Shown here piece after piece: positions 1 through 41,935 of a stretch of DNA of 41,935 bases (within the stretch, counting starts at the first letter, position 1; each line of letters starts with the position of its first letter). A model generated the notes under the pieces. It did not search any database and was not told the DNA's origin. It worked only from the letters and a program-made list of their open reading frames with translations. The DNA is taken from NCBI GenBank assembly GCA_946185535.1, contig CAMHJX010000026.1:1-41935 (forward strand), written 5' to 3'. The stretch comes from an uncultured Bacteroidales bacterium. Its GTDB lineage: Bacteria > Bacteroidota > Bacteroidia > Bacteroidales > F082. The position numbers and the translations under genes are program-made.

Positions 1-139
1 TGAAGTTTTCAATAGTAAAACTATACTCTCCCATGTTGTGCGACATGATTTCGTATAAGTCGCTTTTTTGAGCGTTGTCTTGGGCACGCAAGGCCAGTGC
101 CGCAAAGGCTGGAATGAGTAAGAATAGAAGTCTTTTCAT
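1..139 (-). CDS. Secreted protein, N-terminal fragment cut by the window edge
   Basis: Reading leftwards from the ATG at 137-139 gives 46 residues: a basic MKR start, a hydrophobic run (LLFLLIPAFAALAL) and an R-A-Q cleavage-like site, which is a typical Sec signal peptide. The mature part begins with a short polar stretch containing YEIMSHNMGEYSF. The rest lies outside the window, so the function cannot be named. A Bacteroidota -7 box (TATTTTTG, minus strand, 164-171) lies 24 nt upstream of the start codon and supports this start. The gene runs away from the neighbouring small secreted gene at 284-514 in the same direction and may follow it as a separate transcript. Confidence 0.6.
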   Translation of the reverse strand, partial: MKRLLFLLIPAFAALALRAQDNAQKSDLYEIMSHNMGEYSFTIENF

Positions 140-230
140 GGTATTTTAGAATTAATTATTCCGCAAAAATACAAAATATTCCGTTTCAAGCAAGAATTTT
201 TCGATTTTTCTTCACCATATTCACTTCATT

Positions 231-279
231 CCGGCGGATTAGCAATCCGCCGGCTTTGAGTTGGGGATTTGCAATCCCC
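231..279. repeat. Double palindrome of the GGATT-N3-AATCC family
   Basis: Two perfect inverted repeats stand side by side: CCGGCGGATT-AGC-AATCCGCCGG (231-253) and GGGGATT-TGC-AATCCCC (263-279). The same core recurs at 6940-7016, 36811-36855 and 38201-38216. Here it sits just past the stop codon of the small gene at 284-514, where it could act as a 3' stem-loop, but there is no T-run. Confidence 0.75.
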
Positions 280-283
280 GCCA

Positions 284-514
284 TCACTTCTTCATCACCT
301 TGTCCGAATAGGTCTTCCCATCCCCTGCTACGATGGCGTTGGGGCCAACATTTAGTAATAATTCACCCAATAAGGTGATTTTCTCAAACCCTTGAGGCGG
401 ATCTGCTATTTCCCACTTATTTATAGGTAGTGGTTTTGTGTTTACGGCTTGTGCTTGCCATGTGAAGAGATTTAATGCGCAAAGGCAAATTAAGATTAGT
501 GTTTTTTTCATCAT
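284..514 (-). CDS. Small secreted protein of unknown function
   Basis: A 76-residue protein starting MMKKT with a clear signal peptide: hydrophobic ILICLCALNLFTW followed by an A-Q-A site near residue 23. The mature part is only about 53 residues, with a short hydrophobic stretch (ITLLGELLLNVG) and a lysine-rich end. I do not recognise a family. The gene lies downstream of, and in the same direction as, the TPR/HTH regulator at 749-2423, separated by 234 bp that holds two direct copies of a 14-mer (616-629 and 682-695). Either of the two adjacent ATGs (511 or 514) could be the start. Being so short, it could also be a decayed remnant of a longer protein. Confidence 0.5.
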   Translation of the reverse strand: MMKKTLILICLCALNLFTWQAQAVNTKPLPINKWEIADPPQGFEKITLLGELLLNVGPNAIVAGDGKTYSDKVMKK

Positions 515-615
515 GATAATTGAGTTTTAGTTTAACAAATATTGCTTGATGACAAGTGCGTGCTATGATTATTTTCACACCACGAAAATAGTCCATTTGC
601 TGAGCGTCCGAAACG

Positions 616-695
616 CCATCCGAACTTTTGCCTTCTTAAAAGGTTGTTAAACAACTAGATTACAGGTAGTTATATTTTTATCCATCCGAACTTTT
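616..695. repeat. Two direct 14-bp repeats upstream of a small secreted gene
   Basis: CCATCCGAACTTTT occurs at 616-629 and again at 682-695, 66 bp apart. On the minus strand, the direction of the flanking genes, it reads AAAAGTTCGGATGG. The copies lie between the end of the TPR/HTH regulator and the start of the small secreted gene. Regulatory use is inference. Confidence 0.55.
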
Positions 696-748
696 ATAGG
701 ATGAAATCCAAATCTTAAGTGCAAAAACAATGTGATTTTTGGAAAAAA

Positions 749-2423
749 CTATTGCTTTTTATCCTTCTCCACTATCTTATGAACCCTTGTGCGGAGCTTG
801 TCGAGCACACTTGTGCTAATGCCTAACAATGCAGCCTCTTCCATACGCGGAAGTTTGAAACGCGATAATATGAACACGCGACGTTCCATTTCATCCATTT
901 CAGGGTATTTATATGTTACGGTTTCCCGTAATCCAGGATACAATGCATCGATTACCTCTTTTACGGCTTCCCAGTGTTCGCCATCTCCGAACACTACTTT
1001 TTCCAAATCCTTTAGGGCTATTTTGTTTTTTGGGTTTTCAATGCTAAAGCTGAGTTTTTGCATGGTCTTGAACTTTGCATAATACATATTCGACATTTGT
1101 TGCATTGTATCAAGAACCTTCTTTTCATGCTCTATATTACTCTCAACCAATGCCCTGTTCTGCTGCATAAAATGAAACATGTTGGCATTGGTTTCTGCTT
1201 CCTTCTTGTTTCTTTGGGATGATTGATAAAAGAATAAGGCTACAATACAGAGCAACAATACGATTCCTATGGCAACGAAGCGTTGCATCCGGGAGCGCTC
1301 TTGGATCATCTTGTTTTGCAGACTCTCGTAGTCATATTGCATTTGGATGCGATAGATTACTTGTTTTTGTCTTTGACTCACTACATCAGACAAAAGAATT
1401 TCCCGCTGATCTTTGAAACGAAGGGCTTTCTGGATGTCTCCTTGTTGCTCGGCAAATTGCGACAACGCCCCATATGCAGAAGCTTTTGATTCCACTGGAA
1501 TTTCTTTGGTAGAGAGTAGATTTTCAACACGTTTGAAATACAACACCGCTGAATCCATTTCTTTGGCAGAAATGAATGTTTTGCCCATGTTGAGGTAAAA
1601 AACAAACTCTTCCGTTTTGTCCAAATGAGAGGTGCTTGCCATTTGTTTAAGATGCTCAATGGCGTCGCCATATTTTCCCTGAATGCGGCATAGTACGGCT
1701 TGGTTGTTAAAGACTTTGATTCTTGCTTTTTCGAAATGTTCCTTTTCAGCACAAGAAAGTCCTCTTTCTAAACAATTGTTTGCGCTGTCGTATCGACTTA
1801 TCAAAATATAAACTACAGCCTTGCTGTTTTCTAGTAAAGCTCGTTCACCATAGTGATTTCCGATATAGTTTTCAGAAATGATAAACGACTTTAAGGCTTC
1901 CTGTTCCCTGTCTTCATCATACAGCATCTTCCCCATCCAATACTCCGCCTGCGCCACAGTGAGGCTGTCTATAGCTGCCGTATTGCTCCGCCTCCTTGAA
2001 CGAGCGCATGGCGGCTTCCTTCTCGTTGTAGTGCTGCTGCACGAAGCCGCTGTAGAGGGCCGCATGGGCGGCCTTGGCGTATTGTTTTTTACCAGCATAG
2101 TAGGCTGCGGCACGTTCCAATTCGGGGCTGGTGGAGAGGTTGGCATGCTCGTCAAAGAAATCGTCGTCCATCACGGGCGAGATTTCCTGTCCACGGTCAC
2201 CAAACAAGGCCTCGGCCTGCAGCAAGGCCATGTCCATTCGCTCCCGCTCGCTGAAGTTCGCGGGCATGCGCAGCACGCTGTCAATCAGGCGCACGGTGCT
2301 GTCGGGAAAGGTGTCGGCCAACTGCTCGGCACGCTTCACCATGCGCCGCGCCTCGCGCGTGGTGCTGTCGCAAGCCGACAAAGCCAGCAAAACCAATAAT
2401 CCTATCCAAACGTAGCGTTTCAT
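749..2423 (-). pseudogene. Membrane TPR / helix-turn-helix regulator, frameshifted
   Basis: Two overlapping frames together make one protein of about 557 residues. The upstream frame (2423 down to about 1975) gives a lipoprotein-type signal (LLVLLALSAC) and the first tetratricopeptide-like helices up to EAEQYG. The downstream frame (about 1975 to 749) continues with AIDSLTVAQAEYWMGKML, more TPR-like repeats, a transmembrane helix (FVAIGIVLLLCIVALFFY), a coiled coil and a C-terminal HTH-like segment (MEEAALLGISTSVLDKLRTR). The frames join at 1970-1982, where one extra base, or two missing, breaks the gene; no homopolymer is present there. It is built like the intact regulator at 23463-25202. 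It could be a real pseudogene or a single-base assembly error. The ATG at 2423 has a -7 box only 5 nt upstream. Confidence 0.75.
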
Positions 2424-2428
2424 GCCTG

Positions 2429-2436
2429 CAAAGGTA
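2429..2436 (-). promoter_or_regulatory. -7 promoter box of the TPR/HTH regulator, near-leaderless
   Basis: TACCTTTG matches the Bacteroidota -7 consensus TAnnTTTG and ends 5 nt before the ATG, so transcription should begin at or next to the start codon. The same geometry is seen at 23450-23457 for the second TPR/HTH regulator. Confidence 0.55.
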
Positions 2437-2437
2437 T

Positions 2438-2477
2438 AAAAAAAGACGCAACAATCCCTTTCGAGATTCTTTGCGTC
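2438..2477 (-). terminator. Intrinsic terminator of the response regulator gene
   Basis: On the minus strand GACGCAA pairs with TTGCGTC, with an inner AATC/GATT stem, followed directly by seven T residues. It lies 28 nt past the stop codon of the response regulator. The T-run abuts the -7 box of the next gene. Confidence 0.8.
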
Positions 2478-2505
2478 CTTCTTTCTTGCAATTTTGCGTG
2501 TGGCC

Positions 2506-3198
2506 TTACTTCACCACCAGCTTAAATCCCACGCCATGCACATTCAGGATGTCGACATCAGGGTCGTCCTTGAAGTACTTGCGGAGCTTGGTGATGTAGA
2601 CATCCATCGAGCGGGCGTTAGTGCGGTTTTCCTCCTCCCAGATGGTCCTCAAAACAAGACCGCGTTCCAATGTCTCGCCTTTGTGCTCACAAAGCATGTA
2701 GAGCAATTCCATCTCCTTGGAGGTCAGCTTGCGCCTTTCGCCCTTGAAATCGGTCAAAGTGAGATGCGGCACGTCGAAAGTGAAACCACCGAGGCGATAC
2801 TCACATGTCGAAGTGCTTGTAGGAGTGTAGGTCAACCAGCGCTCCAAAACCTTGACGCGTGCCAACAGCTCGTCCATGCTGAAGGGTTTGGTGATATAGT
2901 CGTCGGCACCCAAGCTGAAGCCTTCCAAAACATCGTCCTCCTCCTTCTTGGCGGTCAGGAAGATGACAGGCATCATGGGTTGCACCGCCTTAATTTGTTT
3001 GACTAAAGTAAAACCGTCCATCACAGGCATCATCACATCGGTAATGCACAAATCATACTGGACGTCGCGAAGGCTGTTCCAAGCCTCTTCGCCATTTTGG
3101 AATAAGGTGGTGGGATAGCCCTTGGAATCAAGGAAAGCCTTGACAATCATACCTAATCCACGATCGTCTTCGGCCAATAAAATCTTTAAACGTGACAT
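2506..3198 (-). CDS. OmpR/PhoB-family response regulator (RprY-like)
   Basis: A 230-residue two-domain response regulator. The receiver domain (about 1-120) has the acidic pocket E10-D11-D12, the phosphoacceptor Asp54 in LCITDVMMP, the FLTAK switch threonine and K in ITKPF. The C-terminal domain (about 130-230) is a winged helix of the OmpR type (LTSKEMELLYMLCEHKGETLERG, with a recognition-helix region around ARSMDVYITKLRKYF), so it is a DNA-binding transcription regulator in the cytoplasm. The sequence style resembles RprY of Bacteroides. No histidine kinase gene adjoins it, so its partner is elsewhere or lost. A possible -7 box (TATTTTTG, minus strand) lies at 3269-3276, and an intrinsic terminator follows. 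It faces away from pgi. Confidence 0.9.
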   Translation of the reverse strand: MSRLKILLAEDDRGLGMIVKAFLDSKGYPTTLFQNGEEAWNSLRDVQYDLCITDVMMPVMDGFTLVKQIKAVQPMMPVIFLTAKKEEDDVLEGFSLGADDYITKPFSMDELLARVKVLERWLTYTPTSTSTCEYRLGGFTFDVPHLTLTDFKGERRKLTSKEMELLYMLCEHKGETLERGLVLRTIWEEENRTNARSMDVYITKLRKYFKDDPDVDILNVHGVGFKLVVK

Positions 3199-3351
3199 AT
3201 AAAAAAAACTAAAATAAAAACGAATAATAAGCTTGCATGTAAAACGTTGATGTGCAAAAAATGTTGTGCAAAAATAGTATTTTTTTTGATATAACCATCA
3301 CATTCTTAAAGATTTTGTCTTATCTTCGCAGCATCTTAATATTCAGAAAAT

Positions 3352-4683
3352 ATGAAAATCGACCTCACACATGTCCAACCTTTTCTGGACAAAAACCAAA
3401 AAAGTCATTTAGAATCAAGAGTTTCAGAAGTTTATGAAACCATCTTCAATAAAACAGGTGCTGGCAACGACTTCCTCGGCTGGGTGAATCTGCCTTCGGA
3501 AATCGATGAAAATCTTTTAGCAGACATCGAGAAGACCGCTGCCGACCTGCGCAAAAAGTCGGAAATTTTCGTTGTCATCGGCATCGGCGGCTCCTATCTC
3601 GGCGCCCGTGCTGTCATCGAGGCCTTGCAGAACCACTTTGCACCGCTCACTGGCGAGAAGCCGCTCATCGTCTATGCTGGCCATAACATGAGCGAGGACT
3701 ACCTCCACGACCTCATGGCCATCCTCGACAAGAAGGACTACTCGCTGGCGGTCATTTCCAAGTCGGGCACGACGACGGAACCCGCCATCGCCTTCCGCAT
3801 CCTCAAGCAACACATCATCAACAAATACGGCGAACAGGAAGCCGCCTCGCGCATCATCGCCATCACCGACAAGGCCCGTGGCGCCCTCAAACAATTGGCC
3901 AACGTGAAGGGTTACAAGACTTATATCGTCCCCGACGACGTGGGGGGCCGTTTCTCGGTGCTCACACCTGTGGGTCTGCTGCCTATCGCCATGGCAGGCA
4001 TCGACATCCGCGCTTTGGTGAAGGGTGCCGTCGAAATGGAGAAACAATGCAAGGCCTGCCCCACCCTCGAGAACCCCGTCACACAATATGCCGTGGTGCG
4101 TCAAGCCCTCTATGCCCAGGGTCTGACCAATGAAATTATGGTCAACTATGAGCCGCGTCTGGTGTATTTCAGCGAGTGGTGGAAACAACTCTACGGCGAG
4201 AGCCACGGCAAGCAGCACAAGGGCATCTTTCCCGCTTCGGTCACCTTCAGCACCGACCTTCACTCCATGGGACAATACATCCAAGACGGTCTGCGCAACC
4301 TCTTCGAGACGGTGATTTCGGTGGAGAACTCTAACCACGAGCTCTGCATCCCGATGGAGAACGAAGACCTCGACCAACTCAACTACATCGCCGGCAAGCG
4401 CATCAGCGAGGTGAACCACAAAGCTGAACTCGGCACCGTGTTGGCCCACGAGGACGGCGGCGTGCCGAACCTGCGCATCGTCATCCCAGAGGTCTCGGAG
4501 AAGGTGCTCGGAGAACTGATCTACTTCTTCGAAATGGCCTGCGCCGTCAGCGGCTACATGCTGGATGTCAACCCGTTCGACCAACCCGGCGTGGAAGCCT
4601 ACAAAAAGAATATGTTTGCACTTTTGGGAAAGAAAGGATTTGAAGAACAAACGAAGGTTTTGAACCAACGTTTGAATCTGTAA
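3352..4683 (+). CDS. pgi: Glucose-6-phosphate isomerase
   Basis: A 443-residue cytoplasmic enzyme interconverting glucose-6-phosphate and fructose-6-phosphate in glycolysis and gluconeogenesis. Signature stretches are present: IGIGGSYLGARAVIEAL (sugar-phosphate binding loop), VISKSGTTTEPAIAF (phosphate-binding SIS motif), the YGESHGKQHKGIFPAS region, STDLHSMGQ, and the C-terminal part with DQPGVEAYK. The length fits the short form found in Bacteroidota and Firmicutes rather than the 550-residue proteobacterial type. The start at 3352 follows a likely -7 box (TATCTTCG, 3321-3328). It is transcribed alone and is followed by a long inverted repeat and a small separate gene. Confidence 0.97.
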   Translation: MKIDLTHVQPFLDKNQKSHLESRVSEVYETIFNKTGAGNDFLGWVNLPSEIDENLLADIEKTAADLRKKSEIFVVIGIGGSYLGARAVIEALQNHFAPLTGEKPLIVYAGHNMSEDYLHDLMAILDKKDYSLAVISKSGTTTEPAIAFRILKQHIINKYGEQEAASRIIAITDKARGALKQLANVKGYKTYIVPDDVGGRFSVLTPVGLLPIAMAGIDIRALVKGAVEMEKQCKACPTLENPVTQYAVVRQALYAQGLTNEIMVNYEPRLVYFSEWWKQLYGESHGKQHKGIFPASVTFSTDLHSMGQYIQDGLRNLFETVISVENSNHELCIPMENEDLDQLNYIAGKRISEVNHKAELGTVLAHEDGGVPNLRIVIPEVSEKVLGELIYFFEMACAVSGYMLDVNPFDQPGVEAYKKNMFALLGKKGFEEQTKVLNQRLNL

Positions 4684-4692
4684 GTCTAGGCT

Positions 4693-4758
4693 GTAGGGCT
4701 GTCACACCGTGGCAGCCGCATAAAACGAAAAGCGGCTGCCATAATATGACAGCCCTAC
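4693..4758. repeat. Long inverted repeat, GTAGGGCTGTC family
   Basis: GTAGGGCTGTCA at 4693 pairs with TGACAGCCCTAC ending at 4758, and inside it GGCAGCCGC pairs with GCGGCTGCC. The same arms recur at 17365-17459. The element lies just after pgi and could serve as its 3' stem-loop, but there is no T-run; the recurrence marks it as a dispersed repeat. Confidence 0.8.
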
Positions 4759-4779
4759 ATGCCTAATTGAAAAAATGTG

Positions 4780-4787
4780 TATCTTTG
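4780..4787 (+). promoter_or_regulatory. -7 promoter box of the 52-residue gene
   Basis: TATCTTTG is a full match to TAnnTTTG, 28 nt before the ATG at 4816. No clear -33 element is visible at the usual spacing. Confidence 0.5.
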
Positions 4788-4815
4788 CACCCTCAAAACA
4801 TAGATAACACCTAAA

Positions 4816-4974
4816 ATGGACGTACCCAAAGACGACGTAAACTCACAGTTTACATTCACCTACGACGACATCAAAGGCACCGTGCATGTGGTTGACCACC
4901 AAACGGGCGAAGAATATGATCTTTTAAAGGAAGACACAGGCTGGTTTGATGCCGAATTCAAATTTGATGTTTGA
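4816..4974 (+). CDS. Small acidic protein, unknown function
   Basis: A 52-residue reading frame from ATG 4816 to TGA 4972-4974, starting MDVPKDD and ending FKFDV. It is strongly acidic and lacks any signal peptide or membrane segment, so a soluble cytoplasmic protein is likely. It has its own consensus -7 box (4780-4787) and a codon pattern like that of the neighbouring genes, which argues that it is real. A long palindrome (5021-5089) follows and may end the transcript. I do not recognise a family; alternating charged and aromatic residues suggest a small beta-rich fold, which is only a guess. Confidence 0.6.
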   Translation: MDVPKDDVNSQFTFTYDDIKGTVHVVDHQTGEEYDLLKEDTGWFDAEFKFDV

Positions 4975-5020
4975 TTAGAAACAAATCTTACTCAAATCTT
5001 ATCGTAATCTATAGAGATTT

Positions 5021-5089
5021 TCTCTAACCGAATTGATCCGAAAATATCCGAAATGACTTCGGAATGATTCGGTTCAGTTCGGTTAGAGA
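5021..5089. repeat. Long imperfect palindrome between convergent genes
   Basis: TCTCTAACCGAA at 5021 pairs with TTCGGTTAGAGA ending at 5089, and the pairing continues inward through TCCGAA/TTCGGA. It lies between the converging ends of the small acidic gene and the DUF2147 gene, where it can form a stem-loop in both transcripts, so a bidirectional terminator is possible although T-runs are poor. Confidence 0.65.
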
Positions 5090-5098
5090 TTATATATC

Positions 5099-5536
5099 TT
5101 ATTTCTTGCGTTTCCACACTTGCGAACGGCCCAGCAGTCCGGCCCTATCCAATGAGCCACGCACGCTGAGTTCGTCGGTTTTGGCCTTGTAAGTCACCTT
5201 GGCATTGTAGGTCTTCTTGCTTTCGGGGTCGTAGATCTTGCCTCTCAACAGGTCATCGTCAGCCTTCATCTCCTTGAAGAGGTGTGTGCCGACCACGCCT
5301 TCGTATTCTTTGGCGTAAGGGGCCTTCATCACCTGAAATTTACCGTTGGCATCTTTTTCATAAAGCGTGGTGATCACCGCCTCATACACGCCTTTCTCTT
5401 CATAGATTTTAACGGTGGAGCGAAGGTCGCCCGTATTGTCGTCGTAAGTGTTCCATTGGCCAATCATCTTGCTGACTTGGGCCTGTCCGAGCATGGCCGT
5501 GGCCACGAAAAGGACTAAAAAAAGGAGTTTCTTCAT
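5099..5536 (-). CDS. Secreted DUF2147-family protein
   Basis: A 145-residue exported protein. The start is placed at MKKLLFLVLFVATAMLGQAQ, a textbook signal peptide with cleavage near residue 20; an upstream in-frame start at 5563 would add nine polar residues and is less likely. The mature domain begins with the IGQWNTYDDNTGDLRSTVKIYE pattern of DUF2147 (I/V-G-x-W plus K-I-Y), and ends with LSVRGSLDRAGLLGRSQVWKR, the conserved R-G end of that family. DUF2147 proteins are small beta-barrel, lipocalin-like periplasmic proteins of unknown role. A -7 box (TATTTTTG, minus strand, 5561-5568) gives it its own promoter, so it need not belong to the efflux operon ending at 5600. Confidence 0.85.
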   Translation of the reverse strand: MKKLLFLVLFVATAMLGQAQVSKMIGQWNTYDDNTGDLRSTVKIYEEKGVYEAVITTLYEKDANGKFQVMKAPYAKEYEGVVGTHLFKEMKADDDLLRGKIYDPESKKTYNAKVTYKAKTDELSVRGSLDRAGLLGRSQVWKRKK

Positions 5537-5599
5537 TGGATTGAGTTTTGAATCAGGCGACAAAAATACAAAAATCGTGCAAAACCTATGTATGGGATG

Positions 5600-7063
5600 T
5601 TAATCCTTTGTCAGTTGCCTGTAGGTCACCAGATTAATCCGATACTCCACGCGGCTGTCTGTGAGCTCGTCGCGGCTTTTTTTGAGCATGGTCTGGGCTT
5701 CGAGCACATCCGACAAAGCCACCAGTCCAGCCTCATAATAGTCCTGCGTGATTTTTAAATTGGCTTCAGCGTCATTGAGGGCAGTTTGCGCCATGGTGAT
5801 GCGCAGCCAACTCTGTTCGAGGTTGAACCACGCTTGGTTGGTCTGCATCTCCATTTTCTCGGTAAGGTCGCGACGGGTGTTTTCGGCCATTTCGGCGTCG
5901 AGGTCGTGCTTTTTCAGCTTGAAGGAGGTCTTATGCCAATCGGTGATAGGCACTTGAAGCACGGCAAAGACCATCGCATTGGGTTTGCTGTTTTCAAGAA
6001 TGGTGTGATAGCTTGTGCTACCACCCACCAACAAGGAAGGCAAGGCCTCGCCCAAGGTCATCTTCTTCTTCAGCTTTTCCGCTTGCAGCGAGAGGTCGAG
6101 GAGATGGCTTTCGTTGCGTAGCGACACCGCCTCGTTAGGTTGCCGATAATAGGCCGTTGGCTCGGTCTCCAAGCCCAAGGTATCGGTGAGTGTCATCGTC
6201 TGCCAGTCGGTACCTATGGTTTGTGCCAAGGCCATCTTGAGCAAGGCGATGCCGTCGGTGACTTTCTTGCGGTTGAGTTGGCTCTCGTTTTGCTTCACCT
6301 TCAGCTTGAACTGGTCGGTGGGCATGGCCAAACCCGCTTCAATGGCTCCCGACAGGTCTTTGTCCAAGGTATCCAAGAGTCGGTCAAGTTGGTCCAAGGT
6401 GGCCAGTTTCTCTTGCAAGGCCACGATTTGCCAATAGAGCGTCTCGGTTTGCAGACAGACTTCGTCTTCCTTCACTTTTGCTTGGATCTCAGCGGCATCG
6501 ATGCCCAATTTGGCAAGTTTGTTGCCGTTACGGATGCGACCCCCAGCATAGACGGGTTCTGTCGCCATCGCATTGAGCATCACGCCGTTTTGCACGAAGG
6601 AATACTCTTTGTCTATGCCCATATTTGCGCCATATTCGGCATAAAGCGTATAAAGGAGCTGCCTCAACTGCGCATTGTCGATGTCCTCGATGCCGAAGGT
6701 AAGCATCGGGTTCAAGGCATCAAAAGCCACGGCTTGTGCTGACACGGTGGGGAAGTATTCGGCGCGGGCTTCGTTTTTTGTAGCTCGCGCTTTATTGATT
6801 TCCAACTGACTGTTTTTCAGTTCGATGTTGTTCTCCAAGGCCATCTCAATGCAGTCCTGAACGGAGAGACGGAACGGTTCCTGTGCCATCAAGAAAACCG
6901 AAAATGATGTAAGCAGAATCATTAATGCCAAGGTTCGGACGGATTTGTAATCCGGCCGTATTGAAGTGGGGATTTCAAATCCCCTTTTCCTTCCCGACGG
7001 ATTGCAAATCCGTCGGAACAAAAGACTTTTCAATCCTTTCTCTTTATCCATAACCTTTCCCAT
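5600..7063 (-). CDS. TolC-family outer membrane efflux channel
   Basis: The outer-membrane component of a tripartite RND pump. From LSVQDCIEMALENNIELKNSQLEINKARATKNEA onward it shows the two OEP repeats of TolC proteins, with long alpha-helical barrels and the repeated pattern YEAGLVALSDVLEAQTMLKKSRDEL near the end. It follows the permease and adaptor genes on the same strand. The N-terminus is odd: the open frame begins at 7063 (or ATG 7051) and overlaps the previous gene, but residues about 16-44 (FRRICNPSG...RPDYKSVRT) are the translation of three GGATT-family palindromes. The hydrophobic signal peptide (MILLTSFSVFLMAQ) follows at 6922. Either the true start is 6922, or a repeat array was inserted into the n-region of the signal peptide. 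Confidence 0.88.
   Translation of the reverse strand: MGKVMDKEKGLKSLLFRRICNPSGRKRGFEIPTSIRPDYKSVRTLALMILLTSFSVFLMAQEPFRLSVQDCIEMALENNIELKNSQLEINKARATKNEARAEYFPTVSAQAVAFDALNPMLTFGIEDIDNAQLRQLLYTLYAEYGANMGIDKEYSFVQNGVMLNAMATEPVYAGGRIRNGNKLAKLGIDAAEIQAKVKEDEVCLQTETLYWQIVALQEKLATLDQLDRLLDTLDKDLSGAIEAGLAMPTDQFKLKVKQNESQLNRKKVTDGIALLKMALAQTIGTDWQTMTLTDTLGLETEPTAYYRQPNEAVSLRNESHLLDLSLQAEKLKKKMTLGEALPSLLVGGSTSYHTILENSKPNAMVFAVLQVPITDWHKTSFKLKKHDLDAEMAENTRRDLTEKMEMQTNQAWFNLEQSWLRITMAQTALNDAEANLKITQDYYEAGLVALSDVLEAQTMLKKSRDELTDSRVEYRINLVTYRQLTKD
6940..7016. repeat. Triple palindrome of the GGATT-N3-AATCC family at the tolC-like 5' end
   Basis: Three palindromes in a row: CGGATT-TGT-AATCCG (6940-6954), GGGGATTT-C-AAATCCCC (6968-6984) and CCGACGGATT-GCA-AATCCGTCGG (6994-7016). 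They lie inside the open frame of the TolC-like gene and stay in frame with it. Confidence 0.8.
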
Positions 7064-7461
7064 AGCCTTTTATACTCCTCCTCAGAAGTAGTAACGGGTT
7101 CATCAATGTATATTCTTACTTTTTTATATGGTTCTTCAGGAGAGAATCTTACCTTGTAAGTGTCTCCAACAACAGCTTTCTGGAATTGTTCCTTTTCTTC
7201 GTATGATAGAGAACATGTCCCATCTATGATGGTATCATCCATAAAAAATGAAAATTCAATAATATATGGATTCGGACCAGTACCAAAACGAGAACCAATT
7301 GTATATGTATTTGTTACAACGCCAATAGTTTCTTCTCCTGTTGACAAAAGCGTTTGTCTTTCTTTACGGAGAAATAGTGCAGAAACTAACGCAATAAGCA
7401 AACCACACACAAATACAATAAGTGCAATCCTAAGTTTCCTGTTTTTGTTTACTTTTTTCAT
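7030..7461 (-). CDS. Small membrane-anchored protein, DUF3592-like
   Basis: A 143-residue protein with a basic N-terminus (MKKVNKNRKLR), one transmembrane helix (IALIVFVCGLLIALVSALFL) and an extracytoplasmic beta-rich domain. The pattern IGVVTNTY...YIIEFSFF...VVGDTYKVRFSPEEPYKKVRIY resembles DUF3592 domains, whose function is unknown. It sits between the RND permease (14 nt upstream) and the TolC-like gene (overlapping by up to 34 nt), an unusual place in such operons. Its DNA is visibly more AT-rich than the flanking efflux genes, suggesting later arrival. A role as a pump accessory is only inferred from position. Confidence 0.65.
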   Translation of the reverse strand: MKKVNKNRKLRIALIVFVCGLLIALVSALFLRKERQTLLSTGEETIGVVTNTYTIGSRFGTGPNPYIIEFSFFMDDTIIDGTCSLSYEEKEQFQKAVVGDTYKVRFSPEEPYKKVRIYIDEPVTTSEEEYKRLWERLWIKRKD

Positions 7462-7474
7462 ATGTTGTCTACCT

Positions 7475-10400
7475 TCAATTTGTTGTTTTACTCGTTCTAA
7501 AGATTTGCCAATACATCACGGGCATCACGGCCAGAATGATGACCATCGAGAGCACCACACCAAAGCAAATGACTACGCCCATGGGCATCCAAAGCGGGTT
7601 GCGGGAGATGATCATCGGCAACACACCCAAGGCAGTGGTGGCCGAGGTGAGGAAAATGGGCCTCATGCGGCGGCTGCCGGCTTTCATGGCGGCTTCCTTG
7701 GTGGGCAAGCCCTCCTCGGTGCGAAGTGTCTCGGCATATTCGTACATAACGATGCCATTCCTCATGATGATACCAATCAAGCTGACGATACCCAACAAGG
7801 AAGTCATGCCGAAGTCGAGGCCAAAGAGCCACTCGCCGAAGAAAGCGCCGAACATGCACAAGGCGCTGGAACCCAAGGTGAGAATGGCCAAATTCAACTT
7901 CTTGAAATAGGCCACCAAGAATACCAAAAGCACCAAAATGGCAGCAATCAAACTCCAAAGCAGCTGCGGGATGACGCTGGTGTTGAGCGATGAAAGGCCT
8001 CCGTATTCGATGCTCACGCCTTCGGGCAGATTGGGCGTGATTTCCTTATTGATGTACTGTTGAATCTTCTTCATGCTCACCGTCTGCGGCTTCCAGAATT
8101 TCATGTCTGCCGCCACGGTAATGGCATTTTTGCCGTTGCGGTGCACCAACTGCGCGGGATGCCACTCGGGACTGATGTCGGCTACCTGACGGAGTGGCAC
8201 ATTGGTGCCAGGCACCATGGTCGGAATCAGTTGGTTTTGGACGGATTCGTAGTTGTTGGGGTCGTAGTTTTGCTGGGAGTACAACCGCACGGGGATGCCT
8301 CGACTGCCTTCCCAAACGGTAGTCAAGGGCTGGCCGTTGAGGCTGCTGGCCAAATCCAAGGAGAGGAAGCCTTTAGTAAGCCCCAAACGGGCACATTCCT
8401 CGGGTTTCATGGTCACCTTCACCGACGACAGCTGCTCGTCGTAATCGGTGTGCACCCAGCGCAACTCCTTGTCAAGGGTGAGCATATAGTCCTTGATTTG
8501 TTGCGCTACAGGAGCAGTCTTGCTGTAGTCATCGCCATAAACATAAACCTCGACAGGCGTTGAAACGGCTTGATAGTCCAGTTGGCGGAAACGCACGTAT
8601 GCTTCAGGGAAATAATAGGAATACTTGTCATCCCATTCTTTCAGCAAGGCTTCGGTGGTCTTCTTCGAGGTGGTGTTGACGACCAGCTGCGAGAGGTTGG
8701 ACGCGGGTATGCTGGGTGAATAGGTCACATGGAAACGCGGTGCGCTTTCGCCGATGAAAGCCGTCACGGAGGTGACGCGCTTGTCGGCCAGCATCAAGTG
8801 TTGTAATGAGTCGCTGACCTTCGTGGTGGCTTCGAGGCTGCTGCCTTCGGGCAGACGGATTTCTACGGCAAAGCAGTCGCGCTCGGCCATAGGCATCATC
8901 TGCACATGCAAGGCCAAAAACATCAGTACACCCAAGACGATAGAAGCGATACCCATGCCGATGGTAAACAACGGGTGCTTGAAGCAATGGCTCTGCATCT
9001 TGTCGTAGATGCGTTGCAGGAAACCGAAAAACCGCATCTGTGCCCTCACAAAGCCGTTGTGTCGCGGCTTGTCTTCCGGCTTGATGAACATGATCTCAAG
9101 TCCGGGAATGACGAGCATGGCGTAGGCCAAAGAAGCCATCAGCGAAAAGGCCACGGTCCAAGGGAAGAGCTGCACGAACTCGCCCAAAGGTCCAGTGATG
9201 ATGCGCGTCATCGGGAAGAACATGCAGGCGATGGCAGCGGTGGCGATGAACATGGGCATGAAGAGCTCACGGGCACTGCTCACGGCAGCATCGAAGGGTT
9301 TATAGCCTTGGCTTAACTTGTCGATATAGCCGTCGATATTGATGATGGAGTCGTCCACAATCATACCGAGCACGACAATGAGTGCCGCCAAGGTAACGGT
9401 ATTCAATTCGATGCCAAAGAGATACATCATCCCAATGCTGAATGCCGTACAAATAGGCAGTCCCGAGCTGGCGATGAGGGCCGTGCGGAAGGGAAACAGC
9501 AGCAGCATGACCACGATGACGACGATCATGGAGATGACCAAATCGCGGAGGAACGAACTCACCGACTTTTGCACCACCTTAGGCTGGTCGGTAATGCGAT
9601 AAAGCTTCACGCTGTCGGGAAGAGTGGCCTTGAACTCTGATAGAACCTTCTCCACTTCCCTTCCAAAGGCTACAATGTTGTAGCCCTTACGCATCTCCAC
9701 GCTAATAATCAAGGCATCGTTGCCGTTGAAGTTGACCACCTTGGATGACTCGGCCATACGGCGTTCAACGGTGGCCACATCGCGCAGGCGGATGGTGTTG
9801 CCCGCCGCGTCGGAATAGATGATCTGCTCTTCGAGTTCCTGCTCGCTGACCATGGGGTTCTCAATGTGCAACGGCTGGTCGAAGTCATCGCCCTGCATGG
9901 TGCCTGTGGTAGTAAGCAGGCCTTGCGAAGCGTATTGCAACATCAGTGTATTGGGGCTGATGCCGTAGAACGAAAGCTTTTCCTTATCGATAAAGACAGC
10001 GATCTCCTCGTTTTGCTCGCCCATCACGCGCACATTGCCCATCTCGGGGATAGCACGCAGGCGGTGGGTGAGGTCGTCGGTGTAGTCGTGCATCTCGCGG
10101 TAGGTCTTGTCGGCCGACTCCATGGCGATGAGCAGCGAAGAGGTATTGCCGAAGTCATCGATGACAGCGATGGCCAACACGCCCGCAGGAAAGTTCAAAG
10201 CCTTGGATTCATTGATCTTATGCCGTATCTTCGACCAAGCGATGTCCTTGTCCTTCACCGACTCATCGAGGCTGGTGTAGATGTAGCACATCCCCTCTTT
10301 AGTAACAGAATAGGTGTTCTTGCGGTCTACCTCGGGCATTTCAAACAGCAGCTGTTCCAAGGGCTTGGTAAGCTGGGCTTCCACCTCCTCGGAGTTGGCG

Positions 10401-10579
10401 CCAGGATACACGCCTGCCACGATGCCCAAGCGGATGGTATAGGCCGGAAACTCATCCTTCTTCATGTCGACAAGGGCATAGATACCGAAGGCCACAATGA
10501 CCGCCACGACTGCCCAAACAATCTTCTGGCGCAGTATGCTGCCGCTGATGATACCCGTATTTCGTTTTAACTTATTCAT
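7475..10579 (-). CDS. RND-family efflux permease
   Basis: A 1034-residue inner-membrane proton-driven pump of the AcrB/HAE type. It has the tandem duplicated layout: an N-terminal membrane helix (IVWAVVAVIVAFGIYALV), a large periplasmic loop (about 35-330), a six-helix bundle, a second helix and loop (about 520-860) and a second bundle. The proton-relay segment is LGMIVDDSIINIDGYID, which keeps the two adjacent aspartates of the GxxVDD motif, and the second half carries IIMRNGIVMYEY. The N-terminal G-x-Y-P-G-A-N-S-E-E-V-E pattern is the usual porter signature. Substrate cannot be told from sequence. It lies in an operon with the adaptor upstream and the channel downstream. Confidence 0.95.
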   Translation of the reverse strand: MNKLKRNTGIISGSILRQKIVWAVVAVIVAFGIYALVDMKKDEFPAYTIRLGIVAGVYPGANSEEVEAQLTKPLEQLLFEMPEVDRKNTYSVTKEGMCYIYTSLDESVKDKDIAWSKIRHKINESKALNFPAGVLAIAVIDDFGNTSSLLIAMESADKTYREMHDYTDDLTHRLRAIPEMGNVRVMGEQNEEIAVFIDKEKLSFYGISPNTLMLQYASQGLLTTTGTMQGDDFDQPLHIENPMVSEQELEEQIIYSDAAGNTIRLRDVATVERRMAESSKVVNFNGNDALIISVEMRKGYNIVAFGREVEKVLSEFKATLPDSVKLYRITDQPKVVQKSVSSFLRDLVISMIVVIVVMLLLFPFRTALIASSGLPICTAFSIGMMYLFGIELNTVTLAALIVVLGMIVDDSIINIDGYIDKLSQGYKPFDAAVSSARELFMPMFIATAAIACMFFPMTRIITGPLGEFVQLFPWTVAFSLMASLAYAMLVIPGLEIMFIKPEDKPRHNGFVRAQMRFFGFLQRIYDKMQSHCFKHPLFTIGMGIASIVLGVLMFLALHVQMMPMAERDCFAVEIRLPEGSSLEATTKVSDSLQHLMLADKRVTSVTAFIGESAPRFHVTYSPSIPASNLSQLVVNTTSKKTTEALLKEWDDKYSYYFPEAYVRFRQLDYQAVSTPVEVYVYGDDYSKTAPVAQQIKDYMLTLDKELRWVHTDYDEQLSSVKVTMKPEECARLGLTKGFLSLDLASSLNGQPLTTVWEGSRGIPVRLYSQQNYDPNNYESVQNQLIPTMVPGTNVPLRQVADISPEWHPAQLVHRNGKNAITVAADMKFWKPQTVSMKKIQQYINKEITPNLPEGVSIEYGGLSSLNTSVIPQLLWSLIAAILVLLVFLVAYFKKLNLAILTLGSSALCMFGAFFGEWLFGLDFGMTSLLGIVSLIGIIMRNGIVMYEYAETLRTEEGLPTKEAAMKAGSRRMRPIFLTSATTALGVLPMIISRNPLWMPMGVVICFGVVLSMVIILAVMPVMYWQIFRTSKTTN

Positions 10580-10594
10580 TAAGTTTTTCTTTTA

Positions 10595-10690
10595 ATGCTG
10601 AATTATGAATGCTGAATGCTGAATGAAGGGCGAAGCCCCGCGTCGCATCGCGACATTCATCATTCATCATTCCGCATTCCACATTCCACT
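10595..10690. repeat. GAATGCTGAATG-type inverted repeat inside the efflux operon
   Basis: Several tandem GAATGCTGAATG-like units on one side face ATTCATCATTC units on the other, with a GGGCGAAGCCCCG mini-hairpin between. It separates the permease from the adaptor and overlaps the last codons of the adaptor gene. The same family recurs at 15966-16066 and 29480-29554. Confidence 0.75.
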
Positions 10691-11715
10691 TTCATTCCTT
10701 CACTAACCTTCTGATATCCTTCTACGATGACGATGTCGCCACTATGCAAGCCTTTGCTCACCACCACACCCGTGCCCGAATAGCCCGAGATGGTGATGTT
10801 TTGCCTCGTAGCGCGACCGTCTTTCGCCACCCAAACGAACTTGCCGTCGTTATTAATCAAGACCGCATTGGCTGGGACAACGATGCCATTGTCGATATCC
10901 GCACTCAACACCACTTTGGCAATCATGCCAGGGGTGAAAGCCTCATCTCTTTCATCAATGAGCACCTTCACAGGGTAACTATGTGTGAGCAATGATGAAG
11001 TCATGTTCTTTTCAAGGATATGGCCATTGCAGCGGCGGTTGTCGAGGGCGGGGATGAGGATTTGTGCCTCATCGCCGATTTGCACCTTTGAGATTTCATT
11101 CTCCGGCACGCTGATTTTCACCACCAAGCCCTCGGTGCTGATGATGCGCATGATGGGTTTCAGCGGGGTGATGCTCTCGCCCTTCACAGCGCTCAGGTTG
11201 GTGACAGTGCCATCGAAGGGGGCAGTGACGGTGTTGTCGGCCAGCATGGCGTTGGCCAAGTCGAGGGCCGCTTGGGCTTTCTCAAGGTTGGCCACCATCT
11301 CGTGCCATTTGATTTCGGGGAGGCTGCCGTTGTCGTGTACCTTTTTCAGGCGGTCGTAGGCATCTTGGGCCTGTTCAAGGGTGGCTTGTGCCGAGCGTCG
11401 GGTGCTCTCCATCTGTGGTGAGGATACACGAGCCAGCACTTGTCCTTTGCGCACTGTGCTACCCTCTTTAACATTAAGCGACTGCAATGTGCCGCCATAT
11501 TTGAAGCTGATGTCGACGGTGTTGCCTTCTTCAAGGTAGCCTGGGTAGCTGTTGCGCACCAAGCCTCCCACCGTGTCGATGCGCTGCACACCCACGGTGA
11601 TGACGCGCTCCTCTGCGGGACCGCCAATGAGCTTCTCCTTGAGTTGTTGTGGGTCAGTTTCGCCGCAACCCACCAACAACAGGGGAAGAAGCCAAAGAAT
11701 ATGTTTCGTTTTCAT
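10660..11715 (-). CDS. HlyD/AcrA-type membrane-fusion adaptor lipoprotein
   Basis: A 351-residue periplasmic adaptor linking the RND permease to the outer-membrane channel. It has a lipoprotein signal peptide with lipobox LLVGC (Cys17). Then come the barrel-sandwich half (LNVKEGSTVRKGQVLARV), a helical hairpin (about 95-150), the second lipoyl half (AMLADNTVTAPFDGTVTNLSAV) and a beta-barrel domain with GMIAKVVLSADIDNGIVVPANAVL. It starts 4 nt after the lipoprotein gene and precedes the permease. The last residues (about VECGMRNDE) and the stop codon come from the dispersed GAATG repeat, so the original C-terminus has probably been replaced. Confidence 0.93.
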   Translation of the reverse strand: MKTKHILWLLPLLLVGCGETDPQQLKEKLIGGPAEERVITVGVQRIDTVGGLVRNSYPGYLEEGNTVDISFKYGGTLQSLNVKEGSTVRKGQVLARVSSPQMESTRRSAQATLEQAQDAYDRLKKVHDNGSLPEIKWHEMVANLEKAQAALDLANAMLADNTVTAPFDGTVTNLSAVKGESITPLKPIMRIISTEGLVVKISVPENEISKVQIGDEAQILIPALDNRRCNGHILEKNMTSSLLTHSYPVKVLIDERDEAFTPGMIAKVVLSADIDNGIVVPANAVLINNDGKFVWVAKDGRATRQNITISGYSGTGVVVSKGLHSGDIVIVEGYQKVSEGMKVECGMRNDE

Positions 11716-11719
11716 AGCA

Positions 11720-12220
11720 TTAGTTCCTTATCGCCGCCATGCGGATGTCATCGCCATAAATTTTGAAACTGCTTCCGTTGGTTTCGGCTTCGCCTTCGTA
11801 AATCATGTTGAGGATGAGCGTGTTGTCCTCGTACATCTGTCCAGAGGCCTTAACACGCAGTTCGTTCTTCAACGTGATTGAGTCGCCGGTGAAAAGCAAG
11901 GTGTTCTTCTTGAAGTCGCGAAGGAAGATTTCGTTGTCCTTGCAGCAGGCGTGGGTGACCACAACCTCGCCGCCCATGGTGTTCATCACCACGAGCACGC
12001 TGTCCTTGCCGTTGTCCAAGGCGCTGATTTCCAGCTGTCCGATTTCGTTGGGCAGGCTGACGGTGAAGGAGGCAGGTTCGTCTTCGGCATTGATTTCATC
12101 CAAGGTGACGCTGCCCGAGGTCTTGAAACTGTAGTCGCCGCGAAACAGCGGGGCGTTTTTCTTTTGGCAAGCGGCCAAGGCCATGAGGCAACAAAAGAGG
12201 ATGGGGATGATTCTTTTCAT
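11720..12220 (-). CDS. Lipoprotein at the head of the efflux operon
   Basis: A 166-residue exported protein. The start is placed at MKRIIPILFCCLMALAAC, giving a proper lipobox (LAAC, Cys18); the longer open frame to 12295 runs through a terminator and is rejected. The mature part is beta-rich (FRGDYSFKTSGSVTLDE, SLPNEIGQLEISALDNG), resembling small lipocalin-like Bacteroidota lipoproteins, but I do not recognise a named family. The stop codon lies 4 nt before the adaptor gene, so translation is probably coupled. It replaces the TetR-type regulator often found at the head of such operons. A -7 box (12244-12251) lies 23 nt upstream of the ATG. Confidence 0.72.
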   Translation of the reverse strand: MKRIIPILFCCLMALAACQKKNAPLFRGDYSFKTSGSVTLDEINAEDEPASFTVSLPNEIGQLEISALDNGKDSVLVVMNTMGGEVVVTHACCKDNEIFLRDFKKNTLLFTGDSITLKNELRVKASGQMYEDNTLILNMIYEGEAETNGSSFKIYGDDIRMAAIRN

Positions 12221-12243
12221 TGGTTTAATCTTTGATTTATGCG

Positions 12244-12251
12244 CAAAAATA
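12244..12251 (-). promoter_or_regulatory. -7 promoter box of the efflux operon
   Basis: TATTTTTG on the minus strand, 23 nt before the lipoprotein ATG. It falls within the T-rich tail of the terminator of the preceding gene. Confidence 0.55.
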
Positions 12252-12285
12252 AAAAGAATCCCCGACACATGTTCGGGGATTCTTT
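12245..12285 (-). terminator. Intrinsic terminator of the PPAD-like gene
   Basis: AAAGAATCCCCGA (12253-12265) pairs with TCGGGGATTCTTT (12273-12285), a 13-bp stem. On the minus strand a T-rich run follows. Confidence 0.85.
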
Positions 12286-12297
12286 GGTTTTTCAATA

Positions 12298-12317
12298 AGA
12301 CGCGATGAATCGCGTCT
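12298..12317. repeat. AGACGCG/CGCGTCT palindrome
   Basis: AGACGCG-ATGAAT-CGCGTCT followed by CTAC. It belongs to the GTAGAGACG family also seen inside a coding region at 17624-17657 and at 33180-33207. Confidence 0.65.
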
Positions 12318-12326
12318 CTACAAGGA

Positions 12327-14630
12327 TTATTTCACCACCAATTTCTTGGCTACCACGGCACCATTCTGTTCAATGATATTGACCAGATAGATGCCCTTGT
12401 TCCAATTGGCGGCATCAATGCTGACCACTTGGCCTTCGGCTTCGTGTACCTTTTGTCCAACGAGGTTATACACCTCCACCTTGGCCACATTTGCGCCTTC
12501 CACGGTGAACTGGCCCGTGGTCGGGTTGGGGTAGAGCTTGGTCTCAGCGGAAAGTTCGTTGACAGAGAAGATGTCTTCATTAATGTGGACGGCAATCTCA
12601 AAGATACCATAGTCCGTTTCGATTTCGATGCTTGTTTGCACATAGCCTTTTGCGAAATCCTTCAAACTCACGAACATAAAGGCTTCGTCGCCATTGAATT
12701 CCAAATCGAAAGGTGGAGTGGGGTTTGTTTCAATATTCAGATAATCAGTGTCTTTCTCGGCAATGGAAATAACCTTGATAATAGGAACAAAAACAGATTT
12801 ATTGAAGAAACTTGATTCAATGACCAAAGTTGGGTCATCAAAATACATTTCATTTTGGTACACGAAATTCACCATCCCTTGTTTGCTTATCATAGCAGTC
12901 ACAAGCTTTTCTCCGACAGAGGTCTGAACTTTTATCAAACTTGAAACGTAATCATCAGATGCACGGTTTGCTTTTAGCGGAAAACTGAAAAGGAAACCAA
13001 CCGAAATGGATTCCCCAACTTGCAAGTTATAGGGAAGGTTGGGAGTGTCAGGAAGCAAATAACCACCTTGCTCAGTTATGGCGTTGATTTGAACCGTGGC
13101 ATTGGTCTGGTTTTCGATGGTAAAAGCCTGTTCGTCGCCATTATGCTCAAACCACAGTGTATCCGGCGTAATCACCAACTCGCCCTGCGGCATAGGAGGC
13201 TCATGCGCCTCCATAGTGAAATGGTGCGGGTCAAGGTCGGCAAAAACAGGCTGCGTGTAGCGGTGTCCCGATTCGTCGGCACCAAACACATAATAGTCAA
13301 TCTCCGATTCACCTTGGTAGCCTTTGATGTAGCCGACATATTCGTCAGGATTGCCTGTGGCGGTCATGTGGGCTGTTTGGTAGGCACCGCCATCGATGCT
13401 ATAATACACAAGGAGTGAGTCTTGCTTCAAGTTGGCACCGCTGTAGGCGATGAACTTACTCACTACAGGAATCGAGTCTTGCCATTCTTGCTCGCCGAAG
13501 AGCACATCGCGATGGTCGACGAAGAGCATGTGGAAGTCCATCACGCCACGGGTGCGGCAGTGCAGGGCATCGGTGTTCTCCCAACCATTGTAGGTGTTGT
13601 TGGCCACGCCGATAATCTCATAGCCAGGCATGGCTTCTTGATAGACTTGAAGTGCCTGCTGGTTGTAAGTACTGTTAGTGCCAATCGGCACATAGACAGT
13701 CTTGTTGAGAATAAGGCTGTTGGTGTAAGGAGCCAAAGTGTAGCCACCGGGTTCCTGCACGCGATAAACATGGTAAGGATAACCCCAACAGCAGTTGGTG
13801 GTCGCGAAGTATTCGGCCACTTGTTCGTAATATTGATAGCGTGGATTGCTTTGCGGCAGTTGCGCAATCAAGATCTTGTCGGGAGCGAGGTACTTGCCCC
13901 AGCAGTCCACATGGGCGATATAGTCGCCTTGCGGGTCGATGGTGACATGATAAGGATTGATGCCTAAATAGTCGTTCATTCTTTGACGGACAGTGGCCTC
14001 ATTGATGCCATAGTCTTGCTGGTTTTCCTGAAACACAAGGTCATCGCTCACGCCGTGGCCGCGACCGTCTTCCATCATGTTGCCACCAGTGTGTTCCAGT
14101 CTCATTCCGTACATAGGAATCTGCCAGAAATTGGCGAACACTTGCGACATATTGTCGTCGTTGGGACGCGGACGGTTATAGATGTTGTCGACGATGGCAG
14201 GGTTGCGGTCTTCAAAGATGTACCAAGGACCGTAGTCGCGCACCCAATAGGAGTCAGACTGGGCATTCACGAAGGTGACATTGCTCATGTTGACACCTGC
14301 ATTTTGGAAAGTGCTTTGGGCTTGGCTTTGTTGCGAACCGCTAACGATGCAATATACCATGCAGTTGTTCGATAGTTGCGCGACAAGACTCTCCGGGATA
14401 CCCAAGGGATAGCGAATCATCACGCCTTGCATAGGCTCAAACTCGGCCACAAAACGCGGTGTGCCTGTCGGCGGGTCGGTCTCAACGAAAGTCATGCCAC
14501 GAGATTTGTCGTGCATTTCCTCTTCGGAGAGGTAATGCCATCTCATCCAATCGGGTTTCTTATTGTCTTGAGCCTGCATGGTAACGGCCATCAAGAGTAA
14601 AAGAGTGAAAATAGATAGTGCTTTTTTCAT
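12327..14630 (-). CDS. T9SS-secreted peptidylarginine deiminase, PPAD-like
   Basis: A 767-residue exported enzyme expected to convert peptidyl-arginine to citrulline with release of ammonia. The start at 14630 gives the signal peptide MKKALSIFTLLLLMAVTMQAQ; the open frame to 14783 adds an unlikely leader. The PAD_porph domain (about 50-370) keeps the whole constellation known from Porphyromonas gingivalis PPAD: W129 and D132 (SYWVRDYGPW), R153/R155 (YNRPRPND), Y237, H240 and D242 (YIAHVDCWGK), N304 (YTNSLILN) and nucleophile C358 (TDALHCRT). An Ig-like domain follows (about 380-460), then an extra beta domain absent from the roughly 556-residue PPAD, then a type A T9SS sorting domain (YPNPTTGQFTVEG...KLVVK). 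It probably acts at the cell surface or outside. A secreted agmatine-deiminase-like role is the main alternative. Confidence 0.9.
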   Translation of the reverse strand: MKKALSIFTLLLLMAVTMQAQDNKKPDWMRWHYLSEEEMHDKSRGMTFVETDPPTGTPRFVAEFEPMQGVMIRYPLGIPESLVAQLSNNCMVYCIVSGSQQSQAQSTFQNAGVNMSNVTFVNAQSDSYWVRDYGPWYIFEDRNPAIVDNIYNRPRPNDDNMSQVFANFWQIPMYGMRLEHTGGNMMEDGRGHGVSDDLVFQENQQDYGINEATVRQRMNDYLGINPYHVTIDPQGDYIAHVDCWGKYLAPDKILIAQLPQSNPRYQYYEQVAEYFATTNCCWGYPYHVYRVQEPGGYTLAPYTNSLILNKTVYVPIGTNSTYNQQALQVYQEAMPGYEIIGVANNTYNGWENTDALHCRTRGVMDFHMLFVDHRDVLFGEQEWQDSIPVVSKFIAYSGANLKQDSLLVYYSIDGGAYQTAHMTATGNPDEYVGYIKGYQGESEIDYYVFGADESGHRYTQPVFADLDPHHFTMEAHEPPMPQGELVITPDTLWFEHNGDEQAFTIENQTNATVQINAITEQGGYLLPDTPNLPYNLQVGESISVGFLFSFPLKANRASDDYVSSLIKVQTSVGEKLVTAMISKQGMVNFVYQNEMYFDDPTLVIESSFFNKSVFVPIIKVISIAEKDTDYLNIETNPTPPFDLEFNGDEAFMFVSLKDFAKGYVQTSIEIETDYGIFEIAVHINEDIFSVNELSAETKLYPNPTTGQFTVEGANVAKVEVYNLVGQKVHEAEGQVVSIDAANWNKGIYLVNIIEQNGAVVAKKLVVK

Positions 14631-14648
14631 AGTTCGAAAAATTTGCGG

Positions 14649-14680
14649 CAAAGATACTAATTTGGGATTGCCTACGGCAA
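14649..14680 (-). promoter_or_regulatory. Promoter of the PPAD-like gene
   Basis: TTG, 21 bp, TATCTTTG (-7 box at 14649-14656) fits the Bacteroidota consensus and ends 18 nt before the ATG at 14630. Confidence 0.6.
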
Positions 14681-14787
14681 GAAATCTTTCAAAAATCAAA
14701 TCACAATCTTTCAAAATCAGCTTTTTGATTGTTTTTTTAAATAGAGGATTATGATTAGATTTCTTCGCAAAGCGAATCCCCAAAAAA

Positions 14788-15963
14788 TCACATCAGCTTC
14801 TGATAGAATTGCCACCACTTATCGGGCAACTCGTTGCGCATGGCTTGGTCGTAGTCTTCTTTCGAGCAAGGAATGAAATGGTGCCGCTCGTATTTCTGGT
14901 CATCGTTTTGCAGGAACGACATGTCCATCCACCACTTGCCTGTGATCTTATTGCACAAAAAGACTATATCATTTTGATTATCACTAATCTGTACGATATA
15001 CCGCTTGAAATCATTGCTTCCCAAGGTAGGAATGTCGTCCTGGCGGCCGGAAAAGCCCTCAATGAAGTACCAAATCATCTCGGCGATGAGGTTTGCTGTG
15101 CGAGAGTTGATGTCGTAATGCGGATTGTATTCGAAAAAACCGATGGACGAGAGTTTGTAACTTAGTCCGGCATAGCGCGTCATTTGGCAGGCCTCCTCAC
15201 CATTGAAGCCATTGGGCGACGCGTTTTTCACACCTGGTGCATCGGCAGCGCGGACGGCTGAAATGTCGAAACTCAAGAGGTTGGCATTGCGGATAAGCGG
15301 TTCTGTCAGATCCATATTCTGCTTGATGTTGCCCAAACGATAGGCATCGAAGAGCAACTGCTTCATCAGTTCAATATTCTCCGTATCAACATAATATGAC
15401 TGGTATCCGATGTTGGTGAAGTTGAACAGGAAATTGGGCTGATGTAAAATGATGTGACTCAGATAGGAATGTGAGTTGAGGGCTTCCTTGTCATTGCCAA
15501 TGTCGAACATGGGGTCGATAGCGGCAATGTTGATGAGCTTACCTGTGGGCTCATACACTTGGTACATCGTGTAGGTGAGGTCTTGTCCCGCTCCGATAAC
15601 GATAGGCACGATTTTATTCTTCAGCAGTTCGGTAAGGACTTGGTTGACAGCAAAATAGGTATCATTCAACTCCTTCCCTATTTTGATGTCACCCAGGTCG
15701 ATGATATGAAGCTGAGGCCAATGGTTAAAAAGCTGGTAGAGTGCCTTGCGGATGTAGTCCACACCATCGGCACAGCCTTTATTGTCGACCGCACCACGTT
15801 CTTCCTTGACGCCGACAATGGCCAAATCCACACCTTCGAGGTCAGGGAAGGTGACCTCGCTGCGGTAGATATTGATGCTCTCGCCCAAGGTCTTCTTGCC
15901 CGGACGGTAGGCCTTGCTGAAACACTTCTCAGCAACAGGCTCAAGGAAAATGCTGATGTCCAT
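14788..15963 (-). CDS. Arginase-fold (ureohydrolase-like) protein with degenerate metal site
   Basis: A 391-residue cytoplasmic protein of the arginase/agmatinase/formimidoylglutamase superfamily, type seen in many Bacteroidota. The fold landmarks are present but three metal ligands are replaced: the GGDHS position reads GAGQD (Q127 for His), the DAHxD position reads DPMFD (D150, M152, D154) and the SxDxD position reads SFDIS (D233, S235). The APG and NASPNGF segments follow. It may therefore bind one metal, use another chemistry or be non-catalytic. A C-terminal extension (about 310-391) contains KWWMDMSFL. It shares an operon-like arrangement with the deoxyhypusine-synthase-like gene upstream (108 bp gap holding a repeat), hinting at arginine or polyamine metabolism. 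Confidence 0.82.
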   Translation of the reverse strand: MDISIFLEPVAEKCFSKAYRPGKKTLGESINIYRSEVTFPDLEGVDLAIVGVKEERGAVDNKGCADGVDYIRKALYQLFNHWPQLHIIDLGDIKIGKELNDTYFAVNQVLTELLKNKIVPIVIGAGQDLTYTMYQVYEPTGKLINIAAIDPMFDIGNDKEALNSHSYLSHIILHQPNFLFNFTNIGYQSYYVDTENIELMKQLLFDAYRLGNIKQNMDLTEPLIRNANLLSFDISAVRAADAPGVKNASPNGFNGEEACQMTRYAGLSYKLSSIGFFEYNPHYDINSRTANLIAEMIWYFIEGFSGRQDDIPTLGSNDFKRYIVQISDNQNDIVFLCNKITGKWWMDMSFLQNDDQKYERHHFIPCSKEDYDQAMRNELPDKWWQFYQKLM

Positions 15964-15965
15964 TC

Positions 15966-16066
15966 TTTAATGATGAATGATGAATGTGGAATGCTGAATG
16001 AAGAATGCTGAATGGTGCAATGCACTCTGGGCTTTGCTCCCATTCAGCATTCATAATTCCTAATTC
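15966..16066. repeat. GAATGCTGAATG-type inverted repeat between arginase-like and DHS-like genes
   Basis: GAATGCTGAATG near 16004-16015 pairs with CATTCAGCATTC near 16041-16052, flanked by extra ATGAATG units. Same family as at 10595 and 29480. Confidence 0.75.
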
Positions 16067-16071
16067 AGAAT

Positions 16072-17106
16072 TTACTTATATAACTTCTGCCAGTTCTTAT
16101 ACTCGCGCTCTTGCCACGGGGCATTGTGGTAGGCGTAACTGACGATGGCGGGGATGACGGTGGTGCCTTCGGCATAGACCATCTGTTGGAGCTCTTCGCT
16201 CACCTTGCCCCATGAACCAGCCTCGAGCAATGTCGATGATGAGCAGGCACCATCGCGCACATCGGCCACGGTGATTTGGATGGCATATTTGTGCATAGGC
16301 ACTTCATGGCCAAGGATTTCGGCGCAGACAACGGTGTCCTGTGCGAAGTTCTTGGGTGTGCCTCCACCAACCATAAAGAGGCCTGATTGTGGGCTGTTCA
16401 TCTTAATCTCAGTCAATTCGAGGAAGTCGGCCACCGAGTCGATGCTGACATAAGGCTTGCCGGCTTTCTTACGAAGCCACTGGTGCTTGCCGATGCCGAA
16501 GCCAGCCGAGCTGTCGCTGAAAGCGGGGCAGAAGATCGGAACGCCGCATTCGTAGCAGGTCTGGATGAGGCTCTCTTTCTTTACGCCGTGACCGTTGGCC
16601 AGCCATTTGCCGACCTCATAGAGGAACTCACGGCTGCTGTAGGGACGGCACTCCAGGGTGTCGGCCACATCGCAGGTGGCTTGGTCGCAAGCCTGCAGTT
16701 CTTCCTCGTCGATGAATGTGTCGTAGATACGGTCAATGTAGAGCTCACGCAGTTTGGTGTCGGGGATGACGTTCTCCTTCGTGCCGATGTAGTGCTTGTA
16801 GCCGAGGGCTTCGAAGAGGTCCATGTCGATGATGCTGGCACCCGTGCTGACCACGGCGTCAACCATCTTGTTTCTGACCATTTCCACATACACCTGCATG
16901 CAGCCGGCGGCCGAGGTGGAACCGGCGATGGTAAGGATGTTGGTGCAATCCTTCTCCGCGATCATCTGGCAGAGGATATCGGCGGCGCGAGCGGTGTCGC
17001 GCGAGGTGAACGACATCTTACGCATGGCGTTGATGAGTTCGGTTGAGTCGTACTTCTTAATGTCGATATGTTCGACAACATCTTTCAGTAAGTCTTTTTT
17101 CTCCAT
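16072..17106 (-). CDS. Deoxyhypusine-synthase-family protein
   Basis: A 344-residue protein of the deoxyhypusine synthase / homospermidine synthase-like family, NAD-dependent enzymes that move an aminobutyl group from a polyamine. Family marks are STSAAGCMQVYVEMVRN and DAVVSTGASIIDMDLFEALG near the N-terminus, PIFCPAFSDSSAGFG in the middle, VGGGTPKNF, and SWGK with K301 at the position of the catalytic lysine of human DHS. Bacteria do not use hypusine, so the substrate is more likely a free amine. Its neighbour is the arginase-like gene, which supports a polyamine role. The ATG at 17106 has a long leader that includes a dispersed repeat; a -7 box (TATTTTTG) stands at 17268-17275. Confidence 0.87.
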   Translation of the reverse strand: MEKKDLLKDVVEHIDIKKYDSTELINAMRKMSFTSRDTARAADILCQMIAEKDCTNILTIAGSTSAAGCMQVYVEMVRNKMVDAVVSTGASIIDMDLFEALGYKHYIGTKENVIPDTKLRELYIDRIYDTFIDEEELQACDQATCDVADTLECRPYSSREFLYEVGKWLANGHGVKKESLIQTCYECGVPIFCPAFSDSSAGFGIGKHQWLRKKAGKPYVSIDSVADFLELTEIKMNSPQSGLFMVGGGTPKNFAQDTVVCAEILGHEVPMHKYAIQITVADVRDGACSSSTLLEAGSWGKVSEELQQMVYAEGTTVIPAIVSYAYHNAPWQEREYKNWQKLYK

Positions 17107-17167
17107 TGTATTTCAGATTTCAGATTCAAGATTCAAAGATTAAGTTTTTTACTTGTCGTCGCTTTGC

Positions 17168-17240
17168 GTCATTGCAAGGAGGAACGACGAAGCAATCTAG
17201 GGTATAAGTTTCATGTCTAGACTGCTTCGTGTCTCGCAGT
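17168..17240. repeat. GTCATTGCAAGGAGG / GAAGCAATCT family repeat
   Basis: Arms GTCATTGC...GAAGCAATCTAG and CTAGACTGCTTC...GCAGTGAC pair imperfectly. This type of CATTGC-GAAGCAAT repeat is known from many unrelated bacterial genomes. It lies in the leader of the DHS-like gene. The 17107-17471 stretch contains only this repeat, a terminator (17309-17340) and another repeat (17365-17459); I see no gene in it. Confidence 0.75.
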
Positions 17241-17308
17241 GACGCTAGGCGCGCCTGATTAAGATTGCAAAAATAGGAATTTATTCGGTTTGCGACCTGT
17301 ATGGGCAC

Positions 17309-17340
17309 AAAAAATCCTTCGACCTATAGGCTGAAGGATT
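17309..17340 (-). terminator. Intrinsic terminator of the T9SS cargo gene
   Basis: AATCCTTC (17313-17320) pairs with GAAGGATT (17333-17340). On the minus strand a six-T run follows. Confidence 0.8.
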
Positions 17341-17364
17341 ACAGTTTCGATTATTGTTGGGATT

Positions 17365-17459
17365 GTAGGGCTGTCGTACCACGGCGAATTGTAGGGCTGT
17401 CGTACCACGGCAGCCGCATTGTCGTTTCATCGGCGGCAGCCGAAATGCGACAGCCCTAC
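17365..17459. repeat. GTAGGGCTGTCG repeat with duplicated left arm
   Basis: Left arm GTAGGGCTGTCGTACCACGGC appears twice (from 17365 and 17391), and one right arm CGACAGCCCTAC closes at 17448-17459, with inner GGCAGCCG/CGGCAGCC pairing. Same family as 4693-4758. Confidence 0.8.
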
Positions 17460-17471
17460 AAACCAACACGG

Positions 17472-18767
17472 TTATTCCACCACAAATTTTCGCGTTTCAC
17501 CGTCAACGGTGATGAAATACACACCATTGGGCAAATTGCGCACGCTGATTTGTTGTTTTTCCGTCGTGATTTGGCCTTCCATCACGGTTTGGCCGATGGG
17601 ATTGACAATGCGGTAGGTTTCCATTTGTAGAGACGCGCCATGGCACGTCTCTACAAACAGAATGCCATTGGCGGGATTCGGATAAACCCTGAAGGCCGTT
17701 GTCTCGTTCTCGCCGAGGCCAACCAAATCCATGCTACGGTTGGAAAGGAGGCGCATTTCGCCATCTTTGTCCGCCTCAACGCCTTGCACGACGATGTAAC
17801 CCTGGTCGAACTGGCTTTCCGAGCAGGTGTAGCTTGTCACGCTCGCACCCACAAAATCAATTACGGTGAGTGAGCCATCGTCTTCATGCCATTCGCAGAT
17901 GTTGTAACCTATCAGGTCATAGCCCGTCGGGATGTTCCATTCGATTTCGATGGTGTTATTCATGCCCAAGGTGTAGCTCATATGGATGGTTTCCTTGGGA
18001 TAGCTCACAATGGGGCATTCTGTGCCGTCTGTGGCGACAGCTGTGAGTGTGTAAGTACGGGATGCGGAACCACTACCGATATTGTCAGTGAACTGACCAT
18101 CGGAGTAGGGGGCTGTGCCGACCTGCATACCGTCACGCTTCACGATGACATGGTCGATGTACTGGGCTTGTGCTACGGTAGTGGGCCAGGTGATCAAGTT
18201 CAAGTTGCTCTCAAGATCACAGGTAGCCAAGTCGATTTCGACATTGTTACAGACTTGAACGGTGTCAGTCAGTTCGCCACAGTCATTATAAATACGGACC
18301 CAATAGGTACCTGGTTCGGTAACAGTGATTCCGTAGTTTGTTGATCCTGTGGACCACTGGCATTGGTAACCATCTCCACCCGCTGTAAGTGTAACACTTT
18401 GCCCTGGCCTCTTCCAAATGTAGTCTTGCAGAAATGGCTCATTGGCTTGAAAATCATTGAACTTCACAAAAAACTCTTTTTGTACAATATTGCACCCCCA
18501 ATATGTTATAAAGTAATACGAATATTGAGGTGGTTCGAGTGTAATCTCATTGGTTGAATAATAATTTTCTTCACCATTGATAATTTGAACTTTCCATAGC
18601 CATTCGTTACATTCGTTTTCTTTTTCGATTACGACACCATCATATTGCGATACGCAATATTCGTATGTCATATAGTCCTGTATCTCCGTGATGTTGACGT
18701 GGAGATAGTTTTGTGCATTTGCTATGCAACAAAAAGACAAAAACATGATAACAATTAATTTTTTCAT
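17472..18767 (-). CDS. T9SS-secreted beta-domain protein
   Basis: A 431-residue exported protein. The signal peptide is MKKLIVIMFLSFCCIANAQ. About residues 20-180 form a beta-rich region with an Ig/PKD-like end (VTLTAGGDGYQCQWSTGSTN, GTYWVRIYNDCGELTDTV). Residues 190-350 are fibronectin-III-like repeats (ITWPTTVAQAQYIDHVIVKRDG, NTIEIEWNIPTGYDLIGYNIC). The end is a type A sorting domain (FRVYPNPANGILFVE...GVYFITVDGETRKFVVE). Within that domain, residues VETCHGASLQ are encoded by a 34-bp palindrome (17624-17657) shared with intergenic copies. A strong Shine-Dalgarno site precedes the start. The role is not recognisable; binding or adhesion is a guess. Confidence 0.85.
   Translation of the reverse strand: MKKLIVIMFLSFCCIANAQNYLHVNITEIQDYMTYEYCVSQYDGVVIEKENECNEWLWKVQIINGEENYYSTNEITLEPPQYSYYFITYWGCNIVQKEFFVKFNDFQANEPFLQDYIWKRPGQSVTLTAGGDGYQCQWSTGSTNYGITVTEPGTYWVRIYNDCGELTDTVQVCNNVEIDLATCDLESNLNLITWPTTVAQAQYIDHVIVKRDGMQVGTAPYSDGQFTDNIGSGSASRTYTLTAVATDGTECPIVSYPKETIHMSYTLGMNNTIEIEWNIPTGYDLIGYNICEWHEDDGSLTVIDFVGASVTSYTCSESQFDQGYIVVQGVEADKDGEMRLLSNRSMDLVGLGENETTAFRVYPNPANGILFVETCHGASLQMETYRIVNPIGQTVMEGQITTEKQQISVRNLPNGVYFITVDGETRKFVVE
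17624..17657. repeat. 34-bp near-perfect palindrome inside a T9SS sorting domain
   Basis: TTTGTAGAGACG at 17624 is mirrored by CGTCTCTACAAA ending at 17657, around a central GCCATGGC, with one mismatched pair. It belongs to the same family as 33180-33207 and 12298-12317 but here lies in frame in a coding region. Confidence 0.85.
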
Positions 18768-18774
18768 TTTAATT

Positions 18775-18781
18775 CCCTCCT
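18775..18781 (-). promoter_or_regulatory. Strong Shine-Dalgarno site
   Basis: AGGAGGG, 7 nt before the ATG at 18767. It fixes the start of the T9SS cargo gene. Such full-strength sites are uncommon in Bacteroidota, and I noticed no other in this window. Confidence 0.7.
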
Positions 18782-18798
18782 TTTTTTGTTGTTATTGT

Positions 18799-18963
18799 TT
18801 AAATTGGATTATTGCTTTTCAACATTCCGTGGCTTCCACCCTCGTTCAGAAAAGGCAATAAGAAAGGCGTGAAACCTTTTGCATTACCTTTCGCAGTGGT
18901 TTCTGGACTACCAAAATGTACAGATAAATACAAAAAATCCACGCCTATCGGCGCGAACTTCAT
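18799..18963 (-). CDS. Possible 54-residue protein or gene remnant
   Basis: In the 341-bp stretch between the T9SS cargo and dinD, the minus strand carries an open frame from ATG 18963 to TAA 18799. It begins MKFAPIGVDFLYLSVHFG and continues with a natural-looking composition to the end LKSNNPI. The frame stays open upstream of the ATG for about 27 more codons (reading ...AENWTLSKCTRISA) without another ATG, which suggests a remnant of something longer. It ends 31 nt before the T9SS cargo gene. I do not recognise a family. The rest of the stretch (about 19050-19108) is AT-rich with no visible feature. Confidence 0.3.
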   Translation of the reverse strand: MKFAPIGVDFLYLSVHFGSPETTAKGNAKGFTPFLLPFLNEGGSHGMLKSNNPI

Positions 18964-19108
18964 TGCACTTATTCTCGTACATTTAGAAAGTGTCCAGTTT
19001 TCTGCGAAGAGAACAAGAGCGTAAAGCTCAGGGGGTATTATGTTAATTAGTTAGTGTTTCCTTTTTTCCTTTGTAAATTATTGGTTATTATCGAATTAGT
19101 TAATTATA

Positions 19109-19987
19109 TCAATCCTCATCTTTAACTTCTTTCGGAAGTTTTGGAGAGGTTTTTTCTATCTGTTTTTCATTGCTTGCCACGCGACGTTCTACCTTCTTGA
19201 TGTCTTCGGCTGGTGGCAGGTTTTCTGGCCGAATACCTCTTTGTCCCAACATCTGACGAACACTGATATTGTTTTGGACATGCTCTTGGGTGATGGATGC
19301 CTCGCCTTGTAGGTCTTTTTGTTCTACGTTATAGTTGGTCATTTCTGTGGCCAGGTTCTTCGCCGCAATGGTCAACGTTGGAAGGAAGTCAGCCAAAGGT
19401 CGGCTTGATTTGATGCCGAGACGTTTTTTCATGTCTTCCGTTGTGTTTCCGCCAAACAAAGCCGTATCGCCTTTCGAACGAATTCTACCGAAACCCTTGT
19501 CGTCAACGCCTCGTTCGTAAATATTACGCGACAATTGTTTTTCGGAAGAACGCAAACGTTCACGGGTTTCCAACCGCGACAGTTGGTTAAGATGCTCTGC
19601 TATCAACTCGGCTCGACGAGTTTGCAAAGCAAAATAGCCCTGCGCAAAAGCAATTTCTTCCTTTTTCGGGTCGCCATTCTGCGCAATCAGATAACAAGCA
19701 TATCGGGTAAGCATGAAATCAGTGATTTCTCGCTTTGCTCCCTTGGCCAAATCTATCATTTTCGTGACCTCACGAAAATGATCATCCACATTGATATTCT
19801 GTGTTTTACATGATTCAACAGCACGGCTTATAGCCACAAGGAAATTTTCCCAACGGGCATAACCCAAAACAGGTTGCAACTCCCTCGCAAACCACACCTC
19901 CACTTGTTCCTTACCATCATCACTTTTGATGAAATGCATTATTTCGTCAAAAGTCTGCTTATGCTGATTAATTCTTGCAATATCCAT
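19109..19987 (-). CDS. dinD: DNA damage-inducible protein D
   Basis: A 292-residue cytoplasmic protein matching the DinD family. In E. coli the protein is SOS-induced and inhibits RecA-mediated strand exchange. Visible marks are VWFARELQPVLGYARWENFLVAISRA (BRO-N-like start), FREVTKMIDLAKGAKREITDFMLTRYACYLIAQNGDP, the IAFAQGYFALQTRRAEL helix, then GFGRIRSKGDTALFGG and the C-terminal helical part with ITQEHVQNNISVRQML. The tail is lysine/glutamate-rich. A near-ideal promoter precedes it (20013-20044), so it is transcribed separately from topA, 61 bp upstream. I saw no obvious SOS box, so damage control is assumed only from the family name. Confidence 0.92.
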   Translation of the reverse strand: MDIARINQHKQTFDEIMHFIKSDDGKEQVEVWFARELQPVLGYARWENFLVAISRAVESCKTQNINVDDHFREVTKMIDLAKGAKREITDFMLTRYACYLIAQNGDPKKEEIAFAQGYFALQTRRAELIAEHLNQLSRLETRERLRSSEKQLSRNIYERGVDDKGFGRIRSKGDTALFGGNTTEDMKKRLGIKSSRPLADFLPTLTIAAKNLATEMTNYNVEQKDLQGEASITQEHVQNNISVRQMLGQRGIRPENLPPAEDIKKVERRVASNEKQIEKTSPKLPKEVKDED

Positions 19988-20012
19988 AAACCTTCCTAAT
20001 TCATATCCGTTG

Positions 20013-20044
20013 CAAAAATACTCAAAACAAGTGACAATCGCAAA
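20013..20044 (-). promoter_or_regulatory. dinD promoter
   Basis: TTTG (20041-20044), exactly 20 bp, then TATTTTTG (20013-20020), matching the Bacteroidota -33/-7 consensus; 25 nt before the dinD ATG. Confidence 0.75.
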
Positions 20045-20048
20045 TTAA

Positions 20049-22367
20049 TTATTTCTTCTTCACCACCTTTTTCTTCGGTGCGTTCTTCGGGTCTTCCACG
20101 ATGGACAAGCACTGTTCGTAGGTCAAAGTGGAGGGCTCAGTGCCTTTGGGGATCTTATAGTTGGTCTTCTTGTAGGCGATATATGGCCCGAAACGACCGT
20201 TCAAGACGCGCATGTCGGGATCTTGGTCGAAGGTGAGGATGATGTTGTCCAAGTCCTTCTGCCGTTTCTCGTTGATGATTTCAACGGCGCGGTCATACTC
20301 CACCAAGGCGGGGTTGTCGGTCTTGGCCAAACTGAAGAACTTGTTGTCGTGACGGATGTACGGCCCGAAACGCCCCACGGCCACAACAATCTCCTTGCCC
20401 TCAAACTCACCAAGGATGCGCGGGAAGTCGAACAATTTCAGCACTTCTTCCAAGGTGACGCTCTCGATGCTCATGTCTTTCTTGAGGCCGGCAAAACGAG
20501 GTTTCTCTTCCGATTCTGTGTTGCCAATTTGTGCCACTGGACCGAAACGGCCGACTTTTACATACACATTTTTGCCCGTGGCAGGATCCACTCCAAGAAG
20601 CTTTTCTCCGCTGAACTTGCCCGAATTTTCGGTGGTGGAGACGATTTGGTTATGGAAGTTTTTGTAGAAGTCACGAATCATGGCATTCCATTCGCGTTGG
20701 CCTTCTTCAATCTGGTCGAACTCCTTCTCAACATTGGCGGTGAAGTTGTAGTCGATGATGCTCTCAAAATACTGCAACAGGAACTTGTTGACCAGCACGC
20801 CAATATCGGTTGGCATGAGCTTGCCTTTTTCGGAGCCAATGGTTTCCTTGCCTTTCTTTTCAGATATCTTATTGTTTTTCAATGTGATAATCTGAAATTC
20901 CTGTGAAGTGCCTTTCACGTCGCCCTTGGTGACATATTCGCGCTTCTGAATGGTGGAAATGGTAGGCGCGTAGGTCGAAGGACGACCGATACCCAATTCT
21001 TCCATCTTCTTCACAAGGCTGGCCTCGTTGTAGCGGAACGGCGGGCGTGTGTAGCGCTGCTGGGCTTCCATCTTTTCCATGTCGAGCGACGTGCCAATTT
21101 CGATAGGCGGCAGGATGGCGGTATCTTCTTCTGTCGTATCATCGTAACTCTCACGATAAACCTTGAGGAAACCGTCGAAAAGGATGGCTTCGCCCGTGGC
21201 CACAAACTGCTTGTCATTGGTCGAGATGCCAATGTTCACATTGGTGCGTTCCATTTGGGCATCAGCCATTTGCGAAGCGATAGTGCGTTTCCAAATAAGT
21301 TCGTAGAGTCGACGCTCATCGGCTGTGCCTTTGATGGTTTGCTGGTCGAGATAAGTCGGGCGGATGGCTTCGTGAGCCTCTTGAGCTCCTTTCGACTTGG
21401 TATGGTATTGGCGCGTCTTGACATATTCAGCACCATAATTCTTTTCGATTTCCTTCTTGGCCATACCGAGGGCAAGGCTCGACAGGTTGACCGAGTCGGT
21501 ACGCATATAGGTAATCTTACCGGATTCGTAGAGTTGCTGGGCGATACGCATCGTGTTGGCCACCGAGAAGCCGAGTTTGCGGGCAGCTTCCTGCTGCAAT
21601 GTCGAGGTAGTGAATGGCGGAGCAGGATAACGCACAGTGGGCTTCTTTTCGATGCTGTCCACCTTGTAGACAGCCTCGATGCACGATTCCAAGAACTTCC
21701 TCGTTTCCTGTTCATTTTCAAAACGATGCGGAAGCTCGGCGGCGAGGTTGTACTCCTGTCCGTCTTTGGTGAAAGTGAACTGAGCCGTCACGCGATAAGC
21801 GCTACCTTGCACGAAGTTCTTGATTTCTTCCTCGCGTTCAACGATGAGGCGCACAGCCACCGACTGCACACGGCCTGCCGAAAGAGCAGGCTTCACCTTT
21901 TTCCACAACAGCGGCGACAGCTCATAACCTACAAGGCGGTCAAGCACACGGCGAGCCTGTTGCGCATTGACAAGTCCCATATTGATGTCGCGCGGGTTCT
22001 CGATGGCGTTGGTGATGGCCGATTTAGTGATTTCATGGAAGACGATACGCTTGGTGTCCTTTTTCTTTAGGTCGAGCACCTCATAGAGATGCCATGAGAT
22101 GGATTCTCCCTCGCGGTCCTCATCGGATGCCAACCACACCGTGTCGGCGGCCTTTGACAACTTGCGCAACTCAGCCACAAGGGCCTTCTTGTCGTCGGGG
22201 ATTTCATATTCGGGTTCAAAGTTCTTGTCAATATCGACACTCAAGGTGTTCTTGTTCAAGTCGCGCACATGGCCTTGACTTGCTTTCACCGTATATTCCT
22301 TACCTAAAAAGCCCTCGATGGTCTTGGCCTTGGTCGGTGACTCCACGATAACTAAATTCTTTGCCAT
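20049..22367 (-). CDS. topA: DNA topoisomerase I
   Basis: A 772-residue type IA topoisomerase that relaxes negative supercoils. The start is ATG 22367 (MAKNLVIVESPTKAKTIEGFLG); the frame open to 22445 adds a non-family leader. The Toprim domain holds VIVESPTKA, with E9, and the acidic SDEDREGES (81-89). The active-site tyrosine is Y287 in ITYMRTDS. NAQQARRVLDRLVGYELSP and ALSAGRVQSVAVRLI are conserved landmarks. Instead of zinc fingers the C-terminus has three repeats with the core VGRFGP or NGRFGPYI (about 605-760) and a lysine-rich tail. The -7 box is at 22419-22426. It is divergent from cysQ. Confidence 0.97.
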   Translation of the reverse strand: MAKNLVIVESPTKAKTIEGFLGKEYTVKASQGHVRDLNKNTLSVDIDKNFEPEYEIPDDKKALVAELRKLSKAADTVWLASDEDREGESISWHLYEVLDLKKKDTKRIVFHEITKSAITNAIENPRDINMGLVNAQQARRVLDRLVGYELSPLLWKKVKPALSAGRVQSVAVRLIVEREEEIKNFVQGSAYRVTAQFTFTKDGQEYNLAAELPHRFENEQETRKFLESCIEAVYKVDSIEKKPTVRYPAPPFTTSTLQQEAARKLGFSVANTMRIAQQLYESGKITYMRTDSVNLSSLALGMAKKEIEKNYGAEYVKTRQYHTKSKGAQEAHEAIRPTYLDQQTIKGTADERRLYELIWKRTIASQMADAQMERTNVNIGISTNDKQFVATGEAILFDGFLKVYRESYDDTTEEDTAILPPIEIGTSLDMEKMEAQQRYTRPPFRYNEASLVKKMEELGIGRPSTYAPTISTIQKREYVTKGDVKGTSQEFQIITLKNNKISEKKGKETIGSEKGKLMPTDIGVLVNKFLLQYFESIIDYNFTANVEKEFDQIEEGQREWNAMIRDFYKNFHNQIVSTTENSGKFSGEKLLGVDPATGKNVYVKVGRFGPVAQIGNTESEEKPRFAGLKKDMSIESVTLEEVLKLFDFPRILGEFEGKEIVVAVGRFGPYIRHDNKFFSLAKTDNPALVEYDRAVEIINEKRQKDLDNIILTFDQDPDMRVLNGRFGPYIAYKKTNYKIPKGTEPSTLTYEQCLSIVEDPKNAPKKKVVKKK

Positions 22368-22418
22368 AGTCTCTATTTTTACACTAAGGATGCTCCTGCA
22401 ACCCCTCGTTTTCGCGTG

Positions 22419-22426
22419 CAAAATTA
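22419..22426 (-). promoter_or_regulatory. Likely topA -7 promoter box
   Basis: TAATTTTG on the minus strand, 51 nt before the topA ATG; a TTTG lies 16 bp upstream, slightly closer than the usual 19-21. Confidence 0.45.
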
Positions 22427-22517
22427 GTGGAATAAAAGTTGACAAAGCTAATCTTTTTAGAGTTTTTTTCTTATATTATTGATTTGCAGCATAATAAAAT
22501 TAACTTTGGCAGATGGC

Positions 22518-22591
22518 TAATGGCCTATGGCAGCTTCACATAAGGGTAGGTGTTTACGCTTTTCGTGTAGCTGCCGTAAGCCATAGGCTAT
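22518..22591. repeat. Inverted repeat between topA and cysQ
   Basis: GGCCTATGG-CAGCT on the left faces AGCTGCCGTAAGCCATAGGC on the right, with one short insertion. It lies between divergent promoters, so it cannot be a terminator for either gene. Confidence 0.55.
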
Positions 22592-22612
22592 AGACCTTAG
22601 TCAAAAAAACAC

Positions 22613-22620
22613 TACTTTTG
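22613..22620 (+). promoter_or_regulatory. cysQ -7 promoter box, near-leaderless
   Basis: TACTTTTG ends 4 nt before the ATG at 22625, so the transcript should start at or near the start codon. Confidence 0.55.
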
Positions 22621-22624
22621 CACC

Positions 22625-23359
22625 ATGAAACAACTACTCAAATTAGCTCAACATGCCGCCCTCGAAGCTGGAAAGGCCATCATGGAAGTGTATGCGCAGC
22701 CCTTCGAGGTCTATACCAAGGACGACAACTCGCCCGTCACGCAGGCGGATCTCCGTGCCAGCAACATCATCAAGGAGATACTGAAGCCCACAGGAATACC
22801 TTTCATCAGCGAGGAAGACCTGCCTCCCGACCGTTCGCAGTACAATCGTTATTGGCTTGTCGACCCACTGGATGGCACAGTGGAATTTGTAAACCGAAAC
22901 GGCGAATTTACCGTCAACATCGCGCTGATTGATGACAAGCAGCCCGTTATGGGTGTGATTTATGCCCCTGTTCTTGATAAGATGTGGACCTCAAAAGACC
23001 AACAACTCTACACTCTAAACTCTAAACTCTCAACTTTCACCGTATTGGTCAGTCGTTCGCACCGCACGCCCGAGGTAGATGCATATATTAATAAGGTATT
23101 GCGACCCGCTCATCCCGATTTGGTTATTGACACCCAGGGCAGCAGCCTTAAATTCGCCCGTCTAGCCGAAGGCAGCGCCGATGTCTATGTCTGTTACAGC
23201 AAGACCAAGGAATGGGACACTGCCGCCGCTGATGCCATCCTACGCGCCGCTGGCGGCAAGGTGCTTCGCATCAGCGACGGACAGCCTTTGGAATACAGCA
23301 AAAAAGACTATCCTAACCCGCCGTTTGTGGCTTGGGCAGCCAATCGAAACATATTGTAA
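22625..23359 (+). CDS. cysQ: 3'(2'),5'-bisphosphate nucleotidase CysQ
   Basis: A 244-residue member of the inositol monophosphatase superfamily that removes the 3'-phosphate of PAP/PAPS, a by-product of sulfate assimilation. The metal-site motifs are all there: SEED (58-61), the WLVDPLDGTVEF signature and WDTAAADAIL near the C-terminus. The end (NPPFVAWAANRNIL) fits the family. Residues around QLYTLNSKLSTFT are encoded by tandem CTCTAAA-like units (23003-23036) that replace the usual surface loop, probably by insertion of an intergenic-type repeat. Likely transcribed alone from the near-leaderless promoter at 22613. Confidence 0.95.
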   Translation: MKQLLKLAQHAALEAGKAIMEVYAQPFEVYTKDDNSPVTQADLRASNIIKEILKPTGIPFISEEDLPPDRSQYNRYWLVDPLDGTVEFVNRNGEFTVNIALIDDKQPVMGVIYAPVLDKMWTSKDQQLYTLNSKLSTFTVLVSRSHRTPEVDAYINKVLRPAHPDLVIDTQGSSLKFARLAEGSADVYVCYSKTKEWDTAAADAILRAAGGKVLRISDGQPLEYSKKDYPNPPFVAWAANRNIL

Positions 23360-23384
23360 CTTGTTGATTCCTAACTATACATAA

Positions 23385-23420
23385 AAAATCCGCACCAATC
23401 CGCACCATCGTTTTCTTGAT
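23385..23420 (+). promoter_or_regulatory. Block A: tandem AATCCGCACC repeat before the TPR/HTH regulator
   Basis: AATCCGCACC is repeated head to tail at 23387-23396 and 23397-23406, then ATCGTTTTCTTGAT. The whole 36 bp matches 34 of 36 bases at 25219-25254. A 10-bp period places both units on the same helix face. Candidate operator. Confidence 0.6.
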
Positions 23421-23429
23421 AAACCAAAG

Positions 23430-23457
23430 TTGCATCGAAATTAATTCCCTACTTTTG
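23430..23457 (+). promoter_or_regulatory. Promoter of the TPR/HTH regulator
   Basis: TTG (23430-23432), 17 bp, TACTTTTG (23450-23457), then 5 nt to the ATG at 23463: the same near-leaderless layout as at 2429-2436. Confidence 0.55.
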
Positions 23458-23462
23458 TGCCT

Positions 23463-25202
23463 ATGAAACTAGTGCACATTATAGTAGGCTTGTTGTTGGT
23501 TTGTTTTGGAGCTTCGTGTTCAAGAACTATGGAATCTGAAATCAGTTGGCAAAAGAACAGTTACCCACGTTTGGTAGTGGTTGACAGCCTTTTGCAGAGC
23601 GACCCAGATAGTGCTTTGAAGCATCTTGAGCAGTTTTATGAGAGTTTTAGTCCCGTTCTATCACCCAGTTTTGAATATATGAGTTTAATGCTTTCGGAAG
23701 CATGTTTCAAAGTGCGTCGCGAGGTAGCCTACTGTGATGAAGTGAAAATGGCATTGACATATTTCGATAGCGTATCCTCTGTTTACACCCACGACAAGGA
23801 TATGGCTTTTCTTTCCGCTCGCACCCATTATATGAATGCCGTATGCATCAACAACGGCATCATTTTTACTGATGATTCCCTCACGATGTTAGCCTGCAAT
23901 GAATACTACAAAGCTTTGGAAATCATGGAACAACAATTCGATGAGGAACAGATTGTTGGGCATAAAGCCGGTTTTATGGCCTTGATTTTTGCCCGATTGG
24001 CCAACATTTATTCCGACAAGTTCCTCATTGAGCCGACTATTTATTTCTACAATAATGTACTGAATTACAAGCGGAAAGCCTATAATCCTCCATCGAGTCT
24101 AGCCAACACCCTATTTTTCTTGGGTTACGAATATGAGAAGTCTGAACAGTATGATAGTGCCTTGCATTATTATGACCAATCGCTTGCCTGCATCAAGGAT
24201 ACGACTGGCATACTTTACAGGAATATTATCAATAGGAAGGCGCTTTCATCTTATCATGTTGGATATGATGCCTCAGCATCTGTGGTTGCGCTGAAGCATA
24301 TCGCCTCTGTCGGCAATGAGTTTGAAAAATATGACCGTTATTTGGGCATTGGCTTTATTTACAAACTTGATAACCAGTATGACTCTGCTATCGTTTATCT
24401 GAATCAAGTCTACGAGGATGCGCCCAGCCTTTTCCTGAAAACCCAAAGTGCCGATTATCTGCGCGAGATATACGAGGACCGTGGCGAGTCGGACAAGGCA
24501 GGCGAATATGCCCGATTTGTGACCCAAAACACCCCTCCAGAATTTGGCACAAAGGCCGATGAATGGCGTTTCACAAGTCTGTTTCAGGACTATTTGCAGC
24601 AAAAACAGGAAAACACCCGACTACAAGAGGCAAAGCTTAACCGTGAGCGGATTATGAAAATTGTGTTGCCTTTGTTGGCATTGATTGCAGTGTTTGCAGT
24701 TTGGATGCTTATCAATCGCAAACGGCACAAACGCACGGAGGCCGAGAAACAAGTTCTTTCGGGGCAATTGCAGGAGCAGGGCGAGGCCCTTTCCGCCATG
24801 AAAAAACGGGTGGAAGCCGCTTCGTTTGCCGAAGAACCCATCTGTCGCCTAATCATAGAGCGAGTGAATGAAGGACAGTTCAAGTCGAAAGTGGACTATA
24901 TAGTTTATAAGGACTATGCCCTCACCAAAGAGCATCTGTTGGCATTGCACGAGGCAGCCGATATCCATTTTGAGCAGTTCACCACCCGCCTCAAAAAGGA
25001 GTATCCAGCACTCACCAAGGGTGATATCGACTATTGCTGCCTTTATCTTTTGGGTGTGGAGGAAGCCGATGTGGCGGCCTTGATGCAGCGTGCCTTCAAC
25101 ACGGTGTGCGAACGCAGCCGCAAACTTAAGAGCATTTTCGGTAACGAAGAACCTCTCTCTATCACCCTGCGAAAGATAGCAAAGCTTAATGTAAACATCT
25201 GA
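23463..25202 (+). CDS. Membrane-spanning TPR / helix-turn-helix regulator
   Basis: A 579-residue protein. ATG 23463 is preferred over the in-frame GTG at 23457, which overlaps the -7 box. It starts with a lipoprotein-like signal (LLLVCFGASC, Cys19). Residues about 30-380 are TPR-like helical pairs (SALHYYDQSLACIKD, GESDKAGEYARFV). One transmembrane helix lies near 398-416 (VLPLLALIAVFAVWMLI), followed by a coiled coil (about 420-455) and a C-terminal domain ending in an HTH reminiscent of LuxR or sigma-4 (LTKGDIDYCCLYLLGVEEADVAALM, TVCERSRKL). The layout implies periplasmic sensing and cytoplasmic DNA binding in one chain. A near-identical 36-bp block precedes both it and the next gene, so it may control itself and that gene; this is inference. 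Confidence 0.8.
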   Translation: MKLVHIIVGLLLVCFGASCSRTMESEISWQKNSYPRLVVVDSLLQSDPDSALKHLEQFYESFSPVLSPSFEYMSLMLSEACFKVRREVAYCDEVKMALTYFDSVSSVYTHDKDMAFLSARTHYMNAVCINNGIIFTDDSLTMLACNEYYKALEIMEQQFDEEQIVGHKAGFMALIFARLANIYSDKFLIEPTIYFYNNVLNYKRKAYNPPSSLANTLFFLGYEYEKSEQYDSALHYYDQSLACIKDTTGILYRNIINRKALSSYHVGYDASASVVALKHIASVGNEFEKYDRYLGIGFIYKLDNQYDSAIVYLNQVYEDAPSLFLKTQSADYLREIYEDRGESDKAGEYARFVTQNTPPEFGTKADEWRFTSLFQDYLQQKQENTRLQEAKLNRERIMKIVLPLLALIAVFAVWMLINRKRHKRTEAEKQVLSGQLQEQGEALSAMKKRVEAASFAEEPICRLIIERVNEGQFKSKVDYIVYKDYALTKEHLLALHEAADIHFEQFTTRLKKEYPALTKGDIDYCCLYLLGVEEADVAALMQRAFNTVCERSRKLKSIFGNEEPLSITLRKIAKLNVNI

Positions 25203-25218
25203 TTCCCATTTGTTTCAC

Positions 25219-25254
25219 AAAATCCGCACCAATCCGCACCATAGTTTTCTTGAC
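25219..25254 (+). promoter_or_regulatory. Block B: second copy of the tandem AATCCGCACC block
   Basis: AATCCGCACC at 25221-25230 and 25231-25240, then ATAGTTTTCTTGAC. Here the block runs into the -33 element of the following promoter. The distance from repeat end to -7 box is 32 nt versus 43 nt in block A, a difference of about one helix turn. Confidence 0.6.
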
Positions 25255-25280
25255 AGCGGTAAGATCTGTTTGTAGTTTTG
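25250..25280 (+). promoter_or_regulatory. Promoter of the secreted two-gene unit
   Basis: TTG (25250-25252), 20 bp, TAGTTTTG (25273-25280). Spacing matches the Bacteroidota consensus; the ATGs at 25304 and 25325 follow. Confidence 0.65.
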
Positions 25281-25324
25281 TCCATCGAAAAACAACGATC
25301 AATATGCATAAAAACTCAACGGCT

Positions 25325-26893
25325 ATGAAAAAGAAAAGACTTTTGTTACTGGTGATGTGCGTGATGGGGCTGGCATCCGTGGCACAGCAGCCACCCATCT
25401 CTCACATCGAGACCAACAATGTAAGGGCAACCATCCTCGGCAATGGCAGCGTCTTTGTCCCACAACGTGGTACATATTATGAACAATGGGACACCTATCA
25501 CAATGATTGCCCCACTTGGGAAGTGCCCCAAGGCAGCGGCAAAGAGACCATCTTCCAACATTCGCTCTGGTTTGGCGGTCTGGATACCGCCGACAGTCTT
25601 CACCTTGCAGCTTTAAAATTCGGACAAAACTGGGAAGGGATTGATGGAGCTATTAACGACTATTGGGCAGGGCCTCTCAAGACAGCTGACGCCACAATCG
25701 ACCTGATGACGGCACTGAAGTTCCATCGTGTATGGAACCTCACTCGCTCCGAAATCGAACAATTCATCGCCAATCACGGCAACGCAGGCTATCAAACACC
25801 TGAGGACATCCTAACTTGGCCAGCCCATGGCGATGCGGGCTATGCCGAAAACCTTGCGCCTTTTGTAGACGTGAATGGTGACGGACATTACAACCCTGCC
25901 GAAGGCGACTATCCCGACATCAAGGGCGACCAATGCCTCTTCTTTGTTTTCAATGACTGCTTTAGTAATCATCTTGAATCGGGAGGAGGAAAGATTGGCC
26001 TTGAGGTCCATGCCATGGTGTATGCCTTTGATGCCCCAAATGATGAGGCTTTGAACAATACCGTGTTTGTGAACTACAAGTTCTTCAACCGTTCCTCCAA
26101 CGATTATCACGACACCTATCTCGGTCTTTGGAACGACTGGGACATCGGCTATGCTTGGGATGACTATGTTGGCTGCGATGTGCAACGTGGCTCAAGCTTT
26201 GCCTATAATGGTGTCCCAATGGATGGCGATGGGCAGCCATGGGCATACGGTGATAATCCACCTGTTCAGGTCTGTACTATATTGGCTGGTCCCTATATGG
26301 ATGCAGACGGGCGTGATAATCCCGCCTATAACGGAGATTGTGGAACCTTGTTCAACAACACGCATCCTTTGGACAAATATGCCTACAATGGCTACAATTT
26401 TGGTAATGGCATCGCCGATGATGAACGCTTGGGTATGTGCGGATTTATGTATCATGTCAACTCTGTAAGTATCAATGGCAATCCAAGTTCGGCTTTGGAA
26501 TACTATAATTTTTTGCGTGGTGTATGGAAAAACGGAACACACATGCAATATGGTGGCAATGCCTACAGCGGTGAAAATGTTGTCGGTCCCGAATGCAGCT
26601 TTATGTTCCCTGGTGACACCGACCCTTGCAATTTTGGCACTAATGGTGTGGCCCCTAATGACGATTACAACACCAATGGCAAATATTGGACGGAAGAAGA
26701 ATGTAATAATGAACCCACCGACCGCCGAGGTCTTGCCATGGTTGGGCCGTTCAATTTTGTCGCCGGCACTACGCAAGAATTGGACTATGCCATGATTACC
26801 GTATGGAAAAATGACAGCCAGTCGGCTCTTGAGCGCAAAGGCGAATTCATCGACCATATCAGGACATTGTTCAATAATGGCTTCGGAAAATAA
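25325..26893 (+). CDS. Secreted protein with calcium-loop-like motif, no sorting domain
   Basis: A 522-residue exported protein. ATG 25325 gives MKKKRLLLLVMCVMGLASVAQQ, a clean signal peptide; ATG 25304 would add seven residues. The mature part has a Bacteroidota surface-protein pattern with a DVNGDGHYNPAEGDYPD segment, an EF-hand-like Asp/Asn loop, followed by IKGDQCLFFVFND and later LGLWNDWDIGYAWDDYVGCD and FVAGTTQELDYAMITVWK. Proteins of this kind that I recall usually continue into a T9SS sorting domain; this one stops after the FIDHIRTLFNNGFGK segment. The next gene follows after 32 nt and does have a sorting domain, so they may form a complex. Function unknown. Confidence 0.78.
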   Translation: MKKKRLLLLVMCVMGLASVAQQPPISHIETNNVRATILGNGSVFVPQRGTYYEQWDTYHNDCPTWEVPQGSGKETIFQHSLWFGGLDTADSLHLAALKFGQNWEGIDGAINDYWAGPLKTADATIDLMTALKFHRVWNLTRSEIEQFIANHGNAGYQTPEDILTWPAHGDAGYAENLAPFVDVNGDGHYNPAEGDYPDIKGDQCLFFVFNDCFSNHLESGGGKIGLEVHAMVYAFDAPNDEALNNTVFVNYKFFNRSSNDYHDTYLGLWNDWDIGYAWDDYVGCDVQRGSSFAYNGVPMDGDGQPWAYGDNPPVQVCTILAGPYMDADGRDNPAYNGDCGTLFNNTHPLDKYAYNGYNFGNGIADDERLGMCGFMYHVNSVSINGNPSSALEYYNFLRGVWKNGTHMQYGGNAYSGENVVGPECSFMFPGDTDPCNFGTNGVAPNDDYNTNGKYWTEEECNNEPTDRRGLAMVGPFNFVAGTTQELDYAMITVWKNDSQSALERKGEFIDHIRTLFNNGFGK

Positions 26894-26925
26894 AACAAAT
26901 GTCTAACGATTTAATACTGAACAAA

Positions 26926-28356
26926 ATGAAAAGATTATATATTATGATGATGCTCCTTTTGACGGGCATCATGGTCGAGGCACAGACCAGCGTTTGGGAC
27001 GGCAGCAGAGCCGTTTGGACCAGAGGCAACGGAACTGAAAGCAGCCCATACCTGATTGAATCGGCCCAAAACTTGGCTTTCTTGGCTTATATGGTCAACA
27101 AAGGCTTTGATACGGAAGGCTTGTATTTCCGTCTCACCACAGACATTGACCTAAACGGTAGTGAGGACCAAAAATGGGTGCCCATCGGGTTGTACAACAA
27201 GTGGTTCGATGATGATGGCTGTGATAGAGGCAACCAAGGTAGTATTTCCGGTTATAATCCAGAAACTGTGTTCAGAGGCCACTTCGATGGTGGAGAGCAC
27301 AGCATTTCGAATATATATGTTGATTCGGAAGCCTACTACTATGATAAAGGCGTTGGCCTTTTTGGATGCACTGAAGGCAGAATAATCGGACAAGATGTGG
27401 AACCAGCCGTTATCGAGAATGTATTTGTCACTAGTGGTTATGTCACAGGAGTGATTTGCGGTGGCATTGTAGGAAATGGATCGTCCTCCACATTGGTGTC
27501 CCGTTGTTGGAATGGCGCAACCGTAGTCTCCAATGATTCTAAATCCGGTGGCATCGTTGGTTCTAATGCCTATCAAGTCTATAACTGTTACAATATTGGT
27601 AATATCAGTGGCCAATATGCAGGTGGTATCGTTGGTTTTGGTACCACGGAAATTGCAGAATGTTACAATAAAGGAGAGGTGTCAGGTGCCTACTCGGGTG
27701 GAATCTATGGCTTTTCTCTTAATGGAAAAGTGACAATAAACAATTGCTACAATACAGGAAGCATTTTCGCTGACGGTACAGTTATAGGTACTGCTCCAGC
27801 AGGACCTGCTGCCGGTGGCATCGCTAGCTTCTTGCATAATGGTAATTGTGTGATAACCAATTGCTATAATGTAGGTACAATTTCCAGCACCGAAGATGCC
27901 GGCTGTATTTTGGCCTATGGCAATAATACAACACTTGAAAACAACTATTACATCAATACGTGTAGTGCAGGCGGCGAAGGTGTGGCATTAAGCGAAGACT
28001 ATATGCGCTGCCTTGATTTCGTGGATTGTCTCAACGGCAATAATAGCGATCCAGTGTGGGCTCAGGATGAGAATAATATCAATGAGGGTTTCCCCATTCT
28101 TGAGAAAGACAATCTCGCTGTTGCAGATGGGTCTGTAACTGCCTTCAATGTCTATCCCAATCCAACCGACGGAATAGTGAACATTGAAGGAGTGAAGGTG
28201 GCCCAAGTACAAGTTTACAACAACCTCGGGCAGGCTGTAAGAACCTTTTACAATACCAATATAATCAACACAAATGATATTCAAAAAGGGGTTTATCTGC
28301 TTCGGTTAATTGCAACAGATGGTACGTGCTATTCGACACGATTGGTAGTACATTGA
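26926..28356 (+). CDS. T9SS-secreted GLUG-repeat protein
   Basis: A 476-residue exported protein. ATG 26926 (MKRLYIMMMLLLTGIMVEAQ) gives a proper signal peptide; ATG 26899 adds nine polar residues. Residues about 30-160 contain AVWTRGNGTESSPYLIESAQNLAFLAYMVN, the typical lead-in of GLUG proteins. Then come at least four GLUG-type repeats (GGIVGSNAYQVYNCYNIGNI, GGIVGFGTTEIAECYNKGEV, and two more), expected to form a beta-helix. The end is a type A sorting domain (FNVYPNPTDGIVNIEG...STRLVVH). GLUG repeats occur in adhesins and surface proteins. It lies 32 nt after the previous secreted gene and ends at a strong terminator. Confidence 0.85.
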   Translation: MKRLYIMMMLLLTGIMVEAQTSVWDGSRAVWTRGNGTESSPYLIESAQNLAFLAYMVNKGFDTEGLYFRLTTDIDLNGSEDQKWVPIGLYNKWFDDDGCDRGNQGSISGYNPETVFRGHFDGGEHSISNIYVDSEAYYYDKGVGLFGCTEGRIIGQDVEPAVIENVFVTSGYVTGVICGGIVGNGSSSTLVSRCWNGATVVSNDSKSGGIVGSNAYQVYNCYNIGNISGQYAGGIVGFGTTEIAECYNKGEVSGAYSGGIYGFSLNGKVTINNCYNTGSIFADGTVIGTAPAGPAAGGIASFLHNGNCVITNCYNVGTISSTEDAGCILAYGNNTTLENNYYINTCSAGGEGVALSEDYMRCLDFVDCLNGNNSDPVWAQDENNINEGFPILEKDNLAVADGSVTAFNVYPNPTDGIVNIEGVKVAQVQVYNNLGQAVRTFYNTNIINTNDIQKGVYLLRLIATDGTCYSTRLVVH

Positions 28357-28361
28357 GATAC

Positions 28362-28398
28362 AAAAAGCCTCGTCACACAACAGCGACGAGGCTTTTTT
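28362..28398. terminator. Bidirectional intrinsic terminator
   Basis: GCCTCGTC (28367-28374) pairs with GACGAGGC (28385-28392), flanked by A5 on the left and T6 on the right, so it works for both convergent genes. Confidence 0.9.
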
Positions 28399-28414
28399 CA
28401 AATAATTTGAAAAT

Positions 28415-29464
28415 TTACTTTTCCAACTGTCTTCCAATCTCCTCCATCAGCTCCTCCCCTTCCAAGTTGCGTGCGACAATCACGCCGTCCCTGATTAAGG
28501 CGTTCTGAGGGATGAATGCAATGGCATACAAGGCTCCAGCAGCATTGCTCCAACCTTGAAGGTCGGAGACATGGGTCCAAGTGAGACCGTCCTTCTCGAT
28601 GGCAGCAAGCCATTTTTCCTTGTCCGTATCGAAGGAGACGCCGAGGACATCAAAGCCTTGGTCGTGATATTTCTGATAGGCAGCCACCACATTGGGGTTC
28701 TCCTTGCGGCAGTCGGGACACCACGAAGCCCAAAAGTCGACCAACAGGAGTTTGCCTTGGGCGAGCTCGCTGAGCGTCACAGGGTTGCCGTCAGGGTCGT
28801 TTTGGGTGAAGTCAATCATTGGCTGACCCGCCTGCACGCGTTCTTGCTTCTCCACATATTCTTCAGCCAGTTTCAAGTTAGCGGTGCTGAGGGTGCTGTC
28901 GGCATGGTGAATGTTATCAATCATCGTGCGCAATTCGCAGGGACCAAAGGCCCATTTGTAGCGGTACATCACATAATGCGCCACGGGGTCGGTCGGGTTT
29001 TCCCACACATAATCGAAGCAGTGCATCTTCAGGATCTCGTCCTTATCTGCTTGGACCATCGTACTGTCGGCTTCCAGCTTGGCCTCAAGCTCATCGTAGC
29101 TTTTCGTGAAGGCATTAAGACGGTCTTGTGACTCTGAGCCTTTCACCAAGATGGCGTTAGGATTCTGTGCATCGCCTTCGAGGGTCACATCAACATTGTC
29201 CGTGAAAAACGGAAAAGGACGGCGCCAGCCTTGCAGCATGATGCTGTACATCTCATTTTCTTCACATTTTGGGGTCTCAAACACAGCATCCCAATTGGCA
29301 ATTACAGCCGAATCAATGGTTTGACCGTCTTTTTGCAGGTAAACCATCTTGCCATCGGCATTGGCGAGATTGACATTTACCTTAAAGGTCTCAGTCTTTG
29401 GGGTTGAAGTGCAGGCGAAAAGCCCTAGGGTGAGTGCACCAAATAGTATAAGGTTTTTTTTCAT
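28415..29464 (-). CDS. TlpA-like thioredoxin-fold lipoprotein with WCPDC site
   Basis: A 349-residue lipoprotein. ATG 29464 gives MKKNLILFGALTLGLFAC (lipobox, Cys18); the open frame to 29527 only translates the neighbouring repeat. Residues about 25-110 are a DUF4369-like beta domain (FKVNVNLANADGKMVYLQKDG). A helical linker follows, then a thioredoxin domain (about 215-349) with LLLVDFWASWCPDCRKENPNV and a cis-proline region AFIPQNALI. The CPDC pair differs from the CGPC of the tandem paralogue upstream, suggesting a different redox potential. Such proteins handle disulfides in the periplasm. It is the last gene of the strand run that starts with purH. Confidence 0.9.
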   Translation of the reverse strand: MKKNLILFGALTLGLFACTSTPKTETFKVNVNLANADGKMVYLQKDGQTIDSAVIANWDAVFETPKCEENEMYSIMLQGWRRPFPFFTDNVDVTLEGDAQNPNAILVKGSESQDRLNAFTKSYDELEAKLEADSTMVQADKDEILKMHCFDYVWENPTDPVAHYVMYRYKWAFGPCELRTMIDNIHHADSTLSTANLKLAEEYVEKQERVQAGQPMIDFTQNDPDGNPVTLSELAQGKLLLVDFWASWCPDCRKENPNVVAAYQKYHDQGFDVLGVSFDTDKEKWLAAIEKDGLTWTHVSDLQGWSNAAGALYAIAFIPQNALIRDGVIVARNLEGEELMEEIGRQLEK

Positions 29465-29479
29465 AGCGATTATTTTAAT

Positions 29480-29554
29480 TCGGAATGCTGAATGAGGAAT
29501 GCTGAATGACCTACCGGAGTCAATCATTCAGCATTCAGCATTCCACATTCCACA
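29480..29554. repeat. GAATGCTGAATG-type inverted repeat between the thioredoxin genes
   Basis: Two GGAATGCTGAATGA units face TCATTCAGCATTC. Same family as 10595 and 15966; again between two co-directional genes. Confidence 0.78.
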
Positions 29555-30640
29555 TTATTTAAGCAGTTCAGCAAGTTTTGCCGTCAAGTCTTCCCCTCTC
29601 AAGCCTTTGGCCACCATGGTGCCGTTCTGGTCGAAGAGGAAATTGGACGGGATGTAATAGATCATATAGTCTTCGCTGGCCTTGTTTTCGGCATCGCGCA
29701 CCTGCGTCCAAGGCAACTGATCTTCCTCGACGGCTTGCAACCATGCGGCTTCGTCTTGGTCGACGCTAACACCAATAACATTGAAGCCAGCCCCATGGAA
29801 CTGTTCGTAAGCAGCTTTCACGACAGGGTTCTCCTTGCGGCAGGGACCACACCACGAAGCCCAGAAGTCGACCAAGGTGAGCTTGTTTTGGGGAATCATC
29901 TCGGATAAGACAACCTCCGTGCCATCATTGGTTTTCAGGGTAAAATCGATGAACGGCTGACCCACATCCAAACGCTGCTGCTTGGCGATATAGTCATTGA
30001 GGTGGTCACGATAGATGGATTCGGTGGTAAACATGCCAACCAATTCTTTCAACTGGTCAATGGGATAGTCTTGCTTCACGCCATCGAGGATGTAATGGGT
30101 GACAAAACTCTCCGGATGCGCTTTAATGTAATCGTCGCGGAAGTTGTCTTGTTGCTCCATCAACGCCGTGCCGACCTTGTTGAGAGAATCCATCATGATG
30201 GAATCGTTGTCAGCAAAAGCTTGCTGCATGTCGGCGTACAGATCGCGAATCTGAGTGTCAAAAGCTTTCAGCTGGTCGTTATAGGCATCCAGTTCAGCTT
30301 GCGTTTCCGAAGCGATGATCTCAACATCTTGCGGGTTGTTCATATCGCCCACAAAAGCGACATCCTTGTTATCGGCAAAGAAAGGCATAGAGCCTCGTTT
30401 CCCTTTCACTTTCAAAGCGTAAAGAAGCTGCGGATTGTCAACAGGGGCAGTCAACACAGCTTGGTCAGCAACAATGACAGCCGAGTCGATGGTGACCGGC
30501 ACATTGTCGACATATTTCTGCAAATACACGGTCTTCTCGTTGCCGTTCGTCAAACCCACATTGACTTTAAAGGTTTTTTTCTCGTTACAGGCTGTCAGGC
30601 CAAGGACCACAGCAAATAGAAATAGTAGATGTTTTTTCAT
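29555..30640 (-). CDS. TlpA-like thioredoxin-fold lipoprotein with WCGPC site
   Basis: A 361-residue paralogue of the next gene. It has signal and lipobox in MKKHLLFLFAVVLGLTAC (Cys18), then a DUF4369-like domain (FKVNVGLTNGNEKTVYLQKY), a helical linker (about 115-220) and a C-terminal thioredoxin domain with LTLVDFWASWCGPCRKENPVV and the IPSNFLFD cis-proline segment. CGPC is the standard thioredoxin active site. A role in envelope disulfide reduction or stress is expected. It begins 22 nt after mreD, so it is probably cotranscribed with the cell-shape genes, where other Bacteroidota usually have mrdA and rodA. Confidence 0.92.
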   Translation of the reverse strand: MKKHLLFLFAVVLGLTACNEKKTFKVNVGLTNGNEKTVYLQKYVDNVPVTIDSAVIVADQAVLTAPVDNPQLLYALKVKGKRGSMPFFADNKDVAFVGDMNNPQDVEIIASETQAELDAYNDQLKAFDTQIRDLYADMQQAFADNDSIMMDSLNKVGTALMEQQDNFRDDYIKAHPESFVTHYILDGVKQDYPIDQLKELVGMFTTESIYRDHLNDYIAKQQRLDVGQPFIDFTLKTNDGTEVVLSEMIPQNKLTLVDFWASWCGPCRKENPVVKAAYEQFHGAGFNVIGVSVDQDEAAWLQAVEEDQLPWTQVRDAENKASEDYMIYYIPSNFLFDQNGTMVAKGLRGEDLTAKLAELLK

Positions 30641-30662
30641 TGTGAATCAAATATTTATTGTG

Positions 30663-31178
30663 TTATTCTCTTTTCTTTTCCGATTTGAAGATGTAAAGAA
30701 TCATCATGATCAAGAAGATGGAAACAGGCACGCTGAGCAAGATGCGCAACAGCACCTGACCGATGAGCCTGATACTGAACGACTCGAGGAAAAACAGCGC
30801 GAAATGATGGATAAACACCATGCATAGCACATACCGGAAGAACCAAAGTCCACCCAACTGACCAAGATTCGGTTCGGTGATGTTTTCAAACTTGATGTTG
30901 CCCGAAACCAGCTTGATAATGGACGGTCGGCAAAAAGCCATCAAGGTGGTGGCTCCGGCGTGAAGCCCAGGGGTTCCCGTAAACAAGTCGACGGTCAAAC
31001 CTAAGGCAAAGCCCAAAACCAACAACTGCCATTTGGGTGTACTGAACGGCAGCAACATGATGAAAACCAGATAAATATACGGATGCACATACCCTCCAAG
31101 GCGGATATGGTTAATGACCAGCACTTGAAAGAGTACGAGCACGACGAAACGGATGATTTGTAGTACGGTCTTGTTCAT
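30663..31178 (-). CDS. mreD: Rod shape-determining protein MreD
   Basis: A 171-residue integral membrane protein of the elongasome with five to six hydrophobic helices: FVVLVLFQVLVIN, YIYLVFIMLLPF, LLVLGFALGLTVDLF, then FFRYVLCMVFIHHFALFFLE and VSIFLIMMILYIF. The phrase GLTVDLFTGTPGLHAGATTLMAF is the conserved MreD core. It follows mreC by one base, so translation is coupled. With MreC and MreB it positions the peptidoglycan elongation machinery. Confidence 0.93.
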   Translation of the reverse strand: MNKTVLQIIRFVVLVLFQVLVINHIRLGGYVHPYIYLVFIMLLPFSTPKWQLLVLGFALGLTVDLFTGTPGLHAGATTLMAFCRPSIIKLVSGNIKFENITEPNLGQLGGLWFFRYVLCMVFIHHFALFFLESFSIRLIGQVLLRILLSVPVSIFLIMMILYIFKSEKKRE

Positions 31179-31179
31179 A

Positions 31180-31995
31180 TCATTTGAGTCTGGCTTTGAG
31201 CGAATCGAGCTCGGGTTTGTGCAAATCTCTAATCACATAGACATGCCTCAAGGTGGCGAAGTCGGTGGCAAACCTGACTTTGGCCTTATTCAAGGCATCG
31301 ACAGCGGTGGGATAAAACTCCTCAACCGTACCCACCATAAGGTCTTCGGGGAAGATATAGGAATGCGAACTGGTCAAGATGGTGTCGCCTTTCTGCAAAA
31401 GGATATGCGTCGGAATGTCCTCCACCATACCATAACGGTAGTTATTGGTCTCCCACTTCAGGCTGGCGAGTTCTTGGCTTTCCTTGATGCGCACACCTAC
31501 CACCGACTTGCTGTGCAATAGGCTCATGACGGAGGCAAAATGGCGGCTCACATCGGTCACCACACCCACGATACCATCGGTGGAAATGACACCCATATCG
31601 CGCTCAATGCCGTCAACCTTACCTTTATTAATAATTATATAATTGTTGGCCTGATTGGTACTGTTGTTGACCACCTGCGCGGGGATGTATTTATATAAGG
31701 TGTCGCCCTCACTGATGTCGAAGGTACAAGTCGTGGTGTCGTAAACCACCGACAACCTTTGTCTGAGCAAGGCATTCTCTTCGGCTAGTTGTTCGTTGGC
31801 GCTGTTGAGGCGGAAATAGTTGCCCACCTCGCTGCTCCACTCGTAGATTTTGCCCACGACATCATTAGTCGTGTTCACCATGCGGTCGCGATGGAAGCGT
31901 TGGCTGTTGGCGAGCAGCAAGACGGAAATCACCTCGAGCAAGATGAACAAGATGACGAAGTGATGTTTAATGATGAAACGCCGCAGGTTGTACAT
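31180..31995 (-). CDS. mreC: Rod shape-determining protein MreC
   Basis: A 271-residue bitopic membrane protein of the elongasome. A single N-terminal helix (HFVILFILLEVISVLLL) is followed by a coiled coil (about 60-90, NEQLAEENALLRQRL) and the periplasmic double beta-barrel. The conserved stretch IINKGKVDGIERDMGVISTDGIVGVVTDVSRHFASVMSLLH is diagnostic, as are QKGDTILTSSHSYIFPEDLMVGTV. It sits between mreB and mreD; the gap to mreB (102 bp) holds a dispersed inverted repeat, which is unusual inside this operon. Confidence 0.95.
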   Translation of the reverse strand: MYNLRRFIIKHHFVILFILLEVISVLLLANSQRFHRDRMVNTTNDVVGKIYEWSSEVGNYFRLNSANEQLAEENALLRQRLSVVYDTTTCTFDISEGDTLYKYIPAQVVNNSTNQANNYIIINKGKVDGIERDMGVISTDGIVGVVTDVSRHFASVMSLLHSKSVVGVRIKESQELASLKWETNNYRYGMVEDIPTHILLQKGDTILTSSHSYIFPEDLMVGTVEEFYPTAVDALNKAKVRFATDFATLRHVYVIRDLHKPELDSLKARLK

Positions 31996-32009
31996 GTCCT
32001 TATTATTGG

Positions 32010-32087
32010 GCTTCGGGCCCTTCGACAGGCTCAGGGACCCTTATAGCAACTGAAAAAGCAAAGGTCGTTGAGCTTGTCGAAACGCCG
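32010..32087. repeat. CCTTCGACAGGCTCAGG inverted repeat between mreB and mreC
   Basis: Left arm CCCTTCGACAGGCTCAGGGACC and right arm GGTCGTTGAGCTTGTCGAAA pair imperfectly. Repeats with the TTCGACA-GCTCAGGG core are known from many bacterial phyla. Confidence 0.78.
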
Positions 32088-32097
32088 ACTTGCGTCA

Positions 32098-33120
32098 TTA
32101 TTTGATCAAGAAAGTGAATCTGTCGAAGTTCTTCAAGGCGATGCCAGTACCACGGGCGACGGCGCGCAACGGGTCTTCCGCCACATGGATGGGCAACTTG
32201 GTCTTGGCGTTGAGACGCTTGTCGAGGCCACGAAGCAATGCACCACCACCAGTGAGGTAGATACCCGTGCGGTAGATATCAGCCGACAACTCGGGCGGGG
32301 TCTGCTCCAAAGCGTTCAGCACGGCGGTCTCGATCTTCATGATGCTCTTGTCGAGGCAGTGGGCGATCTCGGCGTAGTTGACGCGGATTTCCTTCGGAAT
32401 ACCCGTCAGCATGTCGCGGCCTTGCACAGCGTAGTCATCGGGCGGATTGTCGAGCTGCGGAATGGCGGCACCCACTTCAATCTTGATGCGCTCGGCGGTA
32501 CGCTCACCCACGATGATGTTGTGTTGCTTGCGCATATATTCCTCGATGTCGGCAGTGAAATCATCACCAGCGATACGGATGGACTTGTTGTTGACGATAC
32601 CACCCAAGGCGATGACGGCGATTTCGGAGGTACCACCACCGATGTCGATAATCATGTTACCCGTCGGCTCAAGCACATCGATGCCGATACCGATGGCGGC
32701 AGCCATAGGCTCGTGAATCAGACGCACCTCTTTGGCACCAGCTTGTTCGGCAGAGTCCTTCACAGCGCGTTCCTCCACCTCGGTGATACCCGAAGGGATG
32801 CAGATGACCATCTTGAGGCTAGGCGGAAACAGAGTATTCTTGAAATTAATCATCTTGATCATCTCGCGCATCATGTATTCGGCGGCTTGAAAGTCAGCGA
32901 TGACGCCGTCGCGCAACGGGCGGATGGTCTTAATGTTTTCATGGGTCTTGCCATGCATCATCATGGCACGCTTGCCGACGGCAATGATTTTCTTCGTGTC
33001 GCGCTGCAGCGCCACGATGGAAGGCTCGTCGACGACGACCTTGTCGTTGTATATGATAATCGTATTGGCCGTACCAAGGTCAATAGCGATTTCTTTGTTC
33101 AGGAATGAAAATGCTCCCAT
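32098..33120 (-). CDS. mreB: Rod shape-determining protein MreB
   Basis: A 340-residue bacterial actin homologue that forms membrane-bound filaments guiding lateral wall synthesis. Landmarks are the first phosphate loop (IDLGTANTIIIYND), the hydrophobic membrane-insertion N-terminus (MGAFSFLNKEIA), VVDEPSIVALQRDT, the second phosphate loop NMIIDIGGGTSEIAVIALGG and the adenosine site YLTGGGALLRGLDK. Length and order are normal for the family. It follows purH after 99 bp containing a palindrome and precedes mreC. Confidence 0.97.
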   Translation of the reverse strand: MGAFSFLNKEIAIDLGTANTIIIYNDKVVVDEPSIVALQRDTKKIIAVGKRAMMMHGKTHENIKTIRPLRDGVIADFQAAEYMMREMIKMINFKNTLFPPSLKMVICIPSGITEVEERAVKDSAEQAGAKEVRLIHEPMAAAIGIGIDVLEPTGNMIIDIGGGTSEIAVIALGGIVNNKSIRIAGDDFTADIEEYMRKQHNIIVGERTAERIKIEVGAAIPQLDNPPDDYAVQGRDMLTGIPKEIRVNYAEIAHCLDKSIMKIETAVLNALEQTPPELSADIYRTGIYLTGGGALLRGLDKRLNAKTKLPIHVAEDPLRAVARGTGIALKNFDRFTFLIK

Positions 33121-33179
33121 AATCTTCAGTTGTTAGTGATTAGTTGTCAGTTGTTCTATTATCCGTTAATTGTTCCTTT

Positions 33180-33207
33180 GTAGAGACGGTGCATACACCA
33201 TCTCTAC
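33180..33207. repeat. GTAGAGACGG palindrome between purH and mreB
   Basis: GTAGAGA-CGGTG-CATA-CACC-ATCTCTAC, an almost perfect palindrome. Same family as the copy within the T9SS sorting domain at 17624. An upstream TTAGTGATTAGTTGTCAG stretch is low-complexity. Confidence 0.72.
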
Positions 33208-33219
33208 CATCATCATTCG

Positions 33220-34737
33220 TTAATGTCTAAAATGTCTAAATCCAGTAAATACCATGCTGATTCCGTGTTCGTTGCAGCAGTCGATGGATTCTTGGTCGCG
33301 CACCGAGCCACCAGGCTGCACGATGGCGGTAATGCCCGCTTCATGAGCCAGCTCGACACAGTCCTTGAAGGGGAAGAAGGCATCGGAGGCCAAAACGGCA
33401 CCCCTCAAATCGAAATCGAACGACTTGGCCTTCTCAATGGCTTGGCGCAGGGCATCCACACGCGAAGTCTGCCCGATGCCCGAGGCAAAGAGTTGTTTGC
33501 CTTTGGCTAACACGATGGCATTGCTGCGGCTGTGCTTCACAATTTTATTGGCGAAAACCATGTCTTCAATCTCATCAGCGGTTGGTGCCTTTTCTGTGAT
33601 GACCTTGAAATCATCGGCCGTCTCGGTGTGCAGATCGCGATCCTGCACAAGGTAGCCATTCAAGGCGGTCTTCACGGTCTGAGGCTTATAGAGGTCAGCC
33701 TTCAGGCGTAACACCACACGGTTCTTCTTGGAGAAGAGCAGGTCAAGCACACCATCTTCATATTTCGGTGCCACGATGACTTCGATGAAGAGCTTGTTGA
33801 TTTCCTCAGCGGCTTCGAGGTCGATGGGGCGATTGCAGACCAACACGCCTCCGAAAGCCGAAACAGGGTCACCAGCCAAGGCGTCCACATAGGCCTCTTT
33901 CACCGTCTTGCGGCAAGCCAATCCGCATGGATTGTTGTGCTTGAGGATGGCAAAAGTGGGCTCGTCAAACTCACGGATGAGGTTAAGACCTGCATCAAGG
34001 TCAAGCAAATTGTTGTACGACAGCTCTTTGCCATGAAGTTTCTCAAACATCGCATCCAGGTCGCCATAGAAGGTGCCTTTTTGGTGCGGGTTTTCACCGT
34101 AGCGCAAAGTGGTGCCTTCTTCTTCGGTAACGCGCAGAGGCTTGTTGTCGTCGTCTTTCACAAACCAGTTCATGATGGCGCTGTCGTAGTGCGAGCTCAC
34201 GCCAAAGGCGTAGGCAGCAAAACGACGACGGTCTTCGATGGAAGTCTCTCCTTGCTGGTCTCTAAGCAACTGGATGAGTTCTCCGTAATATTTTTGTGAA
34301 GGCACGATGAGCACATCATTGAAGTTCTTGGCCCCGGCACGAATCAGCGAGATGCCGCCAATGTCAATCTTCTCAATGATTTGCGAAGCGTCTTCGGTCT
34401 TGGCTACGGTCTCTTCAAAGGGATAGAGGTCTACGATGACGAGGTCGAATGCAGGAATTTCGTAGTCCTTCATCTCTTTCTGGTCAGACTCAAGCTGGGT
34501 GCGACCCAAAATGCCACCGAATACCTTAGGATGCAAGGTCTTGACCCTACCACCAAGGATGGACGGATAGCCCGTAAGCGACTCGACAGTCTTCACCGAG
34601 GGGTCTAAAGGCTTGATGAAGTCATATGTTCCTCCCGTGGAGTAAATTTGCACTCCATTTTGCTTCAACAAGTCGACAATGGTATCGATGTCTGTTTTAT
34701 AAAATACTGATATTAAAGCAGTTTTAATCTTTTTCAA
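33220..34737 (-). CDS. purH: Bifunctional AICAR transformylase / IMP cyclohydrolase
   Basis: A 505-residue cytoplasmic enzyme for the last two steps of IMP synthesis. The N-terminal MGS-like cyclohydrolase domain (1-195) has ALISVFYKTD, STGGTYDFI, GGRVKTLHPKVFGGIL and DLVIVDLYPFE. The C-terminal AICAR transformylase domain has GENPHQKGTFYGD, the catalytic Lys-His segment ILKHNNPCGLA, DPVSAFGGVL and SDAFFPFKDCVE, ending with IVQPGGSVRDQE and MVFTGFRHFRH. The start is TTG at 34737: an in-frame stop lies shortly upstream and no ATG is available. A -7 box sits at 34776-34783. It heads the mre gene run. Confidence 0.97.
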   Translation of the reverse strand: MKKIKTALISVFYKTDIDTIVDLLKQNGVQIYSTGGTYDFIKPLDPSVKTVESLTGYPSILGGRVKTLHPKVFGGILGRTQLESDQKEMKDYEIPAFDLVIVDLYPFEETVAKTEDASQIIEKIDIGGISLIRAGAKNFNDVLIVPSQKYYGELIQLLRDQQGETSIEDRRRFAAYAFGVSSHYDSAIMNWFVKDDDNKPLRVTEEEGTTLRYGENPHQKGTFYGDLDAMFEKLHGKELSYNNLLDLDAGLNLIREFDEPTFAILKHNNPCGLACRKTVKEAYVDALAGDPVSAFGGVLVCNRPIDLEAAEEINKLFIEVIVAPKYEDGVLDLLFSKKNRVVLRLKADLYKPQTVKTALNGYLVQDRDLHTETADDFKVITEKAPTADEIEDMVFANKIVKHSRSNAIVLAKGKQLFASGIGQTSRVDALRQAIEKAKSFDFDLRGAVLASDAFFPFKDCVELAHEAGITAIVQPGGSVRDQESIDCCNEHGISMVFTGFRHFRH

Positions 34738-34775
34738 GGGTAGAAAATTAAGGTGATTTTAAACTGCAAGATTAC

Positions 34776-34783
34776 CAAAAATA
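34776..34783 (-). promoter_or_regulatory. purH -7 promoter box
   Basis: TATTTTTG on the minus strand, 38 nt before the TTG start. The 263-bp purH-recJ gap holds this and the recJ box, and otherwise only AT-rich DNA. Confidence 0.5.
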
Positions 34784-34973
34784 TGCACACCATGCAAGGG
34801 TTGAAAGCATTTTTTTTGCACAAAGATTTCAACATTTTTTCACCCTTTTAAAAACCGAATTGTTATGTAGAATTGTCAGAAAATGATGGAAAATAATCCA
34901 TTGAAAATGAATGTCATAAAATAAAAGTTGATTATAAACTACAAAAATCGTCTTTTCGCATTGTTTTTCTTCT

Positions 34974-34981
34974 TATCTTTA
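34974..34981 (+). promoter_or_regulatory. Possible recJ -7 promoter box
   Basis: TATCTTTA, one base off the TAnnTTTG consensus, 19 nt before the recJ ATG. Confidence 0.4.
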
Positions 34982-35000
34982 CCGATTCAAAATTACGCGG

Positions 35001-36779
35001 ATGGAAACGAAGTGGATTTTAAACCAATCGGTTGACAAACAGCAAGTTGCAGAGATTGTCAAGGTGCTCAATATCGATGAGAACCTTGCCACTTTGCTTG
35101 TCCAACGCGGAATTACCAACTACGAGGAAGCCAAAACTTTCTTCCGTCCTTCGCTCTCACAGTTGCACGATCCTTTCCTCATGAAGGACATGGACAAGGC
35201 CGTCGACCGTGTGTTGCAAGCCATCAACAATGGCGAGAAACTTTTGGTCTATGGCGACTATGATGTCGATGGAACGACAGCCGTTGCAGTGGTCTATACC
35301 TACCTCAAACCTTTCTTCAAGAAGAAAAAAATTGAGTTTTACATCCCCGACCGCTACGAAGAAGGCTACGGCATTTCCTTCAAAGGCATCGACTATGCCG
35401 CCGAAAACGGTTTCAAGCTGGTCATCGCCCTCGACTGCGGCATCAAGGCCAATGAGCGCATCGACTATGCCAACGAGCGTGGCGTCGACTTCATCATCTG
35501 CGACCACCACCGTGCGGGCGATGTGCTGCCAAACGCCGTAGCCGTGCTTGATGCCAAACGCCCCGATTGCAACTATCCTTACGATGAACTTTCTGGTTGC
35601 GGTGTGGGCTTTAAATTGGTTACTGCTCTGTCAATGAAGGGGTTGGGAACCATTGAGCAAGTATATGAGTTGCTTGACTTTTTGGCTGTGAGCATTGCCG
35701 CCGACATTGTCCCCATCACGGGTGAAAACCGTGTGTTGGCCTATTTCGGCTTGAAGCAACTCAACAAGAATCCGCGTCCGGGCATTGAGGCTATCCTTCA
35801 ACATGCCAACATCTACCGCCGCGACGAAGACCAGATTGATGAGGACGAGAATGTACTGACTAGAGAATTGACTATCAGTGATTTGGTGTTTCTCATTGGC
35901 CCTAGAATCAATGCTGCCGGACGTATTGCCAAGGCCTCCGACTCGGTGCGCCTGCTCATCGCCGACAAAAAGGAACACGCCGAAAAACTGGCTGCGTCCA
36001 TCAATGACCTCAACGACGAGCGCCGCGAGTTCGACAACCGCATCACCGAGGAAGCCTTGGGCATGATTGCAGACGATGTGGAACTGCGTGATGCCAAGAG
36101 TACCGTGGTCTTCAATTCAAAATGGCACCGTGGCGTCATCGGCATCGTGGCCTCGCGTCTCACCGATTACTATTATCGTCCCACCATCGTCCTGACCAAA
36201 GCCAACGGTTTGGTTACTGGCTCGGCTCGTTCCATCAGAAGCTTCGACATCTATGATGCTATCGATCATTGCTCCGACTTGTTGGAACATTTCGGTGGCC
36301 ACAAATACGCCGCTGGCCTGTCGATGAAGCCCGAGAACCTTCCTGAATTCCGCCGTCGTTTCGAGGAATATGTCAGCGAACACCTTGTGGATGAGGACTT
36401 TGTGCCTGAACTTGAGGTGGATTTGAAGATTAACTTCAGCGACATCACCTCCAAGTTCATGCGTATCCTCAACCAGTTTGCACCTTTCGGCCCGGGCAAT
36501 ATGGCTCCCGTGTTTTGGACCGACAATGTCATCGACGCTGGCGGCTCACGACCCGTGGGAGGTCACAAACACTTGAAACTCACCGTGTCGCAAGTGGGCG
36601 ATGCTGAATTAGGCGTACCTCCATTTTCGGGCATTGCCTTCCAGAAAGGCGACCTCTTCAACCGTATCCACGACGGTGAGCCTTTCAGCATCTGCTACCA
36701 TCTGGAATACAACACCTGGCAAGGCAAGACCAATTTGCAGCTTAATGTTAAGGACATTAAGTTTGAGGAGGAGTTGTAA
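35001..36779 (+). CDS. recJ: Single-stranded-DNA-specific exonuclease RecJ
   Basis: A 592-residue 5'-3' single-strand exonuclease for recombination and mismatch repair. The DHH domain carries the metal motifs GDYDVDGTTA (85-94), LDCGIKA, ICDHHRAG and LSGCGVGFK, followed by a helical part with FLIGPRINAAGRI. The DHHA1 domain shows the GVIGIVASRL motif and the G-H-x-x-A-A-G motif (FGGHKYAAGLS). An OB fold ends the protein (FGPGNMAPVFW...LQLNVKDIKF). It stands alone, divergent from purH. Confidence 0.97.
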   Translation: METKWILNQSVDKQQVAEIVKVLNIDENLATLLVQRGITNYEEAKTFFRPSLSQLHDPFLMKDMDKAVDRVLQAINNGEKLLVYGDYDVDGTTAVAVVYTYLKPFFKKKKIEFYIPDRYEEGYGISFKGIDYAAENGFKLVIALDCGIKANERIDYANERGVDFIICDHHRAGDVLPNAVAVLDAKRPDCNYPYDELSGCGVGFKLVTALSMKGLGTIEQVYELLDFLAVSIAADIVPITGENRVLAYFGLKQLNKNPRPGIEAILQHANIYRRDEDQIDEDENVLTRELTISDLVFLIGPRINAAGRIAKASDSVRLLIADKKEHAEKLAASINDLNDERREFDNRITEEALGMIADDVELRDAKSTVVFNSKWHRGVIGIVASRLTDYYYRPTIVLTKANGLVTGSARSIRSFDIYDAIDHCSDLLEHFGGHKYAAGLSMKPENLPEFRRRFEEYVSEHLVDEDFVPELEVDLKINFSDITSKFMRILNQFAPFGPGNMAPVFWTDNVIDAGGSRPVGGHKHLKLTVSQVGDAELGVPPFSGIAFQKGDLFNRIHDGEPFSICYHLEYNTWQGKTNLQLNVKDIKFEEEL

Positions 36780-36810
36780 AGTTTTCCTTATAGTTTTGGC
36801 TATGGTTCTG

Positions 36811-36855
36811 GCGGATTTGCAATCTGCTAGCTATGAATATAAGGATTTGTAATTC
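36811..36855. repeat. Decayed GGATT-family palindrome after recJ
   Basis: GCGGATTTGCAATCTGC with mismatches, then GGATTTGTAATTC: two worn copies of the family at 231 and 6940. The recJ-ATPase gap holds nothing else. Confidence 0.55.
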
Positions 36856-36872
36856 GGAAAACAAACTCATAA

Positions 36873-38072
36873 CTAATACAAAAACCCCAGCATCCAAAGA
36901 GGCAGTTTTGCACCAATGGGCGATTCGATGTCGTCGGCAAAGATGTAGGAATCAGGCAAATCCGCTATTTGGGCGAAGCCTTTGTCCTTGCCACCGATTT
37001 CAAAATGGTACTTGGAATCCACCTTGAAGTCGCCTTTGTCCTTACCATATTCGACAATGTGGTTTTCGGAAAGATGGGTGATGGCAAAGGTTTCGCGCGC
37101 CGTCCCGATTTCGACCGAAGTAGGACTTAACGCATAAAGCAGATTTGTGTTTTCGAGATAGACCTTGTCGGGTTTGGTGAGTTTGCCGATGCTTTTCTTG
37201 TCAGAATAGAGCAAGTTCAGTAGTTTGGCATCGCCCATATTCTTCAGATAGCCCACAACGGTATCTCTGCCAATCTCAATGGCGGCAGCCAATCGGTTGG
37301 CATTCACTTCGTAAGGCGCACTTTCGGCAATGATGGAAATCAAGGCCTTGAGTTTTCGGGTGTAAGCCACATCGACTTTGCAAATCAAAGGGAGTTCTGT
37401 TTCCACGACATAGTTGACTACCTGCTCGATTCGCGTAAAATAATCCTGTTGACCTTCCAAAAAGAAGGGATAGTAGCCAAATTGAAGATATTTCTTGAAC
37501 TGCTCAACGGGTTTACATTGAGCGGTGACAATCTGCCACAATTCGTATGGACGCGCGAGAATGTCCTCCAAAGTCCAAATAGGAAATTCAAGGTTTTCGT
37601 AGAATCTCAATGCCTCGCGGAAAGATAAGCCCGACATGGTGTATTTGATACATCGGCGCGACAAATCCGCATCACCAGCCAGCAGGCTTAATAGCGACGA
37701 GCCACTGATAATCATTTTCAATTCGGGATAAAGGTCGTAAATCTCCTTGATTTCGCGGCTCCATCCTTCATATTTGTGGATTTCGTCGATAATAAGTCTT
37801 TCGCCGCCATTCATGACAAACTCTCCGGCAAGGTCAACTAAGGTTCGGCGAGAAAAATCGATAGTGTCGGCGGAACAGTACAACACTTTCCTGTCGCCAG
37901 GTTGGTAGTTCTGTTTGACGAATTGTTTGAGTAGTGTCGATTTGCCCACACCTTTGGCTCCTTGGATGGAGAGCAGTCGGGCATCCCAATGCACACGGCT
38001 CATCATTTCCCTGACAATGTCCAACGAGGTTTTGGCAATCAATCGGTCGTGTTTTACAAATAGCGTTTCCAT
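36873..38072 (-). CDS. AAA-family ATPase with DUF4143 domain
   Basis: A 399-residue cytoplasmic protein of the AAA_14/DUF4143 type. ATG 38072 (METLFVKHDRLI) is preferred; the open frame to 38105 would begin upstream of the -7 box. The Walker A motif is GAKGVGKST (38-46), Walker B is ERLIIDEIHK (about 91-100), and a sensor-like IISGSSL follows. The C-terminal half holds the DUF4143 pattern with a winged-helix part (ANRLAAAIEIGRDTVVGYLKNMGDAKLL) and a restriction-like end (VDSKYHFEIGGK). Such proteins are common in Bacteroidota in many copies, with no agreed function. Three 33-bp-period repeats lie over its promoter, suggesting its own regulation. Confidence 0.85.
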   Translation of the reverse strand: METLFVKHDRLIAKTSLDIVREMMSRVHWDARLLSIQGAKGVGKSTLLKQFVKQNYQPGDRKVLYCSADTIDFSRRTLVDLAGEFVMNGGERLIIDEIHKYEGWSREIKEIYDLYPELKMIISGSSLLSLLAGDADLSRRCIKYTMSGLSFREALRFYENLEFPIWTLEDILARPYELWQIVTAQCKPVEQFKKYLQFGYYPFFLEGQQDYFTRIEQVVNYVVETELPLICKVDVAYTRKLKALISIIAESAPYEVNANRLAAAIEIGRDTVVGYLKNMGDAKLLNLLYSDKKSIGKLTKPDKVYLENTNLLYALSPTSVEIGTARETFAITHLSENHIVEYGKDKGDFKVDSKYHFEIGGKDKGFAQIADLPDSYIFADDIESPIGAKLPLWMLGFLY

Positions 38073-38094
38073 AGCAATGTCTATATTTTGCCTG

Positions 38095-38124
38095 CAAAAA
38101 TACAAAACTGTTGGTTATAGGCAA
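38095..38124 (-). promoter_or_regulatory. Promoter of the AAA/DUF4143 ATPase
   Basis: TTG (38122-38124), exactly 19 bp, TATTTTTG (38095-38102) on the minus strand; the ATG follows after 22 nt. The TTG is part of the nearest repeat copy. Confidence 0.7.
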
Positions 38125-38192
38125 CACTTATTATCAAAAATTGTTGGTTATAGGCAACACTTTTCATTAAAAAGTGCTGGTTATAGGCAACA
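38109..38192 (-). repeat. Three tandem copies of an 18-bp repeat at 33-bp period
   Basis: TGTTGGTTATAGGCAACA occurs at 38109-38126 and 38142-38159, and as TGCTGGTTATAGGCAACA at 38175-38192, each exactly 33 bp apart. The ends TGTTG/CAACA are inverted. The 15-bp spacers are AT-rich and partly alike (ATTATCAAAAAT, TTCATTAAAAAG). The copies lie directly upstream of the ATPase, and the closest one overlaps the -33 box. Confidence 0.85.
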
Positions 38193-38239
38193 GTATAGAG
38201 GCGGATTGCAAATCCGACCGAACGGCTCCGAATAGCATT

Positions 38240-40276
38240 TCATTGTTTAACAACCTTCCTAAAAACCCGCCGTCCATCACCCAACTGCACCTTCACCAAA
38301 TACATCCCAGAAGGTAAACCGCTCAAATCAAGCTCGAAGTCAGGACTTGAAGGCGAAGTTTCCTGCAAAACATTACCCATCAAGTCCATAATTTGGCAAT
38401 GCGTGGCGTTTTCCTCCAAAGCGATGTGAATCCTGCCCGATGTAGGATTGGGATAGATTGTAAAACTTTGATTGTCAGCAAATTCATTTAAACCTGTCAA
38501 GTCATTGCCTGTGGTCCAGTTTTCGGCGAGGCTATTGTCGAGGTCTAGGTCTTTGAGTTGAAGGTAAGGCCCGTTACCATCGGCTTCCGTAGGCCAAGGC
38601 TCGCTGTCGGAATATTGCACTTGGTCGATGATGTTGCCCCAAGCATCGGCCAACTCCAGGTTTTCCGACTTGTTGTCAAGCTTGCGCATATATTGGCCGA
38701 AGGGCGTAATTTGATAGTATTCGCTAAACAACAAAGAATCGGAACAAATCACAACAGCTTGTCGACCAGCAAGATGGGCTCCATCAGGAAATTGGTAAGT
38801 GAGACCCAACTCACGGAAATAAAGGCCTGTCAAGTCCACCTCTGCATCACCATTGTTGGTGATTTCAATGAACTCAAGATGGTCGCCATCAATGCTCCAC
38901 CAGTCTTGGGGATGGTAATGGATCTTGGAGATGACCAAAGGCGGCAGATCGACATCGGAACAACCTTGTGAAGCGCCAATATGGTCGTTCAGCCAGTCAA
39001 TGCGTTGTTGAAGCCAAGTCTTCATGTCGTTCACATACTGAGCGTGTTGCGACATTTGATTCCAGCGTTGGTTGTCGCGACCGATGGCTTCCGCAATCAA
39101 TGTGTCTATCTCGTCAATGCGGTTAGAGATAAGGTTGTAGTCCAAAGGCATGCCTTCCTCGGTCAATTCAAACCAACGCTTGGCAAAATAGCAGCGAAAC
39201 GCATCCGTATCGAACAGGTCTTTCCAAAAACGCGGTCCCGTGTTGTCCTGGTTATCGAACTGCCACACATCGTAGCCACTTCGATTGCCAAAAGCGTCGT
39301 ATCCGAAAGCAAGGTTATAGTCCCAGATAGGGCCCGCCCGCAATTTGCCGCAACGGTCCTTATGGAAGAAAGTGCTTAGATGGTACACATCGACATTGGA
39401 AGTGAATTCAGCCATAATCATGAAGTCGACGAAAGAAGGGATGTCGATGACCGAAGGAATGCCTGTTGTGATGTCGGTGTCATAGTTGTGGGCCACAGAT
39501 TCAAGGTCGAGAAACACATTGTGGATATAGTCGTTCTGGGTGCTGGTGATGTTTTCGTGTTTGGGATAATGATGGATAAACTCTGTGTTGACTGGCCACC
39601 ACCAGTTCATTTGATAGGTCTGCATGGTCCATGCCACGGGGTTGTTGTCGCCGCGGTTGGCTTGCACGATATAGCCACCGGTCACTTCGGGCGGTTGGTT
39701 GCAGGTCTCGTCCATCTTCTCAATATTGACACGGTTTTTGTCCACCTTGATTTTCTCCATGAAGACATAGAGGCCTCGGTAATTGCCGTTAAGAATCACT
39801 TCGCAATACTGGCTTCTCGAGGCATATTGGCCGATTTGGTTCGATAGTTCGTAAGCCAACACATCGCGCATCCCAGTTTGGTCGTATGCCAAAGGGTTGA
39901 GGATCCAATCGTTTTCGGCAGGCATCCCGAAAAGACTGACATTATTGTTGCAGGTATTGTCATTTTGGAGTGTTGTCAAACTGTATGGTTTCTTGTCTGA
40001 AACCATCTGCGAGGAATAGCCACGACGCTCAATGCCGATGCGCCCGTCGTAGTTAAGGAATTCGAGGTTGTCGATGTCGGTCAAATAGTTGCGTGAGCCA
40101 TCCTGATGCCAGATAATCTTCATCGTAGCCAAAATTTTTGGCTCCTCAGGAATGCTGGCACCACCATCGGTCTCAATGACCACGATGGGCAGGTTGCTGT
40201 CGGTGAAGGCCTGAGCATTAACCGATAAAGTCAAGATAACCAACAAAAAAGCTATGATGTATTTCTTCATATCCAT
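38240..40276 (-). CDS. T9SS-secreted CotH-domain protein
   Basis: A 678-residue exported protein starting at ATG 40276 or 40270 (MKKYIIAFLLVILTLSVNAQ). The CotH domain (about 30-440) begins with LPIVVIETDGG and has RRGYSSQMVSDKKPYSL, YVFMEKIKVDKNRVNIEK, GGYIVQ and the GPIWDYNLAFG segment, placing it near CotH kinases, which phosphorylate surface proteins in spores. A lamin-tail-like domain (about 475-590, LVISKIHYHPQD...EFIEITNNGDAEVDLTGLYF) follows, and a type A sorting domain (FTIYPNPTSGRIHIA...RKVVKQ) ends it. Kinase activity is not certain from sequence. It follows the 241-residue secreted gene by 2 nt, so the two are translationally coupled. Confidence 0.88.
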   Translation of the reverse strand: MDMKKYIIAFLLVILTLSVNAQAFTDSNLPIVVIETDGGASIPEEPKILATMKIIWHQDGSRNYLTDIDNLEFLNYDGRIGIERRGYSSQMVSDKKPYSLTTLQNDNTCNNNVSLFGMPAENDWILNPLAYDQTGMRDVLAYELSNQIGQYASRSQYCEVILNGNYRGLYVFMEKIKVDKNRVNIEKMDETCNQPPEVTGGYIVQANRGDNNPVAWTMQTYQMNWWWPVNTEFIHHYPKHENITSTQNDYIHNVFLDLESVAHNYDTDITTGIPSVIDIPSFVDFMIMAEFTSNVDVYHLSTFFHKDRCGKLRAGPIWDYNLAFGYDAFGNRSGYDVWQFDNQDNTGPRFWKDLFDTDAFRCYFAKRWFELTEEGMPLDYNLISNRIDEIDTLIAEAIGRDNQRWNQMSQHAQYVNDMKTWLQQRIDWLNDHIGASQGCSDVDLPPLVISKIHYHPQDWWSIDGDHLEFIEITNNGDAEVDLTGLYFRELGLTYQFPDGAHLAGRQAVVICSDSLLFSEYYQITPFGQYMRKLDNKSENLELADAWGNIIDQVQYSDSEPWPTEADGNGPYLQLKDLDLDNSLAENWTTGNDLTGLNEFADNQSFTIYPNPTSGRIHIALEENATHCQIMDLMGNVLQETSPSSPDFELDLSGLPSGMYLVKVQLGDGRRVFRKVVKQ

Positions 40277-40278
40277 AT

Positions 40279-41004
40279 TTACTTCCAGAACTGCCACCAC
40301 TTCTTTTGTCGGCCTTCCACCACACGGGCAAAGCGGCTGCGCGACTTTCGCATCTTTGAGAAATGCGTTATTGTTCCAGCAGAGGGACCTTTCAATGTAG
40401 TGATATGCGACGCTGAGGCAATGAAGCCGTTCTCATCGGTGTCGTCAATACCGCCATATTTGTTCTTTTTCGAGGCAAAAACGATGATATTATCGATATA
40501 CCAACTTGTCACATAAGCTCCGTGCCCTTTAAAATAAAGGCAAAACTGTGGTGACTTTGTAGTCCATTCCTCCATGTCGAAGGTAAGCAGATATTGGCTT
40601 TGCGCGATGCTTCCCACCAAAGTGTCTTCCCAGATGCTTTCCCAGTCTTCGCCGTTTTGGGAAATGCCGATACCAATTTGCGCGTTGATTTCTCCTAGAG
40701 TGGCTTCCAGGGCATGGTTGAACTGAAAATTGATGAAATCGTATTTGTCCAACTCCACGATAGGGGTTACCAAGCGAGTCGTACCTTCAAAGTTGAAGTC
40801 GGGATACATCTGCATTTCATGAGGTTTGCACCCAGCAAAAGTCGTGTTGGAGATGTACCATACCACCCAGTCGTCGCCTTTCGCATCCCAGCCTTCTTCG
40901 AGCCAAGGGTTGAAAAAGCCCTCACACAGCACCACATCACCCTGTTGCGCGAAGAGCGGCAAAGTGAAGATGACCATAAGTAATGTGAGTAGATGTTTTT
41001 TCAT
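40279..41004 (-). CDS. Secreted choice-of-anchor-J-like protein, no sorting domain
   Basis: A 241-residue exported protein with signal peptide MKKHLLTLLMVIFTLPLFAQ. The body (about 25-185) matches the cleaved-adhesin / choice-of-anchor-J jelly roll: CEGFFNPWLEEGWDAKGDDWVVWYIS, TRLVTPIVELDKYDFINFQFNHALE and SWYIDNIIVFA. It lacks a T9SS sorting domain; instead it ends with a basic, tryptophan-rich tail (RQKKWWQFWK). It overlaps the promoter region of radA in the opposite direction, with its own -7 box at 41047-41054, and sits 2 nt before the CotH gene, pointing to a joint function at the cell surface. The role is unknown. Confidence 0.75.
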   Translation of the reverse strand: MKKHLLTLLMVIFTLPLFAQQGDVVLCEGFFNPWLEEGWDAKGDDWVVWYISNTTFAGCKPHEMQMYPDFNFEGTTRLVTPIVELDKYDFINFQFNHALEATLGEINAQIGIGISQNGEDWESIWEDTLVGSIAQSQYLLTFDMEEWTTKSPQFCLYFKGHGAYVTSWYIDNIIVFASKKNKYGGIDDTDENGFIASASHITTLKGPSAGTITHFSKMRKSRSRFARVVEGRQKKWWQFWK

Positions 41005-41046
41005 TCAACTTCTTGATTTAACTTCGTTGATTCTACGAATTTGGGA

Positions 41047-41054
41047 CAAAAATA
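41047..41054 (-). promoter_or_regulatory. -7 promoter box of the secreted pair
   Basis: TATTTTTG on the minus strand, 42 nt before the ATG at 41004. Confidence 0.5.
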
Positions 41055-41095
41055 GGAAAAATCTTGGACTCTATTCTTTTACGAGGTGTTTTTCT

Positions 41096-41103
41096 TATTT
41101 TTG
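41096..41103 (+). promoter_or_regulatory. radA -7 promoter box
   Basis: TATTTTTG, 20 nt before the radA ATG at 41124. Confidence 0.55.
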
Positions 41104-41123
41104 CGGCATAAACGGACAAATTT

Positions 41124-41935
41124 ATGGCAAAAGAGAAAACCGTCTTTTTCTGCAAGGAATGCGGCAATGAGTCTCCGAAATGGTTCGGGAAATGTCCCGC
41201 GTGTGGCGCTTGGAACACCTGCGAGGAATCGACCGTAGTAACAGGAAAGGAGGCCAAGTCGGTGAAGAAAAACATCGATCTTGAGAGTCAAAGCCTGCCT
41301 ACACCCATAAAGGAAATCACCAATGCGAAAGAACAACGCATCATTCTGCCGTACGAGGAACTTAACCGCGTGCTTGGTGGAGGTTTGGTGCTTGGTTCAT
41401 TGACTCTCGTGGGAGGCGAGCCTGGCATCGGCAAGTCGACCTTGCTTTTGCAAACAGCCTTGCAACTTGCTGGCAGAAAGATACTATACATCTCGGGCGA
41501 GGAAAGCCAGACGCAAATCAAGATGCGGGCCGAGCGCATCGGCATCCACAACACCGATTGTCTCATCCTGACCGAGACCAACACGCAGGAAATCCTGAAG
41601 CACTTCAAGAACGTGCAGCCCGACATCGTGATTGTCGACTCCATACAAACCCTCGAATCGCCTTATGTAGACGCCACGGCGGGCAGCCTCTCACAAATTC
41701 GTGAGACCGCCGCTGAGATGAACAAAATCGCCAAGGCGTATCAAGTACCCGTGTTCCTCATCGGCCACATCACCAAGGACGGCAGCATCGCCGGACCGAA
41801 AATCTTGGAGCACATCGTTGACACGGTGCTTCAGTTTGAGGGCGACCGCCACTATGGTTTCCGCATCCTGCGCACCATCAAGAACCGTTTCGGGTCGGCC
41901 TCCGAGTTGGGCATCTTCGAGATGAACGCCACGGG
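41124..41935 (+). CDS. radA: DNA repair protein RadA, cut by the window edge
   Basis: The first 270 residues of RadA/Sms, a RecA-like helicase that extends branches during recombination. The C4 zinc finger is CKECGNESPKWFGKCPAC (10-27). Walker A is GEPGIGKSTLL, Walker B is IVIVDSIQTL, and VFLIGHITKDGSIAGPKILEH and the family-specific KNRFGS motif follow. The Lon-like C-terminal domain lies beyond the window. The gene stays open to the last base. It is divergent from the secreted CotH pair, with a 119-bp gap holding both promoters. Confidence 0.97.
   Translation, partial: MAKEKTVFFCKECGNESPKWFGKCPACGAWNTCEESTVVTGKEAKSVKKNIDLESQSLPTPIKEITNAKEQRIILPYEELNRVLGGGLVLGSLTLVGGEPGIGKSTLLLQTALQLAGRKILYISGEESQTQIKMRAERIGIHNTDCLILTETNTQEILKHFKNVQPDIVIVDSIQTLESPYVDATAGSLSQIRETAAEMNKIAKAYQVPVFLIGHITKDGSIAGPKILEHIVDTVLQFEGDRHYGFRILRTIKNRFGSASELGIFEMNAT

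Follow-up and report, generated by a model that had tools for sequence, protein, structure and literature searches.

The window, a 41,935-nucleotide stretch formed by contig CAMHJX010000026.1 of an uncultured Bacteroidales bacterium, carries on its minus strand an open reading frame of 767 amino acids (P0001) with its ATG at 14630 and its stop codon at 12327. An earlier note on this DNA, made from the letters alone, had placed a deiminase at 12327..14630, and exactly these boundaries were recovered. According to Pfam, structural alignment and a predicted model, the product is a putatively secreted peptidylarginine deiminase of the type of Porphyromonas gingivalis PPAD. All of its features lie on the minus strand. 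Residues 1 to approx. 20 (14571..14630) look like a signal peptide, judged by eye only (Lys-Lys, a hydrophobic core and ...MQA-Q), and the model has a helix at residues 2–24. The catalytic domain (residues 47 to approx. 367; 13530..14492) was delimited by Pfam, the alignment with PPAD structure 4yt9 and the model; the Pfam family PAD_porph covers residues 81–360 with an e-value of 9.4e-27. Behind it comes, as in PPAD, an IgSF domain (residues approx. 368–476; 13203..13529), in which the 4yt9 alignment reaches residue 473. Thus, a guanidino-group-modifying fold and the IgSF domain behind it, the combination by which membership in the PPAD type is judged, are both present, and the structural comparison proposed in the earlier note gave the same predicted fold as PPAD up to residue 476. 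That note had also expected one extra beta domain. An additional beta region does exist, but in the model it appears as two consecutive beta-sandwich domains (residues approx. 482–590 and 594–690; 12561..13187), which match no Pfam family at an e-value of 0.01. A T9SS type A sorting domain, likewise expected, forms the C-terminus (residues 699–767; 12330..12536) and was recognized both by Por_Secre_tail (residues 699–766, e-value of 2.8e-13) and by TIGR04183 (residues 699–767).

Upstream of the gene, a motif scan found TATCTTTG at 14649..14656 (minus strand), which matches the Bacteroidota −7 box TAnnTTTG and begins 26 bp ahead of the ATG. Of 86 distinct upstream stretches, each 150 bp long and from a genus homolog of at least 60% identity, 79 contain TAnnTTTG, against 6.5 expected from mononucleotide shuffles, and 25 combine it with a −33-like box (0.9 expected). 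Behind the gene, a hairpin scan detected a structure resembling an intrinsic terminator at 12253..12285 (minus strand; 13 pairs and a T-rich tail); as the scan returned 6 sites in the region with 5.0 expected, this hairpin is notable by its position and length only. The deiminase gene is most likely a single-gene unit. No gingipain or M14 carboxypeptidase gene was found among the annotated neighbors at this locus. Next to it (14788–17106, minus strand), an arginase-family gene lies beside a gene for a 1,9-bis(guanidino)-5-aza-nonane synthase of the deoxyhypusine synthase family, a pair which could form a possible guanidino route to polyamines. A polyamine operon was rejected as the general setting of the deiminase: in the 80 loci taken from 141 confirmed in a named genome collection, the arginase gene is upstream in just 20 of the 70 with enough flank, an RND adaptor is downstream in 22/74 with enough flank, and neither occurs in 43 of the 66 loci with both flanks. 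Elsewhere in the window, we observed a CotH-kinase-type protein that bears a lamin tail domain as well as a T9SS tail (38243–40300, minus strand), and a member of the DNA damage-inducible protein D family with a BRO-N domain, which adjoins topoisomerase I (19109–19987, minus strand).

The best five matches of the protein among solved structures are all PPAD, led by 4yt9 (e-value of 3.7e-107 over residues 48–473); the sixth (1.3e-9) is 1xkn, a chain of the agmatine deiminase type whose title reads putative peptidyl-arginine deiminase. Since, in addition to this e-value, the active site is nearly invariant across 90 proteins of the genus, the likeness to PPAD is far beyond chance. In the 4yt9 alignment (PPAD residue first), W127 corresponds to W129, D130 to D132, R152 to R153, R154 to R155, T180 to T181, Y233 to Y237, H236 to H240, D238 to D242, the gatekeeper C239 to C243, N297 to N304 and C351 to C358. 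Accordingly, each member of the catalytic set named in the earlier note (D132, H240, D242, N304, C358) has its PPAD counterpart, and the assignment of R153/R155 to the carboxylate arginines R152/R154 is exact. Missing from that residue list was Y237. The codons lie at 14235..14237 (D132, the guanidinium anchor D130 in PPAD), 14166..14174 (R153-P-R155), 13905..13922 (Y237...H240-V-D242), 13719..13721 (N304) and 13557..13559 (the putative nucleophile C358). By homology, Y237 would be the third carboxylate ligand, H240 the catalytic histidine and D242 a guanidinium anchor. In PPAD, R152 and R154 are described as ligands of the C-terminal carboxylate of the substrate, and Y233 as binding the same carboxylate and as a residue which would clash with C-terminally extended substrates (PMC4487231). 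Compared with PPAD (4yt9, 4ytb, 5ak7, 6i0x), which shares 42–43% identity with the window protein, the predicted fold, the catalytic residues, the IgSF domain and the T9SS tail are alike, and R152, R154, Y233 and C239 are all matched. In contrast, the channel residues R252 and H258 are replaced by A256 and N262, and the window protein has its two further beta domains before the sorting tail, while the solved PPAD fragment comprises A44–A475.

Relatives were sampled as 60 genomes of the same genus and 40 genomes from the order’s other families (n = 100), and a deiminase match at 1e-10 was obtained in 67 of them, that is, in 55/60 and 12/40, respectively; the genus figure also counts matches cut off at the end of a contig and one gene interrupted by an internal stop. 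A phylum sample of 395 genomes gave matches in 78 at the same threshold. Only 25 of these exceed 100 bits: the window’s genome itself, four at 42–49% and 20 at 30–35% identity. The loci from the named collection have 74–99% identity over the best segment, and among the titles of these 80 of 141 loci, those that state a source name goat, yak, water buffalo, roe and red deer, sheep and horse. By its nearest named relatives (from deer, goats, yaks and horses), the host of the window is thus a gut lineage, unlike P. gingivalis.

Residues were tallied over distinct sequences, with exact duplicates and, for loci numbered above L032, alignments of fewer than 300 residues dropped. In the genus, W127, D130, R152, T180, Y233, H236, D238, C239, N297 and C351 (PPAD numbering) are found in 90/90 proteins, and position 154 is Arg in 89 and Phe in one. 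Ten order-level proteins retain every PPAD site residue tallied (Y-type). Two further classes keep R152/R154 but differ next to them. In the A_T group, position 233 is Ala and position 239 Thr (4/4). The G_M group (L008–L027, L190–L192; approx. 28–35% identity) resembles PPAD in its catalytic residues and R152/R154 (23/23), but position 233 is G, Q, V, E or P and never Tyr, and position 239 is Met in 23/23; judged from these substitutions, it looks as if the lock for C-terminal arginine were gone. L028–L032 and L193 belong to none of the classes. As a side observation, G_M proteins, with R152/R154 but no Tyr233, are candidate bacterial endo-deiminases like PAD4. Four loci of the genus carry a second deiminase in tandem directly after PPAD (L062 3693–5243, L063 12281–13924, L072 6471–8120, L095 5012–6655). 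These paralogs keep the catalytic Cys, His, Asp and Asn but have Pro at 152, Glu at 180 and Phe at 127, and therefore probably handle another substrate. We also noted L210 and L221, which contain the main ortholog plus a second copy, without a gingipain.

In the main tree, which was built with the specificity columns 152, 154, 180, 233 and 239 removed, a branch with support 100/100 separates PPAD, the window genus, the order-level Y-type and A_T from the 16 G_M rows included, which fall outside the PPAD clade. P. gingivalis PPAD groups with the order-level proteins L185 and L187 (99/98) within the ten order-level proteins (87/87). The window genus forms a single clade with its tandem paralogs (100/100), showing that the latter arose within the genus, and the A_T group stands alongside. 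Y-type rows without A_T are held together with 86/40 only; which is closer to PPAD, the window genus or A_T, is thus weakly resolved. A quicker tree, in which L031, L032 (best match agmatine deiminase, under the curated cut-off) and the genome’s second PF04371 protein served as outgroup, gave the same groups, with long branches flagged. In the phylogeny suggested by the earlier note, the window protein thus sides with PPAD and not with the agmatine deiminases.

The earlier note had further advised a search for arginine-specific gingipain-like proteases in the same genome, which was successful. Among 18 PF01364 matches (5 to 19 C25 proteins per genome in the genus sample), four Rgp-type proteins (L165–L168) retain D163, H211, C244, W284 and M288 when aligned to gingipain R (1cvr), and seven Kgp-type proteins (L164, L169–L174) retain T442, H444, C477, W513 and D516 of gingipain K (4rbm), so that both protease types accompany the deiminase here as in P. 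gingivalis. L165 and L167 match solved gingipain R with e-values of 5.2e-95 and 3.4e-92, and L164 and L170 match gingipain K with 1.1e-142 and 3.1e-134. In all four Rgp-type proteins Cys replaces T209 of gingipain R, and in L167 Ala replaces E152; T209 lies at the base of the S1 pocket, according to the residue roles described in PMC9559808 and PMC6426963. L162 and L163 are PorU-type T9SS sortases above the NCBIfam curated cut-off, and the T9SS translocon SprA is present as well. L175–L179 are neither Rgp-, Kgp- nor PorU-type by residues, and L176 had no match among solved structures.

An Rgp-like match at 1e-40, a threshold which in the window’s genome passes just the four Rgp-type proteins and excludes Kgp-type, occurs in 60/60 genomes of the genus. 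In the 40 order-level genomes, where Rgp-like calls rest on score (residues were compared for the L218 match only), all ten genomes with a Y-type PPAD are among the 14 with an Rgp-like match (P = 1.2e-6). Since SprA is found in 39/40 of these genomes, presence of a T9SS does not account for the co-occurrence; among the 39, Rgp-like matches occur in 10/10 genomes with PPAD vs. 4/29 without (P = 1.6e-6). Genomes of one order share ancestry, however, and both P-values are thus optimistic. G480 and G492, which have a G_M-type protein alone, also show an Rgp-like match, and in the phylum sample, where T9SS was not controlled for, a C25 match (1e-20) was found in 12/20 G_M genomes vs. 6/375. In the A_T group, no Rgp-like or C25 match was detected at 1e-10 in any of the four genomes; hence, the family can persist without gingipain R.

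In some relatives, deiminase and proteases are neighbors. The fullest cluster (L204) is in G414, a genome with a listed contamination of 8%, where four genes follow head to tail, encoding a Kgp-type gingipain, an M14 carboxypeptidase (which also has a CarboxypepD_reg domain), PPAD and an Rgp-type gingipain; PPAD overlaps the M14 gene by 4 bp and the Rgp-type gene starts 28 bp further. Other orders are PPAD, M14, a carbohydrate-binding protein and a Kgp-type protein in G415 (L205), two Kgp-type proteins and PPAD in G398 (L206), and an Rgp-type protein, a subtilase and PPAD in G458 (L218), which belongs to the pair of lineages closest to P. gingivalis PPAD. Nevertheless, clustering was rejected as a rule of the family: a strong gingipain match was present in only these four of 18 wider stretches around distant PPAD genes (L204–L209, L211–L220, L222, L223; at most 73% identity in the genus, or other families), the weak C25 matches in L209, L212 and L217 being left out of the count. 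In the 80 named loci, with flanks of at most 10 kb and some shorter contigs, L100 alone has a gingipain beside the deiminase, an Rgp-type protein after PPAD. The M14 enzyme has matches at 1e-20 in 56/60 genus genomes; the solved chains most similar to it are those of carboxypeptidases D and M, enzymes that cut off C-terminal Lys and Arg. All four cluster proteins of G414 share one C-terminal module of approx. 150 residues (L204 10938–11384), which is not Por_Secre_tail by Pfam and matches in 47/60 genus genomes, with 25 matches in the window’s genome. This module, seen on many large ORFs of the genus, is possibly an unnamed surface-sorting or attachment domain. Another C-terminal variant is a Dockerin_1 domain, which replaces the T9SS tail in the homologs L133, L140, L115, L100 and L186; the Rgp-type L165 of the window’s genome also has a dockerin-like end (solved dockerins matched at approx. 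2e-4). Cohesin matches, however, were scarce (8/60 genus genomes, none in the window’s genome), and a cellulosome-like dockerin/cohesin complex is therefore not supported.

Based on these results, we consider it very probable that the gene encodes a secreted PPAD-type exo-deiminase, which would act outside the cell and turn the C-terminal arginine of peptides into citrulline, with release of ammonia. This agrees with the earlier reading of a PPAD-type enzyme for C-terminal arginines outside the cell, for which we infer export, activity and specificity. Calcium-independent deimination of C-terminal arginine is one of the traits by which the PPAD type is judged, and the chemistry of PPAD is carried over here because the named contact residues are identical. 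The signal peptide would direct the protein across the inner membrane and the T9SS across the outer membrane. C358, H240 and N304 would carry out the chemistry and D132 and D242 grip the guanidinium group, while R153, R155 and Y237 would hold the free carboxylate and, in this proposal, thereby exclude internal arginines. The substrates would most likely be produced by the cell’s own gingipain-R-type proteases, a coupling suggested by genome content, and the M14 carboxypeptidase would compete for the same arginine ends. Relieved product inhibition, peptides shielded from the carboxypeptidase or release of ammonia may be the benefit.

An endo-type enzyme acting on internal protein arginines, like mammalian PAD4, is very improbable. 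PAD4 is described as having counterparts of R152/R154 too, namely R372 and R374 (PMC4487231), but at the position of Y233 it has Ser, while the window protein and 90/90 genus proteins have Tyr. Very improbable, too, is a deiminase of free arginine or agmatine teamed with the adjoining polyamine-type genes. The arginase-family and synthase genes do lie directly upstream on the same strand, and the fold is common to agmatine deiminases; however, the apparent signal peptide and the T9SS tail imply another compartment, the deiminase gene has its own predicted promoter box and terminator-like hairpin, and less than half of the named loci share these two upstream neighbors (counts for the arginase gene are given above). 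Further, the protein reaches 46.1 bits with the agmatine deiminase model TIGR03380, far below its cut-off of 381.8, and it keeps T180, R152 and R154, where the agmatine-deiminase-like L031 and L032 differ on the carboxylate side, with Glu at T180 and Ala or Gly at R152. Agmatine deiminases and similar chains (1xkn, 3h7k, 2jer) are also described as being without the extra domains (PMC4487231). A surface adhesin with an inactive deiminase fold, for which the two extra beta domains and the surface-sorting tail could be cited, is highly improbable, as the five catalytic residues are invariant in 90/90 genus proteins.

The protein itself is a new member of the known PPAD type. A link proposed between periodontitis and rheumatoid arthritis centers on PPAD. 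Published descriptions restrict this enzyme to P. gingivalis, or else to the pathogenic members of Porphyromonas (PMC9010743, PMC6147916, PMC9559808), which is contradicted by the distribution found here. Among the matches listed from the open-access literature, we found no report of PPAD orthologs in gut or rumen Bacteroidales. A rumen metagenome table contains an orthologous group “Peptidylarginine deiminase and related enzymes” (PMC5114307), a name which cannot separate PPAD from agmatine deiminase, and a large tree of bacterial PAD-type sequences, Bacteroidetes included, has been published (PMC7864903).

We rather favor a reading in which PPAD is no virulence invention of Porphyromonas. 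In this reading, it is one line within an old family of Bacteroidales deiminases for C-terminal arginine and works as one part of a secreted set for finishing peptides, together with gingipain R, gingipain K and M14 carboxypeptidase; gut lineages would have kept it, in some as part of one gene cluster, and the oral pathogen would have reused it. A supposed pathogen-specific tool then looks like equipment common to gut relatives. If this is true, the natural losses of Y233 in sister groups mark separate shifts to other specificities. If Bacteroidales of the herbivore gut secrete the same exo-deiminase together with gingipains, bacteria may citrullinate C-terminal arginines simply as part of normal digestion. 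In that case, what PPAD originally served for could be investigated in an organism that is not a pathogen, and further microbes could be tested as sources of C-terminally citrullinated peptides.
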